DNA from: a virus
Virus record (IMG/VR): IMGVR_UViG_3300046513_000348
Coordinates: 154,661 to 218,660 of that record
Strand: one strand, 5' to 3'
Length of the DNA stretch: 64,000 nt
The position numbers and the translations under genes are program-made. This document shows, piece by piece, positions 1 through 64,000 of this stretch. Below the pieces are notes generated by a model. That model saw only the letters and a list, made by a program, of their open reading frames with translations, had not been told where the DNA came from and made no database searches. Positions within the stretch are counted from its first letter, which is position 1. The number at the start of each line of letters is the position of its first letter.

Positions 1-1580
1 TGGTCAAGAAGTTCTTCACTCGTGCATTCGCCGAGATGGTCGAGAAGGATCTGATCGACCGCGTGAAGAACGGCCAGTACGACAACGGCGTACAGCTCGG
101 TAGCAACGAAGACTTCTACTGGCTGATGCTCACTCGCTGCATGAAGGGTCAACGTACCCAGCTGCTGTGGGTTCCGGAAGAGTTCCTGGTGTATTTCGCC
201 ATGGACTACGACGAACTGGGCTTCGGTAAGTCGCTACTCGACGACATCCGCAACATCACCAGCATGCGTATCATGCTGATGGTCGCAGGTATCCAAGCGT
301 CGCTTCGTAACTCGATCGGCCGTACCAAGGTCACGATTAAGCTGGACGAAGAAGACCAGGATGCAGGTAAGACCATCGAAGACATCCAGGACGAAATCCT
401 GAAGTCCCGAATGAATCCGATCCCGTTCGGCATCAACAACGTGGCGGATATCTCGAAGTACATGCAGCGTTCGTGCTACGAGTTCGAGATCTCGGGCAGT
501 TCGGCTTTGCCGGACATGCAGGTGTCCTTCGACCAATACAACACGCAGTATCCGAAACCGGATGAAGATCTGCAGAATCAGCTGAAGGATCTGTCGATCC
601 AGCACTTCGGCCTGACTCGCGACATGATCGATGCTGCCGAAGGCGTGGAATTCGCTATCCAGGCTGCAACCAATAACCTGATGACCATGAAGCGCGTCAT
701 GCGCTGGCAACGCAAGGTCGTCCCTCAGGCTTCGGAATTCATCCGCAAGATCTCCCTGAACAGTGAATCGCAGCTGAACAATCTGCGCGACATCATTCAG
801 AACAACTTCAAGAACTTGCAAGTTGAAAAGGTCAAGCGTTACTTCGGTATCGAAGACGAAGCCCTGATGCAAGATGAAGACTTCAAACGCCTCGTGACCG
901 AGCAGTGCCTGAACGCTTTCATCAACAACCTCTACATCGAGCTCCCATCGCCTGCGGCAAGCACGCTGGAAGCACAGAAGCAGATGTTCGAAGATGCGGC
1001 CGAGTTCTACAAGTCGGCACTCGAGTACATCGTCAACGAATCGTTCTTCGATACGTCGATCCAAGGCGAAGGCCTGTCGGACCACGTCGACATGATCAAG
1101 AACATCCTGCTGTCGCACTACATGCGCGACTACATGGCCAAGAACGGTATCCTGCCAGAACTGGCAGAGCTCACCACGATCGGCGAAGACGGCAAGACCG
1201 GTATGAATGTCATGGACTCCTTGGAGAAACACATCAAGGCTCTGGGCATGAGTACCGAGAACTTCTTTGCCCGCTTCAAAGATTTCGCCATTAAGCAGAC
1301 TGCTCTCATGCAGGCTGTTCCAGACGGTAGCACCAGTGGTGAAACCGAAACCGGTGGTGGTGGCGGTGGTTCGGATGGCGGCTCCGGCGGAGGCGATGAC
1401 TTCGGCGGTGGTGGCGATGACGATCTGTTCGGTGGTGGCGGCGGCCTCGACGATGATCCATTGGCTGGTGGCGATGGTGCTGAAGGCGGTTCGGGTGATG
1501 ATCTGGATGCTGAACCTAACGGCGCCGCTGGTCCCGACGCTCCATCGGGCGGTTCCAAGTCGGACGACGCACCTGAGTAA
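1..1580 (+). CDS. Portal-vertex-like structural protein, C-terminal part (5' truncated by window edge)
   Basis: The frame is open from base 3, before the first visible ATG at 36, so the N-terminus lies outside the window. The visible 525 residues have a segment around LLWVPEEFLVYF followed by GFGKSLLDDI and a long helical region, the order seen in T4 gp20-like portals, where a beta-rich wing leads into stem helices. A portal would form the dodecameric DNA gate at the capsid vertex. The last 80 residues are an acidic Gly/Asp-rich low-complexity tail. It is one of only three rightward genes and ends at a bidirectional hairpin facing the LamG gene. The portal assignment is by sequence pattern and could be wrong; another head protein is possible. 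Confidence 0.5.
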   Translation, partial: VKKFFTRAFAEMVEKDLIDRVKNGQYDNGVQLGSNEDFYWLMLTRCMKGQRTQLLWVPEEFLVYFAMDYDELGFGKSLLDDIRNITSMRIMLMVAGIQASLRNSIGRTKVTIKLDEEDQDAGKTIEDIQDEILKSRMNPIPFGINNVADISKYMQRSCYEFEISGSSALPDMQVSFDQYNTQYPKPDEDLQNQLKDLSIQHFGLTRDMIDAAEGVEFAIQAATNNLMTMKRVMRWQRKVVPQASEFIRKISLNSESQLNNLRDIIQNNFKNLQVEKVKRYFGIEDEALMQDEDFKRLVTEQCLNAFINNLYIELPSPAASTLEAQKQMFEDAAEFYKSALEYIVNESFFDTSIQGEGLSDHVDMIKNILLSHYMRDYMAKNGILPELAELTTIGEDGKTGMNVMDSLEKHIKALGMSTENFFARFKDFAIKQTALMQAVPDGSTSGETETGGGGGGSDGGSGGGDDFGGGGDDDLFGGGGGLDDDPLAGGDGAEGGSGDDLDAEPNGAAGPDAPSGGSKSDDAPE

Positions 1581-1600
1581 ATAAAAAACGAAAGCATACT

Positions 1601-1628
1601 CCTACTCCTGCCTTTCGGCAGGAGTAGG
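1601..1628. terminator. Bidirectional hairpin terminator
   Basis: A perfect 12-bp stem (CCTACTCCTGCC with its complement) has a TTTC loop, read as GAAA on the other strand. It is flanked by A-rich sequence on the left and TTTTA on the right, so it can stop transcription from both convergent genes. Confidence 0.85.
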
Positions 1629-1642
1629 TTTTATGCCGTCTA

Positions 1643-2461
1643 TTAGCCAGGGAATGCGGAAGTGGGTGGAGCAAAGTTACCACGAGCTCGTGCTACACCT
1701 TTCGTATATCGAACTTCATCGAAGTACAAATCTTTCGATTGAAGTGTCAAGGTGTAATTGTTACCGAGGTCCAGCTGACTGCTATATTGCGCACCGGTCC
1801 AATTAGGATTCGGAATCGAGAACTGACGAACGCCATTGAGGTAGCCTTCGAAGTTCTTTTTTCGCATCTGGAACAGCAGATGGACCATTCGCGTAGTCGA
1901 TAGCTGATCCCAGTAATTAACGCCTGTAGTTAAGTACGTATTCCACCATGCGGTCGGAGAGACGCCAGACAGACCTTGCATGGTGTAACATAGTGTCTTG
2001 TTCGGATCGATGTAGAAGTAAAACGACATCGGACGACCACTCGTAAAACCAGATGGCGGATAACCAGCCGTCGGGAAGGACGTAGTGAGGTCAGCAGAAT
2101 AACGATCCGTTGCAAGTGGATTGAGTGCCGTCATTGCGGCATTCTTTTTAGCGACATAGAACTCGAGAGTAAAGTCGTCATTATGGTTATTGATGTTGGG
2201 TTTCGTCGGATTACAGAAGGCGACAGCGGTCGCAGCTGCTGAAACATCGACGGCCGTGGAGCCATAGGCGACGACGGCATTAACGAATTTTGCCGAAGAA
2301 TAAATTCCAGCCGAAGCCGAGTTGCCGGTAACTTCAGCGACACCGATCGAGGCCGTGCCAGCACCCGCCTGTTGGCCAGGTGTGCCGTCCCAATGGAGAA
2401 GAAGCGAAGCTGGCGAAGAATTGTTGTAATTCTTCTGCGTTATTAGTGCTGTTTCAAGCAT
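1643..2461 (-). CDS. LamG/concanavalin-like domain tail or adhesion protein
   Basis: The 272-residue product shows the hallmarks of a Laminin_G_3 (jelly-roll lectin-like) domain: a DDFTLEFYV strand, a GYLNGVRQFS strand, and the C-terminal signature FDEVRYTKGVAR followed by NFAPPTSAFP, close to the D-E-x-R-x-x-x-G-x-A-R motif of phage LamG proteins. The N-terminal 80 residues are Ala/Ser/Gly-rich. Such proteins usually sit on tail fibres or the capsid surface and bind glycans. It is a single-gene unit, closed on its 3' side by the hairpin shared with the portal-like gene. The domain call is good; its place in the virion is inferred. Confidence 0.65.
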   Translation of the reverse strand: MLETALITQKNYNNSSPASLLLHWDGTPGQQAGAGTASIGVAEVTGNSASAGIYSSAKFVNAVVAYGSTAVDVSAAATAVAFCNPTKPNINNHNDDFTLEFYVAKKNAAMTALNPLATDRYSADLTTSFPTAGYPPSGFTSGRPMSFYFYIDPNKTLCYTMQGLSGVSPTAWWNTYLTTGVNYWDQLSTTRMVHLLFQMRKKNFEGYLNGVRQFSIPNPNWTGAQYSSQLDLGNNYTLTLQSKDLYFDEVRYTKGVARARGNFAPPTSAFPG

Positions 2462-2530
2462 ATGTGCCCCGTTAGTATTTTTGAACCACAGTATCTGCCC
2501 TCATCAGCAAAGCAAAAAAAAATAAGACAT

Positions 2531-2556
2531 ACTGGATGGGCTCGCGCCCATCCAGT
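2531..2556 (-). terminator. Terminator of the DNA ligase gene
   Basis: An 11-bp perfect stem (ACTGGATGGGC) with loop TCGC lies directly after the ligA stop. A run of T residues follows it on the leftward strand. Confidence 0.85.
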
Positions 2557-2564
2557 GTCATGTG

Positions 2565-4628
<2,064 letters not shown>

Positions 4629-4646
4629 TTAGGGGTGAGTCACATG

Positions 4647-4655
4647 AATGATATA
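4647..4655 (-). promoter_or_regulatory. Candidate phage early promoter (TATATCATT) for ligA
   Basis: On the leftward strand the sequence reads AATATATCATTC, about 28 bases before the ligA ATG. It resembles the phiKZ early promoter core TATATTAC and recurs in front of eight other gene groups here. Confidence 0.5.
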
Positions 4656-4689
4656 TTCGTGAAAAAATTATGCGGCATAAAGGAATACC

Positions 4690-4715
4690 ACGACTACGCC
4701 TTCTGGCGTAGTCGT
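4690..4715 (-). terminator. Hairpin terminator after the 4728-5243 gene
   Basis: An 11-bp perfect stem (ACGACTACGCC) with loop TTCT lies just 3' of the small-gene operon. It is followed on the leftward strand by a TTTATG element and then the ligA promoter. Confidence 0.8.
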
Positions 4716-4727
4716 AGATCCGGCGTA

Positions 4728-5243
4728 TTACACCGTCGGCGTTTCAGCCTTCGGCAGGGCGCTGTAGCCCATTTGCAGGACGCGGTGGAAGCGTTCCAGG
4801 TCGCGGAAGCCGGCGACCAGCAGTGCTTCTTCGTTCGTCGTTTCATGGACTTGCTTGTCGCGATTGGCGACGATCACTTCCATGACTTCGTCCAGCTTTT
4901 CGATCATGCTCGGGAACTTGTTCAGGAATTCCGGCTCGGTCTCGTAGTCGATGACAGTGCGGGAAGCGATGATCAGGTCGGTCAGACGATTGATCGAGCG
5001 GTCCAGGAACTGCAGGCGCATCTGGATTTCGGCGCCGGCTGGCGGCTGGCCCGGCAGCGGGGCGATCTTCGATTGCAAGGCCTTGGCCATTTCTTGCATT
5101 TGCACGAAGCGCAGGTCGACGGCTTCTTCCAGGGTCTGGATATAGACCGGCAGGACTGCTTTCACGTCGGCGACGGTGGTCTTCTTTTTGATGATCGGCT
5201 GCGGCTTAGCGGCGGACAGATCGATGAGGCTGCTTTGAGTCAT
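4728..5243 (-). CDS. Conserved-type phage protein of unknown function
   Basis: The 171-residue product begins MTQSSLIDLS; this start was chosen over a longer frame because AGGAGCC lies just upstream. It is mainly helical, with a Lys-rich patch (IIKKKTTVADVK) near residue 20 and long amphipathic helices that could oligomerise. No catalytic motif or membrane segment is visible. It overlaps the upstream gene by 38 bases and is the last gene of a leftward operon running from about 7.1 kb. Use of frequent GC-ending codons suggests good expression. The function is not recognised. Confidence 0.7.
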   Translation of the reverse strand: MTQSSLIDLSAAKPQPIIKKKTTVADVKAVLPVYIQTLEEAVDLRFVQMQEMAKALQSKIAPLPGQPPAGAEIQMRLQFLDRSINRLTDLIIASRTVIDYETEPEFLNKFPSMIEKLDEVMEVIVANRDKQVHETTNEEALLVAGFRDLERFHRVLQMGYSALPKAETPTV

Positions 5244-5508
5244 TCTGAGGCTCCTGTTGCTTTTGAAAGTGTCGCATTCTCTTGATGAGTTTGCGGTTGA
5301 AACGTCCGAGTACGGCTGCCCAGTGTTCATTGGGAACCATCTCGAACATTAAACGTGTCGCTTGAGCATGCTGATGCAATGCCGCTGCGACGGTGGGTGC
5401 TTCGTGAAATGGAAAGCGTCGGAGGATCGTGTGTTCCTGATCCGAATTGTGAATCTGCTTGAGAGTCACATCCAGATCAGGAATGCCTCCAATAAGGCCG
5501 CGCTTCAT
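5206..5508 (-). CDS. Small hypothetical protein
   Basis: A 100-residue protein lies between two operon neighbours, three bases after the upstream stop, and overlaps the next gene. It is rich in His, Gln and Arg, especially in the last 30 residues (basic tail KLIKRMRHFQKQQEP), which could contact nucleic acid. No clear Shine-Dalgarno is seen, so translation is probably coupled to the upstream gene. The family is not recognised. Confidence 0.6.
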   Translation of the reverse strand: MKRGLIGGIPDLDVTLKQIHNSDQEHTILRRFPFHEAPTVAAALHQHAQATRLMFEMVPNEHWAAVLGRFNRKLIKRMRHFQKQQEPQNDSKQPHRSVRR

Positions 5509-5511
5509 GGC

Positions 5512-6249
5512 TTAGTGGAACACCGGCTTGTCGTCGGCTTCAGCCGGCTTGACTTCGTCGGCGATCAGCTTGGTGCCTTCTTCCAGACGCTTGTTGTGGA
5601 ACGGGATGTCGACCAGCAGGAACTCGATGATCGAGTCGCGAATGCGGTTGACGATGAAGGTCTTCATGTAGCCTGTGCGCCTCGATACGGCGCCCCATTC
5701 TTGTGCCAAGCTCTGGAGATGCTCGGTCAGTTCGAACGAACTGCGCGGCGGCAGCTTTTTATTCGGAATGACGACGTTGATGTCTTCGTAGATCGTGTCG
5801 ACGTAACGATGGCGGTACGATTCCAGATTGAATTGAATCATATCGATGTTCCAGCGCTCGACTTCTTCCGGCATCATCGACTCGAAGTAGTACATGAAGT
5901 TCGACACCGACAGAACGACCACCTGACGGATACGACGCAGCTCGGCGTTGATCATCTTGTCCGTGGGGTACTTCGGATCAGTGGTCTCGCCTTCGGCCGT
6001 CAGGTAGGCCTGACTCAGGAAACCCTTGAACTGCATTTCGGCCATTTTAGCCATGCGCTGAGCGCTCTTCGGACCTTGGGCCAGCAGGGTAGCGTTGTAG
6101 CGGCTACCGCCTTCCTTGTTCTGATCGTAGATGCGTTTCTGCCAGTAGAAGTTCTGGCGGATTTGCTCGAGGCCGAACAAAGCCTTTTCTTCGAGCGTAC
6201 CGTTGGCTGGGTACGGATCGTGGTTGTCGAGATCGGGAGGACCAAACAT
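5512..6249 (-). CDS. Hypothetical phage protein, helical
   Basis: The 245-residue product starts MFGPPDLDNHDPYP, with AAGGAACGAAC as a good ribosome binding site. It is predicted largely helical with charged and aromatic residues and shows no recognisable catalytic motif. The region around residues 105-135 (VVLSVSNFMYYFESMMPEE) is hydrophobic but too interrupted for a membrane helix. It lies in a compact leftward operon with genes of unknown function. The coding frame is strong, with consistent GC-rich third positions, but no function can be given. Confidence 0.7.
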   Translation of the reverse strand: MFGPPDLDNHDPYPANGTLEEKALFGLEQIRQNFYWQKRIYDQNKEGGSRYNATLLAQGPKSAQRMAKMAEMQFKGFLSQAYLTAEGETTDPKYPTDKMINAELRRIRQVVVLSVSNFMYYFESMMPEEVERWNIDMIQFNLESYRHRYVDTIYEDINVVIPNKKLPPRSSFELTEHLQSLAQEWGAVSRRTGYMKTFIVNRIRDSIIEFLLVDIPFHNKRLEEGTKLIADEVKPAEADDKPVFH

Positions 6250-6258
6250 GTTCGTTCC

Positions 6259-6609
6259 TTAAAAATAGTTTTCAAAAGGGAATTCGTGCATCGGATGGGA
6301 TTCAACCTGGACGGCCTTTTCCTTGATGAATGCAACTTGACCATCCGGCAGAACAATGTGTTCATTCGAATCGTAGACGGCGATGTGGAAGCCGTACTCA
6401 CGCAGAAGAACAAAGCTCTGAATCGCACCCATCAGAAGTTCAGGCGATTCGAAAGCGTAATGGTGCGGTGCGCCGCAGCGGAGCCCTTCGCACATGTCTT
6501 GCGGCTCCTTCAGGTAGACCATTGCATCAGATGCGAAACGGCCTGGCCCTGCATTGTGGGTGAAGGGACCCTGACCCGAGACCGGATGTTCAATCCGGAA
6601 GACCTTCAT
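6259..6609 (-). CDS. Small hypothetical protein (fRiEhp-type)
   Basis: The likely start is the ATG at 6609, which overlaps the upstream stop as ATGA and suggests translational coupling; a longer frame back to 6747 would overlap the upstream gene by 142 bases and encode an implausible Arg/Ala-rich leader. The 116-residue product opens KVFRIEHPVSGQGPFTHN, a pattern I associate with small uncharacterised phage proteins of the form R-x-E-H-x-x-x-G-x-G-P. It has GAPHHYAFES in the middle and a conserved-looking basic/acidic C-terminus. No function is known to me. Confidence 0.65.
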   Translation of the reverse strand: MKVFRIEHPVSGQGPFTHNAGPGRFASDAMVYLKEPQDMCEGLRCGAPHHYAFESPELLMGAIQSFVLLREYGFHIAVYDSNEHIVLPDGQVAFIKEKAVQVESHPMHEFPFENYF

Positions 6610-7142
6610 GAGTTCAAAGCTCGTTTCGATCTTCTTGGGTTTTGTTGCACCTGCATTGTGTTGCTGGGATCTTGCAGCTGCCTGGCGGCGGAGACGACCT
6701 CGGAGTCCACGCATAGCTGCTCGGCGTTCAGCACGATTTCCTTCCATGTTTTCAAATCCTCACTTAAGATGAAGCAAAGCGGAAGTTGCGCAAGGCGCAT
6801 CTTGGCGTCGTGTAACGGAACATAAATGTCCGAGTACACAAACTGCACGTTCTTCCCATTCACTTCGAGCACAGACGACAACAGGTGATAGACCTGGATC
6901 TTTTCCTGCGGTTTGCCGTGCATGTTCGCCAGGGCGTAACGGTTCTGAGAAATCAACTGATGGCGGGCCAACAGTGCGTTCATCATGATGACGCGGTTAT
7001 CATCGTCGCCGTGTCGCCGGGCTACTTCGTTGTATAAATCCTGCAAGAGCTGGTGGCCCCAGTCATAAATGCCAAATGGCAAGCAGGCGATGCTTTGTTG
7101 AAATGGACTGATGTCCAGTAGTTGAACTGTTTTGTTTGTCAT
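6606..7142 (-). CDS. Hypothetical phage protein
   Basis: The 178-residue product starts MTNKTVQLLDISPFQQS. A GGAG lies 11 bases upstream of the ATG within a hairpin-containing leader. It is mixed alpha/beta, without membrane segments or motifs I recognise; a basic C-terminal tail (PRRSKRALNS) is notable. It is the first gene of the five-gene leftward operon that ends at 4728 and is coupled to the next gene through ATGA. The function is unknown. Confidence 0.65.
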   Translation of the reverse strand: MTNKTVQLLDISPFQQSIACLPFGIYDWGHQLLQDLYNEVARRHGDDDNRVIMMNALLARHQLISQNRYALANMHGKPQEKIQVYHLLSSVLEVNGKNVQFVYSDIYVPLHDAKMRLAQLPLCFILSEDLKTWKEIVLNAEQLCVDSEVVSAARQLQDPSNTMQVQQNPRRSKRALNS

Positions 7143-7157
7143 GTCAGTCCGCTCCGA

Positions 7158-7183
7158 AATGAGGAGACACAGGCCTCCTCATT
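7158..7183 (-). terminator. Hairpin between the 7198 and 6606 genes
   Basis: A 9-bp stem (AATGAGGAG) with an 8-base loop lies 3' of the exonuclease gene and inside the leader of the next gene. It has only a short T tract, so it may be a weak terminator or attenuator. Confidence 0.45.
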
Positions 7184-7197
7184 ATTCCTTTCAGTTG

Positions 7198-8436
7198 TTA
7201 ATTTTTATCGTTTTTCTCCCCGTCGAGGCGAACTTGGGTAACGTTCAGTTCCGCTTGGGGAACGATCACGTTATTGTAGTGTTCGAGTTGCATCTCTTCG
7301 TTCTGTTTGAAACGGAACTCTTCACGCATGCGAATGTTCCCGCCGGTTTGCAGGAGATGTTCCACGACCAGATACTCGTAGTAGCCGAGATGATGCCAGA
7401 TCGCAACAGCGTCCCATGCAGCGTTATGCTGTTTGGCATCTTTGAGTCGGGTCGGATAGCCGTCGACGTAATCGATGTGGAATTGGAACTTCTTCATGCA
7501 ACCGATACGGACACCCATGCCCAAGTGCAGCAGAGGGGCGATGTAGCCGACATCGGTGGGGAAATCGACGTGGACAACAACATCGTCGCAGCCCTTCGTG
7601 CATTCGTGACCGATGACGAATTGCAGGAAGTTCTGGAAAGTATCGTTCTTGGCAGCCAGATCCCAGACAGTGGTACCCGGAGGAACGTCGAGCAGAACGC
7701 TGTTGACGTTTTGCTGGATCCATTCGTTCTTGGTTTTCTCTGCTTCGCGCGAATCGAATGCATAGTAAACCTTGCCTTCCTTGGACACAATGCCCAAGGA
7801 GATGAGTGAACGCGTTTCGTCGTCGAACTCGCAGTCAGCGAACAGATGGACCGTCGTGATTGCCGTCTTTGGACGAATGACTTCACCATCGACACCGAGA
7901 TACGCCCAGCCCACGATCTTTCTCACTTCGTGAGGCATGAAGTAGCGCTCGCGCTCGATGTCGTCCCGACCGAATTTGACGCGACCTTTAGCCGTCAGAT
8001 CGCCCAGGAGATGAGCACCGCGCAACAGTTCCAGGAAAACAATCTCGGTTCTCGTACCACCGCCTTCGAAAGACATTTCGTGTTTGACGAACATCCCTTC
8101 AGCTGGAGTAGGACGACCTTCGAAACAGACGACGATCGGAGTGTCGGTCGGCGGCCAGTAATCGAGGATGACTTCTTTCGGGTTCGCATTGGAACGAATG
8201 ACCGCCCAGTCCTTCTGCATTTCTTCATGCTGCATGACGTTCATCGGCGTCTTGCCCATGAGATACAAACCGTATGTCACGCCGTGGAATTCTTCGGGCG
8301 GAAACACGACCGGATGTTTCTGTTCCAATGTGAAGACGGGCTTCCGGTCACGTTGTGGATCAGAGATCTTCAGCACGAAGTCGGGATGCGGTACTCCCGA
8401 CATTTGTTTGAATGCCTGTAATGCATTTTTCAACAT
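7198..8436 (-). CDS. DEDDh-type 3'-5' exonuclease domain protein
   Basis: The C-terminal half (about residues 195-345) fits an RNase H-fold exonuclease: the D-x-E motif in FADCEFDDETRSLISLG (D201, E203), the middle aspartate region HVDFPTDVGYIAPLL (D291/D295), and the final HNAAWDA motif (H337, D342). This arrangement is typical of DnaQ/Rv2179c-like 3'-5' exoribonucleases. The N-terminal 190 residues are of unknown fold. The start at 8436 (MLKNALQAFK) was chosen because the longer frame would translate the terminator of the upstream gene. The start codon sits inside a TTTTACAATG element. It may act in RNA turnover or proofreading; the substrate is unknown. Confidence 0.65.
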   Translation of the reverse strand: MLKNALQAFKQMSGVPHPDFVLKISDPQRDRKPVFTLEQKHPVVFPPEEFHGVTYGLYLMGKTPMNVMQHEEMQKDWAVIRSNANPKEVILDYWPPTDTPIVVCFEGRPTPAEGMFVKHEMSFEGGGTRTEIVFLELLRGAHLLGDLTAKGRVKFGRDDIERERYFMPHEVRKIVGWAYLGVDGEVIRPKTAITTVHLFADCEFDDETRSLISLGIVSKEGKVYYAFDSREAEKTKNEWIQQNVNSVLLDVPPGTTVWDLAAKNDTFQNFLQFVIGHECTKGCDDVVVHVDFPTDVGYIAPLLHLGMGVRIGCMKKFQFHIDYVDGYPTRLKDAKQHNAAWDAVAIWHHLGYYEYLVVEHLLQTGGNIRMREEFRFKQNEEMQLEHYNNVIVPQAELNVTQVRLDGEKNDKN

Positions 8437-8467
8437 TGTAAAAAATCCCCAAGTAATAAAAATAAAA

Positions 8468-8493
8468 GCAGAGGTGGGTTTCCCCACCCCTGC
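8468..8493 (-). terminator. Terminator of the 8501-9958 gene
   Basis: An 11-bp stem (GCAGAGGTGGG) with one A-C mismatch and a TTTC loop is followed by TTTTATTTTTATT on the leftward strand. The stem shares the CAGAGGTGGG arm with the terminator at 38525. Confidence 0.75.
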
Positions 8494-8500
8494 CGCCTTC

Positions 8501-9958
8501 TTACTGCTGTTCTGCTGCTTCCTGCAGGCTGTCGAGAATCTCAGCGACGTCTTCTTCGGTGAGATAACCGTAGTCGTGCAGGTTCTGTACCAGGTCGCCC
8601 CAGTAAACAGTCGGCTCGTATTCGGCCTTTCCCGAGATCTGCACGTTGGGCATACCGAACTGGCGATAATCGATCAGGTAATCGATTTCGGTGTCGTTGA
8701 AGTTACCCTGCTTTTCCTTGTCGACCAGATCGACGTCTTCATCACGGATGACACCGTCGGCCCACATTGCACGACAGGTGCCTTCCGGATTGCAGCCAGC
8801 GCCGTTCAGGAAGTCGAGCATTTCCTGACGCTCCTGGCCTTCGCGGAAGGTCAGCAGGAAGATGCGGTGGCCGTTCTTCTGGAGTGCCTTCAGCACGCCG
8901 ATGGCATACGGCGATTCAGGTCCGATGTTCGGACGCTGGTTCTCGACGATAGTGCCGTCGAACGACACGAGGAAAACAGCCGGCTCGTTATCGTCGGCAG
9001 CCAGGTCGGCTTCTTCAGCGCCTTCCAGACCGCTCAGTTCCTGGATTGCAGCAGCACGGCCGAGGTTTTCGAATTCCTCGCCGAAGTGCAGCTTGACCCA
9101 GTCGAACAGGTGCATGTCCGTCTTGCCTTCCTTGACCGCGGCCGAGTGGTATGCCTGGGCTTCGGCCTTCTTGAAGGTGACCATGGCTTCGACATATTCG
9201 TCGTCCGGCAGGGCGTCGATGCCTTCCAGATCATGCAGTGCCTTCATGTGCACGCCCTGGACTTCGGTCATCCACTGGTCGAACGAAGCGGTGTCGACAT
9301 GTTCCCACTTCTTGTACAGTTCTTCCAGTTTGTCGCGGTTCTCCTCGATGGTGTTGCGAACCAGCTGGCGACCTGCACGAGTGGTCAGTGGGATGTCTTT
9401 CAGCTGCACGCGCGGCTTCTCGACTTCCGGCTCGATAGGATCGACGTTGTCGGTCCAGTTGACCATGTCGTAGTCCCACTTCTTCAGGACATTCGTTTCG
9501 GCAAATTCCTGATTGGTCACGATGGTCAGGCGCCCGGCCAGTGTGTTATGGGCGAACAGGTCCGGATTCGACAGCAAGGTCATGCGGAGCACCGGCAGAT
9601 CCGGGTTTTCCTTGAACTGGTCGTCGATGAATGCCTGCAGGTCGCCGAAGATCACTTCGAGGACTTGCTGATTCAAGGCGATCATGACGCCGAAGCGTTC
9701 GGTTGCGGTATCGTGACCACCTTTCATGCCGACGTAGGTGATGGCGTTGTTCTCGACCAGGTAGAACTCTCTCGGCTGGTTTTCACCGAACAGGCGCTTC
9801 AGGTCGGACTGGCGGAATGCCGCCAGAATGTGGCGCTGGCTGTATTCGGGTTCCTGGATCAGCAGGGAGATGTGTTGCTGGATCTTGATGTGTTGATCCA
9901 GTGCTGCGGCCGGGCACATGACCTTGGCGCGGGCGAGGACGACGGGTTGGTTGTTCAT
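8501..9958 (-). CDS. Large phage protein with C-terminal degenerate HAD-like domain
   Basis: A 485-residue protein. From about residue 326 it resembles a HAD phosphatase: FLVSFDGTIVEN (motif I), then YAIGVLKALQKNGHRIFLLTFREG (motif II region), then a late acidic region. The first motif-I residue, the phosphoryl-accepting Asp, is Ser (S332), while the second Asp (D334) remains, so phosphatase activity is doubtful. The HAD protein at 42106 aligns well here and keeps both Asp residues. The N-terminal 320 residues are unrecognised, with an acidic linker before the HAD part. GAGGTATAAAGC is a good ribosome binding site. It may be a binding or regulatory protein; the function is unknown. Confidence 0.6.
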   Translation of the reverse strand: MNNQPVVLARAKVMCPAAALDQHIKIQQHISLLIQEPEYSQRHILAAFRQSDLKRLFGENQPREFYLVENNAITYVGMKGGHDTATERFGVMIALNQQVLEVIFGDLQAFIDDQFKENPDLPVLRMTLLSNPDLFAHNTLAGRLTIVTNQEFAETNVLKKWDYDMVNWTDNVDPIEPEVEKPRVQLKDIPLTTRAGRQLVRNTIEENRDKLEELYKKWEHVDTASFDQWMTEVQGVHMKALHDLEGIDALPDDEYVEAMVTFKKAEAQAYHSAAVKEGKTDMHLFDWVKLHFGEEFENLGRAAAIQELSGLEGAEEADLAADDNEPAVFLVSFDGTIVENQRPNIGPESPYAIGVLKALQKNGHRIFLLTFREGQERQEMLDFLNGAGCNPEGTCRAMWADGVIRDEDVDLVDKEKQGNFNDTEIDYLIDYRQFGMPNVQISGKAEYEPTVYWGDLVQNLHDYGYLTEEDVAEILDSLQEAAEQQ

Positions 9959-9961
9959 GCT

Positions 9962-10708
9962 TTATACCTCTTCGTTATATTTGGCAAAGTTGACTTGCAA
10001 CGGGGGATAGTGATTTTGGGAATGGTAGAACATTGTGACCGCATTCCAAGCGGGACGGAAACGCGCGATTGCTTTCGGATCGAATCGCTGGAACTGCACT
10101 TGGTAGTGCAGCGTAGTCGTCTCGTCTTCGAGACCAATGCTGCGCCGCTTGATGTCGACTTCATCGGTTACCGTGACGAGGATCATGCCCATCACGTTAC
10201 CGTAAGCGACCATCCAGGCCGCCTGGTCTTCGTTCAGATGCTGCAATGGTTGCTGCATGTGCATCTTGACGACTTCTGCCATGTCGGCGAAGCATGGGTA
10301 GAAGTGTTGCGGATACTGCTCCTGTTCTTCAGGCGTCAGCGATTGACGGCCGGTACCAGGATCTGCGCCGATGTAACGGAAGAAGAAGTCCGGGTCATCC
10401 ATCGCCATCATGCTGATGGTTTGGAATTCAACGAACTGGTCTTCCGGATGAAGCCACTTCAGATCGGTACCGAAGTCCGGTCCCAGTACCGATTCAGGCT
10501 CAGGGAGCCCAACCGCAAACGGTACTTTCTTCTGAAGTTCTTCGACAACCTTCGGATTACTCAGGTCGAGTTCGGTAACAATTGCCGGATCGACAGGTCC
10601 GGTCTTTCCATGGACGTTTCCGTTGCGATGAACGTGACGTTCGAAATCGTTTTGCTTTCCCCACAAGCGTTGGAAAAGTTTGCTCAGTAATGCGGTGAGC
10701 TTTTTCAT
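9962..10708 (-). CDS. Hypothetical phage protein
   Basis: The 248-residue product begins MKKLTALLSKLFQRLWG, an amphipathic basic helix that could bind membrane or DNA. The rest is soluble, mixed alpha/beta, acidic and rich in aromatic residues. It is preceded by AAGGAATACTGC and overlaps the previous gene by an ATGA, so it is co-transcribed with the 10705 membrane protein and the 8501 HAD-like protein. No family was recognised. Confidence 0.65.
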   Translation of the reverse strand: MKKLTALLSKLFQRLWGKQNDFERHVHRNGNVHGKTGPVDPAIVTELDLSNPKVVEELQKKVPFAVGLPEPESVLGPDFGTDLKWLHPEDQFVEFQTISMMAMDDPDFFFRYIGADPGTGRQSLTPEEQEQYPQHFYPCFADMAEVVKMHMQQPLQHLNEDQAAWMVAYGNVMGMILVTVTDEVDIKRRSIGLEDETTTLHYQVQFQRFDPKAIARFRPAWNAVTMFYHSQNHYPPLQVNFAKYNEEV

Positions 10709-11115
10709 GCAGTATTCCTTTTCAGATACTTTTTGATGTTGTCCGGCAGATCGTAAATGAATTGACCATTCTTGATCCCGGTGATGTGGATATTGCTGTC
10801 ATGACACAGCGCGAACAAATCCCAATAATTGTTCGCCCAATTGTAGAAGACTGTCTCCAGAGCTTTCTGCGCTTCAATGAGCGCTTCTCGTCCTTCCGAC
10901 GGCGGACGAAGCTCTGCCAGTTTTTCAGTCAGAAGCTTCTCGAGCTCGGTAGCCGATTCACGACGTTTCGCATTGTCGCGATCGATCCGAGATTGAACCT
11001 GCTTTCTTTTTTCCCTGTCGCTTTTAGATCCTCGGATAGAACGAACTATCAGCCAGATCGACCCTACCCCTACGGTCGCAAAGCAAAAACTAACTGCATA
11101 ATGCAGGTTGGACAT
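10705..11115 (-). CDS. Small membrane-anchored coiled-coil protein
   Basis: The 136-residue product has one N-terminal membrane segment (about residues 6-25, YAVSFCFATVGVGSIWLIV) followed by a highly basic region and a charged coiled coil to about residue 85, so the bulk probably faces the cytoplasm. GAGGAAGAG precedes the ATG. It is the first gene of a three-gene leftward operon. Upstream lie a TTTTTACAAT element (11139-11147) and a TATATCAT candidate early promoter (11210-11217). It may be an early membrane or inner-face factor; the function is unknown. Confidence 0.65.
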   Translation of the reverse strand: MSNLHYAVSFCFATVGVGSIWLIVRSIRGSKSDREKRKQVQSRIDRDNAKRRESATELEKLLTEKLAELRPPSEGREALIEAQKALETVFYNWANNYWDLFALCHDSNIHITGIKNGQFIYDLPDNIKKYLKRNTA

Positions 11116-11209
11116 CTCTTCCTCTTATTTAGTCTCGTATTGTAAAAATGGCTACCATTGGGCATGGAAAAACCTTGATGACCTAACATTGGGACTGAAG
11201 GTCATAAAG

Positions 11210-11217
11210 ATGATATA
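11210..11217 (-). promoter_or_regulatory. Candidate early promoter (TATATCAT)
   Basis: The leftward reading AATATATCATC lies about 95 bases upstream of the 10705-11115 gene. It sits in the divergent space between that gene and the rightward adhesin-like gene. Confidence 0.45.
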
Positions 11218-11286
11218 TTGATGTAAATTTATACGTGACGAGAGCCTGATCGTATGTCATGTAACAATAAACTGGACCTTACGGCT

Positions 11287-12366
11287 ATGAAACTCACCAA
11301 ACTTTCAGCAGCACTCAACAACCTGGTAGGCTGGGCCCGCGCTGGCTTCAATGCCCACAATACTCGCATTGTTGCGATGGAACAAAATAAACCGAACATC
11401 ATCTTCGGTAACTTTGCGGCCGATACGACGGAACAAAACAGCCTGATGAATTCGGCGCCGACGCAACAGGACATTTTCAACACCTGGTACCGCTTCAGCC
11501 ATTCTTCCGGTATGCTCTTCCCTGCCGACGTGAATGAGGTCAATTCGTGGGCCTATGATTCGGGCACCAACTCAATTACCAATACTACCAATAGCGGAAG
11601 TTTCATCGGTGTGGTGTCGAAAGAAGTCTACGACAGTTATAACCTTACGATGAAATTGTCTTCTGTCGATGTGGACGACGATGTTATCGGTGTTCTGTTG
11701 GCCTGGTACAAGGATCCTTCGACAGGGCGAGAATACACAATCACGGCATTGCGCTCGCCTGGTGGTTTCCAGCCGCTTTACGCCGTGGTCTACAACTACA
11801 ATCAGGGAGCCCCGGGCGGTCAGAAAACTCTGTTCGATGGCAACTCCAAAGTCACTTGGGGTAACGGTGCTTCTGGTGCTTTGGATATCACTGCGGCAGG
11901 TTACCAAGGCAATACACCAGGCTGGGGCGGACTTGCAGCCCAGTACGGCACGGACGGCAGTGTTCGAATCCGTGTCGAACGTACCGGTGACATCATCAAA
12001 GTCAAGACCTCACAGTTCGCAACGCCCGGTGTGTTGGATGAGAATACCCTGGCCACGATCGACCTTTCGAAAGACCCTGATCTGGAAAAGTTCCGTGGAC
12101 CTTCTTCCTACGGAATGGTTGCGATCTCGCAGATGAATAGCAAGTGGTCCGTGGTCGACTTCTCGAACGCAAAAGACGGTATTTACAACCTGACAACTGG
12201 CGAGGTTTGGACGAATGTTAATGGCAGCTGGTCCGTCAGCAGCGATTACAGCCTCGCCAAGCTCGGCAACAATGTCATCATGATCAACCCGACTACCGGG
12301 AAGTTGTTCATGATGTACACGCCAAGCAAGATCGTGCAGTACAATGGTACCCTTCTTCCCAAGTAA
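11287..12366 (+). CDS. Beta-rich probable tail fibre/adhesin protein
   Basis: The product is 359 residues from the ATG at 11287; a start at 11254 is possible and neither has a strong ribosome binding site. The N-terminus (KLSAALNNLVGWARAG) resembles the start of the 106-residue protein at 54632 and may be a shared virion docking helix. The rest is rich in Gly, Ser, Thr, Asn and Trp with predicted beta strands, typical of carbohydrate-binding fibre domains (for example DDDVIGVLLAWYKDPSTG and WGGLAAQYGTDGSVRIRVERTG). It is a single rightward gene in a leftward region, closed by a bidirectional terminator. Its role in host binding is inferred. Confidence 0.55.
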   Translation: MKLTKLSAALNNLVGWARAGFNAHNTRIVAMEQNKPNIIFGNFAADTTEQNSLMNSAPTQQDIFNTWYRFSHSSGMLFPADVNEVNSWAYDSGTNSITNTTNSGSFIGVVSKEVYDSYNLTMKLSSVDVDDDVIGVLLAWYKDPSTGREYTITALRSPGGFQPLYAVVYNYNQGAPGGQKTLFDGNSKVTWGNGASGALDITAAGYQGNTPGWGGLAAQYGTDGSVRIRVERTGDIIKVKTSQFATPGVLDENTLATIDLSKDPDLEKFRGPSSYGMVAISQMNSKWSVVDFSNAKDGIYNLTTGEVWTNVNGSWSVSSDYSLAKLGNNVIMINPTTGKLFMMYTPSKIVQYNGTLLPK

Positions 12367-12380
12367 ATAGCATAAAGCAT

Positions 12381-12410
12381 ATACCACCTGGCCGTGAGGC
12401 CAGGTGGTAT
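12381..12410. terminator. Bidirectional terminator between adhesin-like gene and nrdB
   Basis: A perfect 13-bp stem (ATACCACCTGGCC) with loop GTGA sits between the convergent stops at 12366 and 12427. Confidence 0.85.
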
Positions 12411-12426
12411 ATGTCGGTATCGATTA

Positions 12427-13566
12427 TTAGTCGAGGGTCAGGTCCCACTTGCGGCCTTTGTCGTCACGTTGGACGGCATTGACCATGTACGAAGTACCAG
12501 GAGCTTCTTGCGGCGATGCTTGGGTCGAACCCAAGTTCACGCGCTTGTTCATGTACGACAGCGGGTTTTCGTAAATGAGTGGGAAACTCACGTCGGTTTC
12601 CACGCCTAGGAAAGAAGCGATGTCCGTACCACCGAAGTACGCGAAGTTCTTCAGTGCTTGCGGTGGAGCACCAGGCAGCTCGAAACCATCGGTGAACGAA
12701 ACGTTGACCCAGTGTTCTTCCGAATACATGGTGTCGTTGATCAACTGCACGATGACGTGACGGTTGTTCTTGAACGCTTCGCGGCCACGATCGGTCGCCA
12801 GCAGGTCACGGATGACATACTTGCCGTACGGTACGTGGATCTCGATTTCGTCCTGTGCGATACGCTGGACGGCATCGCCGATCGGTTGGAAGATGTTCAG
12901 GTTGCAGATCGCGAAGGTCGTTGCGAACGACGGCATGAACTGGCCGCGCTCCATGCACAGCAGTGCGATGAAGTACAGGAACATGTGATCGAAGATGTCG
13001 TAGCGTTCCTTGTCGGTCAGCGGGTAGATATCCGGACGAGCCTGGTACAGAGCCCAGCGGTGTGCGCTGATGAAAGCCTGCTCGAAGACCTTGCCGACAA
13101 TGCTGATGCGATCGATCGAGTTCATGTCGGCTTTGAACTCTTCCAGTGCCGACATCGGATCGTCGAACGACTGGCGAACGATTTCCGAATAGGTCAGGGC
13201 GTGGATCGACTCATTGTCCGAAATGCGCTGGTAGCCCGTGAAGATTTCACTGGACGACACGATGCACGACGTGATGCCGGCGATGGTGGATGCGGCAGTG
13301 CTGTCGGTTTGCCACTGATAGGCCAGGGCCTGACGCATGCTTACCGCATAAGGACGCAGCTCGGGATCGGCAAATTCGACCTTGCACTGTTCAAATACGA
13401 ATTCGAATTCCGTCCAATCCTGTCCGCGCAGCTTGCGGTACAGGCCGGTTTGGTCTGGGTATTGCTGAGTAATGGAATCGACCAGACCACGAGCCTGGCC
13501 AAGAATGATCGGAGTTTTTTCATAGTCCGTCTTACCGGAGTTGAAGATTACGGGATTGATGGTCAT
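12427..13566 (-). CDS. nrdB: Ribonucleotide reductase class Ia, small (radical) subunit
   Basis: The 379-residue protein carries the diiron and tyrosyl radical motifs of NrdB: D88 in QWQTDS, the E-x-x-H...Y motif in DNESIHALTY (E119, H122, radical Tyr126), and a second iron motif QDEIEIH near residue 238, in which E to H spacing is one longer than in E. coli. It generates the tyrosyl radical that is passed to NrdA to reduce ribonucleotides. Length is close to the usual 375. It is the last gene of the nrdH-nrdA-nrdB operon, 63 bases after nrdA, with a weak hairpin in between. The ribosome binding site is weak. Confidence 0.93.
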   Translation of the reverse strand: MTINPVIFNSGKTDYEKTPIILGQARGLVDSITQQYPDQTGLYRKLRGQDWTEFEFVFEQCKVEFADPELRPYAVSMRQALAYQWQTDSTAASTIAGITSCIVSSSEIFTGYQRISDNESIHALTYSEIVRQSFDDPMSALEEFKADMNSIDRISIVGKVFEQAFISAHRWALYQARPDIYPLTDKERYDIFDHMFLYFIALLCMERGQFMPSFATTFAICNLNIFQPIGDAVQRIAQDEIEIHVPYGKYVIRDLLATDRGREAFKNNRHVIVQLINDTMYSEEHWVNVSFTDGFELPGAPPQALKNFAYFGGTDIASFLGVETDVSFPLIYENPLSYMNKRVNLGSTQASPQEAPGTSYMVNAVQRDDKGRKWDLTLD

Positions 13567-13593
13567 TTCATTTCAATCGAGAAGGGGTTAAAC

Positions 13594-13616
13594 GGGAGAC
13601 TACAGAATAGTCCCCC
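13594..13616 (-). other. Weak hairpin between nrdA and nrdB
   Basis: A 9-bp stem (GGGAGACTA) with one mismatch and a 5-base loop lies in the 63-base nrdA-nrdB gap. There is no long T tract, so it may be a partial terminator or an RNA-stability element. Confidence 0.35.
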
Positions 13617-13628
13617 GCCCATTTCTTT

Positions 13629-16600
13629 TTACGACGAGCAGCCTTCGCAGACTTCGCGTTCGTTTTCGTCTTCGAAGACGATGCCCAGGGCAGCCATTTC
13701 GTCAACGAGTTCAGCCTGACCATCGTGAACGACATTGGCTTCCGAAGGCACGAGGTCTTCCGGAGAAGGCAGAACGCTCAGGACCATGCCAGCTTCATCA
13801 GCCAGTGCAGCCCAGTCATGACCAGAGGCCACGATCTGTTCTTGCAGACCGGCGATGCCTTCGGCGAAGTCCACGATGGAACCTGCGAAGAATTCCTTGG
13901 CCAGCGCATCTTCATACGCTTTCCGGAACGCATCGCTGAACACCTGCCAGGCGTAGTCGTGTGCCGATTTCGAGATCTTCATCGCATCGTCCGTTTCCGG
14001 CATCAGGATGTTGACGTAGTAGCGGGTTTTGACGCCTTTCTTCACACGGTCGATCTCGGCGTCCAGCAGATCCGACGAACGAATCACCACGCGATTGGTG
14101 AAGTCCATGTACCAGTCGGCCGAAACCGTCTGATCGCAGAACTTCTGAGCCAGCGCGTACACACTGTTCTGATCCAGCAGGCTGAGCTGCCACATCGACT
14201 GATACTCGTAGGCCGGATCGTCACCATACGGAGCTGCCCAACGCAGAACGTTGTTGGCATCCGTCTTGATCATGATCGGCTTGCGGATGCCGTAGATGCT
14301 GTTCGTTGCACCCAGAGCCTTCGAAGACGATTCGCCCGGCATGAAGTTGATCAGGCAGCTGTGTGCGAGACCGCCATTGGCGATGATGCGCTGACGCTGT
14401 TCTTCATGGTCGTACTGGTAGACGAAGTCCGCCAGCTTGTCGACTTCCTTGCGGTAGGTCTGGAGTGGAGTCCAGCCTTCAGGCCACTTGGTACGGTTGA
14501 TCCACGGCGCCAGGCCGCGTTCCTTCGAGATCTCGAGAGAAGCCTCGATCGCGTAGTACAGGTGGCGCTCGAACACACGGTGCAGTTCTTCCAGGCCGGC
14601 TTTCTCGTTGAACTTCAGACGCTTACGCGCCATGTGGGTTGCCAGACCCATCATGCCAACGCCGGCGTTCATGCGAGCCTTGGCGGTTACACCCATGTGA
14701 GCCAGGATGTAATCGTTTTCCATGATGCAGTAGTCGATCATCTTGTACGCGTAGTACATGACGTCGCGATACTCGTCTTCGCTGATTTCGTCGGTGACGT
14801 TGATCGAGGCGAGCGAGCACAGCGCAACTTCCGGTTCCTTCTTGACGCTGATGACGTTCGACACCGTGAGGGTACCATCGGTCTCGGTCCAGAACTTGTT
14901 GCCGACCTTGACGGTTTGAGCAACCCATTTCTGACCAGCGATCGGCTTGAGGACATCGGATGCCTTGAGGCCGAAACGGATCACCTTACCGTTCGTATCG
15001 GTTGCTTCGAAGATGGCGTGGCCAACTTCTTCGCTCGACTGCAGATCTTTCATTGCGTCGCGGCCTTCGTACGGCATGGTCGGTTCCGACACTTCCAGGC
15101 ACTGGCCGGTAACGATGCCGTTGAACATCGCTTTGTGACGTTTCGGTTCGTTGAAGCAGTAGGTCGAGTTCTCGACGCCCAGGTCTTCGATGTCCAGGAT
15201 ACGAGCATTGATCGGCGTGGTCGGATCATTGATCTCGAAGAAGTCGGCGAGGAACATGCCTTTCTTCAGTTCGTGGGTACGAACTTCCTTCTCGATACCA
15301 CCTGGGCCGATGATGTACCACTTGTGGTACAACGTGCAGTCCAGATAACCCTTGCCGTGGTTGACGTAGACGCGAACCAGCTTCTCGCAGTCCGAGGTCT
15401 TACGCACGGTAACGCCCGACCATTCGAAACCGTTCCAGATTTCGACGTAGCGGTCTTGATAGACCGAGATAGCTTCGGCACCTTTACGGGTGTGGATAAG
15501 CGTTCCTGGAGCCACACACAGGTTCGAGCTGTGGATCGCATCGATGAACGGCGTATTGCGGTTCATCTCGTCGATCGAGGCGGCATAGATCGTGCCGGTC
15601 GACAGACCTTGGGTCAGTGCGAACAGCAGCAGTTCGCGAGCATCGAAGTAGACCTTCTCGAAGTTCTCGTCTGCTTCCAGGCGGGTGTAGATTTCGGCGA
15701 ACTTGTGGATGTCACCGCTATAGAACGCTTCGTGCAGTTCAGGAGCAGTGTAGCAGTTCCATGCGAACACCATCTCTTCGTTCGCTGCTTTCATGGTCAG
15801 GAAACGATTCGACATGAATGCATAGTGCGCATCACGGTTGCGTTTGGTCTCGACGGCGCGGGTATCGCGCAGGCCGAAAATCATGCGTGCTTCCGGATCG
15901 TACAGGTTGGCGTAGAAGGTACCGGCGCCACCACGACCACCTTGCAGGTTGGCACGGATGTTCTTGCCGAACACGTCGATGTATGGTTTCTTGCCGCGGT
16001 GCAGGAAGCGGCCCTTCTGGACGGCGTCACCGATCGAACGGCACATGATGTTCAGACCGATACCAGCGGACTGGGTAGTCATCATGTACGTGATGTGGTC
16101 AGCAGCTGCCAGCGAGAAGCGATCATCGCCGGCGGCGATCAGGCAGCACGATGCAAAGCCGCGGTGATAGGTACCCAGGTTGTTGTAGTTCGGAGTCGGC
16201 GCCGACAGACGCTTCTTCGCGAAGTGGTTGTACATGCGAGCAACGTGCTCGAGACGGCTGCGCTTGCCCGGTTCGCTTTCCCAGGTCGGAGTCTGCGGGG
16301 ATTCCGGGTGCGTTTCGAAGATGGTCATCGCCATGCGCATGTAGACGAACTGCATCGTTTCGAATTCGAGCTTTTCGGCGAAGTCCTGGAGCGAGTACTT
16401 CAGGCGAACCTGCTCGAGTGCGAAGTGCGGAACGACCAGATCCTGGTCATGATCGATGATGTCTTCGAGTGCAGCCCACTCGTATTCGCTGTAGTTCAGC
16501 GGACGCATCAGTTTCTTTTCGGCCAGACGACGCTGTACTTCACGGATCGTCGGGATCTGCTTGCTGCCGAAGATTTCGATGCGGATGAGGACTGCCATCA

Positions 16601-16835
16601 GCTTACCGGCCAGCAGATAGTGAGTCCAGGTCTCGCGCTTCAGGAACTTGTCGATGAGGCTCGACATGAGTTCTTGAACAGTGCATTCGGATGGCAGCTC
16701 AGCGATGGTCTCCTGAGCGATTTCGGACCAGTCCTTGATCTTGATCTTGCCCACGGTGTCCTGCACCCAATGGTTCAGTTTCTTGGCGTCGAATGGTTCG
16801 CGCTCGCCATTAAGTTGAATAACGGTTTCGATCAT
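13629..16835 (-). CDS. nrdA: Ribonucleotide reductase class Ia, large subunit, with in-frame mini-intein
   Basis: The 1068-residue precursor starts with an ATP-cone-like domain (1-90). The active site is recognisable: FASCCLI (C230, matching E. coli C225), HSSNL then the intein (440-578), then CLEVSEP, where C579 matches thiyl-radical Cys439 and E581 matches Glu441; ALCSLAS (C673, matching C462); the radical-transfer pair RYY; and a C-terminal CEGC redox pair (C1063, C1066). About 71 extra residues separate C579 and C673 compared with E. coli. After splicing the enzyme would be about 929 residues, longer than the usual 760, partly from this insertion and a C-terminal extension. It is in an operon with glutaredoxin upstream and nrdB downstream. 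Confidence 0.95.
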   Translation of the reverse strand: MIETVIQLNGEREPFDAKKLNHWVQDTVGKIKIKDWSEIAQETIAELPSECTVQELMSSLIDKFLKRETWTHYLLAGKLMAVLIRIEIFGSKQIPTIREVQRRLAEKKLMRPLNYSEYEWAALEDIIDHDQDLVVPHFALEQVRLKYSLQDFAEKLEFETMQFVYMRMAMTIFETHPESPQTPTWESEPGKRSRLEHVARMYNHFAKKRLSAPTPNYNNLGTYHRGFASCCLIAAGDDRFSLAAADHITYMMTTQSAGIGLNIMCRSIGDAVQKGRFLHRGKKPYIDVFGKNIRANLQGGRGGAGTFYANLYDPEARMIFGLRDTRAVETKRNRDAHYAFMSNRFLTMKAANEEMVFAWNCYTAPELHEAFYSGDIHKFAEIYTRLEADENFEKVYFDARELLLFALTQGLSTGTIYAASIDEMNRNTPFIDAIHSSNLCVAPGTLIHTRKGAEAISVYQDRYVEIWNGFEWSGVTVRKTSDCEKLVRVYVNHGKGYLDCTLYHKWYIIGPGGIEKEVRTHELKKGMFLADFFEINDPTTPINARILDIEDLGVENSTYCFNEPKRHKAMFNGIVTGQCLEVSEPTMPYEGRDAMKDLQSSEEVGHAIFEATDTNGKVIRFGLKASDVLKPIAGQKWVAQTVKVGNKFWTETDGTLTVSNVISVKKEPEVALCSLASINVTDEISEDEYRDVMYYAYKMIDYCIMENDYILAHMGVTAKARMNAGVGMMGLATHMARKRLKFNEKAGLEELHRVFERHLYYAIEASLEISKERGLAPWINRTKWPEGWTPLQTYRKEVDKLADFVYQYDHEEQRQRIIANGGLAHSCLINFMPGESSSKALGATNSIYGIRKPIMIKTDANNVLRWAAPYGDDPAYEYQSMWQLSLLDQNSVYALAQKFCDQTVSADWYMDFTNRVVIRSSDLLDAEIDRVKKGVKTRYYVNILMPETDDAMKISKSAHDYAWQVFSDAFRKAYEDALAKEFFAGSIVDFAEGIAGLQEQIVASGHDWAALADEAGMVLSVLPSPEDLVPSEANVVHDGQAELVDEMAALGIVFEDENEREVCEGCSS
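15102..15518 (-). other. Mini-intein within NrdA (139 residues)
   Basis: Residues 440-578 of the NrdA precursor. Block A is CVAPGTLIHTRKGAEAI; block B is YLDCTLYHKW, with the T-x-x-H motif; the C-terminal blocks F/G are STYCFNEPKRHKAMF then NGIVTGQ followed by Cys. Removing it restores SNL-CLEVSEP, the conserved NrdA active-site sequence. No LAGLIDADG or HNH endonuclease core fits in the 139 residues, so it is a splicing-only element. The terminal residue is Gln rather than Asn, as in some phage inteins. The +1 extein residue is the catalytic thiyl-radical cysteine, so activity depends on splicing. Confidence 0.9.
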
Positions 16836-16852
16836 TTTAAAGTTTCCGGTGG

Positions 16853-17101
16853 TTAAGCAGGTACGGCGACACGGGCCTGCAGGATCTTGTTGAAGTTGGT
16901 GGGCGTGAAACCCATCATCCAGTTTCCGTTGTCGTTAATCACGGGGAGTTGGCGCATCCCTTGTGCATGGATGTCGGCCACGGCTTCCGGCGTTTCGTGG
17001 AGATTGATCTCCTTGAATTCAACACCTTTGATCTTCAGCGCGCGCTTCAGATTGACGCAGTTTGGGCAGGTGTTGTTGCTATAAACGACGAGGGCTTCCA
17101 T
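16853..17101 (-). CDS. nrdH: Glutaredoxin/NrdH-type electron donor
   Basis: An 82-residue thioredoxin-fold protein with the redox motif NTCPNCVNLK near residue 10 (C12, C15) and the cis-proline segment RQLPVINDNG. It would pass electrons to the C-terminal cysteine pair of NrdA, which lies immediately downstream (17-base gap). The CPNC motif is between classical glutaredoxin CPYC and NrdH CMQC, so calling it NrdH rather than glutaredoxin is partly by context. It opens the RNR operon and follows a leader with a 10-bp hairpin and a TTATG element. Confidence 0.85.
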   Translation of the reverse strand: MEALVVYSNNTCPNCVNLKRALKIKGVEFKEINLHETPEAVADIHAQGMRQLPVINDNGNWMMGFTPTNFNKILQARVAVPA

Positions 17102-17189
17102 TTTTGAGTACTCCGTGATTAAACGCCAGTTGATCAGGCAAATTGGTAAAATTTAACAGATTCGAAATTCGGGAACATAAGGTGCAGCT

Positions 17190-17217
17190 CTCCAGACGAC
17201 TCGAAGTTCGTCTGGAG
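17190..17217 (-). promoter_or_regulatory. Leader hairpin upstream of the RNR operon
   Basis: A perfect 10-bp stem (CTCCAGACGA) with an 8-base loop lies 89 bases upstream of nrdH. It lacks a T tract on the leftward strand, so it is more likely a leader structure than a terminator. The true terminator of the previous gene is at 17284. Confidence 0.4.
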
Positions 17218-17283
17218 TACGCATTTTAGAAATGGGTTTTCTCTCTCTGTCCAGAGTATAGATGAGCCGACAAAAATAAATAG

Positions 17284-17307
17284 TCAGAGTGGCTTTCGCC
17301 ACTCTGA
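17284..17307 (-). terminator. Terminator of the 17355-17987 gene
   Basis: A perfect 10-bp stem (TCAGAGTGGC) has a GAAA tetraloop on the transcribed strand, followed by TATTTATTTTTG. Confidence 0.85.
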
Positions 17308-17354
17308 TACTATTGTTTTTGCTCTCTGGAAATGTTTTCCCCCTAAGGGATTTT

Positions 17355-17987
17355 TCAGCAATACCGCTTGTAGTAGTAACCTGGCTTGGTGTACGGAGTC
17401 AAAATCGACATCTCGATCACCAATTCGGTTCCTTCTTTATCTTCAGGATCATCCAGCCTCAGGTCACGGAGGGACTCCATGATGCCCTGCACGGTGCGGC
17501 CCACGAAATAAAGCGGCAAACAACCACTCTTCTTAGTCTGTACGCCGATCTGGAAGAAGTTGCGAGGACATTTCGGATCGCTCGAATCGAAGTGGGTACC
17601 ATGCATCTTGTAAAACAGCTGTTTCAGGATGTCGATTGCCTTGTACAGATTCGGATCTGCAATGTGCACAGGAAGATGCACCGTCTTGCAGTAGAGAATC
17701 GCTCCGTGTTCCAGAGCATGACTGCGAATCTTGGGGCCAGCGACATCGATATCTTCGACGAGTTCCGACATGACCGCGAAGGCAATCTTCACAGCGTCGA
17801 GGTCTTCCTTACGGAAACTCTTGCCCCAGTGATCGAACTGGTACTTCAGGATTGCTTTGGTGAAATAGCTTTGGAACATTCGGGCGAGGAAGGACCGATA
17901 GAAGCTCTTGAAACATCCCCAGATTGCCCAGAGAAGGAAACACAGCAGGGTGACTTCGATCATGTCATGTACTTTAGCGGCAAACAT
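17355..17987 (-). CDS. Membrane-anchored hypothetical protein
   Basis: The 210-residue product has an N-terminal hydrophobic segment (about residues 10-26, IEVTLLCFLLWAIWGCF) likely to be a membrane helix, followed by a soluble domain with several cysteines (SSDPKCPRNF, KSGCLPLYF). It is a single-gene unit between two strong terminators. The ribosome binding site is AAAGATTGC-like and weak. No family was recognised. It may act at the cell envelope, but that is only inferred from the membrane helix. Confidence 0.6.
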   Translation of the reverse strand: MFAAKVHDMIEVTLLCFLLWAIWGCFKSFYRSFLARMFQSYFTKAILKYQFDHWGKSFRKEDLDAVKIAFAVMSELVEDIDVAGPKIRSHALEHGAILYCKTVHLPVHIADPNLYKAIDILKQLFYKMHGTHFDSSDPKCPRNFFQIGVQTKKSGCLPLYFVGRTVQGIMESLRDLRLDDPEDKEGTELVIEMSILTPYTKPGYYYKRYC

Positions 17988-18027
17988 TGCAATCTTTCTT
18001 ATCGTTAAGCAAAAAAAATAAAGAGAC

Positions 18028-18055
18028 AGAGATGATGGGTTTCCCCATCATCTCT
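18028..18055 (-). terminator. Terminator of the 20226/18072 operon
   Basis: A perfect 12-bp stem (AGAGATGATGGG) with a GAAA tetraloop on the leftward strand is followed by TTTATTTTTTTT. Confidence 0.9.
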
Positions 18056-18071
18056 ACTCACGTAACGGTCG

Positions 18072-20219
18072 TTACTTGATCACACGCAGCAGCACGGCCT
18101 TCTCGTTCAGGAAGGAACGCGATGCTTCGATCACGCGCAGGTCCGAGGTCTGGATGAAGAAGCGGCCGTAGTCATCGGCGCCTTTCGTCAGCAGTTCTTG
18201 GGCCAGGTCGTGGAAGAACGGATTGGCTTCCGGCAGGATCTGCGATGCAACGTCCGGGACCATGTCGATGTCGAGATTGAACCCGACTTCGTTGATGTAC
18301 ATGATCTTGGTCGGCATTGCCACCACGAACGGCTTGATGCCAGTCGGGCTTTCCGGCAGCTGGGTCATCACGTAGATCTCGGCTTCCGTATCGGTGTTCA
18401 TCAGGTTGCGGAGTTCGCGTTCCTGATGGGTGCTGATCGCATCGCGATAAGCTTCACCGTACTGCGAAGTGATCAGGGCGAAGAGTTCCAGCCAGTCTTC
18501 GGTGAACGAACCGACGCGCAGTGCCGGGATCGACAGGTTCTGACGCAGCATGCGGTTGACCGAAGTCGTCAGGTAACGATCCAGTTGCAGGAAGAGTTCC
18601 TTGCGGATCTTCTTCGAGTACAGACGCAGCTTCTCAGCCATCTTGGTGAAGGTCGAGATGCTACGCAGCTCTTCCAGCAGGCCGGCTTCTTCGTCCGTCG
18701 TGATGAACGGTTCGATGATGCTCGACTTGCCGACTGCGATTTCAACGGGATGGTACTTTTCGCCGTTGGGTTGCTGGCGCTCGATGCCGAAGCGACGGAT
18801 ATTCATGCGGAGCATGACTTCCTTCAAGCCGTATGCCAGGTACTGGTGTTCGCTGAAGTCCACACGGTTGTGGTAAGTCACCGACTGATCCGAACCTTCG
18901 ACATTGAAGTCTTCGGACGGATTGATCAGTGCCGTGTGCAGGTCGTTCAGGCGCTTGCCGACACCGCCGTCTTCGAAACGGCTGAAGTCACGCGGCGAGT
19001 TGCCGAACGCCATCGATGCGTGGTCGTAGTAGTTCACGATACTGCCCTTGTTGACAACACGCGGGACGACGGTACCGGCGGTCAGGTCCATCTCGTAGAA
19101 CAGATCCTGCGTGTGGTTGAAGACGAACGGATGCGGGTGTTTGGCGCTCGGGACCCATGCATCCAGATTTTCGAACGCTTGCAGCGTCGGGTTGTTGGTG
19201 TCCGCCAACTGGCTGCGAACATCGATATCGTTGTTTTCCATGCGATTTCCTTGGTTGGAACCTGCTGCATTTTCACGCTCGAGAGCGTCGGTGATGTCGG
19301 AGTCACGGCTCGAACCCGGCAGACGCTGGATACGAGCGGGACGTGCTGGAGCTTCTTCGTCACGACGACGAGTCTGGGTGCTCGGCAGCGAATCGGCGTA
19401 GCGGTCGTTCATGCGGCTGCCACGATCGCTGGCACCGTCACGACGATCTTCGTCACGGTCTTCACGTTCATTGCGGTTGCTGCTGCCAGAATGATCTTCG
19501 AAGCGGTCGGACTGGTCCGTATTACCGAAACGATTCTCACGGGTTTGCACGGAACGCTGAGGCGAACCATGAACACCGCCACGCACTGCACCGCGCTCCC
19601 AGCGATCACGACGGCTGTTGCCGCCACGACCACCACGATCGCCGCGATCGCTGCCGACATTGGCGCGGCCACCGCGATCACGATCGTCGTAACGTTCATC
19701 ACGGTCGCGGTCACGACCACCACGGCCACCGGAAGGCAGGCGATTGCCATTGCGACGATATGCATCCACCGCTGCACGATACTTCTCGAACAGACGCACT
19801 GCACGCTCGATGTCGCGGTCTTGGCTACGGCCGACGAAATCCATCAGATCCGGATAATCTTCGGTCATGTAAGCGATGTGCAGTGTGATGACGTCTTCGA
19901 CGACAGGGATGACTGCGTCACGAACGTCGCGGAACTTGCCTTCGGTCACGCCGATGTCCACGATGTCAGCGATCATGCCGATCAGGTCTTCGAAGTCGCG
20001 ATTCTTGTAGTCGCGATCCGACATCAGGTTGTAGTAGAAAGTACGCAGCTCGTTGTCACGAGCGCGCTCCTGGATGGTATCGATTGCGTTGTAAACGATA
20101 TCGTCCATGCGATCGTCAATCTCACGGATCGCGTGACTGAAGCTCACGGGCAGTCGATCGTTACGGAGATTGACGTCATGACCTTCGAGCCGGTCTGCGC
20201 TAAAGGGGAGTCGTGCCAT
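18072..20219 (-). CDS. Large phage protein with central Arg/Gly/Asp-rich disordered region
   Basis: The 715-residue product has three parts: an N-terminal helical domain (1-150); a long low-complexity region (about 155-315) rich in RGG, RD and RE motifs (for example GGRGGRDRDRDERYDDRDRG); and a C-terminal mixed alpha/beta domain of about 370 residues. RGG regions commonly bind nucleic acid or drive condensation. AGGCGGTAATACAAA precedes the ATG and the gene follows 20226-21914 by six bases, so the two are co-translated partners. No family is recognised; it could be virion-associated or a nucleic-acid organiser. Confidence 0.65.
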   Translation of the reverse strand: MARLPFSADRLEGHDVNLRNDRLPVSFSHAIREIDDRMDDIVYNAIDTIQERARDNELRTFYYNLMSDRDYKNRDFEDLIGMIADIVDIGVTEGKFRDVRDAVIPVVEDVITLHIAYMTEDYPDLMDFVGRSQDRDIERAVRLFEKYRAAVDAYRRNGNRLPSGGRGGRDRDRDERYDDRDRGGRANVGSDRGDRGGRGGNSRRDRWERGAVRGGVHGSPQRSVQTRENRFGNTDQSDRFEDHSGSSNRNEREDRDEDRRDGASDRGSRMNDRYADSLPSTQTRRRDEEAPARPARIQRLPGSSRDSDITDALERENAAGSNQGNRMENNDIDVRSQLADTNNPTLQAFENLDAWVPSAKHPHPFVFNHTQDLFYEMDLTAGTVVPRVVNKGSIVNYYDHASMAFGNSPRDFSRFEDGGVGKRLNDLHTALINPSEDFNVEGSDQSVTYHNRVDFSEHQYLAYGLKEVMLRMNIRRFGIERQQPNGEKYHPVEIAVGKSSIIEPFITTDEEAGLLEELRSISTFTKMAEKLRLYSKKIRKELFLQLDRYLTTSVNRMLRQNLSIPALRVGSFTEDWLELFALITSQYGEAYRDAISTHQERELRNLMNTDTEAEIYVMTQLPESPTGIKPFVVAMPTKIMYINEVGFNLDIDMVPDVASQILPEANPFFHDLAQELLTKGADDYGRFFIQTSDLRVIEASRSFLNEKAVLLRVIK

Positions 20220-20225
20220 TTTGTA

Positions 20226-21914
20226 TTACCGCCTTTTGAATTTTTCGTTGGTATGTTGGAGAAGCGGAGCGAATTCCGGCGGTTCCATCGTAATGAAGTC
20301 CGGCGTGATCGTTCCATAGACGTTTAGTCGCGTCCTGCCTGTCGGGGTTTTCTTCTGGATGTTCAGATAACCACCGATCGGTGCGATAGATGCATCCAGG
20401 ACTTTGGACGAACCCTGAGAATTGCTATCGCGCCTTGCCCCTTTACTGCTGCTGCTGGTTTGTGGAACCAAGAGCGTGGTCAACTTGAATGCCATGTTAT
20501 CGCCAGGGATGGCGATGGACGAGACACCAGGACGACCATTAGTGATCTTGAAGATCGGGCCAGGTTTGAGTTTCTTTTTGAAGATCTCCTCGATCGTCTT
20601 CCGCGTCAGTGGCCGTTTCGGGTCCGTCAGCGAACGACGATATGCCGTATGGATGGCAAAGTTTGTCTCTACGATTGCATGGGTGATGTCGTAAAGGACG
20701 TAGTTCAGGACACTCAGTTCCTTGCCATACATACTGCTGATCCGGTCAGAGTCCTGCAGGATCCAGGAGTTGCAATACTTCATCACATGCACGAAGAAAT
20801 CGTACGTGCTCGTGACGTCAATGCCAATGGACTTCAGCTTTTGCTGCGTAATCAGGTCCATGTACTGGTCGATTGACTTGAAGTGGTCACGCACTTTATC
20901 GTGCAGAAGCCCTTCATTCATATCACCCGTCCAGAGAATGTGGCCCATCAAGACTTTCCACAACCAGAGATTGTCGATGTCTCGCAGGATCATCCGCTTA
21001 GGGAAGTGATCGACCAGATAGAAGAATGCCCCAACGAGGCTTTCCACTTGCTGGGTAAACTGATTACGAGGGATGGCCACTTTGATGCGGCTACGTACCC
21101 AGTCCATGCGCGGGTTACTGCTGGGTTGTACCCCACGCGATTCGCAAATCACCCAGTCTTCAGTAGGATACAGATCCATTTCCATGGAGTCGTCCCCAAA
21201 GTGAGGAGTGACGCCATAGTACCGCTTGAATGTTTCCGTGACACCATACTTGCAGAACAGGTAGTGCGCCAGCGACGTTTCCATCTTAATTGTCGGCTGG
21301 AGCGCCTTCATGTCTGCCGTCTTGTTGTAGATATTCGACCAGACCACTTGGGTCGAACGGTTACGACCATCGACCTGGAAGACGTAGTCCAGGCGACGGA
21401 AGATCAACTTGATGCACAGCAATTGTGCAAAGACATTGTCGTCATCGGGGGAGATAACGATGTCCTGCAGAATCGGACTGATCGCAAAACGCGAACCTGC
21501 GATCGTGATCAAGCCGCCCTTCGTGACGAAAGGCAGATAGATGAACCGGGAAGGCAAGTCCTCGAACTTGTTGCTGCCCGGCTCTTTGAAACGGAAGAAA
21601 AACTTCACCAGGAACACATCCGAGCGGGCTACGTCGAATGCGGTCTTGGGAGCTTTCTTGAGTTTGGTCTCGACCCGTTTCGTGGTCTTCGTGGGAGAAC
21701 GCTTGCGCGCACCCTCACGATATTCTTCAGGCGGAGTACATCGTTCATACCCAGCATACACCAGGCAATCTGGAAACTCTCGCGAGATGCTCTTCCAGAC
21801 CTGATCGATGAACTTGAGCGCCGAAGGGATATGCTTGGTTGCGATACCACTCGCAATCGCATCGTTGAACTTGCCAACGAGGCGACTCCGGAGCTCAGCG
21901 AAAGTTGGATCCAT
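20226..21914 (-). CDS. Putative RNA polymerase beta-subunit-like (N-terminal region) protein
   Basis: The 562-residue product has a segment at about 125-155, LPFVTKGGLITIAGSRFAIS then PILQDIVIS, whose spacing resembles the bacterial beta-subunit N-terminal motif (P-L-M-T-x-x-G-x-F-x-I-N-G-x-E-R-V-I-V-S-Q). Giant phiKZ-like phages encode split multisubunit RNA polymerases, one type packaged in the virion, so such a fragment would fit. No catalytic NADFDGD motif (a beta-prime feature) is present. A basic linker (about 75-95) and a Ser-rich stretch near residue 475 are visible. GGAGAAGTTA is a good ribosome binding site. The assignment is tentative; an unrelated virion protein is the main alternative. 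Confidence 0.4.
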   Translation of the reverse strand: MDPTFAELRSRLVGKFNDAIASGIATKHIPSALKFIDQVWKSISREFPDCLVYAGYERCTPPEEYREGARKRSPTKTTKRVETKLKKAPKTAFDVARSDVFLVKFFFRFKEPGSNKFEDLPSRFIYLPFVTKGGLITIAGSRFAISPILQDIVISPDDDNVFAQLLCIKLIFRRLDYVFQVDGRNRSTQVVWSNIYNKTADMKALQPTIKMETSLAHYLFCKYGVTETFKRYYGVTPHFGDDSMEMDLYPTEDWVICESRGVQPSSNPRMDWVRSRIKVAIPRNQFTQQVESLVGAFFYLVDHFPKRMILRDIDNLWLWKVLMGHILWTGDMNEGLLHDKVRDHFKSIDQYMDLITQQKLKSIGIDVTSTYDFFVHVMKYCNSWILQDSDRISSMYGKELSVLNYVLYDITHAIVETNFAIHTAYRRSLTDPKRPLTRKTIEEIFKKKLKPGPIFKITNGRPGVSSIAIPGDNMAFKLTTLLVPQTSSSSKGARRDSNSQGSSKVLDASIAPIGGYLNIQKKTPTGRTRLNVYGTITPDFITMEPPEFAPLLQHTNEKFKRR

Positions 21915-21932
21915 TAACTTCTCCGCTAAGTG

Positions 21933-23081
21933 TTATTTTGAAAAGAGGCCTTTAAGTGCTACGAATGCTGCTCCTGCACCAATGATCAGGCCTGGAATGA
22001 ACTTCACGAACTCTGACGTATCTTTCCGCACAGTCGAACGACCTTCGTAGAAATCTCTAATCCTCATTTGCTCGAGTTTGGCCTCGTGTTCTTCACGAGC
22101 GAAGCGTTGTTGTTGCTCGACCTCATACAGCCGATGCTTACGCTCTTTTTCCTCAAGCTCCCTTTGCAGCGCACCATTCTGTCGTTCAAGCTCAAGCTTT
22201 TCCAAATCCTGGCTCGACTTCGTCAATGTTGTCTCTGCGGAAATTTTTCTTGTTTCTAGATCAAGTTCCTTTAATTCTAGACTCGCTTCTATCTCTCTTT
22301 CAGGAGAATTACGCGCTTCTGCAAACGTTGTAAAAAGCCAACCAAGCTTGTCAATTTCCTCTGCTGGCGTAAAGTCGATGAAGTCCCTGAGGTCTGCTCG
22401 GGGATTATCCATCAGGCCGCGATATGCGGTATAAACGCCATCTGGTTTTAGACCATTCTTGATTGGATCGATTCTTACTACTTTTCCCATCATTCGAATG
22501 TAGCGTGCACCGATCGTTTCTTTGTTGTCAACAATGAATACGCCTAGACCGCCCTCAGTTACAGTTCGGACACTCTTCGGAGTATGGCTCATCGCTTCTA
22601 ACGAAAACGGATGAAGTGGTATATTATCCTGTTTTGTCGATAAGATAATATCTAGTTCAGTTAGATAGATCGTTCCGCCTTGGTGATTTATATCGCCTGC
22701 TGAAATACGATAATCGAACTTTAGCGTTACTCCATGCGCTTGATCTCGATAAGTCTCTAAGAACAGCTTCTTGAACGCCCTCAAGTCGCTACTCTCAATT
22801 CCTTCATGACTTAACAAGCGATCTCTAACGGATGCCTTGAGATTATCGGTCAGGTTGAGTTCTTGCCTGATGATAAAGTCTTGACGATGTCGATCGGACC
22901 TTGGCTGTAGGTCATAGATGACTCCGTTACGCGTCCCCATCCTTATTGTTCTGCCTGAATAATTCAGGAACTTCGTGTGGATGGATAGATCGCAATGCTC
23001 GTGCACCGAATACTGGTGAGCTGGTGATTCAATTAGCGGTACCGAAATAACGGCCGCTAGTTTCCCCCTTTCAGCTTCCAT
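21933..23081 (-). CDS. Coiled-coil, C-terminally membrane-anchored hypothetical protein
   Basis: The 382-residue protein has an N-terminal beta-rich domain (about 1-230), a long charged coiled coil (about 265-345, LEKLELERQNGALQRELEEK), then a C-terminal hydrophobic segment (FIPGLIIGAGAAFVALKGL) typical of tail anchoring. Base composition is visibly more AT-rich than its neighbours and codon use differs, suggesting different ancestry or early expression. TAGGACG precedes the ATG, and a TATATCAT element lies about 95 bases upstream. It could act at a membrane or an intracellular phage compartment, but no family was recognised. Confidence 0.6.
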   Translation of the reverse strand: MEAERGKLAAVISVPLIESPAHQYSVHEHCDLSIHTKFLNYSGRTIRMGTRNGVIYDLQPRSDRHRQDFIIRQELNLTDNLKASVRDRLLSHEGIESSDLRAFKKLFLETYRDQAHGVTLKFDYRISAGDINHQGGTIYLTELDIILSTKQDNIPLHPFSLEAMSHTPKSVRTVTEGGLGVFIVDNKETIGARYIRMMGKVVRIDPIKNGLKPDGVYTAYRGLMDNPRADLRDFIDFTPAEEIDKLGWLFTTFAEARNSPEREIEASLELKELDLETRKISAETTLTKSSQDLEKLELERQNGALQRELEEKERKHRLYEVEQQQRFAREEHEAKLEQMRIRDFYEGRSTVRKDTSEFVKFIPGLIIGAGAAFVALKGLFSK

Positions 23082-23173
23082 GTGCAGTTCGTCCTACGTT
23101 ATTGATTCTTAACATCTTATTCGACCCTACCTTTTTACAGCTGAGTCTCCTTAGCCCTGGGAACTTCAAGCTA

Positions 23174-23181
23174 ATGATATA
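23174..23181 (-). promoter_or_regulatory. Candidate early promoter (TATATCAT)
   Basis: The leftward order is capsid-gene terminator, TTATGCTGT, AT-rich spacer, AATATATCATTAG, then the 21933-23081 gene. This is the clearest example of the combined module. Confidence 0.5.
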
Positions 23182-23210
23182 TTCTTAAAAATAAATAGAC
23201 AGCATAAACC

Positions 23211-23240
23211 CTCTCTCCTACCCTTGCGGGTAGGAGAGAG
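23211..23240 (-). terminator. Terminator of the putative major capsid gene
   Basis: A perfect 13-bp stem (CTCTCTCCTACCC) with loop TTGC is followed on the leftward strand by TTTATGC and TATTTATTTTT. Confidence 0.9.
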
Positions 23241-23287
23241 GAGTCTGCCTTTAGTTAGGCTTAGCTAGGTCACGAAGACGAAGCTAA

Positions 23288-25507
23288 TTACGGCGCCGGC
23301 GCCGGCTCGGTCGTGTTCTCGATCGAGAGCACGGCCTTCTGGGTCAGGGCCTGCTGCAGGTTCTTCACGGTCACCACGCCCAGGATCGGGGTCAGCGGGA
23401 TGTGACGGAACGACGGGTGAACGATCAGTTCACGCGAGTGGCTGCCACGGCTCAGGTTCAGAGCGGCGACGACTTCCGGCTTGTTGATCATCATGCCGTG
23501 ATCCAGAGGGTGCGGAACACCCGGGTTGGCCGACGGGTAGCCCAGGGCGATGAAGATCTTGTCGTAGACGCGGCGGTCCGGGGTCGAAGCTTTCTCGTAG
23601 GAGAAGTCCGGGCCCATGGTGCGGGTGTCGCCGTTGATCTTCAGGTACTGGGTCAGCACCATGTCGGTACCGAGCTTGACGACCGGCAGGGCGGCTTCCG
23701 TGCCTTCCAGCAGGTTCGCCGCAGCTTGCCAGTTCGACTTCTGCCACAGCTTGTAGGCCACGATGGTGCAGGTGTCGGTCAGGATCGAGGTGATGTCGTC
23801 GTAGCGCTGATGCTGCGCGGTCGTGGTAACTTCCGCGGCCAGGTCCAGTTCGACTTCTTCCAGGACCGGCTCGACCAGGTAGGACGAGATGCCCATGATT
23901 TCCGGCTGACGGCCGACGATGTCCGAACGCTTGCTGTACTGGCGCAGGCTTTCGACTTCGCTCAGCAGCTGGGTCACGGCCAGGTTCGACTGGCGAACCT
24001 TGCACAGGTACGACAGCGCAGCAGCGTGCAGCGCGTCTTGTGCATCGCCGTTGGTGATCGGACGCTGCACGGACAGCGGCGAACCCAGCGACACGCCGTA
24101 CACCTGGCGGTAGGTGTTGAAGTCAGCCAGCTGGCCCAGTTCACGCAGCGAGCTGTTGACCTTACGTGCGTCGATGTCGACGCCGATGATCTTGGCAGTT
24201 GCGAACAGCTCGACCATCGCGGCATTGCCGGCGGCCGACAGGTCGACCGGCTGGCCCAGGGCGTTCTTCACGGTGTTGGCGAAGACGGAACCGGTGATGA
24301 TCTCGTAGGACGAATCCTGCAGGTTGATGTCGCCGTTGATCTTGAAGGTCAGCCATGCGGTCGAAGCGTTGTCGCCCTGGAAGGCGGTCAGCAGTTCGGA
24401 CACGCCGCCGTTGAACAGCGAGGTGTTCTTGCCGATGGTTGCAGCGTCGGTATTGAACGCCAGGTCCATACGACGGGTCAGACCCTGCTGGCCTTCGACG
24501 AACTGGTTCATCGGGCTGTTGCGGGTGTCGATACGGACGACTTCCTTCTTCGTACCGTCGGCGTTCTGGAACTGGATGTACACGCCGGTCAGGACAGCAC
24601 CCGGGTCCAGTGCGTCGGTCTGGTCCAGCACGCCCTTGGCCAGCTGCGCGTCGGTTTGTGCCAGGCGGAACAGCGAAGCGCGGTAGTTCACCTTCAGCGG
24701 TGCGGTCTGCACGCCGGTGCCGTCTTCGAGGGTCACGGCGTACGGCGCCACCAGGGCCGGGTCGACGAACGCATCCTTGGTCTGCTCGCGGACGATCGGG
24801 ACGATCTTCAGCGTGTCGTTCTTCAGGATGGTGTGGTCGATTTCAGCGTTGACGATGTTGCGACGGTTGAAGTCGGTCAGGCGCTTTTCCAGCTCGTGAC
24901 GGACCTGGTCGTGCACGGAAATCAGCGGGATTTCCATTTCGATCGCGTACTGGTCCGGCGACAGGTTGACGGTCTTGTAGAACATCTCGCCGAACTTGTT
25001 CTGGGTGGCGGTAGCCAGCGCGAACGCAGCGGTGAAGTTCAGGGTTTCGTCGTTCGGCTTGGTGTCGTACGCTTCCAGCGACTTCTGGCCCAGCTTGGTC
25101 GGATCGACGCCGCTGTGGTCCGGAATGAACACGTCGAACGGGCCGCTCGACTTGTGCTGGTTCTTGTTGCCCTGGCGCAGGATGTGCGCTTTCGGGTTCA
25201 TTGCCGAAGCCAGCGCGAAGCGGACGGCTTCCTGCTGCTGCGGGGTGATGTCGCTGGTGCCGGCTTTCGGGTGGATGCGGGTGAACGACTCGATCGACAC
25301 TTGCAGGGTGTCCAGCATGCCGGCGGCGTCGTCTTCCTGGCCTTGGGTGAACGACTCGTTCGAGATCAGGACCATGCCCAGATCCGAGTTCGGCGTCAGG
25401 CTGCCTTCGGTGCGCAGCTGTGCGACCAGGTTGAATGCCGCATTGGCGACGTTTTGTGCTTCGACGTCAGCGCGCTTGGTGTACTTCGATTTGGAAACAA
25501 AAGCCAT
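23288..25507 (-). CDS. Putative major capsid protein precursor
   Basis: The 739-residue product starts MAFVSKSKYTKRADVEAQ, with AGAGGTAATAACC upstream; a longer frame to 25549 lacks such a site. Codon use is strongly biased to GC-ending codons, the strongest in the window, as expected for a very abundant protein. Length matches the roughly 750-residue capsid precursors of phiKZ-type phages. The N-terminal region has two S-x-E-S-F motifs (SNESF, E51; SIESF, E73) that fit the S-x-E cleavage rule of phiKZ-type prohead proteases, so a propeptide may be removed. It is a monocistronic gene with its own strong terminator. The capsid call is inferred from these properties, not from a recognised fold. 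Confidence 0.5.
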   Translation of the reverse strand: MAFVSKSKYTKRADVEAQNVANAAFNLVAQLRTEGSLTPNSDLGMVLISNESFTQGQEDDAAGMLDTLQVSIESFTRIHPKAGTSDITPQQQEAVRFALASAMNPKAHILRQGNKNQHKSSGPFDVFIPDHSGVDPTKLGQKSLEAYDTKPNDETLNFTAAFALATATQNKFGEMFYKTVNLSPDQYAIEMEIPLISVHDQVRHELEKRLTDFNRRNIVNAEIDHTILKNDTLKIVPIVREQTKDAFVDPALVAPYAVTLEDGTGVQTAPLKVNYRASLFRLAQTDAQLAKGVLDQTDALDPGAVLTGVYIQFQNADGTKKEVVRIDTRNSPMNQFVEGQQGLTRRMDLAFNTDAATIGKNTSLFNGGVSELLTAFQGDNASTAWLTFKINGDINLQDSSYEIITGSVFANTVKNALGQPVDLSAAGNAAMVELFATAKIIGVDIDARKVNSSLRELGQLADFNTYRQVYGVSLGSPLSVQRPITNGDAQDALHAAALSYLCKVRQSNLAVTQLLSEVESLRQYSKRSDIVGRQPEIMGISSYLVEPVLEEVELDLAAEVTTTAQHQRYDDITSILTDTCTIVAYKLWQKSNWQAAANLLEGTEAALPVVKLGTDMVLTQYLKINGDTRTMGPDFSYEKASTPDRRVYDKIFIALGYPSANPGVPHPLDHGMMINKPEVVAALNLSRGSHSRELIVHPSFRHIPLTPILGVVTVKNLQQALTQKAVLSIENTTEPAPAP

Positions 25508-25557
25508 GGTTATTACCTCTTTATTCCTAGGAAAAAGGTGATGGGACAAAATCTAAC

Positions 25558-25573
25558 TCAAAACCGGTTTTGA
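25558..25573. promoter_or_regulatory. Perfect 16-bp palindrome upstream of the capsid candidate
   Basis: TCAAAACCGGTTTTGA is an uninterrupted palindrome about 50 bases upstream of the ATG at 25507. With no loop it is more like a dimeric protein-binding site than an RNA hairpin. Confidence 0.3.
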
Positions 25574-25611
25574 TGGCAAATACCACCAAAGTATAGATTC
25601 AAGTTCGAAAC

Positions 25612-26247
25612 TTATTTCAGGCGCGACAATTCGATCAGATACCAATCGAACCAGCAGGTCTGATGCACGACGTTGAGGTCGTAATACGATTGCAGCTTCT
25701 CTACGATGCTTCGCAGAATCGAAAGACGCAGTTCAGGATGGCGGTTGAGAATCACCGGCGAAAGGATTCCTTGGTTGAGGGCCACTACAACCAATTTGTC
25801 CGATGCCGAATAAACGCTATAAGATTGATGAAGATCGATCTTGTTTGCGGGTGCTTCCTTGAATGGGTCCAGGATGTACTGGTTCACCATCTTGGCTGCG
25901 TATTCTTTGTTGTCGCCCAGTTTGCTGATCTGGTTCCTGACATATACATCAGTATCGGACTTGATCTCCGACTGTCCAGCGCCTTCTGGGAAGTACCAGC
26001 TGTAACCGATCGAGCGCGTGCTGCGCTCATTGAAGTCGCCAGGCTTTGGCATGTTGCCGCCATTCCAGAGAATGGACAAACCGTTGTGCGAGAACTTGTC
26101 GATAGCCACCAGTTGTTCCTGAGTGAACCATTGACGCATCTTCGAGAAGTTGACGAGATCTTCGATTTGGCCCTTACGAGCCAGCGTACGATAGACCCAG
26201 TCGGGGATCACATGGACTTGATCCCCCGGCATACTCTTTAAGAACAT
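25612..26247 (-). CDS. Hypothetical phage protein
   Basis: The 211-residue product starts MFLKSMPGDQVHVIPDW after TAGGACACGGTT. It is soluble, mixed alpha/beta, with a Trp/Tyr-rich C-terminus (CWFDWYLIELSRLK). It lies upstream of the capsid candidate in the leftward direction and back to back with the rightward helicase, so the 96-base gap 26248-26343 must hold both promoters; that gap contains an AT-rich ATAAAATATAAAAC stretch. It may be a virion or morphogenesis protein by position, but nothing specific is recognised. Confidence 0.6.
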   Translation of the reverse strand: MFLKSMPGDQVHVIPDWVYRTLARKGQIEDLVNFSKMRQWFTQEQLVAIDKFSHNGLSILWNGGNMPKPGDFNERSTRSIGYSWYFPEGAGQSEIKSDTDVYVRNQISKLGDNKEYAAKMVNQYILDPFKEAPANKIDLHQSYSVYSASDKLVVVALNQGILSPVILNRHPELRLSILRSIVEKLQSYYDLNVVHQTCWFDWYLIELSRLK

Positions 26248-26343
26248 AACCGTGTCCTATCTGGGTTGAAAATAAAATATAAAACTTAGCGGCTCTTATT
26301 TGAACAATTCACCGAACCCGACCAACAACAAGTAGGTCTCAAA

Positions 26344-27867
26344 ATGACCCCAAGACTTCTTCTTCTTAAGATCATCACTCTCTTGCATCTCGAATCGCAA
26401 ATTGCGGGCGAAAATGCAAAGTCAGTCGATTTGGCAACGGAACTTCTCGCGACCGTCAAAATCCCTGAGGCCGACGTAGGTCTCATAGATAGTGAGCGCG
26501 AGATTATTGGAGCGCTCTACAACATATGTCGCAAACTGGCAAACGCCCCTGCTGGCGATGAGCCTGATAAATCGGACCTGCTTCAAGAGGTTCGTCTGCA
26601 CTGCTCGACCGAGATCGACCTGTTCGAATCATTCAAGGAAGGTGTCATCCTCGAGTTGTCGCAAGAAGGTCTGAAAAAGCGCGTTGGCGTGATTCGAAAG
26701 GACCTGAAAGAATACCTGAACTTCGAAGCAACGAAGAAGCGTCTGTTCGATGCAGCACATACCCTTCGTTTCAAGAGCAACACGATCGAAGACATCTCGA
26801 CTTATATCCGCGAGTTGTCGACTGATCTGGAGTCGTCTGTTACCAAGTCGTCCAAGAAGGACTCGGCCATTCTCGGCGAGATCAACATGGACGATAAGGA
26901 ATCTGTCGTCAAGGCAGCTACTGCTGTTTCCAATGAGCAATCCGGTGTTGGCAAACTGAAGTATCACCTTCAGGATCTGAACGACATGTTGAACGGAGGT
27001 CAGCGCCGTGGTGAATTCGTCTTGGCGTCGGCTCTGCCGCACAACAACAAGTCGGGTTTCTCCCTGGACATCTTTGCTGGCATTGCCGTATATAACGAGC
27101 CGTATCTGTTCGATGTGACCAAGAAGCCCATGCTGCTTCGTATCTCGTTCGAAGATGACGTCGAGATGAACTTCAACCACCTCTACAAGCACTTCTGGGA
27201 ACAGGAGCATGGCGAGGTGGCAATCATGACTGGCAAGTCGACCGACGAGATTGCTCAGTACGTCATGGACAAGATGACGGTCAACGGTTGGCACGTCAGG
27301 ATGATCAAGGTCGATCCATCGCTCTGGACTATCTTCGATCTGTTTGCTTATGTTCGTGATCTGGAAGCTGAAGGTTACGAGATCGCAATGTGCATGCTGG
27401 ACTACATGCGTAAGATGCCTACTACGGGTTGCGTACAGGGCGTTGCAGGCGCTGACATCCGTGACATGGCCCGTCGTTGCCGTAACTTCTTCAACGCTCG
27501 TAAAACGGCTTTCTACACCCCGCACCAGATCTCGACTCAGGCAAAGGAAATCCAACGTTCTGTCCCGAAAGACTTCGTCAAGATGCTTCCGGGTGGTGGT
27601 TACTACGACGGCTGTAAGTCCCTGGATGCCGAAGCAGACATCGAGATCTTCCAGCACATCGAGAAACAGAACGGGTTCAGTTATCTGACCCTGCACCGTG
27701 GCAAACACCGCGGTGCTCCTGTTCTGTCTGAAGACCAGAAGTACCTCGTCTACCAATTCCACGACATCGGTGGTATCCCTCCGGACATCGGTAAGGATCG
27801 CACTGGTCTTCGTAAGGTAGGCGGTAAGCCTGCTGGTCAAGCGGACGCTGACTTCGACTGGATGTAA
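26344..27867 (+). CDS. DnaB-like replicative DNA helicase
   Basis: The 507-residue product has an N-terminal helical part (1-200) and a RecA-like C-terminal domain. The P-loop region is LASALPHNNKSGFSLD (K236, S237); the usual glycines of GxxxxGKS are replaced, but K and S stay. A Walker B-type MLDY (351-354) is followed by a TPHQIS segment matching the DnaB L2/sensor (QLS) region. It would unwind DNA as a hexamer at the phage fork. It is one of only three rightward genes, transcribed alone from a divergent start, with AGTAGGTCTC upstream, and ends at a strong bidirectional terminator. Confidence 0.85.
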   Translation: MTPRLLLLKIITLLHLESQIAGENAKSVDLATELLATVKIPEADVGLIDSEREIIGALYNICRKLANAPAGDEPDKSDLLQEVRLHCSTEIDLFESFKEGVILELSQEGLKKRVGVIRKDLKEYLNFEATKKRLFDAAHTLRFKSNTIEDISTYIRELSTDLESSVTKSSKKDSAILGEINMDDKESVVKAATAVSNEQSGVGKLKYHLQDLNDMLNGGQRRGEFVLASALPHNNKSGFSLDIFAGIAVYNEPYLFDVTKKPMLLRISFEDDVEMNFNHLYKHFWEQEHGEVAIMTGKSTDEIAQYVMDKMTVNGWHVRMIKVDPSLWTIFDLFAYVRDLEAEGYEIAMCMLDYMRKMPTTGCVQGVAGADIRDMARRCRNFFNARKTAFYTPHQISTQAKEIQRSVPKDFVKMLPGGGYYDGCKSLDAEADIEIFQHIEKQNGFSYLTLHRGKHRGAPVLSEDQKYLVYQFHDIGGIPPDIGKDRTGLRKVGGKPAGQADADFDWM

Positions 27868-27890
27868 ACAAGCAAAAAAAAAATAAGAGT

Positions 27891-27914
27891 CTCCTACCCC
27901 GCAAGGGGTAGGAG
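27891..27914. terminator. Bidirectional terminator between helicase and the wHTH cluster
   Basis: A perfect 10-bp stem (CTCCTACCCC) with loop GCAA sits between the convergent stops at 27867 and 27924. It has an A run on the left; the right side lacks a long T run. Confidence 0.85.
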
Positions 27915-27923
27915 TTCTCTGCC

Positions 27924-28277
27924 CTATGCTGTCTTCTTAGGACGATTCAACCAATGCTTCTTGCAGTACTTTCCTTGTTCTCGAGCAACAAGATCGCAGA
28001 AAGACCTGGTGAGGCGATACCCCTCTTTATCATCCAGCCACTTGGTCTCGATGACGCCCTCACCGATGAACTTGTGCAGGATAGGCGGGAACATACACAG
28101 ATTGTTTCCACTTACCCCGAAATGCCCTGCGATTTCGAGCATGGTCTGCCATACTTCGCGATTGTTGTTCAGGAAACGAAGCAACTTAATCTCGTCATAG
28201 GAAGTTTGGTCTTGGAAGACCATTGGGGTGAAGATGGCTGTTGCCAACTCCACCCGCTGGCTCATAGCCGCAGCCAT
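27924..28277 (-). CDS. Winged-helix-like small protein
   Basis: The 117-residue product shows a probable winged helix-turn-helix at about residues 26-90: a helix around YDEIKLLRFL, then WQTMLEIAGHFGVS, a recognition-type helix with PPILHKFIGEGVIET, and a wing ending YRLT. The C-terminus is basic (KYCKKHWLNRPKKTA). It would bind DNA. It is the last of five consecutive leftward genes with the same general fold and starts directly at the stop of the upstream gene. The fold call is by eye. Confidence 0.5.
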   Translation of the reverse strand: MAAAMSQRVELATAIFTPMVFQDQTSYDEIKLLRFLNNNREVWQTMLEIAGHFGVSGNNLCMFPPILHKFIGEGVIETKWLDDKEGYRLTRSFCDLVAREQGKYCKKHWLNRPKKTA

Positions 28278-29636
28278 TTACACATCCAGGCCGTAGAACT
28301 TGGCGTTCCGCAGGAACTGCTGGGCACGCTCAGTGCCGAAGACGATGCCGTGAGATTCGAAGGTCGGCTTGACGCCAGGATTGCGCTCAGCGTAGGCCAG
28401 GAAGTCGTTCGCTGCTTGAGCGATGGTTCGGACATCGTCAACATTCAGCGACTGTCCGAACACAGCGATACTCACGCTCAAGACGGCAGGATCCGGCTGG
28501 AAGTCATCGCCCAGATCCGTACTTTCCATGAGTTTTCCGCGCGCCGTATCTTCCCCGGAGGAACCGGTTTGTCCTTGGGAAATTTTCCCATCGTTTCCCG
28601 AACGCTGATTGTCACGCAACGACATCGGAGTATCGACAGTGCTGCGGCCTTGGCTGTCCGACTGGCCCGGCGTATTACTGCGACCGGTCGTATCGCCTTG
28701 CATCATTGCCGAAGCAGTGCCGCGGGAATCAACCATGTCCTTGTTCAGTTCACGACCGGTTTCCTGACGATACTGATCGGCTGCCTGTCCAGTACGGCGT
28801 TCATTCGTCCCGCCTTCGTCACGACGGTCCTGCTGGCCACGCGGTTGCTGTTCGGAAGAGCCTTGTTTGTCACCCTGCTTGACATTTTCCATCAGCTGAC
28901 GGAACGGCATGGTCACGACGTACAGGTCACCATTCGATGCCGGGATCTTGTCGATGACGCCGCGTTGTTGCAGGTCCTTGGACAATGCCATGAACAGGGA
29001 AGCCCGATCGCCGCGAACATCGAACTTGTTCGAGATGGTATCGAAGTTGACGCCCTGAGCGTTCTGATCGTAGATAGCACGCACGAGATTGACTTCTTCG
29101 TCCATGGAGCTGACTTCGCCGCCGACCACGTTCTTGGCCAGTTCCATGTTTTCCTTCGTGCTGATCTTCTCTACATGCTCTTCGAACTTACTGCGGGTCG
29201 TTTTGTTCTGGTCCTTGTTACCAGTCTGGTCCGATGCTTTTTGGATCGAGCCCTGGTTGGTTGCGTCTTGACGATTACCTTTGTCCATGTCGTTCTCCTT
29301 CGTTTCGTTGTTGGCTGCCTTGAGGTCCGGATTGTATTCACGCATCAATTCGATCATGTCCGGCGTGAAGCGGATGCGATCGATCGAACCGAACTCGTAC
29401 TTGTCGATGATGCCGTTCGTCTGCAGCATGTCGATGCCCGACGAGATCATCTCAGTGTCGAAGCCTTGATTCTGGAAGTGTTGAGAAAGCTCCTTGTAAC
29501 TGACGCTACCGCACTCCAGGATTTCCTTGCCGTATTTCACGACAGTGGCCGGTAGTAAGTGAGTGTCTTCGGTTGCGAGAGCGCTGGCAAGAGCACAGAT
29601 CTGAGGGTCTTGTTTATTGAGTGAGTTTTTATTCAT
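28278..29636 (-). CDS. Two-domain winged-helix-like protein with disordered linker
   Basis: The 452-residue product starts after AAGGAAGACG. An N-terminal segment (about 25-95) has winged-helix character (VSYKELSQHFQNQGFD ... LQTNGIIDKYEF), and a second similar unit lies at about 165-220 (FDTISNKFDVRGDRASLF ... LQQRGVIDKIP). From about 225 to 350 the protein is Gln/Gly/Arg/Ser-rich and probably disordered; the last 90 residues form another compact domain (PAVLSVSIAVFGQSLNVDDV). It may bridge DNA through two binding units. It has 47 bases to its upstream neighbour and none to its downstream one. Confidence 0.5.
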   Translation of the reverse strand: MNKNSLNKQDPQICALASALATEDTHLLPATVVKYGKEILECGSVSYKELSQHFQNQGFDTEMISSGIDMLQTNGIIDKYEFGSIDRIRFTPDMIELMREYNPDLKAANNETKENDMDKGNRQDATNQGSIQKASDQTGNKDQNKTTRSKFEEHVEKISTKENMELAKNVVGGEVSSMDEEVNLVRAIYDQNAQGVNFDTISNKFDVRGDRASLFMALSKDLQQRGVIDKIPASNGDLYVVTMPFRQLMENVKQGDKQGSSEQQPRGQQDRRDEGGTNERRTGQAADQYRQETGRELNKDMVDSRGTASAMMQGDTTGRSNTPGQSDSQGRSTVDTPMSLRDNQRSGNDGKISQGQTGSSGEDTARGKLMESTDLGDDFQPDPAVLSVSIAVFGQSLNVDDVRTIAQAANDFLAYAERNPGVKPTFESHGIVFGTERAQQFLRNAKFYGLDV

Positions 29637-29683
29637 CGTCTTCCTTTATTAAAAAGTGGTTTTGTACTCTCTCAGGACTTCTT

Positions 29684-30205
29684 TTAAAACAACCGCAGTT
29701 CGCGGAGTTTCTTGAGAAGCTCTTCGGCCTCTTCTTTTTCCAAAGGAACCGGCCCAACTTTGAAGTTCGTTATATCGGGCAGGTTTCGTACGACAGTTGA
29801 AGTCGTCTTATAAAAATCGATCAGCTTCTCAATTGGGACTTCATAGCCCTTTATCTTTACCGTTATTTCCAGAAGAGACTCTAACGATTCGAAAGGGACA
29901 CTGAAGTACTCGTAGAAGGGCGTCGTGATGCGATAAGTCGCCGGTCTGATACTGGCCTCAGCGGCCTGCTCGACTATACCTTGCATAATGAGACTTTCGA
30001 CTGCCCTCTGGATCTTCTCGGCTTCGCTGCGACTGGGACCAAAAATTCTATCGGTCAGATCGCGAACCGATTGAGGTTCGTTTGCTTCCCGATAGAGAAT
30101 CTGAACCACGATCATTTCAGCATTCCATTTCATGCCGAAAGTACCGTGGCGGGCCGCTCGCTTAAAACCAGTGGACTGTTGGGAACCTGGTTCGATCGCG
30201 TTCAT
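29684..30205 (-). CDS. Winged-helix-like protein
   Basis: The 173-residue product has a basic N-terminus (STGFKRAARHGTFG) and a probable winged helix at about 25-95 (AEMIVVQILYREANEPQSVR; IQRAVESLIMQGIVEQ; TYRITTPFYEYF). The C-terminal half is helical and acidic/basic (PLEKEEAEELLKKLRELRL). It overlaps the upstream gene by ATGA, implying coupled synthesis. It is part of the five-gene cluster of likely DNA-binding proteins. Whether it is a repressor, nucleoid-type protein or virion factor is unknown. Confidence 0.5.
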   Translation of the reverse strand: MNAIEPGSQQSTGFKRAARHGTFGMKWNAEMIVVQILYREANEPQSVRDLTDRIFGPSRSEAEKIQRAVESLIMQGIVEQAAEASIRPATYRITTPFYEYFSVPFESLESLLEITVKIKGYEVPIEKLIDFYKTTSTVVRNLPDITNFKVGPVPLEKEEAEELLKKLRELRLF

Positions 30206-30594
30206 GGCATCTCAACGAACGGCGTTTCCTTCACTTCTTCCACCAGCGCCCTCATGTCTTCCGTCAGTTGATAGCCCTTGCCCTTGACGCTCGAGATCAC
30301 GCCTTCGCCGACCAATTCGAGCATCAGGCGGGTGATGAGTTCGTACGGCGTGAAGACCTTGTTCTCGCGCATGCGCTTGAGAATCAGGTTTTCGGAAACC
30401 GGTTTCTGCGATTTGTGAATCAGATTCACGACGAACTGCGAAGCCGTGAAGTCGGACCATTTGACTTCTGCGGTTTCGTTCAGGAGAACCTTCTTCGGGT
30501 TCTCATGGGCGTATTCCATTTTGAGCCACGCGCGTTCAGCGATACGCTTGATACGGTTGAAGGAACGTGCTTCGCGATCAATTTTGCCCCACAT
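30202..30594 (-). CDS. Winged-helix-like protein, first of the coupled pair
   Basis: The 130-residue product starts MWGKIDREARSFNRIKR; the ATG at 30594 was chosen because AAGGAGTTTC precedes it, whereas the longer frame to 30630 would translate the TTTTACAAT leader element. After a basic N-terminal 30 residues comes a probable winged helix (about 40-115: SQFVVNLIHKSQKPVSENLI; ITRLMLELVGEGVISSVKGK; GYQL). The downstream gene starts within its stop codon. A CATATTAC candidate early promoter lies 41 bases upstream. Confidence 0.55.
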   Translation of the reverse strand: MWGKIDREARSFNRIKRIAERAWLKMEYAHENPKKVLLNETAEVKWSDFTASQFVVNLIHKSQKPVSENLILKRMRENKVFTPYELITRLMLELVGEGVISSVKGKGYQLTEDMRALVEEVKETPFVEMP

Positions 30595-30634
30595 TTTGAA
30601 ACTCCTTATGACATTGTAAAAGTACTTCACTGCG

Positions 30635-30642
30635 GTAATATG
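30635..30642 (-). promoter_or_regulatory. Candidate early promoter (CATATTAC) for the wHTH gene pair
   Basis: The leftward reading CACATATTACCG sits between the terminator at 30666 and the 30594 ATG. A TTATGCTGT element lies 17 bases upstream of it. Confidence 0.45.
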
Positions 30643-30665
30643 TGTCTGAAAATAAACAGCATAAG

Positions 30666-30696
30666 ACCAGACCTGGGCTTATCGCCCAGGTCTGGT
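30666..30696 (-). terminator. Terminator of the 30705-31028 gene
   Basis: A perfect 13-bp stem (ACCAGACCTGGGC) with a 5-base loop lies 8 bases after the stop. It is followed leftward by CTTATGCTGTTTATTTT. Confidence 0.9.
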
Positions 30697-30704
30697 TTCT
30701 GACG

Positions 30705-31028
30705 TCAATAGACGGGTACTTTGTTCCGCACCATCATGTCGATGATGACTCGAGTGTGGTAGCGGGACGATGCTTCGTTGTAGAGACGCTTGTGGTTAAT
30801 GGCATAAACACGGCGCTTTACCAAATAGTCAGGGAGTGTTACGTCCCGTACTTTCAGGTAACCTTTCCGAACGAGACCGTCCAGAATACTGACGACCTCA
30901 CTCGAATTGATTTTTGTTTTGGACTTGAGAAGGACGTCAGACGAAGTCATTTCGACCCCGTACGGCAGCAGAACAATTTCCACTACCAGCTGTTCCAATT
31001 CCGATAGTTGGTTTTTATCCGGTAACAT
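30705..31028 (-). CDS. Winged-helix-like small protein
   Basis: The 107-residue product is a nearly minimal winged helix: LEQLVVEIVLLPYGVEMTSS, then LLKSKTKINSSEVVSILDGL, VRKGYLKVRDVTLP and a wing-like VKRRVYAINHKRLY, ending in a basic helix. It is the first of the five leftward genes of this type and has its own terminator, so it can be controlled separately from the others. No clear ribosome binding site is seen before the ATG. It is probably DNA-binding; the target is unknown. Confidence 0.5.
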   Translation of the reverse strand: MLPDKNQLSELEQLVVEIVLLPYGVEMTSSDVLLKSKTKINSSEVVSILDGLVRKGYLKVRDVTLPDYLVKRRVYAINHKRLYNEASSRYHTRVIIDMMVRNKVPVY

Positions 31029-31139
31029 TTTTGTTTAACGATTGGAAGGTTTTTTAAAATGCATGGTTAATGCATGACTTGGCTTTTCTCTCTCAGAGCT
31101 ACCACCATAAAATTTCTCTGCGGCAACTAAAAAAAAAAT

Positions 31140-31162
31140 CCTACTCCGAGTTATGGAGTAGG
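31140..31162 (-). terminator. Terminator of the 31172-31342 gene
   Basis: An 8-bp stem (CCTACTCC) with a 7-base loop is followed on the leftward strand by an uninterrupted run of about nine T residues, a classical intrinsic terminator. Confidence 0.85.
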
Positions 31163-31171
31163 GCTGTAGGC

Positions 31172-31342
31172 CTATGCCTTTTTCTTTCGGTCAGATTTCA
31201 CGGGAGGTTTGGTTTCATACTTCTCCGCGTCTTCCATGAGTTTCCGAGCTTCACCTGTGGTCATGTTATTCTTCCGAGCAATCTCTTCGCTGTGAGCGGC
31301 TGCTCTGAAAAGGCGTTTCTGTTTCTCAGTGTATGGGGGCAT
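31172..31342 (-). CDS. Small basic hypothetical protein
   Basis: The 56-residue product starts MPPYTEKQKRLFRAAA; an excellent AAGGAGGTTCG site marks the ATG at 31342, so the longer frame was shortened. It is helical and charged, with the lysine-rich end PPVKSDRKKKA. The pattern of a short basic first helix followed by MTTGEARKLMEDAEKY resembles small phage proteins of unknown role. It overlaps the end of the HNH endonuclease gene by 17 bases, so its ribosome binding site lies inside that gene. Confidence 0.65.
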   Translation of the reverse strand: MPPYTEKQKRLFRAAAHSEEIARKNNMTTGEARKLMEDAEKYETKPPVKSDRKKKA

Positions 31343-32120
31343 TTCGAACCTCCTTATCACGGTCAATAATACCTAACGCTATTGCGTCAAGAATACCTAG
31401 TCCTCTTTCGATCCGTAGATGAAGAGTCCTTCGTTTGATATTGAACTTTCGAGCACATTGAGGAACGCTAAGAAGCTCACCTGCCACGTCGTATAACCTT
31501 ATCGCCGGTTTCGTCAAAGCTCTCTCGATACTCCATCCCTTATTTACGCGTTCGAGAACCAGCTGCGGATTCTGATTGTATTTTCTTGCCAACTGAGAAA
31601 CCGTTAGACTTTCGCCTTTGTACTCGATCACGCGATTATTTCTACGGTTGTTCTGCTGCTCTTCTTCAGTCGCCCAACGGCAATTATTCGGTTCGTAATT
31701 TCCGTCTGGATTCTTCCGGTCCAGTGTATGGCGTGGAGTGGGCTTTGACCCCATGTCTTTGAAGAACTCTTCAAACGAATTTCGCCACCTCTTACAGACC
31801 TTAATACCCCGCCCACCGTAAGCACTATAGCCAATGGTCTTAGGATTCAAGCAACGGTTCTTCATATTGACCCAGGACGAATATTCCGAGCTTTTTATCT
31901 GTCCGTGGATGAACTTGGCATCGCTCGTTCTTTCTTTCTGGAGACAGCCGCAGCTTTGAGTTATGCCGCCTTTGAGACGATACGTTGGTACGAAAACGGG
32001 ATTACCGCATTCGCATTTGCATAGCCAGTATGCCTTTTCGTTTTTAATTTCCTTGAACTCAATGACGGTCAGGCGGCCAAACTTTTCACCTACCAACTCC
32101 GCCCGTTTGTTAAACGTCAT
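31326..32120 (-). CDS. HNH-family endonuclease (probable free-standing homing endonuclease)
   Basis: The 264-residue product has an N-terminal zinc-binding-like part (CKCECGNPVFVP ... QSCGCL) and then the typical phage HNH core: SSWVNMKNRCLNPKTI, YGGRGIKVCKRW, FEEFFKDMGSKP, HTLDRKNPDGNYEPNNCRWA and TEEEQQNNRRNN. The C-terminal region has two helix-turn-helix-like repeats (LTVSQLARKYN and LSVPQCARKFN), probably the DNA-target-binding part (NUMOD-like). Base composition is more AT-rich than the neighbours, consistent with mobility. GGAAGGGAAAG precedes the ATG. It probably cuts related genomes lacking it; the target is not known. Confidence 0.85.
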   Translation of the reverse strand: MTFNKRAELVGEKFGRLTVIEFKEIKNEKAYWLCKCECGNPVFVPTYRLKGGITQSCGCLQKERTSDAKFIHGQIKSSEYSSWVNMKNRCLNPKTIGYSAYGGRGIKVCKRWRNSFEEFFKDMGSKPTPRHTLDRKNPDGNYEPNNCRWATEEEQQNNRRNNRVIEYKGESLTVSQLARKYNQNPQLVLERVNKGWSIERALTKPAIRLYDVAGELLSVPQCARKFNIKRRTLHLRIERGLGILDAIALGIIDRDKEVRNAPIH

Positions 32121-32170
32121 TTTACTTTCCCTTCCAATAAGGCATGATACCCTCCGACCAAAAAGAAAAA

Positions 32171-32194
32171 CCCCAGTCTCCGAAGAGACCGGGG
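32171..32194 (-). terminator. Terminator of the 32205-32549 gene
   Basis: A 10-bp stem (CCCCAGTCTC) with one mismatch has a C(UUCG)G tetraloop on the leftward strand. TTTTTCTTTTT follows. Confidence 0.85.
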
Positions 32195-32204
32195 AGCTTA
32201 GGAC

Positions 32205-32549
32205 TTAGCGATTCCCGCCGCGTCCACCGCTATTACCACCACCACGATTACCGCCTCCGCGGTTACCGCCATCGTTACCGCCGCGATTACCTCCACGGCG
32301 AGTTTCTTCGTTACGGTTACCGGACTGACGGCTGTCTCGACCCCTCACGGAATCTTCCATGTTTTTACCGCGGTTGTGCACCGTGTCTTCCACATCTTCA
32401 CCGCGAGTGTGGATAAAGTCGGCGACACCGTCGCGCACCCTGCCCACTGCTCTCCCGATGCCGCCGAAGATACCGCCATTGTCACCACCGTTGTCACCAT
32501 TGTCACGGCGACCATCATCACGATTGTCGTTGTTGGTATTACGAGCCAT
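32205..32549 (-). CDS. Arg/Gly/Asn-rich disordered small protein
   Basis: The 114-residue product is almost all Gly, Asn, Arg and Asp. A short central segment (about 26-60, GGIGRAVGRVRDGVADFI) could fold as a helix; both ends are repeats of NRGGN/GGNRGG/DNGG type. RGG proteins often bind RNA or phase-separate. CGGAGGTTT gives a strong ribosome binding site, and the reading frame is kept despite its simple composition. It forms a one-gene unit between terminators. The larger protein at 18072 has a similar RGG region. Confidence 0.6.
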   Translation of the reverse strand: MARNTNNDNRDDGRRDNGDNGGDNGGIFGGIGRAVGRVRDGVADFIHTRGEDVEDTVHNRGKNMEDSVRGRDSRQSGNRNEETRRGGNRGGNDGGNRGGGNRGGGNSGGRGGNR

Positions 32550-32632
32550 TTTAAACCTCCGTAGGTAGTTTGTGAAAATCTCCCCAGGACTCCCTTGTAA
32601 TGGCTAAACTAAAACGACATAAAGGCCGAGAC

Positions 32633-32658
32633 TACCTAGTGGCGCGAGCCACTAGGTA
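32633..32658 (-). terminator. Terminator of the 32669-32968 gene
   Basis: A perfect 11-bp stem (TACCTAGTGGC) with loop GCGA is followed leftward by CTTTATGTCGTTTTAG. Confidence 0.85.
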
Positions 32659-32668
32659 TCGTCACGTT

Positions 32669-32968
32669 TTATTGGGTACTGAGTGCCTGAATGCCAAATC
32701 GAGCCGACTGCCATGGATACGGCTCGAGGTTCACCTTATGCTCGATGCACAGGGTGTTCGCGAGTTCAGTGGCGTCGCGTTCGAAGTCCCTGTCGTCGAC
32801 ATGCTTCACATCGCCGTTCTGGAAGCGGAGGAACACCGAATAGAACTCGGTATCTTTATCTGCACCCATCACCTGCGTTTCCACAGTACGCTTCTTCCCT
32901 GCTTCTTCGGGTTCGACCCATTTGGCAGGGAGGACTTGAATCGAAACTACTGTACCTTTGTTGCTCAT
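32669..32968 (-). CDS. Small hypothetical protein
   Basis: The 99-residue product begins MSNKGTVVSIQVLPAKWVEP; AAGGTAAC lies directly upstream. It appears to be a small beta-rich domain (FYSVFLRFQNGDVKHVDDRD). The leader is compact: the terminator of the upstream gene runs straight into a TTTTACAA element and the ribosome binding site. No family was recognised. Confidence 0.6.
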   Translation of the reverse strand: MSNKGTVVSIQVLPAKWVEPEEAGKKRTVETQVMGADKDTEFYSVFLRFQNGDVKHVDDRDFERDATELANTLCIEHKVNLEPYPWQSARFGIQALSTQ

Positions 32969-32987
32969 ATTGTTACCTTGTAAAAGC

Positions 32988-33009
32988 GGCCAGATCCGAA
33001 GACCCGGCC
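32988..33009 (-). terminator. Terminator of the 33023-34840 gene
   Basis: A 9-bp stem including two G-U pairs is capped by a C(UUCG)G tetraloop, followed by GCTTTTA. Confidence 0.75.
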
Positions 33010-33022
33010 TTATGGTTGCTGA

Positions 33023-34840
33023 TTATTTCTTGCTTGCTGCTTTGCTGGTCGAACGCTTTGCCGGTGCTTTGACGGTCGTAACTTCAGCCTTCTTCGCCGC
33101 CGGTTTTTTGGCCGCCGTGGTTTTCACAGCAGCCGCTGCACGCGGTTTGCGGGCAGGCGCTTTCGGCTGGCTGGTCTTTGCACGATGTGCATCGAGGCCT
33201 GCTTGCATGTGCTTCGTGGTGGCCGGAACGGCGACTTCGTCCGGTTCGAACTTCACGTACTGGCCGATCAGGCGTTCCAGGAAGTCGTCGGAAAGACCCA
33301 GGGCTTGTGCCGTGTAGTAGGTCTTGCTGAAGCGGTGATCCGGGGTAGCCTTCGCGATGAAGTTTTCCCAGCCGTCCGAGAACACATCCGAGTACAGGAC
33401 ATCGCGCAGGAAGGTAATGTCTTCTTGCGGAACCTGATAGGTCGCTTCGCCGAACCAGCCTTGAGCAGCCGCACGAACGTAGACCTGGATGTCGTCGAAG
33501 TACGCGCGCTGTTGTTCAGGCGACAGCTCGTCGTATTCCTTTTTGGTCAGAACCTTCGGATAGTTGCTGCCAGTGCTCGGACCCGTTTCACCACGCGCAC
33601 CCATATGCTTCAGGTCGGGACGCAGGATCTTCAGTTCTTCCAGCTTCAGGAACTTCGGCACACTGCCCAGGCGTTCGAACATCGCGTCGAACATACCCAC
33701 ACTGCGAGCAGTGTAGTAAGGCAGCGTACGCAGCTCGTGGTACATGCTGTCGGCCTTGGCGATGTAGTTCTTCTTCCAGTTGTCCAGGAAGATCCCCGAT
33801 TCGACGAAGCGCTTCAATAAGTCGATCAGCTTCTGATAGGTTTCCGAATCGTCCTTCTCGATCGAGAACCCGTTGCCCATCGTCAGCTTGACGATGTTGT
33901 CGATCTGACCGAGGTATTGGTTCTTTGCTTCGTTGTTCAGGGCGTTGAACTCTTCCGCGATCAGAACCTTCGGCAGCACAACCCGCATGCCCTTATACAT
34001 CACTTCTTCGACAGCGCCGGTACCGGCAGTCGCTTCCATGATTTCCTTCTCGACCTGGCCGATCCGGCTGAGGCTCATGCGGTTACCAGCCAGGGACGGG
34101 ATAGAAGTCAGGCCAGTGTCCGCGTAACGATCGTTGATCGATACGCTACCCATGGCAACTGCGGACGTGCCCTCGGTAGCCGACGACATCGAATGACGCA
34201 TACTCTCGCTATCCTTGATGGCATCGCCCAGCGACTTCTCTTTGCCCGGCTTGTAGACCGTGTCCTTGAAGATCACGGCAGCGACCGTACCACGCGGCCC
34301 CATGTCGACGAACTGCACACGTTCGATTTGCTCGTAGCCAGGATTCGAGGAACCTTCCGAGACGCGGATGATTTCGACGTTCTTGCTGTTGTAGCCGACC
34401 CAGGCAGAAGTACGACGAACCTTTTCCAGCGGATCGGCAGCCGTTTCGCGCTCGCTGTGTTCCACCACCGTGACGTCGTGCTCGAATGTTAGGCTGCGTT
34501 TCCAGTAGGCAATGGTTTCGGTCTCATCGCCGACCTTGGCTTCGCGCAGCGCCGGCGGGCAGATCTCGGAGACAACCGATCCGGCCAGTGCCTGCATGAT
34601 GAATGCATAGTGCTGGTCTTGCGGATTGCGGGCTTGGCCACGGAAGACGGTGCGATCTTCGTGATGGTATTTGATTGCGTATCCGAGATACGGGACACCC
34701 TTTTCATCGAGACCGACAGTCGACGAGAGCGTCATGCCGTTATACAGTGCAGCCTGCGTCATGCGACCCTGCATCGACTGAACGACCATGAAAGCAACGA
34801 TGCGAGCCTGGTCGGAAATGTTCTTGTCTAACGATTTCAA
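33023..34840 (-). CDS. Large phage protein with Lys/Ala-rich histone-H1-like tail
   Basis: The 605-residue product appears to start at TTG (34840) with AGGAGAAAACT upstream. The main body (1-545) is mixed alpha/beta with long helical stretches. The last 60 residues (for example KTTAAKKPAAKKAEVTTVKA) are an H1-like basic tail expected to bind DNA. A segment NDRYADTGLTSIPSL echoes NDRYADSLPS in the 18072 protein. Monocistronic, with its own terminator and well-biased codons, it is probably well expressed. It might be a nucleoid, virion DNA or compartment protein; no family was recognised. Confidence 0.6.
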   Translation of the reverse strand: MKSLDKNISDQARIVAFMVVQSMQGRMTQAALYNGMTLSSTVGLDEKGVPYLGYAIKYHHEDRTVFRGQARNPQDQHYAFIMQALAGSVVSEICPPALREAKVGDETETIAYWKRSLTFEHDVTVVEHSERETAADPLEKVRRTSAWVGYNSKNVEIIRVSEGSSNPGYEQIERVQFVDMGPRGTVAAVIFKDTVYKPGKEKSLGDAIKDSESMRHSMSSATEGTSAVAMGSVSINDRYADTGLTSIPSLAGNRMSLSRIGQVEKEIMEATAGTGAVEEVMYKGMRVVLPKVLIAEEFNALNNEAKNQYLGQIDNIVKLTMGNGFSIEKDDSETYQKLIDLLKRFVESGIFLDNWKKNYIAKADSMYHELRTLPYYTARSVGMFDAMFERLGSVPKFLKLEELKILRPDLKHMGARGETGPSTGSNYPKVLTKKEYDELSPEQQRAYFDDIQVYVRAAAQGWFGEATYQVPQEDITFLRDVLYSDVFSDGWENFIAKATPDHRFSKTYYTAQALGLSDDFLERLIGQYVKFEPDEVAVPATTKHMQAGLDAHRAKTSQPKAPARKPRAAAAVKTTAAKKPAAKKAEVTTVKAPAKRSTSKAASKK

Positions 34841-34867
34841 AGTTTTCTCCTCTTGGAGTTGTTGGAA

Positions 34868-35200
34868 TTAATAAACGAGATCGGTAACCGGAACGTAGCT
34901 GTTTCGGAAACCGACATCGGTGGCGATGATGGTACGACCTTCGGGGTCGATAATGATCCAATCGCCGTTCCTGCATTTTTCAATACGACGCGGTTCTAAG
35001 GCAGCCTGAGTTTCAAACTCAATCTCCTCATGGTAACCACGAAGTGTCCTACGCCCGATTAGGTCTTTCGTGAAGACATGGGGGATCTCATCGGGATATC
35101 CCTTGTAACGAAATGCGTACGTTTTTTGAAATTTCGATGGAACGTATGCGTACTTCAGCAATTCGTCTTCTTCACGACGCGTTGTCGAACCTTGTGACAT
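34868..35200 (-). CDS. Small hypothetical protein
   Basis: The 110-residue product starts MSQGSTTRREEDELLKYAYV; AAAGGAGAGTG marks the ATG at 35200, which overlaps the stop of the upstream membrane gene (TGATG). It is beta-rich toward the C-terminus (GDWIIIDPEGRTIIATDVGF). The longer frame back to 35290 has no ribosome binding site and was rejected. The function is unknown; translation is coupled to the two-helix membrane protein. Confidence 0.6.
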   Translation of the reverse strand: MSQGSTTRREEDELLKYAYVPSKFQKTYAFRYKGYPDEIPHVFTKDLIGRRTLRGYHEEIEFETQAALEPRRIEKCRNGDWIIIDPEGRTIIATDVGFRNSYVPVTDLVY

Positions 35201-35427
35201 CACTCTCCTTTTAAAATAGCAGACGTCTTTCCGTTCAGTTGCTGGGTCGTGAGATCCAGCATTTGTTCGGTGATGTCGTGCATGTACCACATCAGGTACA
35301 CCGTCGATACCAAGACGATAATACCCAAAGCGGAAACGCGTTTGCGGTAGTAAAGCTCATTACCAAACATGATAAGAGCCACCAGGATCAGAAGTCCCAT
35401 AGCCACGAGAGCGAATCCTGCCGTCAT
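35200..35427 (-). CDS. Two-helix small membrane protein
   Basis: The 75-residue product begins MTAGFALVAMG at 35427, after a strong AAGGAG. Two membrane helices are evident: about residues 3-20 (AGFALVAMGLLILVALIMF) and about 31-48 (ALGIIVLVSTVYLMWYM), joined by a short basic loop (YYRKR), followed by a soluble tail. Placement behind a TATATTAC candidate early promoter suggests early expression. It may act in the host membrane (for example superinfection control), which is only inferred. Confidence 0.65.
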   Translation of the reverse strand: MTAGFALVAMGLLILVALIMFGNELYYRKRVSALGIIVLVSTVYLMWYMHDITEQMLDLTTQQLNGKTSAILKGE

Positions 35428-35489
35428 TTTCAAACTCCTTCTTTCAAAAAACAATAACTGTAATTCGATTTACTGTCATTGTCAATGCG

Positions 35490-35497
35490 GTAATATA
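35490..35497 (-). promoter_or_regulatory. Candidate early promoter (TATATTAC)
   Basis: The leftward reading ATAAATATATTACCGC matches the phiKZ early core TATATTAC exactly. It lies about 60 bases before the small membrane protein gene. Confidence 0.55.
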
Positions 35498-35522
35498 TTT
35501 ATAACAATTTCTATAACAAGAT

Positions 35523-35550
35523 ACGACAGAGACCTTGCGGCCCCTGTCGT
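35523..35550 (-). terminator. Terminator of the 35556-36533 gene
   Basis: A 7-bp outer stem (ACGACAG) and an imperfect inner stem lie six bases after the stop codon. The T tract is weak. Confidence 0.6.
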
Positions 35551-35555
35551 TATCG

Positions 35556-36533
35556 TCACCACATGTCTTCGGAAAACAACGCGACATCTGCAACGCGATA
35601 CCCACCAGCTTGACGATCTTCCTCTCGGATGATCCCGCCCATGTCCCGTTCGATTTCGCGATACATCTTTTCTTCACAGCACGTCAAACCAACCAAGAAA
35701 GGAGGAGTGTCGACGATCATGTTGTTACGCACCGCAAGCAGCATGCCGCGATAACGATTTACGAAGTTGCCGTGGTTTGTCAAGAACCCTTGTACTTCTT
35801 CGCCATTACCTTCCTTCAGTGAGCGCTTTACATCCAGATACTCTTTCGAATGAATGACGTGGTGATGGCGACCCGGACGATCGACGTACCAGACCACATC
35901 ATCGAGGTATGAGGCCGCAGCTACCGGATACTCGAGTTCTGGACGACAGGTCTGGAAAAGCGCTTCGATGATGCACTGGCCATATTCGTAGAAGGCTGCG
36001 CCATTGCCCGGAAGACCAGCTGCGCGATGCAGGCGCTGATTGTTTTCAGCCTCAGTCAAGTCCGGGTCGTATTGGAAGATGATCGGGAAACTAACCGTGT
36101 TGTTCAGGTGGTAAACCTTACCCGTCTTCACCAGCTTACGTTCCGCCAACTGAATCGCGACGACTGGTTTCGTACCCTGCCAGAGCACATTGACGAACTG
36201 GATATCCAATCCGAAGGTACGAGTTGCGACCGCATCTGCCCAGTTAGTACCGTCGATAATCGTGAACGGTACCTGATGCAGCTCAGGATGGTTCCTCAGA
36301 ACGTATATAACGGCCGCCAGAGCCTTTTTACACAGTACTTCGGGAGTTTCTAAGGACGGCATCTCAACGGGCTTGGAGAGCCCCGCAATGCGGAACACGA
36401 TCGCCGTGTTTTCGTTGAACTCCACGAGGGAATGTGCGACACATGGGTTCAGGATCGTACTGCGGACGTGAGCTGGGTTTGCGAATGCCTTCTTCTTTAC
36501 CAGGCCTACGACCATTTCATCTTCATTTGCCAT
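35556..36533 (-). CDS. Hypothetical phage protein
   Basis: The 325-residue product starts MANEDEMVVGLVKKKAF; the longer frame would overlap the upstream gene far more. It is mixed alpha/beta with several beta-type stretches (TAIVFRIAGL; PVVAIQLAERKLV; NTVSFPIIFQYDPDLTEAE) and shows no motif I can assign. It is likely translated with the upstream 36523 gene, which it overlaps by 11 bases. No membrane segment or signal peptide. The function is unknown. Confidence 0.65.
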   Translation of the reverse strand: MANEDEMVVGLVKKKAFANPAHVRSTILNPCVAHSLVEFNENTAIVFRIAGLSKPVEMPSLETPEVLCKKALAAVIYVLRNHPELHQVPFTIIDGTNWADAVATRTFGLDIQFVNVLWQGTKPVVAIQLAERKLVKTGKVYHLNNTVSFPIIFQYDPDLTEAENNQRLHRAAGLPGNGAAFYEYGQCIIEALFQTCRPELEYPVAAASYLDDVVWYVDRPGRHHHVIHSKEYLDVKRSLKEGNGEEVQGFLTNHGNFVNRYRGMLLAVRNNMIVDTPPFLVGLTCCEEKMYREIERDMGGIIREEDRQAGGYRVADVALFSEDMW

Positions 36534-36981
36534 AGGGCTGTCCCAGTTTAAGGGCTTTGCAGAAAGCCTCGTAAGCGATTTGTGCACCGAAAGCATACTT
36601 ACCGTCGGTAGTTCGGGTGAGAGAGCAGCGGCCTTTCATCAGGCTTTCGAACAGTGCTCGGATCTCACCATCTTCCATTGCATTCGGTTCGAACTTCACG
36701 AGGCCCAAGCGCGTGACCATGTCGTGGACGAATTCGACGAACTCAGTTTCAGGATAGGCGCCTCGCTTTGCGATTTCCATCAGGATATCGGGACGCCACT
36801 TCCAACCCATGAAGTACGCCATCGCATACATCGATTCAGCCGTGTCCGTATCCACAACGTGTGCACCATTAATGCAAACGGCTTTATGGCACAGGTTAGC
36901 GAACTCGTAAAGGAAACGAGCACGTTGCTCCTCGGTCAGAGGAGGATTTGTTTTACTTACCGTGGCTTCTCTGAAAATCAC
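36523..36981 (-). CDS. Hypothetical phage protein (GTG start)
   Basis: The 152-residue product appears to start at GTG (36981) with GGAGTTATC just upstream. It is predicted helical, with a Trp/Met-rich middle (MYAMAYFMGWKWRPDILMEI) and an acidic C-terminal half. It overlaps the following gene by 11 bases, so the two are translationally linked. No family was recognised. Confidence 0.6.
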   Translation of the reverse strand: MIFREATVSKTNPPLTEEQRARFLYEFANLCHKAVCINGAHVVDTDTAESMYAMAYFMGWKWRPDILMEIAKRGAYPETEFVEFVHDMVTRLGLVKFEPNAMEDGEIRALFESLMKGRCSLTRTTDGKYAFGAQIAYEAFCKALKLGQPYGK

Positions 36982-36997
36982 GATAACTCCAAAAATA

Positions 36998-37019
36998 GGG
37001 AGAGGACAAAGCCTCTCCC
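36998..37019 (-). terminator. Terminator of the 37030-38433 gene
   Basis: A perfect 8-bp stem (GGGAGAGG) with a 6-base loop is followed on the leftward strand by TATTTTTGG. Confidence 0.8.
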
Positions 37020-37029
37020 AGTTACGCCG

Positions 37030-38433
37030 TTAAGCGCGAACGAAAGCGTTCAGCGAGTAGAAGCGATACTCTTCGCTGAAGCTGCCGGCCAGGGTGCCGA
37101 TTTTCCAGCGATCGTTCAGCGGGATCTTGGCGACGGCTTCCGCGGTAACCGGATGGTTGCCCGTGGAGCGCATCGATTCGCGAACGAACTTGCTGGTCAG
37201 CATGACGTCTTCGGCCTTGTTGGTTTCCAGGAAGTGGATGGTGTCGTACAGCGAGTCGACGACCGAACGGCTCCAGTGTTCCAGGCGGGTCGGCAGGGTT
37301 TCGGCATCGTTGTCCAGCCACAGTTCTTCGAGGTCACGGAAGCCCACGTCGATCAGTTCGGCTTCGTTGGTCACGACGTCGTAGTGCTGCGGCAGTTCGA
37401 TGGCGATCGACATGGCCAGGTGATGACGCTCGACCTCGGTTGCCTTGAAGTCCAGGAAGAACGTGGTACGGTTGTGCAGCCAGTATTCGTAACCCTGGCC
37501 TTCCTTCAGTGCCGATTCGGCGATGTGGTCTTTCAGGCTGACGACCTGGCCGGTTTCGGTGTTGGTGATCTTGACTTCTTCGTCGCCTTCACGGAACACG
37601 TTCAGCAAGATGCCGGCCCAGAAGCTGTCGCACAACAGGCGCGAGGTGATCGCGTCGAACTGGTAGTCCTTGTTCGAGGTTTCGATGTTGGTCATACGAC
37701 CCTGCACCGACAGGAAGTCGATCGGGTTGATGTGACCACCCACGCCGACGGAGCAGTTCATTGCCAGACGCTCTTCGCCGACACCTTTACCACGCTGGTA
37801 GGTGAACAGCTGGATGCGGTCGCCGACTTTCTTCCAGAAGGTGATGTACGGCAGCAGCTGAATGAAGCGTTCGTCCTTCTCGCACCAGCCACGGCGCAGG
37901 TAGGCCAGGTTCGAGTAGACTTGGGTATGCAGATCGGGCGGGAAGGCTTCGCCGGCCGGGTTCAGCATTTGCGACAAGAAGTCCCAAGCTGGAACAGCCA
38001 GCACCTGCTCGACGGGCTTTTCCTGACCCTGTGCCGATTCCAGGTAGTCCTTGAAGTTCGGCATGCGGCCGAAGTCCATTTCTTTGGCCGGGTCGTGTTC
38101 AGCAGCCGGCTTCTCGTCGATCATGACGGGGAACTGGTCGTAACCCATCACTGCGTTGTCCCACGGCGGCGGCGCCGGAACGGTGCGGACGTCGCCCATG
38201 ACGCCTTGCGTAACGGCGCCCATCGGGACGCGGCCGCCGATCGGAGTCATGACGAATTCGTCGCCGTCTTCTTGAGCGGCTGCCAGGGCGATGACCTTGT
38301 GGTCGACCGGCGACAGTTGTGCGTATTGGCGGATCGAAATCGGCAGGTTGTCGGCAGGTTTGTCCAGGGCAATGCGCGGGGTAATCAGTACGCGTTCGTT
38401 ATCGACAGCTTCCATACGTTCTTCGAGCGACAT
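37030..38433 (-). CDS. Protein with Nudix-like domain
   Basis: The 467-residue product starts MSLEERMEAVDNERV; AAAGGATTCACC supports the ATG at 38433 over a longer frame. Around residues 195-237 the sequence FWKKVGDRIQLFTYQRGKG then GEERLAMNCSVGVGGHINP matches the central strand and G-G-H turn of Nudix-like domains often found in phage proteins; a full GX5EX7REUXEE Nudix box is not evident, so catalysis is uncertain. The N-terminal 150 residues are Pro-rich and linker-like; the C-terminal region (about 330-467) is helical. GC-rich codons suggest strong expression. It could hydrolyse or bind a nucleotide. Confidence 0.55.
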   Translation of the reverse strand: MSLEERMEAVDNERVLITPRIALDKPADNLPISIRQYAQLSPVDHKVIALAAAQEDGDEFVMTPIGGRVPMGAVTQGVMGDVRTVPAPPPWDNAVMGYDQFPVMIDEKPAAEHDPAKEMDFGRMPNFKDYLESAQGQEKPVEQVLAVPAWDFLSQMLNPAGEAFPPDLHTQVYSNLAYLRRGWCEKDERFIQLLPYITFWKKVGDRIQLFTYQRGKGVGEERLAMNCSVGVGGHINPIDFLSVQGRMTNIETSNKDYQFDAITSRLLCDSFWAGILLNVFREGDEEVKITNTETGQVVSLKDHIAESALKEGQGYEYWLHNRTTFFLDFKATEVERHHLAMSIAIELPQHYDVVTNEAELIDVGFRDLEELWLDNDAETLPTRLEHWSRSVVDSLYDTIHFLETNKAEDVMLTSKFVRESMRSTGNHPVTAEAVAKIPLNDRWKIGTLAGSFSEEYRFYSLNAFVRA

Positions 38434-38524
38434 GGTGAATCCTTTTTCGAAAAAAAATAGCACGAGGGTGCTGTGGTTGAGATCAAACCATACGCTCTGG
38501 GGATAAAAAAATAAACAGCAGAGA

Positions 38525-38548
38525 CAGAGGTGGGAAATCCCACCTCTG
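38525..38548 (-). terminator. Terminator of the 38552-39148 gene
   Basis: A perfect 10-bp stem (CAGAGGTGGG) with a 4-base loop is followed leftward by TGTCTCTGCTGTTTATTTTTTT. It shares its arm with the terminator at 8468. Confidence 0.85.
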
Positions 38549-38551
38549 CTC

Positions 38552-39148
38552 TTAATTCTCTTTCGGGAACGTAGCTGTTTGTCCATTCTCACGCTTCTTC
38601 AGGTATTCCCTGAAGTTGAATACCTGGCTAGCCAGGCGAGAACGAAGTTGCTGAGTTCCTGCAAAACGAACAGCGATGTTCGTCAGTTCATTTACATGCT
38701 CGCGATAATCGCCATCGTAACGCTTGTCACTCAGAGCCGCATTCAGCTTAACGACATTCGAAGTATCGCCTTCCCTTTTAGGACGCGGACGAGGTACAGG
38801 ACCATTCACGAATCCTGCCGAGTTGCGTCCTGCCTGATAACCCATCTCGTAACGACCGTCCCAGATTTCCAAGGCTTCCTGCCCATTCATCAGAACCACC
38901 ATCGAAACGCGATCTTGCATTGTCGCCAATGCACTTGGCGTCAGTTCAATGTTCCAGACCATGTGCCTGTCATCCATGTAGGATTTCAACACTTCGTTTT
39001 GGTGGAGCAAAGTCTGGTAATACGCTTCCTGGTGCCACTTCTCCATCTTGAGCTTACTGACCTTCTTCTCAAGGCTGATGTTGCGGATGATGAAGCCGAT
39101 GACGATAAGGATCAGCAGCCCTTCGAAAAAGAATGAAAAGTATTGCAT
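38552..39148 (-). CDS. N-terminally membrane-anchored hypothetical protein
   Basis: The 198-residue product has a membrane helix at about residues 4-22 (FSFFFEGLLILIVIGFII), followed by a basic, coiled-coil-like stretch (EKKVSKLKMEKWHQEAYY), a middle domain and a Pro/Arg-rich linker (VPRPRPKREGD). ACGGAGACTC precedes the ATG. The leader contains a TTTTACAATG element with a three-codon mini-frame. The function is unknown; it probably faces the cytoplasm from the inner membrane. Confidence 0.6.
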   Translation of the reverse strand: MQYFSFFFEGLLILIVIGFIIRNISLEKKVSKLKMEKWHQEAYYQTLLHQNEVLKSYMDDRHMVWNIELTPSALATMQDRVSMVVLMNGQEALEIWDGRYEMGYQAGRNSAGFVNGPVPRPRPKREGDTSNVVKLNAALSDKRYDGDYREHVNELTNIAVRFAGTQQLRSRLASQVFNFREYLKKRENGQTATFPKEN

Positions 39149-39190
39149 CAGTGAGTCTCCGTTAAAACATTGTAAAAGACAAGTACATCA

Positions 39191-39215
39191 CGCTAGTGGG
39201 CATTGCCCACTAGCG
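39191..39215 (-). terminator. Terminator of the 39225-39662 gene
   Basis: A perfect 11-bp stem (CGCTAGTGGGC) with loop ATT lies 9 bases after the stop. A TTTT run appears about 14 bases beyond. Confidence 0.75.
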
Positions 39216-39224
39216 ATCAGGTAT

Positions 39225-39662
39225 TTAGTGCGTCAGCGCCGATTCGATTGCACGTTCAACGCGACTGCCTTGATTCGTGAGCTCGGTGGCGGTAATCATG
39301 ACGTGCTTCAGGCGGACCATTGCGCAATGCGCGCCGGTACGACCAGGGATGATGATGACGCTTTGCCAGCCCTGGTTCGTGAAGTAGTCGTGCATGATGG
39401 TACTGACCTGACGTTCATCAGGCAGCTTGTGGAACACGTTCAACGCCGCGGGGAACGAGATGATGATTTCGCCGAGGGTCGGATCGTAGGAGTAATTTCC
39501 CAGTTTCATCAGGTGCTTGAATTGCGACGAGATGAATTTTTCGACTTCTGCTTCATTGCGGAACTTGCTCGGGTCCACCATCTTGGAAAGGTTTTCCATG
39601 ACGATGCTTTTCGCGAGATCGAGCGAGTTGAAGGTAGCCGTATCGTTGTGTTTGGTTGCCAT
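39225..39662 (-). CDS. Small hypothetical protein
   Basis: The 145-residue product starts MATKHNDTATFNSLDLAK after AGGAAGATTAAA. It is mixed alpha/beta: helices in the first half and strands in the second (EIIISFPAALNVF; WQSVIIIPGRTGAHCAMVRL). The two-base spacing to the upstream gene shows that they share a transcript. No recognised motif. Confidence 0.6.
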   Translation of the reverse strand: MATKHNDTATFNSLDLAKSIVMENLSKMVDPSKFRNEAEVEKFISSQFKHLMKLGNYSYDPTLGEIIISFPAALNVFHKLPDERQVSTIMHDYFTNQGWQSVIIIPGRTGAHCAMVRLKHVMITATELTNQGSRVERAIESALTH

Positions 39663-39663
39663 T

Positions 39664-39915
39664 TTAATCTTCCTGTTTCACACAAATATGCTCTTTGTCT
39701 GGATATTCAGGCAGCGAGTTTTGACCATCGCATTTCAACACGGCACGCGCCCTGTTGACATAGATGGAACGAAGGACGATTGGCAGCTCTTGGAGGCTGC
39801 TGACTTCAATGAGGTTGTTGCGAAAATCTCTTGCGACGTTTTGTGCGGCTGCCCGCTTGACGGCTTCTTCAAGCGGATAAAACTTCTGCTCGATTTTCAA
39901 AATTGCTTCGGCCAT
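39664..39915 (-). CDS. Small hypothetical protein
   Basis: The 83-residue product starts MAEAILKIEQKFYPLEEAVK, preceded by CAGGAGAATT. It is helical in the first half and ends with an acidic, cysteine-containing tail (KCDGQNSLPEYPDKEHICVK). It is immediately upstream of the 39225 gene. The function is unknown. Confidence 0.55.
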   Translation of the reverse strand: MAEAILKIEQKFYPLEEAVKRAAAQNVARDFRNNLIEVSSLQELPIVLRSIYVNRARAVLKCDGQNSLPEYPDKEHICVKQED

Positions 39916-39985
39916 AATTCTCCTGATTGTTAAGGGGACACAAACTAGAGGACCCTCCTTTTATGTTTTATAGTTGGTTGAACTT

Positions 39986-40492
39986 CTAAAACAACAGACG
40001 ATGCTTGATGATGAACTGGTTAAATTCCTGTTGGAATTCCTGACGTTCGTAAACCCGACCATTGAAGTATCGCTTGTGATCGATCGGTCCCTCGGAAGGA
40101 TCCTTTCGATAAGCCGATACCAAGATCTCGAGCGCAACGTGTCGCACGAGCCCAAGGAAATGCTGGGTATAGGGGGCATTGAGACCGAACGCATCAACGA
40201 TCGCCAGCCACATGTTTACCGAAGCCGCGTATTCGTCAGCGGACTGCGGCAATGGAAATACGCCCCAACGATCACTGGATGGAGTATCTTTCCAGACCTC
40301 ACGTAGTCGATCGAAGAAGTAAGCAGGTCCTTTCCACGAATCGACTTTAACGATCGCCGAGCCAGCCGAAGCAGAAGTCTCGAAAGGACGCCAGCGAGTG
40401 TCGAGGAATGAATCTTCCATATTCTCTCCGCAGAATCCTTTTGCAGGAGTTCCCGATACTTCCAGATGAACAATCAGTTCAACCCTGTTCAT
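39986..40492 (-). CDS. Hypothetical phage protein
   Basis: The 168-residue product starts MNRVELIVHLEVSGTPAKGF; GAAAGGTAGTTCC supports the ATG at 40492 over a longer frame. It has an N-terminal beta strand and is aromatic-rich in the middle (WKGPAYFFDRLREVWKD). It overlaps the upstream gene by 14 bases. No motif was recognised. Confidence 0.6.
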   Translation of the reverse strand: MNRVELIVHLEVSGTPAKGFCGENMEDSFLDTRWRPFETSASAGSAIVKVDSWKGPAYFFDRLREVWKDTPSSDRWGVFPLPQSADEYAASVNMWLAIVDAFGLNAPYTQHFLGLVRHVALEILVSAYRKDPSEGPIDHKRYFNGRVYERQEFQQEFNQFIIKHRLLF

Positions 40493-40745
40493 TGGAACTA
40501 CCTTTCTCTTCCTCGGGTTTCTGTCCGAGCGTCTGCTCGGCGTAGGCATTCCACTGATCGATCAGGACGTTGATCGGATTGCGCCTTCCGATATTCAAAC
40601 CGACCTTCTCAAGACCTTGGGTGGCCTGGAGTTCACGAACCAGATGTCCTGGCCCATTGAGTGCGTTCAACACTTCGTAAAGTGCTTCAGCATCGACCTC
40701 GATCATGCGTCGAGGTTGTTCTGGCTTTTGTTCTTGCTCCGACAT
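40479..40745 (-). CDS. Small hypothetical protein
   Basis: The 88-residue product starts MSEQEQKPEQPRRMIEVD, preceded by GGAGTAGGA right after a TTTTACAAT element. It is acidic at both ends, with a possible short helical core (LYEVLNALNGPGHLVRELQA). It is the first gene of a two-gene unit behind the terminator at 40767. The function is unknown. Confidence 0.55.
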   Translation of the reverse strand: MSEQEQKPEQPRRMIEVDAEALYEVLNALNGPGHLVRELQATQGLEKVGLNIGRRNPINVLIDQWNAYAEQTLGQKPEEEKGSSNEQG

Positions 40746-40766
40746 TCCTACTCCATTGTAAAAGTT

Positions 40767-40786
40767 GGGATACCCGTAGGTATCCC
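40767..40786 (-). terminator. Terminator of the 40791-41321 gene
   Basis: A perfect 8-bp stem (GGGATACC) with loop CGTA. Its T tract is the TTTT of the TTTTACAAT element preceding the next gene. Confidence 0.75.
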
Positions 40787-40790
40787 GTTG

Positions 40791-41321
40791 TCACTTGGTT
40801 TTTGGATACAGATAGAAGGCAGCCTTGAGTTCGTAATTCGTGGAAAGACGAACTGCCCGGTTACCGAGGAAGAGCCTGGATGCATTTTCAAAACCACGAC
40901 TGCATGCCGAAACATAATCCGATTTCATCATGACGATGTTACCGAACGATTCCGTATCCACGAATGCGTCTTCCGCTGCGTCCGTTAAGAGATTGAGCGG
41001 GCAGATTTTCTGATCGATGGGTTCGGTACCCATGTAGATCGGACAGATCCAGTGCGAACCCCGATGATCCTGGACGACCAGGAATGCTTCGAGGTCTTTC
41101 ACTTTGCCATCGCGGCGATCGGTGTATTCCACGAGATCGCCTTTGTCGCGTGCGTCCAGGATGTGTTCGTAAAGAATACCGAACGTATCGTTGTCCTGGA
41201 TAACCTTGCTGAAATAGTTCAGCGGGTTTTGTAATGCTTCGGGATCCTCCTTGGTTAGGAGAGAATTTTTCCAAGCGCGAGCGCTGGTACTCGAAGCAGC
41301 TTCCGATTTCTTAGAAGGCAT
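40791..41321 (-). CDS. Hypothetical phage protein
   Basis: The 176-residue product starts MPSKKSEAASSTSARAWKN after AAAGGTGAC. The first 20 residues are Ser/Ala/Lys-rich and flexible. The rest is alpha/beta (YTDRRDGKVKDLEAFLVVQD; HWICPIYMGTEPIDQKICPL) with two cysteines that might bind metal. It is a single-gene unit downstream of a TATATCAT candidate promoter. No family was recognised. Confidence 0.6.
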   Translation of the reverse strand: MPSKKSEAASSTSARAWKNSLLTKEDPEALQNPLNYFSKVIQDNDTFGILYEHILDARDKGDLVEYTDRRDGKVKDLEAFLVVQDHRGSHWICPIYMGTEPIDQKICPLNLLTDAAEDAFVDTESFGNIVMMKSDYVSACSRGFENASRLFLGNRAVRLSTNYELKAAFYLYPKTK

Positions 41322-41426
41322 GTTGTCACCTTTAATTGTAAAAGTACTATACGGTCTCTACTTAGTGGTTGTAAAAAGAAACGACGAACTCGGCCATTCA
41401 GGGCATTTGCGATTCAGTTCACAGAG

Positions 41427-41434
41427 ATGATATA
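41427..41434 (-). promoter_or_regulatory. Candidate early promoter (TATATCAT)
   Basis: The leftward order is terminator at 41464, TTATGCCGTTATGG, AT-rich spacer, AAATATATCATCTC, then the 41321 gene about 105 bases further on. A TTTTTACAA element lies between. Confidence 0.5.
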
Positions 41435-41463
41435 TTTCCAAAATAATCCATAACGGCATAACG

Positions 41464-41487
41464 CCCTACTCCCTTTCGGGAGTAGGG
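41464..41487 (-). terminator. Terminator of the 42106/41498 unit
   Basis: A perfect 10-bp stem (CCCTACTCCC) with a GAAA loop on the leftward strand lies 11 bases after the stop. It is followed by GCGTTATGCCGTTATGG. Confidence 0.85.
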
Positions 41488-41497
41488 AGCTAGTCTT

Positions 41498-42100
41498 TTA
41501 CGAAATAACCACGATGCCAACATCCTTGATGAACAGTTCTCCGCTGGGCGGATAGACCATTACGTGGGGAACATTGGCTGCGTACTGCTTGAGTGTGTCT
41601 GCTGCATCTGGACGCTGACGAGAAACCTCAAAGTACTGTTTTGTTTTCCCCAAGTACTTCTGGCACTTGGAGATCATCTTCTCGGTACCGTGACCCATAA
41701 GGCCACGAGCACGTTCCTCTTTGTAATAAGCGGCCAACGCGACCTGCCGCTGATACTTGTCCATGTTGTACCAGTCGAACCGATCCGACCAAACATCCAT
41801 TTCTGGAGTTTCAACGATCTCGTACCCCATCTCTGGAGGGAAGTCGTTGGAGTCGACGATGTGCATGTACAGCCTGTTACCAGATTTCCAGAACTCGTGC
41901 TTGTGCTCGAAGATTGCCGCAATACTCTTTTCAGGTATTGGTTCGATAAACAGAGAAATGTGATCGTAGTAACCTCCAGGGCGATTGAACTTCTCCCTGT
42001 CGCTTTTATCCTTCTCGATTGCCTCTTTGGTCAGACTGTGCGTCAGTCGACTACACTTGAGACTTGAGAACTTATGTTTCGAGTAATGATAGAAGAGCAT
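41498..42100 (-). CDS. Hypothetical phage protein
   Basis: The 200-residue product starts MLFYHYSKHKFSSLKCSR and continues with YYDHISLFIEPIPEKSI. A short Tyr-His N-terminal strand followed by a beta segment is somewhat like ADP-ribosyltransferase-fold proteins, but no R-S-E or H-Y-E triad is convincing, so this is only a suggestion. The middle is Trp/Tyr-rich; the end is beta-type (KDVGIVVIS). It follows the HAD phosphatase gene by five bases. Confidence 0.55.
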   Translation of the reverse strand: MLFYHYSKHKFSSLKCSRLTHSLTKEAIEKDKSDREKFNRPGGYYDHISLFIEPIPEKSIAAIFEHKHEFWKSGNRLYMHIVDSNDFPPEMGYEIVETPEMDVWSDRFDWYNMDKYQRQVALAAYYKEERARGLMGHGTEKMISKCQKYLGKTKQYFEVSRQRPDAADTLKQYAANVPHVMVYPPSGELFIKDVGIVVIS

Positions 42101-42105
42101 TTAGG

Positions 42106-42576
42106 TCATTTGATGTTGAAAGTCTTCGTACCGTTGTCAGGTTCGTCCAGGGGATCTAGGATTTCCCATTCGACGAAGAGTTCGCGCAACTTCACCCAGT
42201 CAACGCAGGGTTTGCCGTTCGAACCAACCTTCAGAGGCGTGCCTGCCCCTTTGTCGTCGATGTAAACATTCGCATGGATCTTGCGCGAATCGTTCCAGTC
42301 CTTCTGGTCCGGATTTTCGTTCACGCCCCAGAAGTCGATGTAGTTCTTGTTGCAGTAGACGAGTGCCTGATTCAGCATGTCTTCGGTGCGCAAGGTATTG
42401 AGGATGAGTCGATAACCTTTGGCCATCAATTCACGCATCACTTCAATTGCACCAGGGTTCGGATTGCCGATCGATGGGAACTCATCTTCCACGAGCGTTG
42501 CATCGAAGTCGATTGCAAAGACTGCTTTCGGTTTCTCTTCGGGTTCTTTGAAACTATCGGTTTGAAGCCAGCCCAT
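42106..42576 (-). CDS. HAD-superfamily phosphatase-like protein
   Basis: The 156-residue product starts MGWLQTDSFKEPEEKPK; TGGAGTAATT supports this ATG. The HAD core is complete at motif I, AIDFDATLVED (nucleophile D23, acid/base D25); motif II lies in YRLILNTLRTED; a later IDDKGAGTPL supplies motif III/IV-type acidic residues (VYIDDKGAG). The size suits the small soluble phosphatases of phage genomes. The substrate, possibly a nucleotide or sugar phosphate, is unknown. The 8501 protein carries a related domain that has lost the nucleophile. Confidence 0.75.
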   Translation of the reverse strand: MGWLQTDSFKEPEEKPKAVFAIDFDATLVEDEFPSIGNPNPGAIEVMRELMAKGYRLILNTLRTEDMLNQALVYCNKNYIDFWGVNENPDQKDWNDSRKIHANVYIDDKGAGTPLKVGSNGKPCVDWVKLRELFVEWEILDPLDEPDNGTKTFNIK

Positions 42577-42625
42577 AATTACTCCAGTGTACGTTGTCAC
42601 AGGATCAAAAAAAAAGAGACATAGA

Positions 42626-42649
42626 CATGCAGGGCCGAAGCCCTGCATG
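42626..42649 (-). terminator. Terminator of the upstream gene group
   Basis: A perfect 10-bp stem (CATGCAGGGC) with a C(UUCG)G tetraloop is followed leftward by TCTATGTCTCTTTTTTTT. Confidence 0.9.
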
Positions 42650-42654
42650 CTATT

Positions 42655-42912
42655 TCAGATCGGCTTGAGGCCGTTGTTCTCGATCCACTGCACGAGTCCG
42701 AAGAAGTCGGTCGTCATGTATTTTTCATCGGGGAACAAAATCACAAAGCCTTCGGAAGGACTGCGATTGCCCTTCGTCAGCTTCATCATTTCGGCTGTGT
42801 CAATTTTCAAATCGACGCCAATTCTGCAATGCTCCAGAATTGCCATGCAGGCCCTGTAGTTCGGCGAAGCGTGATGGGTACTAACGCCTCTGACGATAAC
42901 GACTCTGAGCAT
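42655..42912 (-). CDS. Small hypothetical protein
   Basis: The 85-residue product starts MLRVVIVRGVSTHHASPN; AAGGAGATCACC is a strong ribosome binding site. It looks like a small alpha/beta domain (LRVVIVRGV; CRIGVDLKIDT; GFVILFPDEKY). It is the last gene of a five-gene leftward run from 45.2 kb that ends at the terminator just downstream. The function is unknown. Confidence 0.6.
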   Translation of the reverse strand: MLRVVIVRGVSTHHASPNYRACMAILEHCRIGVDLKIDTAEMMKLTKGNRSPSEGFVILFPDEKYMTTDFFGLVQWIENNGLKPI

Positions 42913-42922
42913 GGTGATCTCC

Positions 42923-43378
42923 TTAATGAACCGTCATCAAAACGTACTCGGTCTGATCGGCCCCGATGAGACACTTCTCTTCACCGTACTTGTAGGAGAG
43001 AGTGCGCTCCCACAGGGTCGACATGGAGAACAGTTCGTCGACGAGGACCAGTGCGTCACGAACGGTCGCCGCTTGTTCATCGTTGATACGGCGGAGATCT
43101 TTCTTCGCCTGCGGCCGATAGCCGTTGACGACGATCAAGGCGTCCTTCAGCATTTCTTCGCCGCCGTCTTGATAGAAATCTTTCAGACGATCGATTCCTG
43201 CGTGGAGTCGGATCATCAGCGTTTGGCGATCGGCGTGGATCGCGTCTCCGGTTTTCATGCGCTCGAGGCGGAGGTAGCCGTCGATTGCGAGTCGATCGAA
43301 ATCTTCGTCTCCGAGAGTGAGGTGTCCCTCAACGTTGCTGAGGAGATCGGTCGACTTGGTAGCTTTGTTAGTTTGCAT
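42923..43378 (-). CDS. Hypothetical helical phage protein
   Basis: The likely start is the ATG at 43378 (MQTNKATKSTD), overlapping the upstream stop by 11 bases; a start at 43402 is possible, and neither has a clear ribosome binding site. The 151-residue product is almost wholly helical, rich in Leu, Arg, Asp and Glu (LMIRLHAGIDRLKDFYQDGG; KKDLRRINDEQAATVRDALV). It is consistent with a scaffold or binding protein; no family was recognised. Confidence 0.55.
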   Translation of the reverse strand: MQTNKATKSTDLLSNVEGHLTLGDEDFDRLAIDGYLRLERMKTGDAIHADRQTLMIRLHAGIDRLKDFYQDGGEEMLKDALIVVNGYRPQAKKDLRRINDEQAATVRDALVLVDELFSMSTLWERTLSYKYGEEKCLIGADQTEYVLMTVH

Positions 43379-44261
43379 TTCGTTTTGGAAAGATAGATAC
43401 AACGTTTTGAATTGGCTGAGTCAAGTCGTAGTCCGACATATCGTGGAAGACCTTGTTCAGCATTTTGGCCGCCCAGTGATAAACACGGGTGGTTTTCTCC
43501 TCGACATAATCTCGAGGAATGAAGATGCCACAGTTTGCACTGATGGCCATCGCGCACTGCTTGTAAAAACTCACGTCCATGAGACCATCGTTCTTAGCCT
43601 GGTTCTCGGGATGAGGGAAGAACCCTTCCAATGAGGCCTGATGGATTCGGAAAAGAACCCGGTCCAGTTCAAGCTTATTGAAAAGCGTATCCGGAAGTAC
43701 CGACGTGTACGTTTCGTCCGTCTGGTACACTACCTTGTCACGCTGCGTCAGAACGCATGTGCAAAGAATGTCCAGTGTCTCGAGAGACTCGAAATTGAAA
43801 CGCTTGGGAATCGGAGTACCGAAATACATACTGCTTGCATTGAATGCCCAGATCACGGCGATCTTGTCCATCATCGCTTTCGTGGCATTGCTGATGCTTT
43901 CCTGGTTACGCTCCGAAGGGTTCGTCTGGAAATGAATGAGATTGGATCCCATCAAGTCCTTGATCTTCGGAACGGCCAAGAGTGTTTGCTCCAACTTCAG
44001 GAGCTGTCCAGGGAAATACGTTTCAGCGTATGCCTGGATGTCGGGACTGCCGAATGTGCGATGTTCGACGACCCCGTCATTGTTTTGTTTTACCGCCTCG
44101 AGTACAAGTGGTACAGTCTCAGTACCTCGTAACCACTCATGAACGCGAACGGCATTTTGTGTTGAATAAAACTTTCCAGCGTTGTCTTGAAGACAACCCT
44201 CCACGGAAGGAACACCATTTTCTTCTGCTCCGACATTAACCTGTAAACGTGTTGTGTGCAT
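43368..44261 (-). CDS. Hypothetical phage protein
   Basis: The 297-residue product starts MHTTRLQVNVGAEENGVP, with CGGAGCTATTA upstream. It overlaps the upstream stop as TAATG. The N-terminal 90 residues are mixed, then largely helical (ISNATKAMMDKIAVIWAFNA). The C-terminal end is basic (SIFPKRNAN). It shows no membrane helix or recognised motif. It is part of a chain of overlapping genes, 45228 to 43368, with coupled translation. Confidence 0.6.
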   Translation of the reverse strand: MHTTRLQVNVGAEENGVPSVEGCLQDNAGKFYSTQNAVRVHEWLRGTETVPLVLEAVKQNNDGVVEHRTFGSPDIQAYAETYFPGQLLKLEQTLLAVPKIKDLMGSNLIHFQTNPSERNQESISNATKAMMDKIAVIWAFNASSMYFGTPIPKRFNFESLETLDILCTCVLTQRDKVVYQTDETYTSVLPDTLFNKLELDRVLFRIHQASLEGFFPHPENQAKNDGLMDVSFYKQCAMAISANCGIFIPRDYVEEKTTRVYHWAAKMLNKVFHDMSDYDLTQPIQNVVSIFPKRNAN

Positions 44262-44794
44262 TAATAGCTCCGAATACGCGGACGCTGAAGCCCGCCAGTG
44301 TTTTGAGGAAGGTCAATCGGGTCATCGATATGCCGTTCCGTAATTTCAACCTTGAAGCTGAAAGTACCGACTCGACGGACATCTGGAATGGCCGTGACAT
44401 CGGTCTCGAAGTCTGGATCTTCTTTCCAGCCGCGAGGAAATCTTGTTTCAGGCAGGTAGTACCCGTTGGCGGTCATCGCCGACATCACCTCCCGCCCAAT
44501 CAACAGTATCAGATCGGCTAATCTGTTTTTATCCGAATGACTGAGGTAGAACTTGCCAATGCCCAGATCGTTGTACATTCCGTACGCAAGATCGTTCAGG
44601 TTGTCTTCACATATCGAGTAGCTGCGCGGGTACATCACGCAAGCCGTAAATACTTGTTCCATGAAGTCCTGGAATCCCAGAGTCTTCAGGAATCTGAAGT
44701 ATTCCCAATAGGGAGCCTCATTGGCCTTTTTCATTTCGTCTTCGAATGCATCGAAGGCGCGTCTAAGACTGATAAGGAAAGTTAACTTTTCCAT
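44261..44794 (-). CDS. Hypothetical phage protein
   Basis: The 177-residue product starts MEKLTFLISLRRAFDAFED after GAGGGAGTA. Helices dominate the first 130 residues; the last part is a strand-rich segment (VGTFSFKVEITERHIDD). It overlaps both neighbours by one base (TAATG), so the genes are translationally coupled. The function is unknown. Confidence 0.6.
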   Translation of the reverse strand: MEKLTFLISLRRAFDAFEDEMKKANEAPYWEYFRFLKTLGFQDFMEQVFTACVMYPRSYSICEDNLNDLAYGMYNDLGIGKFYLSHSDKNRLADLILLIGREVMSAMTANGYYLPETRFPRGWKEDPDFETDVTAIPDVRRVGTFSFKVEITERHIDDPIDLPQNTGGLQRPRIRSY

Positions 44795-45228
44795 TACTCC
44801 CTCGTCGACGGTCTAACCACAATTGCGAAGTTGTTGCTCGAAACGCGGATGACCTTTGGTTGGTCCCTGTAGTAGGATCTACAGAAATTGTAAAAGCCTG
44901 TATCCAAGAAGAGCTCCGATAGAGTCTCACAGATCGAATACAGAATAGAGTGGATTTTCAAATACGAATCTTCACTCTCGATAATCGAACGCCCAAGAAT
45001 CCCTCTGTCGCAGAGTAGATCTATGAGGTAATCCATTTCATTGAGGCGGCTATAAATCGCACCTGGACCAGTATCGAGAGGTTCTTCATCTTCAGTTAAG
45101 AAGCGAACAATCTCATTCAAAAGCTTTTCCAGGTCAGTGTCCTGAAATACGCCCGACGGATCATTCCTCCTCAGATAACGTTCGAAGTTGAAGATGATGC
45201 CAAAACGGTATCTCATAACTGGACTCAT
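44794..45228 (-). CDS. Hypothetical phage protein
   Basis: The 144-residue product starts MSPVMRYRFGIIFNFERY at 45228, where the ATG belongs to a TTTTACAATG element; the second methionine (45216) is an alternative. It is helical and acidic in the centre (EEPLDTGPGAIYSRLNEMDY). The base composition is AT-richer than the virion genes. It is the first gene of the coupled chain, with a TATATCAT element upstream but a terminator between the element and the gene. Confidence 0.55.
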   Translation of the reverse strand: MSPVMRYRFGIIFNFERYLRRNDPSGVFQDTDLEKLLNEIVRFLTEDEEPLDTGPGAIYSRLNEMDYLIDLLCDRGILGRSIIESEDSYLKIHSILYSICETLSELFLDTGFYNFCRSYYRDQPKVIRVSSNNFAIVVRPSTRE

Positions 45229-45242
45229 TGTAAAAGGGAAAA

Positions 45243-45270
45243 CCCAGCTAGGCCCGAAGGCCTAGCTGGG
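45243..45270 (-). terminator. Terminator of thyA
   Basis: An 11-bp stem (CCCAGCTAGGC, extendable by one pair) with a C(UUCG)G tetraloop. TTTTCCCTTTTA follows on the leftward strand, just before the 45228 gene. Confidence 0.85.
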
Positions 45271-45336
45271 CATGATGCAGTTAATGACGGCTCGAATAAT
45301 CATTAACCACGACCTAGGGAGGATTAGGTCATAGCA

Positions 45337-45344
45337 ATGATATA
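45337..45344 (-). promoter_or_regulatory. Candidate early promoter (TATATCAT) upstream of a terminator
   Basis: The leftward reading CGATATATCATTGC lies between the thyA stop and the thyA terminator, so a transcript starting here would meet the terminator before reaching the next gene at 45228. Confidence 0.4.
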
Positions 45345-45357
45345 TCGATGAAACTGT

Positions 45358-46656
45358 TTACACCGCAGCGCGAGGATAGACGATCTTCGGATGGGATGCG
45401 TAGTGAACCACCAGCTGTTTGTGGTCGAAGTCCTCGAGGTTCTTAAGTTCCTGTACCACTTCCACACAGCACGGCGCCATCGGCGTGCGTTCCAGTTGTT
45501 CCTTCACCTTCTCGACCTGGTTCGAGTAGATGTGGTGGTCACCCATCAGGTGGGTGTATTCCCACGGCACCATGTTGCACATCGAGGCCAGCAGGTGGGT
45601 CAGCAGCGAGTACATGCCGACGTTGAAGACGGTGCCGAGTGGGACGTCTTGCGAACGAGCGAAGCACAGCAGCGACAGGGCGCGAGTCGGCAGGTCCTTT
45701 TCCTTGTGGATCGCGAGAAGCTTCTTGCCTTCTTCCGTGATGTTGAAGGCGTAGTCGGCCACGATGTCGTAAGGCTTCTTGGTCGGGTTGCGCTGCATGT
45801 CCTGCCAGGACATCGGGATCGGATGTGCCGATTCGACCCAGCCCATGTTGTTCATCCAGACGTTGGCGAACGCCACGATCTGTTTGTTCAGCTCCATGCA
45901 GGACATGCCGTTCTCGGCGTTGATCAGTTCTTTGACCTTCGTCTGGAAACCGATGTGGCTGTAAGCCCACTGACGCAGGATTTCCATCTCGGTCATGTCG
46001 TGGGATTCAACCTGCCAGGTCGAGTGGCATGGCGCCAGTGCCATCTTGCCGTTGTCGGCGTTTTCCTTCGGCGACATGGAAAGATCCGGCAGCAAGCCGG
46101 CGTGCCAGACGTTCACGACCAGGCGACGCGAGTCCGGGTTGTTGCGCAGTTCATCGGCGATGTATTGCAGCTGGTCGACACCACCGCGGCCGCCGTCCTG
46201 GTACAGCTTGGTCTTTTCCTTGACGAAGGCCTTGACTGCTTCGATGGCGGCGCTGATGCTGATGTAGTCTTCTCCGCTGACTGCATCCGACAGGATTTTG
46301 TTCAGACGCTCTTCGTCTTCGCCGGCAATCTCGCGAACTGCCGCGCCGAAGTTACGCCACTGCTCGCCATACATCGGGCCGATGGTACCGGACTTGTCGC
46401 CAGCCCATGCATTCCAGATGCCGTTCTTGCGTTCCTTCAGCCACTGGACCGAGACGATGCCTTTGAGCATCCACTCCAGTTCCGACGAGACTTTCTCGTG
46501 GTCCACTTCACGAGTAGTCGGGATCGGCCAGAAGCCATGTTGCAGCGAGAACTTCATCATGCCGCCGAAATCCGAAATCGTGCCAGTGCCAGTACGGTCA
46601 CCTTTAACACGACCATTGTCCAGCAGATGCCGCATCAGGTCTTGATGTTGTTTCAT
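45358..46656 (-). CDS. thyA: Thymidylate synthase with two internal insertions
   Basis: The 432-residue protein aligns with ThyA from its first residue: DRTGTGT, IWNAWAGD then GPMYGEQW, the RRLVVNVWH segment, catalytic MALAPCH (C210), FARSQDVPLGTVFNV (R334, S335, N345) and GDHHIYSN (H374, Y377). The retained Asn at 345 points to dUMP rather than dCMP as substrate. It makes dTMP from dUMP with methylene-tetrahydrofolate. E. coli ThyA is 264 residues; here about 50 residues are added near 105-158 and about 100 near 225-327. TGAGGAAAAC is a good ribosome binding site. The terminator and a candidate promoter follow. Confidence 0.95.
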   Translation of the reverse strand: MKQHQDLMRHLLDNGRVKGDRTGTGTISDFGGMMKFSLQHGFWPIPTTREVDHEKVSSELEWMLKGIVSVQWLKERKNGIWNAWAGDKSGTIGPMYGEQWRNFGAAVREIAGEDEERLNKILSDAVSGEDYISISAAIEAVKAFVKEKTKLYQDGGRGGVDQLQYIADELRNNPDSRRLVVNVWHAGLLPDLSMSPKENADNGKMALAPCHSTWQVESHDMTEMEILRQWAYSHIGFQTKVKELINAENGMSCMELNKQIVAFANVWMNNMGWVESAHPIPMSWQDMQRNPTKKPYDIVADYAFNITEEGKKLLAIHKEKDLPTRALSLLCFARSQDVPLGTVFNVGMYSLLTHLLASMCNMVPWEYTHLMGDHHIYSNQVEKVKEQLERTPMAPCCVEVVQELKNLEDFDHKQLVVHYASHPKIVYPRAAV

Positions 46657-46713
46657 GTTTTCCTCAATGAAAGACGAAAAAAAAATGTTACCACTAACTA
46701 ATCGTTGCTTGCG

Positions 46714-47100
46714 CTATTTGTTTACAGTCAACAGCAAGACTGTTCCATAAGTTCCTTCTTCTGCCCACATGGACTTAGGCATTGGAAAACATTCGAGGCA
46801 TCGAAGGTAGTACTTGAACAACTTCAATGCATTCTCGATGTCATCCAGATATTCTTCAAATTCGTTTCTGTACTGTTGAGATCTTTCCTGGAGTTCCGTT
46901 TTAAACTCATACAGGAATTCCGCCACCGAGTGATCGAAGTCATCAGCTGTCTCGGACCCATTATCGTAGAGTCGTTCAATCAGCGAATTGCAGAGGTACG
47001 CGTATTCAAAGCTTACGTTGCCGGGGAGATTGTTAAAGAGTAGCCTTTCGACATCTCTCTTTTCATTTCTCGTTCCGACTAAGTATTTTTGTTCTGCCAT
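46714..47100 (-). CDS. Small hypothetical protein
   Basis: The 128-residue product starts MAEQKYLVGTRNEKRDVER. It is helical, acidic and aromatic-rich in the middle (FDHSVAEFLYEFKTELQERS), with cysteines near residue 101 (LRCLECFP). The AT-rich base composition is unlike the neighbouring virion genes. No clear ribosome binding site is seen. It lies behind a TATATTAC candidate promoter and directly upstream of thyA. The function is unknown. Confidence 0.55.
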   Translation of the reverse strand: MAEQKYLVGTRNEKRDVERLLFNNLPGNVSFEYAYLCNSLIERLYDNGSETADDFDHSVAEFLYEFKTELQERSQQYRNEFEEYLDDIENALKLFKYYLRCLECFPMPKSMWAEEGTYGTVLLLTVNK

Positions 47101-47170
47101 AATCGGCCAAAAAAAAAGATGCGTTATAAGACAGGGAAATGTTGGTATGAAACCAACTTACAACAAAGTT

Positions 47171-47178
47171 GTAATATA
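47171..47178 (-). promoter_or_regulatory. Candidate early promoter (TATATTAC)
   Basis: The leftward reading GCTATATATTACAA matches the phiKZ early core exactly, about 70 bases before the 47100 ATG. Confidence 0.55.
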
Positions 47179-47220
47179 TAGCTGTTGAAATCTAGAGTGA
47201 AACAGACGACATAAAACAAA

Positions 47221-47246
47221 TACGAGTAGGCCGAAGCCTACTCGTA
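47221..47246 (-). terminator. Terminator of the 47360-48475 gene
   Basis: A perfect 11-bp stem (TACGAGTAGGC) with a C(UUCG)G tetraloop. TTTGTTTTATGTCG follows leftward. Confidence 0.85.
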
Positions 47247-47273
47247 TCCTCACTCACTCTGATTGAGCGGTTT

Positions 47274-47357
47274 TTATTTGGCGGGCGGAGTCCAGGCCGA
47301 ATACCACACCTGGATTGCCACCTGCCACCAGATTCCCACTGCGACAGGAAGGAACAT
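47274..47357 (-). CDS. Possible 27-residue membrane microprotein
   Basis: A short frame starts two bases after the stop of the 47360 gene and ends before its terminator. The product is hydrophobic and Trp-rich (MFLPVAVGIWWQVAIQVW ...), so it could be one membrane helix. There is no Shine-Dalgarno, so translation would need coupling to the upstream stop. Evidence is only the frame, the position and the composition; it may be chance. Confidence 0.2.
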   Translation of the reverse strand: MFLPVAVGIWWQVAIQVWYSAWTPPAK

Positions 47358-47359
47358 GG

Positions 47360-48475
47360 TTAGCCGATGCTGGAGGCGCCGACGGCTTCGTCTTCAGCCA
47401 TCTGCGTGCCGACATCGCCGGCGGTGATTGCTGGAACGATGAACATGTCGACGCCCGGCAGGATGGTCGCGAATTGTTCATCGGTCAGGTCCACGAGCTT
47501 CGACAGGTAGTACGGCAGGGTCACCTGCATTTCGGCCGTGCTGTTGTACGAAGCGACTTCTTCGGCGAGGATGCCCGATTCCAGGAACTTGGCCACCAGT
47601 GGCGTTGCGGCCGACTTGGACCAGGTCGCGATGGTGCTGATGTAGGTCGCTTTGGCCTCGTCGTCCAGGGCGCTGAATTCGTCCTTGTTCAGAACGTTGA
47701 ATTCGTTCTTGCCGCCTTCGGCTTTCTTCTGCTGCTTCTGCTTCTTGCTGGCGCCGTTCTGCTGGCTGCCATGCTTCTCGGTCAGTTCCTGCAGACCACG
47801 GCCGACGTAGTTGTCGAACTGGCCTTCGGCGAACACGATCTTCGGGGTGTGCGCGATCAGTGGCATGTTCTGCTTGATCTTGGTCAGCACTTCCTGCATC
47901 AGGCGTTCCGAGCTGATGAAGTCAGCCAGGTTGACGACCGGCGACACGATGGTGAAGCTGAAGCACTGGTCGGCGTCCGACGATTCGTTCAGCCACAGCT
48001 TGCCCTTGATGCCCGGGACCTTGGGGACGTCCAGCACGCCGCGGTAGGCGTTGAAGAAGGTCAGGTTGCCCAGGGGGACGATCAGCGTTTCCAGCAGCGG
48101 CTTCTGACGACCATGGTGGATCGTGCTGTAGTCGACGCGGTTGGTGTTCAGGCCGAGCAGGTTGCGGAACTGGGTAGCCAGCTGGGTTTCGGTCTGGATG
48201 TCCGGCGACTTGGCCAGGCCGTAGTGGTTCAGGAACGCGTCCGAGTTCACCAGGGCCTTGAAGGCCTGTGCCAGGCGCACGGCGATGTCCTTGACGTTCT
48301 TGCGGTTCTTCTTCAGCTCGGTCAGGTTGCGATGCAGGCGCCAGTAAGCGGTTTCGCCATTCGGCAGCTTGACTGCACCCGACGGCAGGTCGCTCGACAG
48401 GCTATTGAAGATACGCGGCAGTGCCAGGAATTGGATGGTTTGGCTGTCGACAGCACGTTGCAGTTTGGATGACAT
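47360..48475 (-). CDS. Hypothetical, probably highly expressed phage protein
   Basis: The 371-residue product is taken to start MSSKLQRAVDSQTIQFLAL at 48475; the longer frame to 48574 has no site. Codon bias is strong, as in the capsid candidate, so it is probably abundant. A Lys/Gln-rich linker (about 235-252, KKQKQQKKAEGGK) separates two domains. The last residues are acidic. It forms one unit with a terminator after the possible microprotein. The function is not recognised; a virion role is plausible from codon use. Confidence 0.6.
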   Translation of the reverse strand: MSSKLQRAVDSQTIQFLALPRIFNSLSSDLPSGAVKLPNGETAYWRLHRNLTELKKNRKNVKDIAVRLAQAFKALVNSDAFLNHYGLAKSPDIQTETQLATQFRNLLGLNTNRVDYSTIHHGRQKPLLETLIVPLGNLTFFNAYRGVLDVPKVPGIKGKLWLNESSDADQCFSFTIVSPVVNLADFISSERLMQEVLTKIKQNMPLIAHTPKIVFAEGQFDNYVGRGLQELTEKHGSQQNGASKKQKQQKKAEGGKNEFNVLNKDEFSALDDEAKATYISTIATWSKSAATPLVAKFLESGILAEEVASYNSTAEMQVTLPYYLSKLVDLTDEQFATILPGVDMFIVPAITAGDVGTQMAEDEAVGASSIG

Positions 48476-48670
48476 GATGATGCTCTCAGAGTGAGTGTTT
48501 TGGATGCCTGTGAGACAAAGCTCCAGGCGCACATAGGCAGAATGTCTACATAGAATGCAGAACACTTTCTCCACGGATGGAGTGGTTTTGTATCAACGTT
48601 GTGCAGATGGAGGCTGCTACGTCAAAGCATAACGCGAGGTCACTAGAAATTAACATATGGCATAAGGTCT

Positions 48671-48692
48671 GGTACTGGGTTGCCCCAGTACC
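48671..48692 (-). terminator. Terminator of the 48699-49118 gene
   Basis: A perfect 9-bp stem (GGTACTGGG) with loop TTGC is followed leftward by CTTATGCCATATG. Confidence 0.8.
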
Positions 48693-48698
48693 ATTTCG

Positions 48699-49118
48699 TT
48701 ATAGGCCAAGATTGTGGAAGAGACGAACGGCACCATAGATGATGGCGCGTTTCCAGATCGGCGTTCCAGCGACCTTCATGGCAGCGTAGAAGATGTCATC
48801 GATCTCTTTCTGCATCAACAGACGGATAGGTTCTTGACCGTAGCTCGTGAGCTTTCTGCTGACGCACAGGTAGTCGTGAACGATTGCTGCTTGGCCGTAA
48901 ATTCCCCATGGCGGGAAGATGGACCAGAACATGCGAGGAACCGAAGCGCCATCAGTTTGGAAACCTTTGGGAACGGTTACGTATTTGTTGTCCGTGATAG
49001 GACCAATGTAGAAAGTGAAGTCTGCATCGGTGAACCAAAGATCTTCTTTGTTTTGTACAGACGGCGCAAGGGCATACAGAATTCCCACTACTCGGTCGTA
49101 CGATCCAACAATTTCCAT
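48699..49118 (-). CDS. DUF1353-family phage protein
   Basis: The 139-residue product (start MEIVGSYDR chosen; ATG at 49130 is an alternative) has the DUF1353 signature: VTVPKGFQTDGASVPR, then MFWSIFPPWGIYGQA and AAIVHDYLC, with a helical end. DUF1353 proteins occur next to tail and endolysin genes in many phages, but their function is unknown. It lies just before the tail-fibre group, consistent with a tail-associated role. Confidence 0.75.
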   Translation of the reverse strand: MEIVGSYDRVVGILYALAPSVQNKEDLWFTDADFTFYIGPITDNKYVTVPKGFQTDGASVPRMFWSIFPPWGIYGQAAIVHDYLCVSRKLTSYGQEPIRLLMQKEIDDIFYAAMKVAGTPIWKRAIIYGAVRLFHNLGL

Positions 49119-49152
49119 ACTAGCTCTCATGGTGGTTAAACCACAAGATCAT

Positions 49153-49186
49153 AAATCAGGATAGGGCTTTCGCCCTATCCTGATTT
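49153..49186 (-). terminator. Terminator of the tail-fibre unit
   Basis: A perfect 15-bp stem (AAATCAGGATAGGGC) with a GAAA loop on the leftward strand. Its 11-bp core is the reverse copy of the terminator at 55517. Confidence 0.9.
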
Positions 49187-49198
49187 ACGTTTCGTTAT

Positions 49199-49921
49199 TT
49201 ACATGGTCTCAGCAGGTGCCGGGCTCAGCATGGTTTCCCAGCCGTGCGGCAGTTCCAGCTGCGCCGGGATCACGGGCATTTCGTCCATGGTCTGTGCGGC
49301 AGTCACTGCGTCCTTCAGATCCCATGCGGTCTTCTTGAAGATCAGGAACGCGTCGTACGCCTGGTCCGAGAGAAGCTGCATCTGCTCCGGAGTGCACATG
49401 TAGGTGTTGTTCTCGTAGGTGCGCATCGGCAGGATCGGATCGACCACACCGGCCGCTTTGAGGCGGTCAGCTTTCAGGCCGGAACCGGCCACGTTGGTAC
49501 GATCTTCACCGCGCAGCTGCACATGCTCGGTCACGGTTCCGCCGTCGACGATGAAGTCGAACGGGAAACCCACTTCCAGAGCCGAAGCCAGGCGTTGCTC
49601 GATCAGGGTCTCGGCTTCCGACTTTGCCGTTGCCAGCTTGGAGGAAGTTTCGATTTCCGTGAAAGAGCGGGCAACCCAGACCTGCTGCCAGACACCACCT
49701 TCGAAGATCGGCGCGCCTTCGGTAACGACGTCGCCTTCCGGTTTGTCGACCGGATAGACGGCAAAGTAGCCGAGTTCGTTGAGCGTTGCTTCGTCTTGCG
49801 GGTCGGTGAAGGACCAGTCCGGGTTTTCACGACGGACTTGCGACATGTAGACGGGGTAGACGTTGTCAGCGCCGTCTTTGCCGAGTTTGACCAGTGCGGT
49901 CGAGTTATCGATAGTCGACAT
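49199..49921 (-). CDS. Tail fibre assembly/chaperone-like protein (DUF4376-like)
   Basis: The 240-residue product lies directly downstream of the collagen-like fibre gene. A helical stretch at about 100-115 (KSEAETLIEQRLASAL) precedes a region with a V-Q-L-R-x-E-D-R-T-N pattern (132-143) and the Y-x-N-N-T-x-x-x-T-P-x-Q-M-x-L-L end motif (169-184), the arrangement of DUF4376 in fibre-assembly proteins. The N-terminus has a Tfa-like beta part (VYPVYMSQVRRENPDW). It probably helps fold or cap the fibre. The ribosome binding site TAGGAGC lies 11 bases upstream. Confidence 0.6.
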   Translation of the reverse strand: MSTIDNSTALVKLGKDGADNVYPVYMSQVRRENPDWSFTDPQDEATLNELGYFAVYPVDKPEGDVVTEGAPIFEGGVWQQVWVARSFTEIETSSKLATAKSEAETLIEQRLASALEVGFPFDFIVDGGTVTEHVQLRGEDRTNVAGSGLKADRLKAAGVVDPILPMRTYENNTYMCTPEQMQLLSDQAYDAFLIFKKTAWDLKDAVTAAQTMDEMPVIPAQLELPHGWETMLSPAPAETM

Positions 49922-49938
49922 TTTTGTTTAGCTCCTAA

Positions 49939-52900
49939 TTAGTTCGGCACAGAGCCGACCATTTCCTGACCGTCCCAGTTGAAGACGACGGTGGTGGTAT
50001 CGTTGGCGAAGGTCGGAGCAGCACCATCGAACCAGCGGATGGTTTTGCCGTTGTCCAGCGTCCAATTGAAGGCCGCGACTTTACCGTACACCTTGACGAC
50101 CACGGTAGCAGCGCGGTTAGCGCCCGGGATGTTCGTCAGCGCGATGGTGCGAGCACCAGCGACGGCGTTGGTGATACGGAACTGACGCGCCAGCTTCCAG
50201 TCCACGGTGTTTGCGGCATCCATCACCTTGAGGGTATAGATGTCGAAAGCGACCCAGGCGCCGTTGACCATCTGGTAGACCAGACCGTCGTCAGCCGGAG
50301 GCAGGTTGTTCAGCAGAGGAGCATCCACCCACTGACCGTCCAGCATCAGTTTGCGCTTGCCATCGGCCGTCGGAGCGTTCAGGTTACCGCCGCCGATGTA
50401 GCCCAGAGGAGTCCAGGTCACTTGGTCGGTCTTGCGGAAGAACTGCTGGGTCAGGCGGTTGAAGAAGTAGTCGTTGATACGACCATCGACTGCCTGTGGG
50501 TCACGGTCGAAGACGATCCAGATGGTACCGATCTCGCCTTTCTCACCCTTATCACCCTTCACGCCTTGCAGGCCGCGAAGACCTTGGTCGCCCTTCGGAC
50601 CTTGCGAGCCGACGACGTGACCGAGGTTGAACCAGCTGTTGGTGGTATCGAGCCACACGAAGCAGTTGAACGTACCCGGGGTTGCCGGATCCGGGATCGC
50701 GTAGCCAGTGCTGACCTGACCAACGGCAGGCAGTGCAGCTTCGTTCGCCACAGTACCCAGGATACGGATTGCGGAACCCGTATCACCCTTCAGACCCTGT
50801 TCGCCTTCCGGACCTTGCGGACCAGTGATCAGCGTCAGGAAGTCTTCGAAAGTAGCGCCCTCTCCGAGCAGACCTTCAGCAATTGCTCCTTGGTAAGCAG
50901 AATCGCCGGTGGCGCCTTTTTGGGAGAGGACGAAGTCTTCGAGCGTGCCCGAAAACAGTCCGCTATCGACGGCGTCCTGGTAGAGGGACTTTCCGGTATC
51001 GCCTTTGTCACCTTTGAGGCTGGCGAGGTAAGCGGCGAGGTCACCAACGAACCCTTGTTCAACTGCGAGTTCATAAGCGCTCTTACCCTCGTTACCCTGC
51101 GAACCAACCGGACCGGTTTTAACCCAGGCCGCACCGTTGTGGATGTACACGAAACCAGCTGCGGTAGCCACCTGCGAGATGGTACCCAGAGGAAGTGCAG
51201 CTTCCGACGCGAAGTCGCCCACGAAGCTGAGGCTCGTACCTGCCGGACCACGGAAAGCCGGGAACTGCGCGTACGCGGCACCCGTCCAGGTATGGAAGGT
51301 TTCACCGATCAGGTAGGTGTCTGCCAGCGCGGCGTTGGCCGGGAGCTGGTTGACTGCGTCGAGGACGCCCTTGAACAGCATCGGTTTACCAGCAGCGCCG
51401 GTCGGACCAGCAGGACCTTGGGCACCAGCAGGACCTGCATCGAACCATGCGCCTTGAGACCACAGCCACAGGTGCGGTGGGTCGGTCATGACGACGGCCG
51501 ACTTGCCGGTCTGATCGCCAGCAGGCAGGTTGCCCGAGTTAGCGAACTGGCCGATGAACTCGAACGAGACGCCGTCCTTGCCTTTCAGCGACGCCAGCCA
51601 TTCAGCTTCCGTACCGGCGTAACCACCGGCTTTAGCCGACTGGAATGCAGTCTTGCCGTCCAGACCATCGCGACCGGCCGGGCCGCGCCACTGACCCATG
51701 CGGAGCCACTTGTCGCCATCGAAGACGTAAATGTATCCGGCGATCTCGTAAGCCCAACCCTGTGTCGACAGATTTGCAGGCGGCAGAATGCTTTCGGCAA
51801 CGAGCTCGCCTTTCGGAATCACGGGCAGACCGACAGGGCCGCGAGGACCTACGTCACCTTTTTCGCCCTTGAACAGACCGAGGTCCAGCCACATGACGCC
51901 ATCCCACGCATGGAAGTGGCCGTTGATCGAGTAGTAGTCGCCCACCACGTTGTTGGCAGTCGGCAGTTGGTTGGTACCAGCCAGTTCGCCCTTCGGGGTC
52001 ATCGAACGGCCGACCGGACCTTGCGGACCAACCTTACCTTCGGGACCAGCAGGACCCACGTTGTTACCCAGGTTAGCCCAGGCACCATCGACGAAGACGT
52101 GGAACTCGTAGCCATCGGTTTCGTTGCCGACCAGATAGCCATTGCCATCGGTTTCCGACGCAGGCAGATCGCCTTCGGTAGCCACGATACCGACCGGAAT
52201 GAACGCGATCGCCGGATCACCCTTGTCGCCTTTCAGGCCACGGATGAACTCGACGTATTTCGACATCGTGTCGACTTCCGGGTATGCGGTACGGACGGTA
52301 TCGAAAGCCGACTTGCCTTCTTTACCTTCCTTACCTTCAGGACCCTGTTCGCCTTGCAGGCCTTCTTGGCCCTGCTTCTGCCAGCGGGTGCTGTTCCAGA
52401 CATACATCGATTCGCCGATCAGCCAGGTGTCGCCCAGCTTTTCGCCTTCAGCCGGCAGGTATGCGGTCGACGGCAGTTCGCCGAGGATCGTCAGACCGGT
52501 GCCGTCTTTACCAGGCAGACCCTTGAAGTCGCCCATGTTCGTCCACTCACCGTTCAGGTTCATGTAGACGTTGGTGCCGACGAAGAAGTAATCGCTCTGT
52601 GCGAAGTCCTTCACGTCCGGCAGTTCTTCCGGCGTTACGACGGAGCCGACCAGGTTACCCAGGACAGCGGTCGGGCCAGTTGCACCCGTGTCACCTTTGG
52701 CGCCCTTCAGGGAAGCGAGCCAATCAGCCTGGGTCCCAGCGTAGCCACCGGCGGCCGCGACTTCGAATGCCGACAGGCCGTTAGCACCTTTCAGCGATGC
52801 CAGCCACTCGGCTGCAGTACCAGCGTAACCGCCGGCTTGAGCGATGGCATAGGCGGAATCGCCTTTGTCGCCCTTGTCGCCTTTCAGCGAGGTCAGGTAA

Positions 52901-53406
52901 TCGCCGAGAGTGCCCTGGAAGCCCGCATCTTTCGCGAGTTCGTAGGCATTCTTGCCATTGGTACCGTCTTTACCGTTGGTACCGTCTTTACCTTTCAGGC
53001 TGGCCAGGTACTCGGCTTCGGTACCGACGTAACCACCGGCTTTGGCCAGCTCGTACGCGCTCTTGCCGTTCGTGCCATCCTTACCGTTGGTGCCGTCCTT
53101 GCCTTTCAGCGAGTCGAGGAACTGAGCTTGGGTGCCGACGTAACCGCCGTCCTTTGCCAGTTCGTACGCCGACTTGCCGTCGGTGCCGGAGATGAAGTTG
53201 ATGAAGTCGGCATCGGTGACGACTTCCGGGTGAGTGAGTTGTACAACCTCTTTCGCCGACAGACCCTTGACTGCCAGAACACTGAGGGGGACGCGCTGGC
53301 TTGCAACCTGACCAACGATGTGGATTTCGATGTAGGACTTGTCCTTATCGATCTCGCCGTTGACCAGAGCCAGCTGGAGGATAGTTTTACCTACCGGATC
53401 AGCCAT
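49939..53406 (-). CDS. Collagen-like tail fibre protein
   Basis: The 1155-residue product has an N-terminal virion-attachment part (1-90), then many G-x-y collagen-type blocks (GKDGTNGKDGTNGK, KGEKGEIG and similar) alternating with a repeat of about 40 residues containing AYELAKAGGYVGTEAEYLASLKG-type sequence, in units around residues 80-240 and later, plus W-x-x-M/L-G strand modules. The C-terminus (about 1010-1155) is a non-repetitive beta domain, likely the receptor-binding tip. It should form trimers. Preceded by GCAGGAGAATTCC and followed by its assembly partner. Confidence 0.85.
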   Translation of the reverse strand: MADPVGKTILQLALVNGEIDKDKSYIEIHIVGQVASQRVPLSVLAVKGLSAKEVVQLTHPEVVTDADFINFISGTDGKSAYELAKDGGYVGTQAQFLDSLKGKDGTNGKDGTNGKSAYELAKAGGYVGTEAEYLASLKGKDGTNGKDGTNGKNAYELAKDAGFQGTLGDYLTSLKGDKGDKGDSAYAIAQAGGYAGTAAEWLASLKGANGLSAFEVAAAGGYAGTQADWLASLKGAKGDTGATGPTAVLGNLVGSVVTPEELPDVKDFAQSDYFFVGTNVYMNLNGEWTNMGDFKGLPGKDGTGLTILGELPSTAYLPAEGEKLGDTWLIGESMYVWNSTRWQKQGQEGLQGEQGPEGKEGKEGKSAFDTVRTAYPEVDTMSKYVEFIRGLKGDKGDPAIAFIPVGIVATEGDLPASETDGNGYLVGNETDGYEFHVFVDGAWANLGNNVGPAGPEGKVGPQGPVGRSMTPKGELAGTNQLPTANNVVGDYYSINGHFHAWDGVMWLDLGLFKGEKGDVGPRGPVGLPVIPKGELVAESILPPANLSTQGWAYEIAGYIYVFDGDKWLRMGQWRGPAGRDGLDGKTAFQSAKAGGYAGTEAEWLASLKGKDGVSFEFIGQFANSGNLPAGDQTGKSAVVMTDPPHLWLWSQGAWFDAGPAGAQGPAGPTGAAGKPMLFKGVLDAVNQLPANAALADTYLIGETFHTWTGAAYAQFPAFRGPAGTSLSFVGDFASEAALPLGTISQVATAAGFVYIHNGAAWVKTGPVGSQGNEGKSAYELAVEQGFVGDLAAYLASLKGDKGDTGKSLYQDAVDSGLFSGTLEDFVLSQKGATGDSAYQGAIAEGLLGEGATFEDFLTLITGPQGPEGEQGLKGDTGSAIRILGTVANEAALPAVGQVSTGYAIPDPATPGTFNCFVWLDTTNSWFNLGHVVGSQGPKGDQGLRGLQGVKGDKGEKGEIGTIWIVFDRDPQAVDGRINDYFFNRLTQQFFRKTDQVTWTPLGYIGGGNLNAPTADGKRKLMLDGQWVDAPLLNNLPPADDGLVYQMVNGAWVAFDIYTLKVMDAANTVDWKLARQFRITNAVAGARTIALTNIPGANRAATVVVKVYGKVAAFNWTLDNGKTIRWFDGAAPTFANDTTTVVFNWDGQEMVGSVPN

Positions 53407-53456
53407 GGAATTCTCCTGCTTCCTGTAAAAAATTACTTAGTTGATTCGAAAAAAAA

Positions 53457-54524
53457 TTACTCGGCCGGTTCGTACATGCGGTAATCGTCACCACCACTCG
53501 AGCGGTAGGTGCCGTCACCAACGAGACGAACGTTGACCATTTTGAGTTCTTCCGGCTCGACATTCAGCATGTAAATGCCCGGCAGCCAGGCGAGAGACGT
53601 CTTCTTGAACTTGATCGGATATTGCTTCTGACCAGGAATGTAAGTCGTGTTCTCGATGTCATCCGCAGTGAGGTGCAGGTGCAGAACTTCATTGATTTTG
53701 TCGATGATGCCGTACGTCGTGAAGATATCACGAGGCACGATTACTTTCGGGATAACACCGTCAGCAAACTGATCGTTGATCGTGGCAGGGTCATTGCGCA
53801 TGAAGTACAGCCACTGATCGACGTAGCCCGGTTTATTGGACTTGACGTAGATACGAGTGTTGCGACCACTTGCGCCGACAATGTCACTTTCCATGTTACC
53901 GAATTCGAAGTCGGTTCCATAGACCCACGACTTGGTATTGTCGTGGTTAGCGATCTGGGTCAGCTGAGCTGTTTTATCTGCCAGAACCTTGGTGGCCGAC
54001 GGGAAGCCGTCCAACATGTAGTTCGGATACAGAAGATATTTCTTTCCGCCGCCGAGAACGTTGATGAAACGACCTTCCACCCACACGCGGGAAGTGGGTT
54101 TAGCGGTGATCGTAAAGTCATCGTCCATCGTCGTATAGACGGTGTTCTCGAGGTCGTCTTCAGTCAGCCTGGTGCCCAGTTGCTTATTGATCTGGTCCAG
54201 AATGTCGTACGTTTTGAAAGGGATTGCCAGTGGTTGAATGATGGTGTTGTCCTTCACCGCCAGCATGCCGAGAGGGATGCGGGTATAAAGGAAACCAGTT
54301 TCATCTGGCTTCAGGCGCGCGTCGTACTTGGGTAAGACCTTTGCCGGAATGTATGCGTTTGGATCGTCTTCAATGTCTGGGCGTGGGTCCAGTTTCATCG
54401 GAGTGAAGAACGTAACCACAGTGGGTTCGAGCTTATACTTCGTGGAACGATAGACCAGATCGCAGAGGATCTTGGTTTCCGGACGATCGAAGTTGTATGC
54501 CCTTACGAATTGAAATAGTGACAT
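53457..54524 (-). CDS. Tail/baseplate-type structural protein with internal duplication
   Basis: The 355-residue product starts MSLFQFVRAYNFDRPETK after CGGAGTAT. Two similar units appear: about 104-157 (KTYDILDQINKQLGTRLTED then DLENTVYT) and about 269-321 (TTYGIIDKINEVLHLHLTAD then DIENTTYI), each followed by a beta strand with K-x-T-S-x-W. The repeats suggest a duplicated beta/alpha fold typical of baseplate wedge proteins, but the family is not recognised. It lies upstream of the collagen-like fibre, compatible with fibre attachment. Confidence 0.55.
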   Translation of the reverse strand: MSLFQFVRAYNFDRPETKILCDLVYRSTKYKLEPTVVTFFTPMKLDPRPDIEDDPNAYIPAKVLPKYDARLKPDETGFLYTRIPLGMLAVKDNTIIQPLAIPFKTYDILDQINKQLGTRLTEDDLENTVYTTMDDDFTITAKPTSRVWVEGRFINVLGGGKKYLLYPNYMLDGFPSATKVLADKTAQLTQIANHDNTKSWVYGTDFEFGNMESDIVGASGRNTRIYVKSNKPGYVDQWLYFMRNDPATINDQFADGVIPKVIVPRDIFTTYGIIDKINEVLHLHLTADDIENTTYIPGQKQYPIKFKKTSLAWLPGIYMLNVEPEELKMVNVRLVGDGTYRSSGGDDYRMYEPAE

Positions 54525-54589
54525 ATACTCCGTCCTAAGGAAGGTTGAACAAAAAAATAATGCCCCGCTCAAACGATTAATCCGCAAAA

Positions 54590-54619
54590 TATTATCTAGG
54601 GCCGAAGCCCTAGATAATA
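54590..54619 (-). terminator. Terminator of the 54632-54952 gene
   Basis: A perfect 13-bp stem (TATTATCTAGGGC) with a C(UUCG)G tetraloop lies 12 bases after the stop. Confidence 0.85.
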
Positions 54620-54631
54620 CCCTTGCTGAGA

Positions 54632-54952
54632 TTACAACTGACGAGTGGCTTTCGCCAGGCCATCGTAAGAATAGACATGGCTGATCACAATACCAGCCAT
54701 ACCGGCGTGGTAGTAGAGTTCCTGCATCAGATACAGATCGAACTTCGGAGGAACCGTGAAGCCCTTGAAGAAGAAGGTGATGTTGATCGGATTGTTGCGG
54801 CCTTCCTTAACCCAGGTGCCGACGATTTGACCGTGCTCACCATGACCAGCTGCTTCCCTGCCGAACAGGATCTCGTATTGGTGCTGTGGACGCATGCCGC
54901 CATTAACGATCCAATCGATTAGGTTACGCAGGGCGATGTTCAGTTGTTTCAT
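54632..54952 (-). CDS. Small protein with adhesin-type N-terminus
   Basis: The 106-residue product starts MKQLNIALRNLIDWIVNGG, preceded by TGGAGC. The first 20 residues match the pattern L-x-x-A-L-x-N-L-x-x-W-x-x-x-G of the adhesin-like protein at 11287, so both may dock to the same partner. The rest is beta-type (INITFFFKGFTVPPKFDLYL). It sits between tail genes and an early-type gene. The function is unknown. Confidence 0.5.
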   Translation of the reverse strand: MKQLNIALRNLIDWIVNGGMRPQHQYEILFGREAAGHGEHGQIVGTWVKEGRNNPINITFFFKGFTVPPKFDLYLMQELYYHAGMAGIVISHVYSYDGLAKATRQL

Positions 54953-55015
54953 TTTGATGCTCCAGTACATTTTAAAAGGGTGGGATTGAATCCCGGGTAT
55001 TGCTGCTTGAAATTA

Positions 55016-55405
55016 TTAATCGCTGTTCGGATGGAATTTCACTTCCTTCAGAGTTTTGAGGGAAGCTTCTAAACCCGCGATCATCTTCTCGACACTTTCT
55101 CGTTCAGACTCTTTCAGATGGAAGCAGCCGTCATCCTGGCGTTTGCCTCCGTAGGCATGGACCTCCAAGAAGCCGTCAGGGATCTTATCGTAATCGATAT
55201 TGATCGACAGCGATACTTCGTGATCGACATCCGGATCATTGGCTTTTTCGAGGAAGCGTTCGATCTCCGGATAACCGAACTGTTCTTCGTACAGAAAGTC
55301 GCTGAAGTAGTAGGACAGGATGGCTTTATTGTTTTCGAATTCTGTATTCGGCAATAGGTGGGAAATAACGAAAGAGCCTTCGCTGATAATTAAATCTTGA
55401 GACAT
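55016..55405 (-). CDS. Small hypothetical protein
   Basis: The 129-residue product starts MSQDLIISEGSFVISHLLPN; AAGGAGTATGAC supports the ATG at 55405. It is acidic, mixed alpha/beta, with a helical C-terminus (RESVEKMIAGLEASLKTLK). AT-rich composition and a TATATAAC element upstream suggest early expression. The function is unknown. Confidence 0.6.
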   Translation of the reverse strand: MSQDLIISEGSFVISHLLPNTEFENNKAILSYYFSDFLYEEQFGYPEIERFLEKANDPDVDHEVSLSINIDYDKIPDGFLEVHAYGGKRQDDGCFHLKESERESVEKMIAGLEASLKTLKEVKFHPNSD

Positions 55406-55477
55406 GTCATACTCCTTGATGCATTTTAAGCGGACGGTAAAGTCCATTATGGTAAATTACGTAACTACTTCAATTTC

Positions 55478-55485
55478 GTTATATA
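55478..55485 (-). promoter_or_regulatory. Candidate early promoter (TATATAAC)
   Basis: The leftward reading GCAATATATAACG lies about 70 bases before the 55405 gene, after the terminator at 55517 and a TTTATG element. Confidence 0.4.
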
Positions 55486-55516
55486 TTGCTGAAATTATCT
55501 ACATACGGACATAAAC

Positions 55517-55542
55517 CAGGATAGGGCGAAAGCCCTATCCTG
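55517..55542 (-). terminator. Terminator of the tail/baseplate block
   Basis: A perfect 11-bp stem (CAGGATAGGGC) has loop GAAA on the plus strand and is followed leftward by GGTTTATGTCCG. Read on the other strand it has the same 26-base core as the terminator at 49153. Confidence 0.85.
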
Positions 55543-55554
55543 ATCTACTTTTGT

Positions 55555-56937
55555 TTATTCCAGACCCAGCAAGCCAGAGTCCTCACCTTCGCCGGCCTTG
55601 ACAAAGACCACCAGCACGCAGAACGAACGGTAGCCGGTCGCCAACATGCCTTGACCATTCATCTTGGTCTGACGGTGACACTTGATAAGAACACCAGTGA
55701 TCTCTTTCACCTCGCCTTCGTTCAGATACATGATCTTCACGTTGATGCCAGGTTCGATCAGTTCGGGATCTGCGTTCTCCCATTCCACCATGAAGAAGTG
55801 ACCTTGGGAGCGAGCCAGTCGGGAAGTCGCAACGAATGGATTGGCGGTGATTCCTTCTGGACTCATCCTGACATTATTCTTGCCGGTGTCCATCTTCTCG
55901 CCAACGAACTCGCTGTTGTTCTTACCACGCTTAGCAACTGCGACATTGCCTTTGACATCACTGAACCCTGCGACCATTTGATTCGCATCTGCAAACATCA
56001 CGCCGTTACCAGCGTTATCTTGGATTTGACTCTTGTCGCTGATGATCTTCTTGTTGCCGGTAGCCAGAATGGTGACGATGCCATTCTCTTCCAGGAAGGT
56101 CTTCTCCACCTGCGGATACCGTTTTGCAGGTACCGAGATGATTACGATCTTCCGCTGAGCTTCGTCGAAACCCGTGGTGTCGTAAGGCGGATACAGATAC
56201 CAGACCCGGTTGTGGATGAACTGCGCCATGCCGGATGGGAACACGCCGCCACATTTCAGTTGCAGGTAGTCCGCCAGATCGGCAAGCAGGGTTCCATGGT
56301 CCACTACGATCGAATCGAAAACCTTCTCTGAGGCAGTGGCATGCATGTTCACGCCAACCAGTTTCAGGTCGTCGTCCAGTTCCAGGTCATTGCAGTAGAA
56401 CATCAGGAGATTACGAAGCAAGTCAGCATTGCTTGTTTCCAGGAAGTGACCACCGACGGTAATCTTGCTGATATCGTCAATCAGCTTTGGTTTCAGTTGG
56501 AGATCGACCTCAACGAGCGACATCAGGTTCTGAGTGTCTTTCGAGGAGTTCTCCGCGTTGTTGTCTTCCGACATGAAAGGACGGACATCCGGGTGCAATG
56601 AAACGTTGAACACCTTGATATCGATCGAATCTTCTTGGTCAGAAGCTTCCAGGGTTTTGTAATTGACCTTCTCGGTCTTCAGGATGAACTCGAGGTTTCC
56701 TTTAGCCGGGAAGATTTCCGTGGTGTAGTCGCCCAGTGGCATGACAATGCGACAGGTCATCACTGCCCCGTAGTTCAGTTCGTAATCCGACTCTTCATCG
56801 ATATCAGTAATACGCATGACGTCGACTACTTTATCGCCGATCTTGAACTGACCGGTGTAACCATAGAGGTTGGGACTGAAATCCGAATCGAGTACTCGAC
56901 GGATCTCGAAGTCCAATGGAGTGCTATCGATAATCAA
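55555..56937 (-). CDS. Tail/baseplate-type structural protein
   Basis: The 460-residue product starts at TTG (56937) after GGAGGTCGCTT; the TTG overlaps the upstream stop. The N-terminal half is beta-rich (EFILKTEKVNYKTLEASDQ), with a gp27-like or hub-like feel (VMRITDIDEESDYELNYG) but no firm motif. A low-complexity Asn/Lys/Glu region (about 310-350) precedes the C-terminal beta domain. Next to other large structural genes and closed by the block terminator, it is probably part of the tail or baseplate hub. Confidence 0.5.
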   Translation of the reverse strand: MIIDSTPLDFEIRRVLDSDFSPNLYGYTGQFKIGDKVVDVMRITDIDEESDYELNYGAVMTCRIVMPLGDYTTEIFPAKGNLEFILKTEKVNYKTLEASDQEDSIDIKVFNVSLHPDVRPFMSEDNNAENSSKDTQNLMSLVEVDLQLKPKLIDDISKITVGGHFLETSNADLLRNLLMFYCNDLELDDDLKLVGVNMHATASEKVFDSIVVDHGTLLADLADYLQLKCGGVFPSGMAQFIHNRVWYLYPPYDTTGFDEAQRKIVIISVPAKRYPQVEKTFLEENGIVTILATGNKKIISDKSQIQDNAGNGVMFADANQMVAGFSDVKGNVAVAKRGKNNSEFVGEKMDTGKNNVRMSPEGITANPFVATSRLARSQGHFFMVEWENADPELIEPGINVKIMYLNEGEVKEITGVLIKCHRQTKMNGQGMLATGYRSFCVLVVFVKAGEGEDSGLLGLE

Positions 56938-57641
56938 AAGCGACCTCCGTTTCCATTACCTTCCATGTAGGACATGAAGAGGTCTCGCATGCTTGGACGA
57001 GCCGGCAATTCCGCCCGCTCTTCATCGGGTTTCTTCTCGAGCTCGACTTTGCGCATTTGTTGCGGCGAGTAAATGTTGTTGACGGTGTAATGATCATCCT
57101 TGGCCTTTGCCTTCTTCGAAATGCGATTATCGATCGCAGCGAACATGGCATTGAGGTCAACGATATCTTTCATCACGTTCTCTGGGAGGAACGTACGGGC
57201 GAAGTCTTCACCGTATTCGTGACCAGCGTACTGATACACGGCTTCGGCAAATTCATCAATCTTTATCAAGTCACCGAACGGTGCATCATGGGCGAACACA
57301 TCCTTGTTCAAGCGGTCAGCAAAGTCGAACGTGTAGTTCTGGCAGATCTCATACACCGCCTTTACGTCTTCCTGCTTGACGATGGAGATGCGCTGACTTT
57401 GATGGTAGTGCTCGATCATGTCATTGATCGTGATGTAAACGGCTTGGGGTTGTTTCGCGAGCTCACGATCCACATTCCGATTGCCCGAAGTGTGCATGCC
57501 GTATTGCTCAAGGTACGCCGTACTGTAGAAAGCAATACGAGGTACCTTGCACAGAAACAGTCTGCCCCAGATCGGATAACGCGGGTCGTTAAATGGAATC
57601 GAACTCGGCGACGGGTTAACCCTATTGGGGCTTTGGTTCAT
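56934..57641 (-). CDS. Hypothetical structural protein of the tail block
   Basis: The 235-residue product starts MNQSPNRVNPSPSSIPFN after TGAGGCGTCT, overlapping the upstream stop (ATGA). The N-terminus is Pro/Ser/Asn-rich, the middle helical with Tyr and Phe, and the C-terminal end acidic/Gly-rich (YMEGNGNGGRF). It is tightly linked to the genes at 55555 and 57638, so it is likely co-expressed with baseplate components. The function is not recognised. Confidence 0.6.
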   Translation of the reverse strand: MNQSPNRVNPSPSSIPFNDPRYPIWGRLFLCKVPRIAFYSTAYLEQYGMHTSGNRNVDRELAKQPQAVYITINDMIEHYHQSQRISIVKQEDVKAVYEICQNYTFDFADRLNKDVFAHDAPFGDLIKIDEFAEAVYQYAGHEYGEDFARTFLPENVMKDIVDLNAMFAAIDNRISKKAKAKDDHYTVNNIYSPQQMRKVELEKKPDEERAELPARPSMRDLFMSYMEGNGNGGRF

Positions 57642-58990
57642 AGACGCCTCAGGTTATAACGGATCAGCATCAGGACGATCGGGAAGTAGTAGAATTTCTC
57701 CACCGGTCCCCAGTCGTAACTGTCTTCGCAAAGTTGCAAAACATTGGTTGCATCGATAATTTTAAAGTCGAGGTAATCGAGAGTGAGTTTCTCGAGCATC
57801 GACAGGCCCGTATTGTCACGGGTATAGAAGGCTTTGGAGAGCACATAGCTTTCAGCCATGTCAACGGGCTTGATAAGGGGCATCAAGCCCACCTGGCCCT
57901 CTTGAGGAGGTTCTGGAGGTACGTACGCAGGCATTGTGGACTTGATGTTGTCGTCCATCACGCATTTCTCGTATTCACGACCGTAATGGAAGTCCACTCC
58001 GCGTTTTGCATCGAGCGGATACACGATTCGTTCAATGCCGGTGTAGCGCATTCCTGCCATCAGGGCCGAGCGATGGAAGGCTTTACGGCCAACCAGACCC
58101 GTCTTGGTGTAGATGAACTTCATCAGTTTCGGATCACGGCGATCGAGCATGGTCCACAGACTCGGCGAAGTGATCGTGCCATCGTCGCCAATGTTCAGTT
58201 GACGGATAGCAGTAATGTGAACGTCGTCGAACGAGTTCATGATTGCCTTCACGAAATCGGTCAGGCCATGATCGTACGTGTAACCACTTTGTTCAGGAAC
58301 AACGATGGTCGACGTCTCACGGCTGAAGTACTGAGTGAAGTACAGATGGATCATGTCGTAGTAGAACACCTCCAGCTTCTTGCTAGCGTGGTAGGTTGCT
58401 TCTTCGAGAACCGGATTCTGCAGGTTCAGCAGGAAGTCCTTGACGAAGTAGTACGTAGCGATGGTCTTGTGTTCCAGATCCCAGACACGAGTCGGATCGT
58501 TCGCACCAACAAGCTGATACTCGATGACGTGAACGGTCTCGGCGCTCATCTGGCGGCGTTCGACGCGGGTGACCTTGAAGATACCTTCGCGGCCATCCAG
58601 GATACCGGCACGGAACATGTCGCCGACCTGAGGAATCAGGAACGGGTACACATTGGCGGAACCTTGCAGGACCAATTCCTGATTGGTATTGTCAGGCTGC
58701 GATACCTGACTCAAGTCTTGTACGACTTTCAGTTCCATGGACCAGATGCGCTTGTACTGACGCAGTGGTGCTGGAGCGGAAGTGTCTTGACCATTCAGCT
58801 CGTCGTTGGTGTCGAGTACTTGCGAGTAGTAGTCAACAATCCAACTGGAGCCTTCGATGTATGCGATCTGATCGGATTGCGGTTGGTAGCGCGTATCGAT
58901 CACCGCGGTCTTAATGGTGGGTTTGAAGGCCTGCACGACGTCCTGTACGGGATTAGTCGGCGCGGCTTCAGTGTCTTCGTAAAGCGGCAT
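57638..58990 (-). CDS. Tail/virion structural protein
   Basis: The 450-residue product starts MPLYEDTEAAPTNPVQDVVQ after AGAGGTTTAC. It has beta-rich segments (IFKVTRVERRQMSAETVHVI) and a helical centre, a Pro-rich linker (about 355-370, PPEPPQEGQVG), and a C-terminal helical end (ILMLIRYNLRRL). It fits the size and character of giant-phage tail proteins. It is co-transcribed with 56934 and 55555. No specific homologue is recognised. Confidence 0.5.
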   Translation of the reverse strand: MPLYEDTEAAPTNPVQDVVQAFKPTIKTAVIDTRYQPQSDQIAYIEGSSWIVDYYSQVLDTNDELNGQDTSAPAPLRQYKRIWSMELKVVQDLSQVSQPDNTNQELVLQGSANVYPFLIPQVGDMFRAGILDGREGIFKVTRVERRQMSAETVHVIEYQLVGANDPTRVWDLEHKTIATYYFVKDFLLNLQNPVLEEATYHASKKLEVFYYDMIHLYFTQYFSRETSTIVVPEQSGYTYDHGLTDFVKAIMNSFDDVHITAIRQLNIGDDGTITSPSLWTMLDRRDPKLMKFIYTKTGLVGRKAFHRSALMAGMRYTGIERIVYPLDAKRGVDFHYGREYEKCVMDDNIKSTMPAYVPPEPPQEGQVGLMPLIKPVDMAESYVLSKAFYTRDNTGLSMLEKLTLDYLDFKIIDATNVLQLCEDSYDWGPVEKFYYFPIVLMLIRYNLRRL

Positions 58991-58999
58991 GTAAACCTC

Positions 59000-60550
59000 T
59001 TAGGGCTTCAGGTTGTAAACAGCATTCATTTTGGTATTCTGTACCGTGCGCAGACTGGAGATCTGACGGCGGCCAGATTGCCAGTTGACGATATTGTCAA
59101 ACGTAGGTTCAGTGACGCGACCACGAACTACTTCGTAATTCGGGATCAAGGCACCGGCAGGCGTTACGTACTGCAACACGTTATCCAGCACGTCGGGATT
59201 GTTACGCAGATCGAGCTGCGCTTGTTCCGACAGCAGACCGATATTCTTCGCGATCGACAGACGGATATGGTAGTACTTGCGCTTATTCAGAGGACGAGTG
59301 CTCCGGACGTTTAAGTTCTCATCCAGTTCGAGCCACGAACCGTCCATGAGATTGCGTCCCATGTACAGACTCAACTGGAAAGCACACTCGCGCGGGATCG
59401 TCGTCTTCTCGTGATACTTACTCATGAAGGCCTTGACGACGTCGTTGAGACGGAAGCCGTACTGCGGACCTTCGAGATCATTGATGTTCATCAGGAGATT
59501 TGGATCCGGATCATCGACTTTATCCGAGACCAACACAAGCGTCGTAAAGACGCGCATGCTGTTATCGGCGATGTTACGCGGCATGAACTCGTCATACAGC
59601 GGGAAGTAGCGACCAGGGAAGTTGACATCCACCTTACCAGCATCACGAATGGAAGCGATGTTGGCCAGCGTACCGATCGATTTGGTCATCGATTGCTGCG
59701 TGTCTTGCAGACGAGTCATCCCCGTCTTGCCACGGTATCTCGAGCTCAGGACGGAATTGTGGATGACGATCGGGTAGGAGAAGTAAACATCCTTCGGCTT
59801 CTCATAACGGATCACGTAGGGGATTTCAATCTCCCACACGTCCGTATCGTCTTTCTTACCGCCGAAGTCAGGCAGGTCAGGGAATTCGAAGAAACCCATG
59901 ACACGACTCTGCGTTTCCGACCAGACGTTGTAACTGTTCTTGCCCGCCTGGTCCGTGAGAGCTCCCCAGCGAGGATTGATCCACTTCGTCAGGAACATCT
60001 CGAAGTCATCGCCATATCCTTCCTTCAGTTCAGTCAGGCGATGGATCTCCTGCAAGATCGCCATGAAGACTTCAGGCATGCCGTAGGAGTATTTGAGTTC
60101 ATGCAGCCACATGTCTTCACGCTTTGGTACCTTCATTGCCATGAGGTCGTAGAAGCGCCGTGCATCGGTTTTGCCCTTGGCACGATAGACGATGTTGATA
60201 CGCATCTCCATACTGACATAAATGGGACGCATTTCCAGTTCCAGATCTTTGTTCAGGAACAGAGGGATGTGTTCGGGCTGATTGGTTTGTGCGGAAGGCA
60301 GCCAATCTTTCACTTCCTGTTCCGTCACCTCGATGGTGAGTTTGTCGGTACTGGGAAGGCGGTTATCTTCGTAAGGGTTCGAGATCAAGCCTTTCGGCTG
60401 TGCGATCGCTTCAGTGTAACCAGGGAAGTTGATCTGGATTGTCGATGGCAATCCCAAGCGGTCAACCAGGATCTCCTGAATTACGCCAAGAGCGATGGGA
60501 CGCACGACCAGCTGATCGGATTCTGGTATCGGTCGTTCGAGCTTCGGCAT
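59000..60550 (-). CDS. Virion structural protein (large, beta-rich)
   Basis: The 516-residue product starts MPKLERPIPESDQLVVRPIA, preceded by GGATACACT. It alternates strands and short helices (LGVIQEILVDRLGLPSTIQI; YVIRYEKPKDVYFSYPIVIH) and lacks catalytic motifs. It is the first gene of the four-gene unit closed by the terminator at 55517. It may be a baseplate wedge or tail-sheath-associated protein, but that is inferred from context. Confidence 0.5.
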   Translation of the reverse strand: MPKLERPIPESDQLVVRPIALGVIQEILVDRLGLPSTIQINFPGYTEAIAQPKGLISNPYEDNRLPSTDKLTIEVTEQEVKDWLPSAQTNQPEHIPLFLNKDLELEMRPIYVSMEMRINIVYRAKGKTDARRFYDLMAMKVPKREDMWLHELKYSYGMPEVFMAILQEIHRLTELKEGYGDDFEMFLTKWINPRWGALTDQAGKNSYNVWSETQSRVMGFFEFPDLPDFGGKKDDTDVWEIEIPYVIRYEKPKDVYFSYPIVIHNSVLSSRYRGKTGMTRLQDTQQSMTKSIGTLANIASIRDAGKVDVNFPGRYFPLYDEFMPRNIADNSMRVFTTLVLVSDKVDDPDPNLLMNINDLEGPQYGFRLNDVVKAFMSKYHEKTTIPRECAFQLSLYMGRNLMDGSWLELDENLNVRSTRPLNKRKYYHIRLSIAKNIGLLSEQAQLDLRNNPDVLDNVLQYVTPAGALIPNYEVVRGRVTEPTFDNIVNWQSGRRQISSLRTVQNTKMNAVYNLKP

Positions 60551-60602
60551 AGTGTATCCATGGGTCGGTTAGGTTTCAAGTCAAAAGATCGAGCAAAAAC
60601 AA

Positions 60603-60634
60603 CATACCACCGTCCCTCACGGGACGGTGGTATG
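60603..60634 (-). terminator. Terminator of the inner-head unit
   Basis: A perfect 14-bp stem (CATACCACCGTCCC) with loop TCAC, followed leftward by TTGTTTTTGC, lies 8 bases after the 60642 stop. Confidence 0.9.
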
Positions 60635-60641
60635 CTTGGAC

Positions 60642-60962
60642 TTAGTCGTCGATTGCGCGGCCGGACTTGTGCTGCATGCGATGCTTCAGGTCACGGTTGG
60701 CCAGAGACGTCGCGCCTTTGGCATGACCCAGAGCCGTCTTGCCCGCATCCTTGGCATGATCGGCCAGAACAGAACCGACTTCTTTTGCTGCGTGGTAAGC
60801 GCTGCTCACGACGTTGCTGGCGTGACCGCCGACGGCCTTGGCTGCATGACCTGCTGCATGGTAGACGTGGCCAGCGGCAGCTTTCGTATGCTCGCCAGCT
60901 CCGCCCCACGAGTTCAGGGAAGCCTGTACCCGCGGACCCTTCACTTTGTTTTCGAAACCCAC
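60642..60962 (-). CDS. Ala/His/Gly-rich small helical protein (GTG start)
   Basis: The 106-residue product starts at GTG (60962) after a strong AAGGAGAACCCC. The central 65 residues repeat short Ala/His/Gly units (AAAGHVYHAAGHAAKAVGGH; VSSAYHAAKEVGSVLADHAK), giving an amphipathic, histidine-lined helix, with a basic end (KHRMQHKSGRAIDD). Such helices can bind DNA or membranes. It follows the inner-head paralogue by ten bases and may be packaged with it. No family was recognised. Confidence 0.6.
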   Translation of the reverse strand: MGFENKVKGPRVQASLNSWGGAGEHTKAAAGHVYHAAGHAAKAVGGHASNVVSSAYHAAKEVGSVLADHAKDAGKTALGHAKGATSLANRDLKHRMQHKSGRAIDD

Positions 60963-60972
60963 GGGGTTCTCC

Positions 60973-62367
60973 TTAACGACGGTTTTTCTTGGCTTCCTGG
61001 ATCGTGCGCTGACGACGTACGATATCGTCTTCGCGCTGATCGCGCTTCGGTTCTTCTTCGGCTTTCAGTTCGACATGATTGCCGTTGCGGCGATTGAATG
61101 CCATGACGTACGCTGCCAGGTTTTCGATGGCCGTGATGACGCCTTCGACGTGGCCGTAGTAGAACACAGCAGGTTGATCCATGACTTTCTTGAAGTACTT
61201 GAGGTAGTACGTCATTTCGTCACGTTCGGCTTTCTTCTCTTTCGAGGAGAACAGGCCGACGCCTTTCTTTTTGATCAGCGCTTCGAACTCTTTCAGGAAA
61301 CGCTCTTTGGCGCTCTGGAAGGTTTTCAGTTCGTCGGTCTTGGTCATCAAGAACTTGTTCAGCGACTTCATCATTTCCAGCAACTTGTCGCCATTGGCGA
61401 AGTCGCCTTCCAGAACACGGAACTTGTCCAGGTCCGGAGTACGGCCAACGGCTGCAGTACCGATAGTCAAGCCATCGGCCCAGGCGATACTGGCACGCAG
61501 ATAGTCGCGTTCATCGCTGCTGCTGGTAGGCATACGAACTGGCGGGACGACGATGTAGATATACTCGCCACCACCGAACTCCATCGAAGCGAAGACCTTG
61601 GCGTCCTTGTCGCGGGCCACCTGCTTCTTCAGTTCATCGTTCTGTGCCGCATGGAACGGGACTTCGTAATGCTGGGAGTCAGGCTTGGCGCCGTTCATCA
61701 CCTGCATTGCACGGGCAACGTTCTTCGGTTGCAGCTGGAAGACACGAGCGAGTTCGCCCATGTATTGGTTCAGCTGTTCCTGGTTCATCAGGCCCTTGGA
61801 AGTGACCAGTTTCTTCAGCACGCCAGGACGATCCAGCGTAACTTTGGTAAACCAGCCGTCGGCATCGCGAGGGAATGGAGCAGCTTTCTTCTCCTCCTCG
61901 GTCATCTCCTTGACCTTCTCCTTGACTTCTTCAGCCTCGGCAGTCAGCTTAGCGGCCGTTTCTTCGTGATCCTTGCCACGACCAAACAGGCGCTTGATCA
62001 GTCCCCACATCCATTCGAACGCTTTCTTGATTGCGTTGATGATGGACAGGAAGACGTTCTTGATACCTTCGCCGATGCTCTCCAGCGTAGCGTGGGAGAT
62101 ATCGTAGTTACGACCGAACGATTCGTTCGACGGCACGATGCTCTTGGAAGGCTTGCCGATGCGCGCCAGCTTCAGGAAGCATTCGACAGATTGCTCTGCC
62201 AGCTTCAGACTGGTTGCATCCAGATTCGAATTTTCGTCGGTCAGGATATCCTGGGTTTGCATGATCGATTCCATGCCCTGGATTGCCGTGTCGACTTGTT
62301 GGCTGTCGTTTTGATACGATTGGAGATCCAGTTCCAGATCGTCGTTATATCGCAAAGATTGGCTCAT
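60973..62367 (-). CDS. Putative inner-head/ejected virion protein, paralogue of 62472
   Basis: The 464-residue product starts MSQSLRYNDD after AAGGAATTAG. A signature region at about 58-125 (SVECFLKLARIGKPSKSIVP then SNESFGRN, followed by INAIKKAFEWMWGLIKRLFG) matches the equivalent region in the 62472 protein. The VPSNESF site (S80-E82) fits the S-x-E cleavage rule of phiKZ-type prohead proteases, so a propeptide is likely removed. The middle is a charged coiled coil (EAEEVKEKVKEMTEEEKK). These properties match giant-phage inner-head protein families. Confidence 0.55.
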   Translation of the reverse strand: MSQSLRYNDDLELDLQSYQNDSQQVDTAIQGMESIMQTQDILTDENSNLDATSLKLAEQSVECFLKLARIGKPSKSIVPSNESFGRNYDISHATLESIGEGIKNVFLSIINAIKKAFEWMWGLIKRLFGRGKDHEETAAKLTAEAEEVKEKVKEMTEEEKKAAPFPRDADGWFTKVTLDRPGVLKKLVTSKGLMNQEQLNQYMGELARVFQLQPKNVARAMQVMNGAKPDSQHYEVPFHAAQNDELKKQVARDKDAKVFASMEFGGGEYIYIVVPPVRMPTSSSDERDYLRASIAWADGLTIGTAAVGRTPDLDKFRVLEGDFANGDKLLEMMKSLNKFLMTKTDELKTFQSAKERFLKEFEALIKKKGVGLFSSKEKKAERDEMTYYLKYFKKVMDQPAVFYYGHVEGVITAIENLAAYVMAFNRRNGNHVELKAEEEPKRDQREDDIVRRQRTIQEAKKNRR

Positions 62368-62404
62368 TGTTCTAATTCCTTAAATATGCGTCATAAGAGC
62401 ACGG

Positions 62405-62428
62405 CCCAGGAGCCCGAAGGCTCCCGGG
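62405..62428 (-). terminator. Terminator of the 62472-63791 gene
   Basis: A 10-bp stem (CCCAGGAGCC) with one mismatch and a C(UUCG)G tetraloop. It is followed leftward by GCTCTTATGACGC. Confidence 0.75.
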
Positions 62429-62471
62429 TCGCGTCTTACTCAGGCATCAACCTGTACGGCCGGAAGGAGGA

Positions 62472-63791
62472 TTAGTCCTTCTTTTCGTACTGGCGGGCCG
62501 ACAGTTCTGCGTACTGCAGGACCGCCGACATCGCGCGGATCGAGTGCGAAGCGAACGAAGCTGCCGGCTCGTCCATCAGCTTGCGGAAGATGGTGGCGGT
62601 TGCCTTGGCCTTCTTCTCGGCATCGCCTTTCGAGTCGTCGGCGTTCTTGCCTTCGCCCTTGCCCAGGAACTTCTCGAGCTTGCCGATGAACTTCGTTTTG
62701 TTGTTGTTCACTTCGGTCAGGCCGCGCTTGTACTCGGACACTTCGCCGGCGAACTTCTCGACTGCTTCCGCGAAGCCGCGGATCTCGTCGATGCCCAGGA
62801 CCTTCAGGTTCTTGCCCTCGTCCTTCTTGTCGGCGACGTTCACCGAACCAGCACGCACCTTGTTGGCTGCGTCTTGCGCGTCCTTGGCCGAGGCGCCGGC
62901 GCCGGATTTTGCCACGGTCAGGTAGACGACGCTTTCACCCGGGAAACGGCTGGTCTGGTAGACCTGGACGTCGCTTTCGGCGGTCACGCGCTTGGCGATG
63001 GCTGCATCGGCGTTCTTCATGCCGTAGCCGACCGGTGCCGGTTGCGGCGGCGTCGAGGTGCCGGTCAGTTCCATCTTCGCGAATTCGTCGGTCAGCTTCT
63101 TCTGCTCAGCGAAGATCTTCTTCGCTTCGCCCGACAGGCCCTGGATGTCGGAGACCTTGACCGGCTGGCCGTTGACGCGAACCGCGTTGTACAGGCTGTC
63201 GTTCTCGAGGTTGCCGTCTTCCGGCTGGCCGGTCAGCGAGGTGGTCGAGTCCTTCAGCGCTTTAGCGCGGCGTTCCAGGCGTTCGGCGGCGCCGAAGATC
63301 TTGTTGAAGAAGTTGCGGACCCATTCGATCGACTTCTTGATCGCGTCGACGATCGATTGCCAGATCTTCTTGGCCGAGACGTCCAGGGCTTCGACGGTTG
63401 CCTTGCCCAGGGCGATGCGGTTCGAGCGGACCGAGAACGATTCCGACGACGGGATGCCCAGCTGCTTGTACTTGACGCCGATGCGGGCGACTTTCAGCAG
63501 CGATTCGACCGATGCTTCGACGATGGCGGCGGTGTTCTCGTCGATGCCTTCGCCTTCGTTGGCGGCGGAGACTTGCTCGGCGATGGTTTCCAGGCCGTCA
63601 GCTGCAACAGCGGCTGCGTCGATCTGGTCGTTGCCGGCTGCCAGGGCGGCTTCGTCCGAGTTGATTTCGCTGACCGCAGCGGCCAGGGTATCGGTTTCGT
63701 CCGGAGCGATTGCGTCAGCGCCGTTCATGTTGGCGGTTGCATCGAAGTTTTCGTTCGAGTGCAGGATACCGGAGATAGGGAGGAAAGACAT
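62472..63791 (-). CDS. Putative inner-head/ejected virion protein
   Basis: The 439-residue product starts MSFLPISGILHSNENFDATA; GGAGTAATTCCC is the ribosome binding site. The N-terminal 75 residues are acidic and Ala/Asp-rich, as in cleaved propeptides. IPSSESFS (S115-E117) fits the S-x-E cleavage rule, and SNENF at 12-16 is a second candidate. The segment SVESLLKVARIG to IDAIKKSIEWVRNFFNKIFG, then AAERLERRAKAL, parallels the 60973 protein and inner-body protein families I associate with phiKZ relatives. Codon bias is strong. The name is inferred, not proven. Confidence 0.55.
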   Translation of the reverse strand: MSFLPISGILHSNENFDATANMNGADAIAPDETDTLAAAVSEINSDEAALAAGNDQIDAAAVAADGLETIAEQVSAANEGEGIDENTAAIVEASVESLLKVARIGVKYKQLGIPSSESFSVRSNRIALGKATVEALDVSAKKIWQSIVDAIKKSIEWVRNFFNKIFGAAERLERRAKALKDSTTSLTGQPEDGNLENDSLYNAVRVNGQPVKVSDIQGLSGEAKKIFAEQKKLTDEFAKMELTGTSTPPQPAPVGYGMKNADAAIAKRVTAESDVQVYQTSRFPGESVVYLTVAKSGAGASAKDAQDAANKVRAGSVNVADKKDEGKNLKVLGIDEIRGFAEAVEKFAGEVSEYKRGLTEVNNNKTKFIGKLEKFLGKGEGKNADDSKGDAEKKAKATATIFRKLMDEPAASFASHSIRAMSAVLQYAELSARQYEKKD

Positions 63792-63866
63792 GGGAATTAC
63801 TCCATTGCAATGAAGGTTACTAAGAGGCCCTTAGTTGAAACACCCTACTATTCGTAGGATACTGGA

Positions 63867-63907
63867 AACCGTGCGGTTCTAAACTATAAGGGAAAAATCG
63901 CACGGTT
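63867..63907 (-). other. Inverted repeat downstream of the last partial gene
   Basis: A 9-bp arm (AACCGTGCG) pairs with CGCACGGTT across a 23-base spacer, between the partial gene at 63927 and the inner-head gene at 63791. It may be a terminator with a large loop or a protein-binding site. Confidence 0.35.
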
Positions 63908-63926
63908 GTGATTCTCTACCAACTGA

Positions 63927-64000
63927 TTAGGAACCGAACAGAACGCGCAGTGTGAACAGCATGTCGGAGATGCCGTCGCGTTGACCCAGCCAGGAGCGGA
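63927..64000 (-). CDS. C-terminal end of a leftward gene (truncated by window edge)
   Basis: Only the last 24 codons are visible, ending GISDMLFTLRVLFGS before TAA. The frame is open from the window edge and its stop is 20 bases from the inverted repeat at 63867. It is probably another structural gene of this leftward block, but too little is visible for any name. Confidence 0.55.
   Translation of the reverse strand, partial: RSWLGQRDGISDMLFTLRVLFGS

Follow-up and report, generated by a model that had tools for sequence, protein, structure and literature searches.

A 139-residue mini-intein at the radical cysteine of a phage class I ribonucleotide reductase

The nrdA locus and its insertion

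The window analysed here, a stretch of 64,000 nucleotides (positions 154,661 to 218,660 of IMG/VR record IMGVR_UViG_3300046513_000348), forms the last part of a virus record of 218,660 bases whose nearest sequenced phages are the Burkholderia jumbo phages FLC6, FLC8 and SURPRISE13, the first two being filed under Chiangmaivirus. A glutaredoxin gene, nrdA and then nrdB follow one another, and the encoded NrdA is the only one in the record. The NrdA ORF matched PF02867 (Pfam, E 2.7e-62) and its product, as a precursor, the E. coli NrdA structures (E ~1e-79). The features of the locus are as follows.

16853..17101, minus strand: glutaredoxin-like gene, upstream of nrdA (PF00462, E 1.3e-10)
13629..16835, minus strand: nrdA, class I ribonucleotide reductase (RNR) large-subunit precursor, 1068 aa (ORF, Pfam, E. 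coli structures)
15519..16835, minus strand: N-extein, residues 1-439, ending SNL (alignments)
15102..15518, minus strand: the mini-intein itself, 139 aa (residues 440-578), lacking an endonuclease domain
15516..15518, minus strand: first residue of the intein, Cys1 (A:1; C440 in the precursor), the same in 68/68 family members
15318..15335, minus strand: block B, with Thr62 (B:7), His65 (B:10) and Trp67 (B:12)
15156..15158, minus strand: Cys121 (F:4; C560 in the precursor), which supplies the Cys of the class 3 WCT triplet
15102..15110, minus strand: end of block G, with Thr137 (G:5), Gly138 (G:6) and Gln139 (G:7)
15099..15101, minus strand: +1 Cys, precursor C579, predicted splicing nucleophile and, after splicing, radical Cys (E. 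coli Cys439)
13632..15101, minus strand: C-extein, residues 579-1068 (alignments)
14832..15038, minus strand: second insert, residues ~600-668, a Hint-like but degenerate domain in which blocks A and G are missing
12427..13566, minus strand: nrdB, ribonucleotide reductase small subunit (PF00268, E 8e-11; phrog_86, E 1.6e-67)

The 139 residues lie in frame, with no stop, within one ORF of 1068 codons, the precursor reading ...IHSSNL/CVAPGTLIHTRKG...LDCTLYHKWYI...STYCFNEPKRHKAMFNGIVTGQ/CLEVSEP... (slashes mark the junctions here and below). Aligned with E. coli NrdA, SNLC falls on Ser436-Cys439, where the alignment breaks, to resume past the intein at the Cys462 region. The insert is missing exactly there in the intein-free homologues of phiKZ and LucasX, which show a gap between SNL and C opposite the 139 aa of six precursors (MAFFT), and in the majority of 79 IMG/VR NrdA loci SNLC-x-E is uninterrupted. 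What interrupts NrdA is an in-frame insertion, missing from homologues, at a conserved site and immediately before the radical cysteine; the alignments agree with the earlier note, which had placed it exactly at SNL/C (E. coli Cys439). Removal of the 139 residues joins Leu439 to C579 as SSNL-CLE, restoring the equivalents of Asn437, Cys439 and Glu441. The C-extein retains E581, C673 (E. coli Cys462), Y939/Y940 and C1063/C1066, and the full set of RNR catalytic residues is present in the window NrdA.

The +1 Cys doubles as the radical Cys, and its partner E581 (E. coli Glu441) lies beyond the intein, so the precursor is expected to be inactive. The claim that no reductase activity is possible before splicing is thus sound as far as position goes, and the sequence suggests an enzyme that probably works only after intein excision.

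Identity and distribution of the intein

Searched as a single sequence, the 139 residues gave no match in Pfam, PHROGs or PDB sequences, so that the window sequence could be recognised as an intein only through its relatives and its fold. A tblastn match to FLC6 covered 139/139 residues of the insert with E = 3e-52, and five homologues of the same length were found at the same site, in FLC6, FLC8, SURPRISE13 and two IMG/VR genomes (L020 and L021), all 64-67% identical to the window intein. The six versions share the SNL/C junction, CVAPGT, T62, H65, C121, the WCT triplet and a Gly-Gln end (TGQ/C). In the GenBank records of FLC6, FLC8 and SURPRISE13 these mini-inteins are unannotated as inteins, and the word "intein" was not found in two papers about these phages.

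A profile built from 15 mini-inteins of the same site matched CDC21-1 in the PDB (E 5.5e-7), as well as KlbA and NrdJ-1; 13 of the 15 match TIGR01445 (intein_Nterm) and 10 match Pfam Intein_splicing (best E 4.4e-8). The AlphaFold2 (AF2) model of the window intein (mean pLDDT 96.8) returned solved inteins in Foldseek (best E = 6.9e-7, probability 1.00 to inteins), and the 50 PDB matches listed were all inteins, intein-like domains or hedgehog domains. The 139 aa align continuously with splicing domains, as in a mini-intein, and combine a predicted Hint fold, blocks A, B, F and G and the +1 Cys (C579); Thr B:7 and His B:10, like Cys1, occur in 68/68 members of the family alignment. Alignments, profiles and AF2 fold thus bear out the mini-intein that the earlier note had described at residues 440-578, block residues included. 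Of the canonical class 1 features, Cys1 is present, and the usual penultimate His and terminal Asn are replaced by Gly and Gln; the terminal Gln had already been pointed out, the Gly had gone unmentioned.

The view of the insert as an ordinary NrdA domain has practically nothing left to recommend it: the 139 residues are in frame and fixed in a genus-level clade, as such a domain would be, but they interrupt SNLC-x-E, are missing from dozens of related NrdAs and match inteins by both profile and fold, results which refute this reading. Chance resemblance is ruled out by the tblastn and Foldseek E-values given above. Bacterial intein-like (BIL) domains lack a +1 nucleophile and occur in variable proteins; C579 and the conserved enzyme host rule them out here.

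Comparisons of the window with its relatives gave dN/dS of 0.16-0.27 for the intein (65-67% identical) and 0.24-0.28 for the N-extein (68-70% identical); between the remaining relatives the values were 0.07-0.18 and 0.00-0.15, respectively. All are rough ratios, as synonymous distances exceed 1. Such values indicate that the intein is kept under constraint by purifying selection.

The same intein family was found by tblastn in 310 phage records, among them ICP1 and phages of Staphylococcus, Caulobacter, Brevundimonas, Pectobacterium, Acinetobacter, Corynebacterium and Salmonella, and the junction was SNL/C or TNL/C in every phage record opened. The 64 IMG/VR loci with a clean junction divide into 47 with the class I position and 17 with the class II one (NP/C or NA/C); the terminal residue is Gln in 41 and Asn in 23, and mini-inteins account for 16. 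Parts of this data set were chosen by junction pattern, and the junction of one locus (L160) looks mis-assigned. Most allelic inteins at the site in phage class I RNRs carry a homing endonuclease. At the catalytic-cysteine position of class II RNRs (NP/C or NA/C; loci L023, L142, L153, L156, L159, L161, L163, L166, L173, L178 and L179) the same family is nearly always Gln-ending.

On a tree of 68 inteins, the distinction between mini-inteins and endonuclease-bearing ones takes 7 changes, of which well-supported branches force five or more, and the Gln/Asn terminus takes 10. The window intein clusters with five further mini-inteins (96/84), each ending in Gln. Endonuclease-free forms arose repeatedly, and terminal Gln, which the earlier note had singled out as an oddity, is as ordinary as Asn at this site (43/68 of the surveyed inteins, ~63%).

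Two further arrangements were seen at the site. Loci L051:3445, L058:2826 and L082:5267 are interrupted by another sequence (SNLCLSGDT or SNLCLTGNT at its start, stops downstream), probably an unrelated intein or a decayed insert. In ICP1_2011_A (L006, 1235-4509) the intein-bearing nrdA occupies two overlapping ORFs split inside the intein middle region, so that, short of a frameshift, its precursor would be broken.

Named inteins offer several points of comparison. The NrdA intein of Vibrio phage ICP1, annotated as intein-containing, occupies the same site with a CVAPET start and a TGQ/C end, but its middle region is large, matching a LAGLIDADG endonuclease in size, and B:12 is Phe. The NrdE intein of Corynebacterium phage P1201 (CP1201 RIR1) is a mini-intein at the same SNL/C, differing in its 159 aa, CVTGDT start and TGN end; the interrupted P1201 nrdE was reported to be functionally active (PMC3653736). 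The Aquifex aeolicus NrdB (R2) intein likewise sits in an RNR between active-centre residues and splices in E. coli (PMC8772380), but it is in the small subunit and has 346 aa with an endonuclease. The RNR (RIR1) intein of Chilo iridescent virus (CIV) belongs to a virus of a eukaryote. The window intein is one more representative of a type already known, as is its insertion site, and in its nearest relatives it is unannotated.

Splicing chemistry

We regard the insert, with high confidence, as an autocatalytic mini-intein at an active-site position of NrdA, that is, a mobile element minus its endonuclease. We infer both splicing and the order of its chemical steps. In the folded precursor the Hint domain would protrude from the finger loop meant for the radical cysteine; Cys1 would, most likely, attack the Leu439-Cys440 bond as in class 1 inteins, the N-extein would be transferred to the +1 cysteine C579, cyclisation of Gln139 would free the intein, and ...SSNL-CLEVSEP... 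would form by an S-to-N shift, with radical Cys, Glu441-equivalent and working enzyme restored.

The first step could alternatively be of class 3, with Cys121 attacking in place of Cys1, a branched intermediate at block F and subsequent transfer of the N-extein to C579. The class 3 signature is Trp B:12, Cys F:4 and Thr G:5 (PMC5222942), and such a step is possible because the window intein, by block assignments made through the CDC21-1 alignment, has the complete triplet Trp67-Cys121-Thr137, as do 6/6 members of its clade; Cys121, kept in 67/68 of the family, aligns with Asp F:4 of Pho CDC21-1. Trp67, His65, Cys F:4 and Thr G:5 likewise occur in the class 3 inteins Msm DnaB-1, Mle DnaB and Bvi IcmO, which are in another host protein and from which the window intein differs in having both Cys1 and Cys+1. 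Against class 3, Cys1 is invariant in the family though class 3 needs none, B:12 is Phe in 53/68, leaving the triplet incomplete in most relatives, Cys+1 is rare in class 3 inteins, Foldseek places class 1 inteins above class 3 ones, and Cys is the second commonest F:4 residue across inteins generally (PMC4031507). We therefore consider class 3 splicing unlikely: the invariant Cys1 and the mostly Phe B:12 of the 68 inteins suggest class 1 chemistry for an intein combining Cys1 with a full WCT signature. Other inteins with both class 1 and class 3 signatures were reportedly described by Tori and Perler (2011).

The ending of the intein bears on whether it splices at all. Loss of the penultimate His and Asn-to-Gln change each slow splicing in some inteins and are tolerated variants; two Pol II inteins are slow with terminal Gln, and the CIV RNR intein shows better C-terminal cleavage/splicing with its native Gln than with Asn (PMC4031507), so that terminal Gln is able to serve C-terminal cleavage. 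A tie between terminal Gln and His at F-block residue 128 was looked for among the 68 inteins, and no clean link was found. The non-canonical G:6 and G:7 could suit a relic that folds without splicing, in a phage NrdA that is dead or dispensable; we hold this to be very improbable, given purifying selection on intein and exteins, the conserved catalytic residues, the splicing of the CIV intein with native Gln (PMC4031507) and the nrdB and glutaredoxin genes adjoining nrdA.

According to the earlier note, splicing could serve as a control point during infection, an idea that found no support: the intein is common to all six Chiangmaivirus-like genomes, and inteins of this site behave as mobile. 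In a regulated switch, slow splicing dependent on the Gln/Gly ending, at the radical cysteine, would delay or tune RNR (for example by redox). The insertion does make RNR activity depend on splicing, and conditional splicing has a precedent in the DnaB oxidative stress sensor (PMC6195587); however, Gln-ending inteins occupy the site in unrelated phages and both RNR classes, many with endonucleases, and the clade members do not all share the extra Cys44, which leaves such a switch improbable. A control point is possible in principle; the distribution, sporadic occupancy and endonucleases of the relatives fit a mobile element whose mobility has been lost.

A second insert, persistence and significance

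The spacing C579-C673 is 93 residues in the window NrdA versus 29 in phiKZ, and some 20 jumbo-phage NrdAs have the extra ~65 residues, whether or not they carry the intein. Sequence and HMM searches of the PDB with this second insert gave no match at E<=10. A first hhalign comparison with 15 inteins gave a probability of 7.6; cropping and deeper alignments raised the score, and against the 68-intein alignment the insert profile reached a score of 36.9 (probability 90.9, P 1.2e-6), compared with a maximum of 15.2 in 40 column shuffles. Dropping the window's own clade changed little. The resemblance is to the middle portion of Hint/intein domains. When the NrdA alignment was scanned in 69-residue windows, those of the insert came top (28.5 and 26.7), the best one not overlapping it scoring 15.1. 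Inteins were over-represented among the Foldseek matches of its AF2 core (pLDDT about 80), but with E of at least 0.16.

Blocks A and G and the nucleophiles are missing in all members; the second insert cannot splice, being without both blocks, and is retained in the mature NrdA. The LucasX version retains a TASH motif like block B. On balance, a Hint origin of the insert is somewhat favoured. It may, more tentatively, be a fossil intein, a dead Hint-derived domain ~20 residues downstream of the intein that has become part of the mature enzyme in a clade of jumbo-phage RNRs; the window NrdA could then, on an equally tentative footing, combine a live intein at the radical cysteine with a dead domain between two active-site cysteines.

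As to the intein at the radical cysteine, a mobile intein would have lost its endonuclease in the ancestor of this phage group and would now be maintained by vertical descent and recombination. Identity between the nrdA genes of L021 and FLC6 (L002) is ~0.95, falling to 0.73-0.84 only across the intein and the second insert, which suggests local recombination over a region that encodes no endonuclease. A scan of the phage genome found no other intein, LAGLIDADG_3 or HNH_3, the silence of PF14890 being weak evidence as this model misses the known intein too. One free-standing GIY-YIG gene (226-aa frame, G000:C1:68840-69076) lies far from nrdA. Co-operative homing is not indicated, since no LAGLIDADG_3 or HNH_3 was found and the lone GIY-YIG gene is far off.

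In this enzyme the +1 splicing nucleophile and the radical cysteine are, atom for atom, one residue, and the site explains the persistence of such inteins, because any imprecise loss would destroy an important enzyme. The class I and class II phage RNR site, with repeated endonuclease loss and Gln/Asn exchange, offers a natural series for intein decay, and the inteins with Cys1 along with the complete WCT triplet allow the relation between class 1 and class 3 mechanisms to be tested directly. Two features deserve specialist attention, the mixed class 1/class 3 signature and the Hint-like second insert: if the latter is a fossil intein, an intein would have been domesticated inside the active-site loop of the enzyme, recording the fate of one that lost splicing without killing its host protein.
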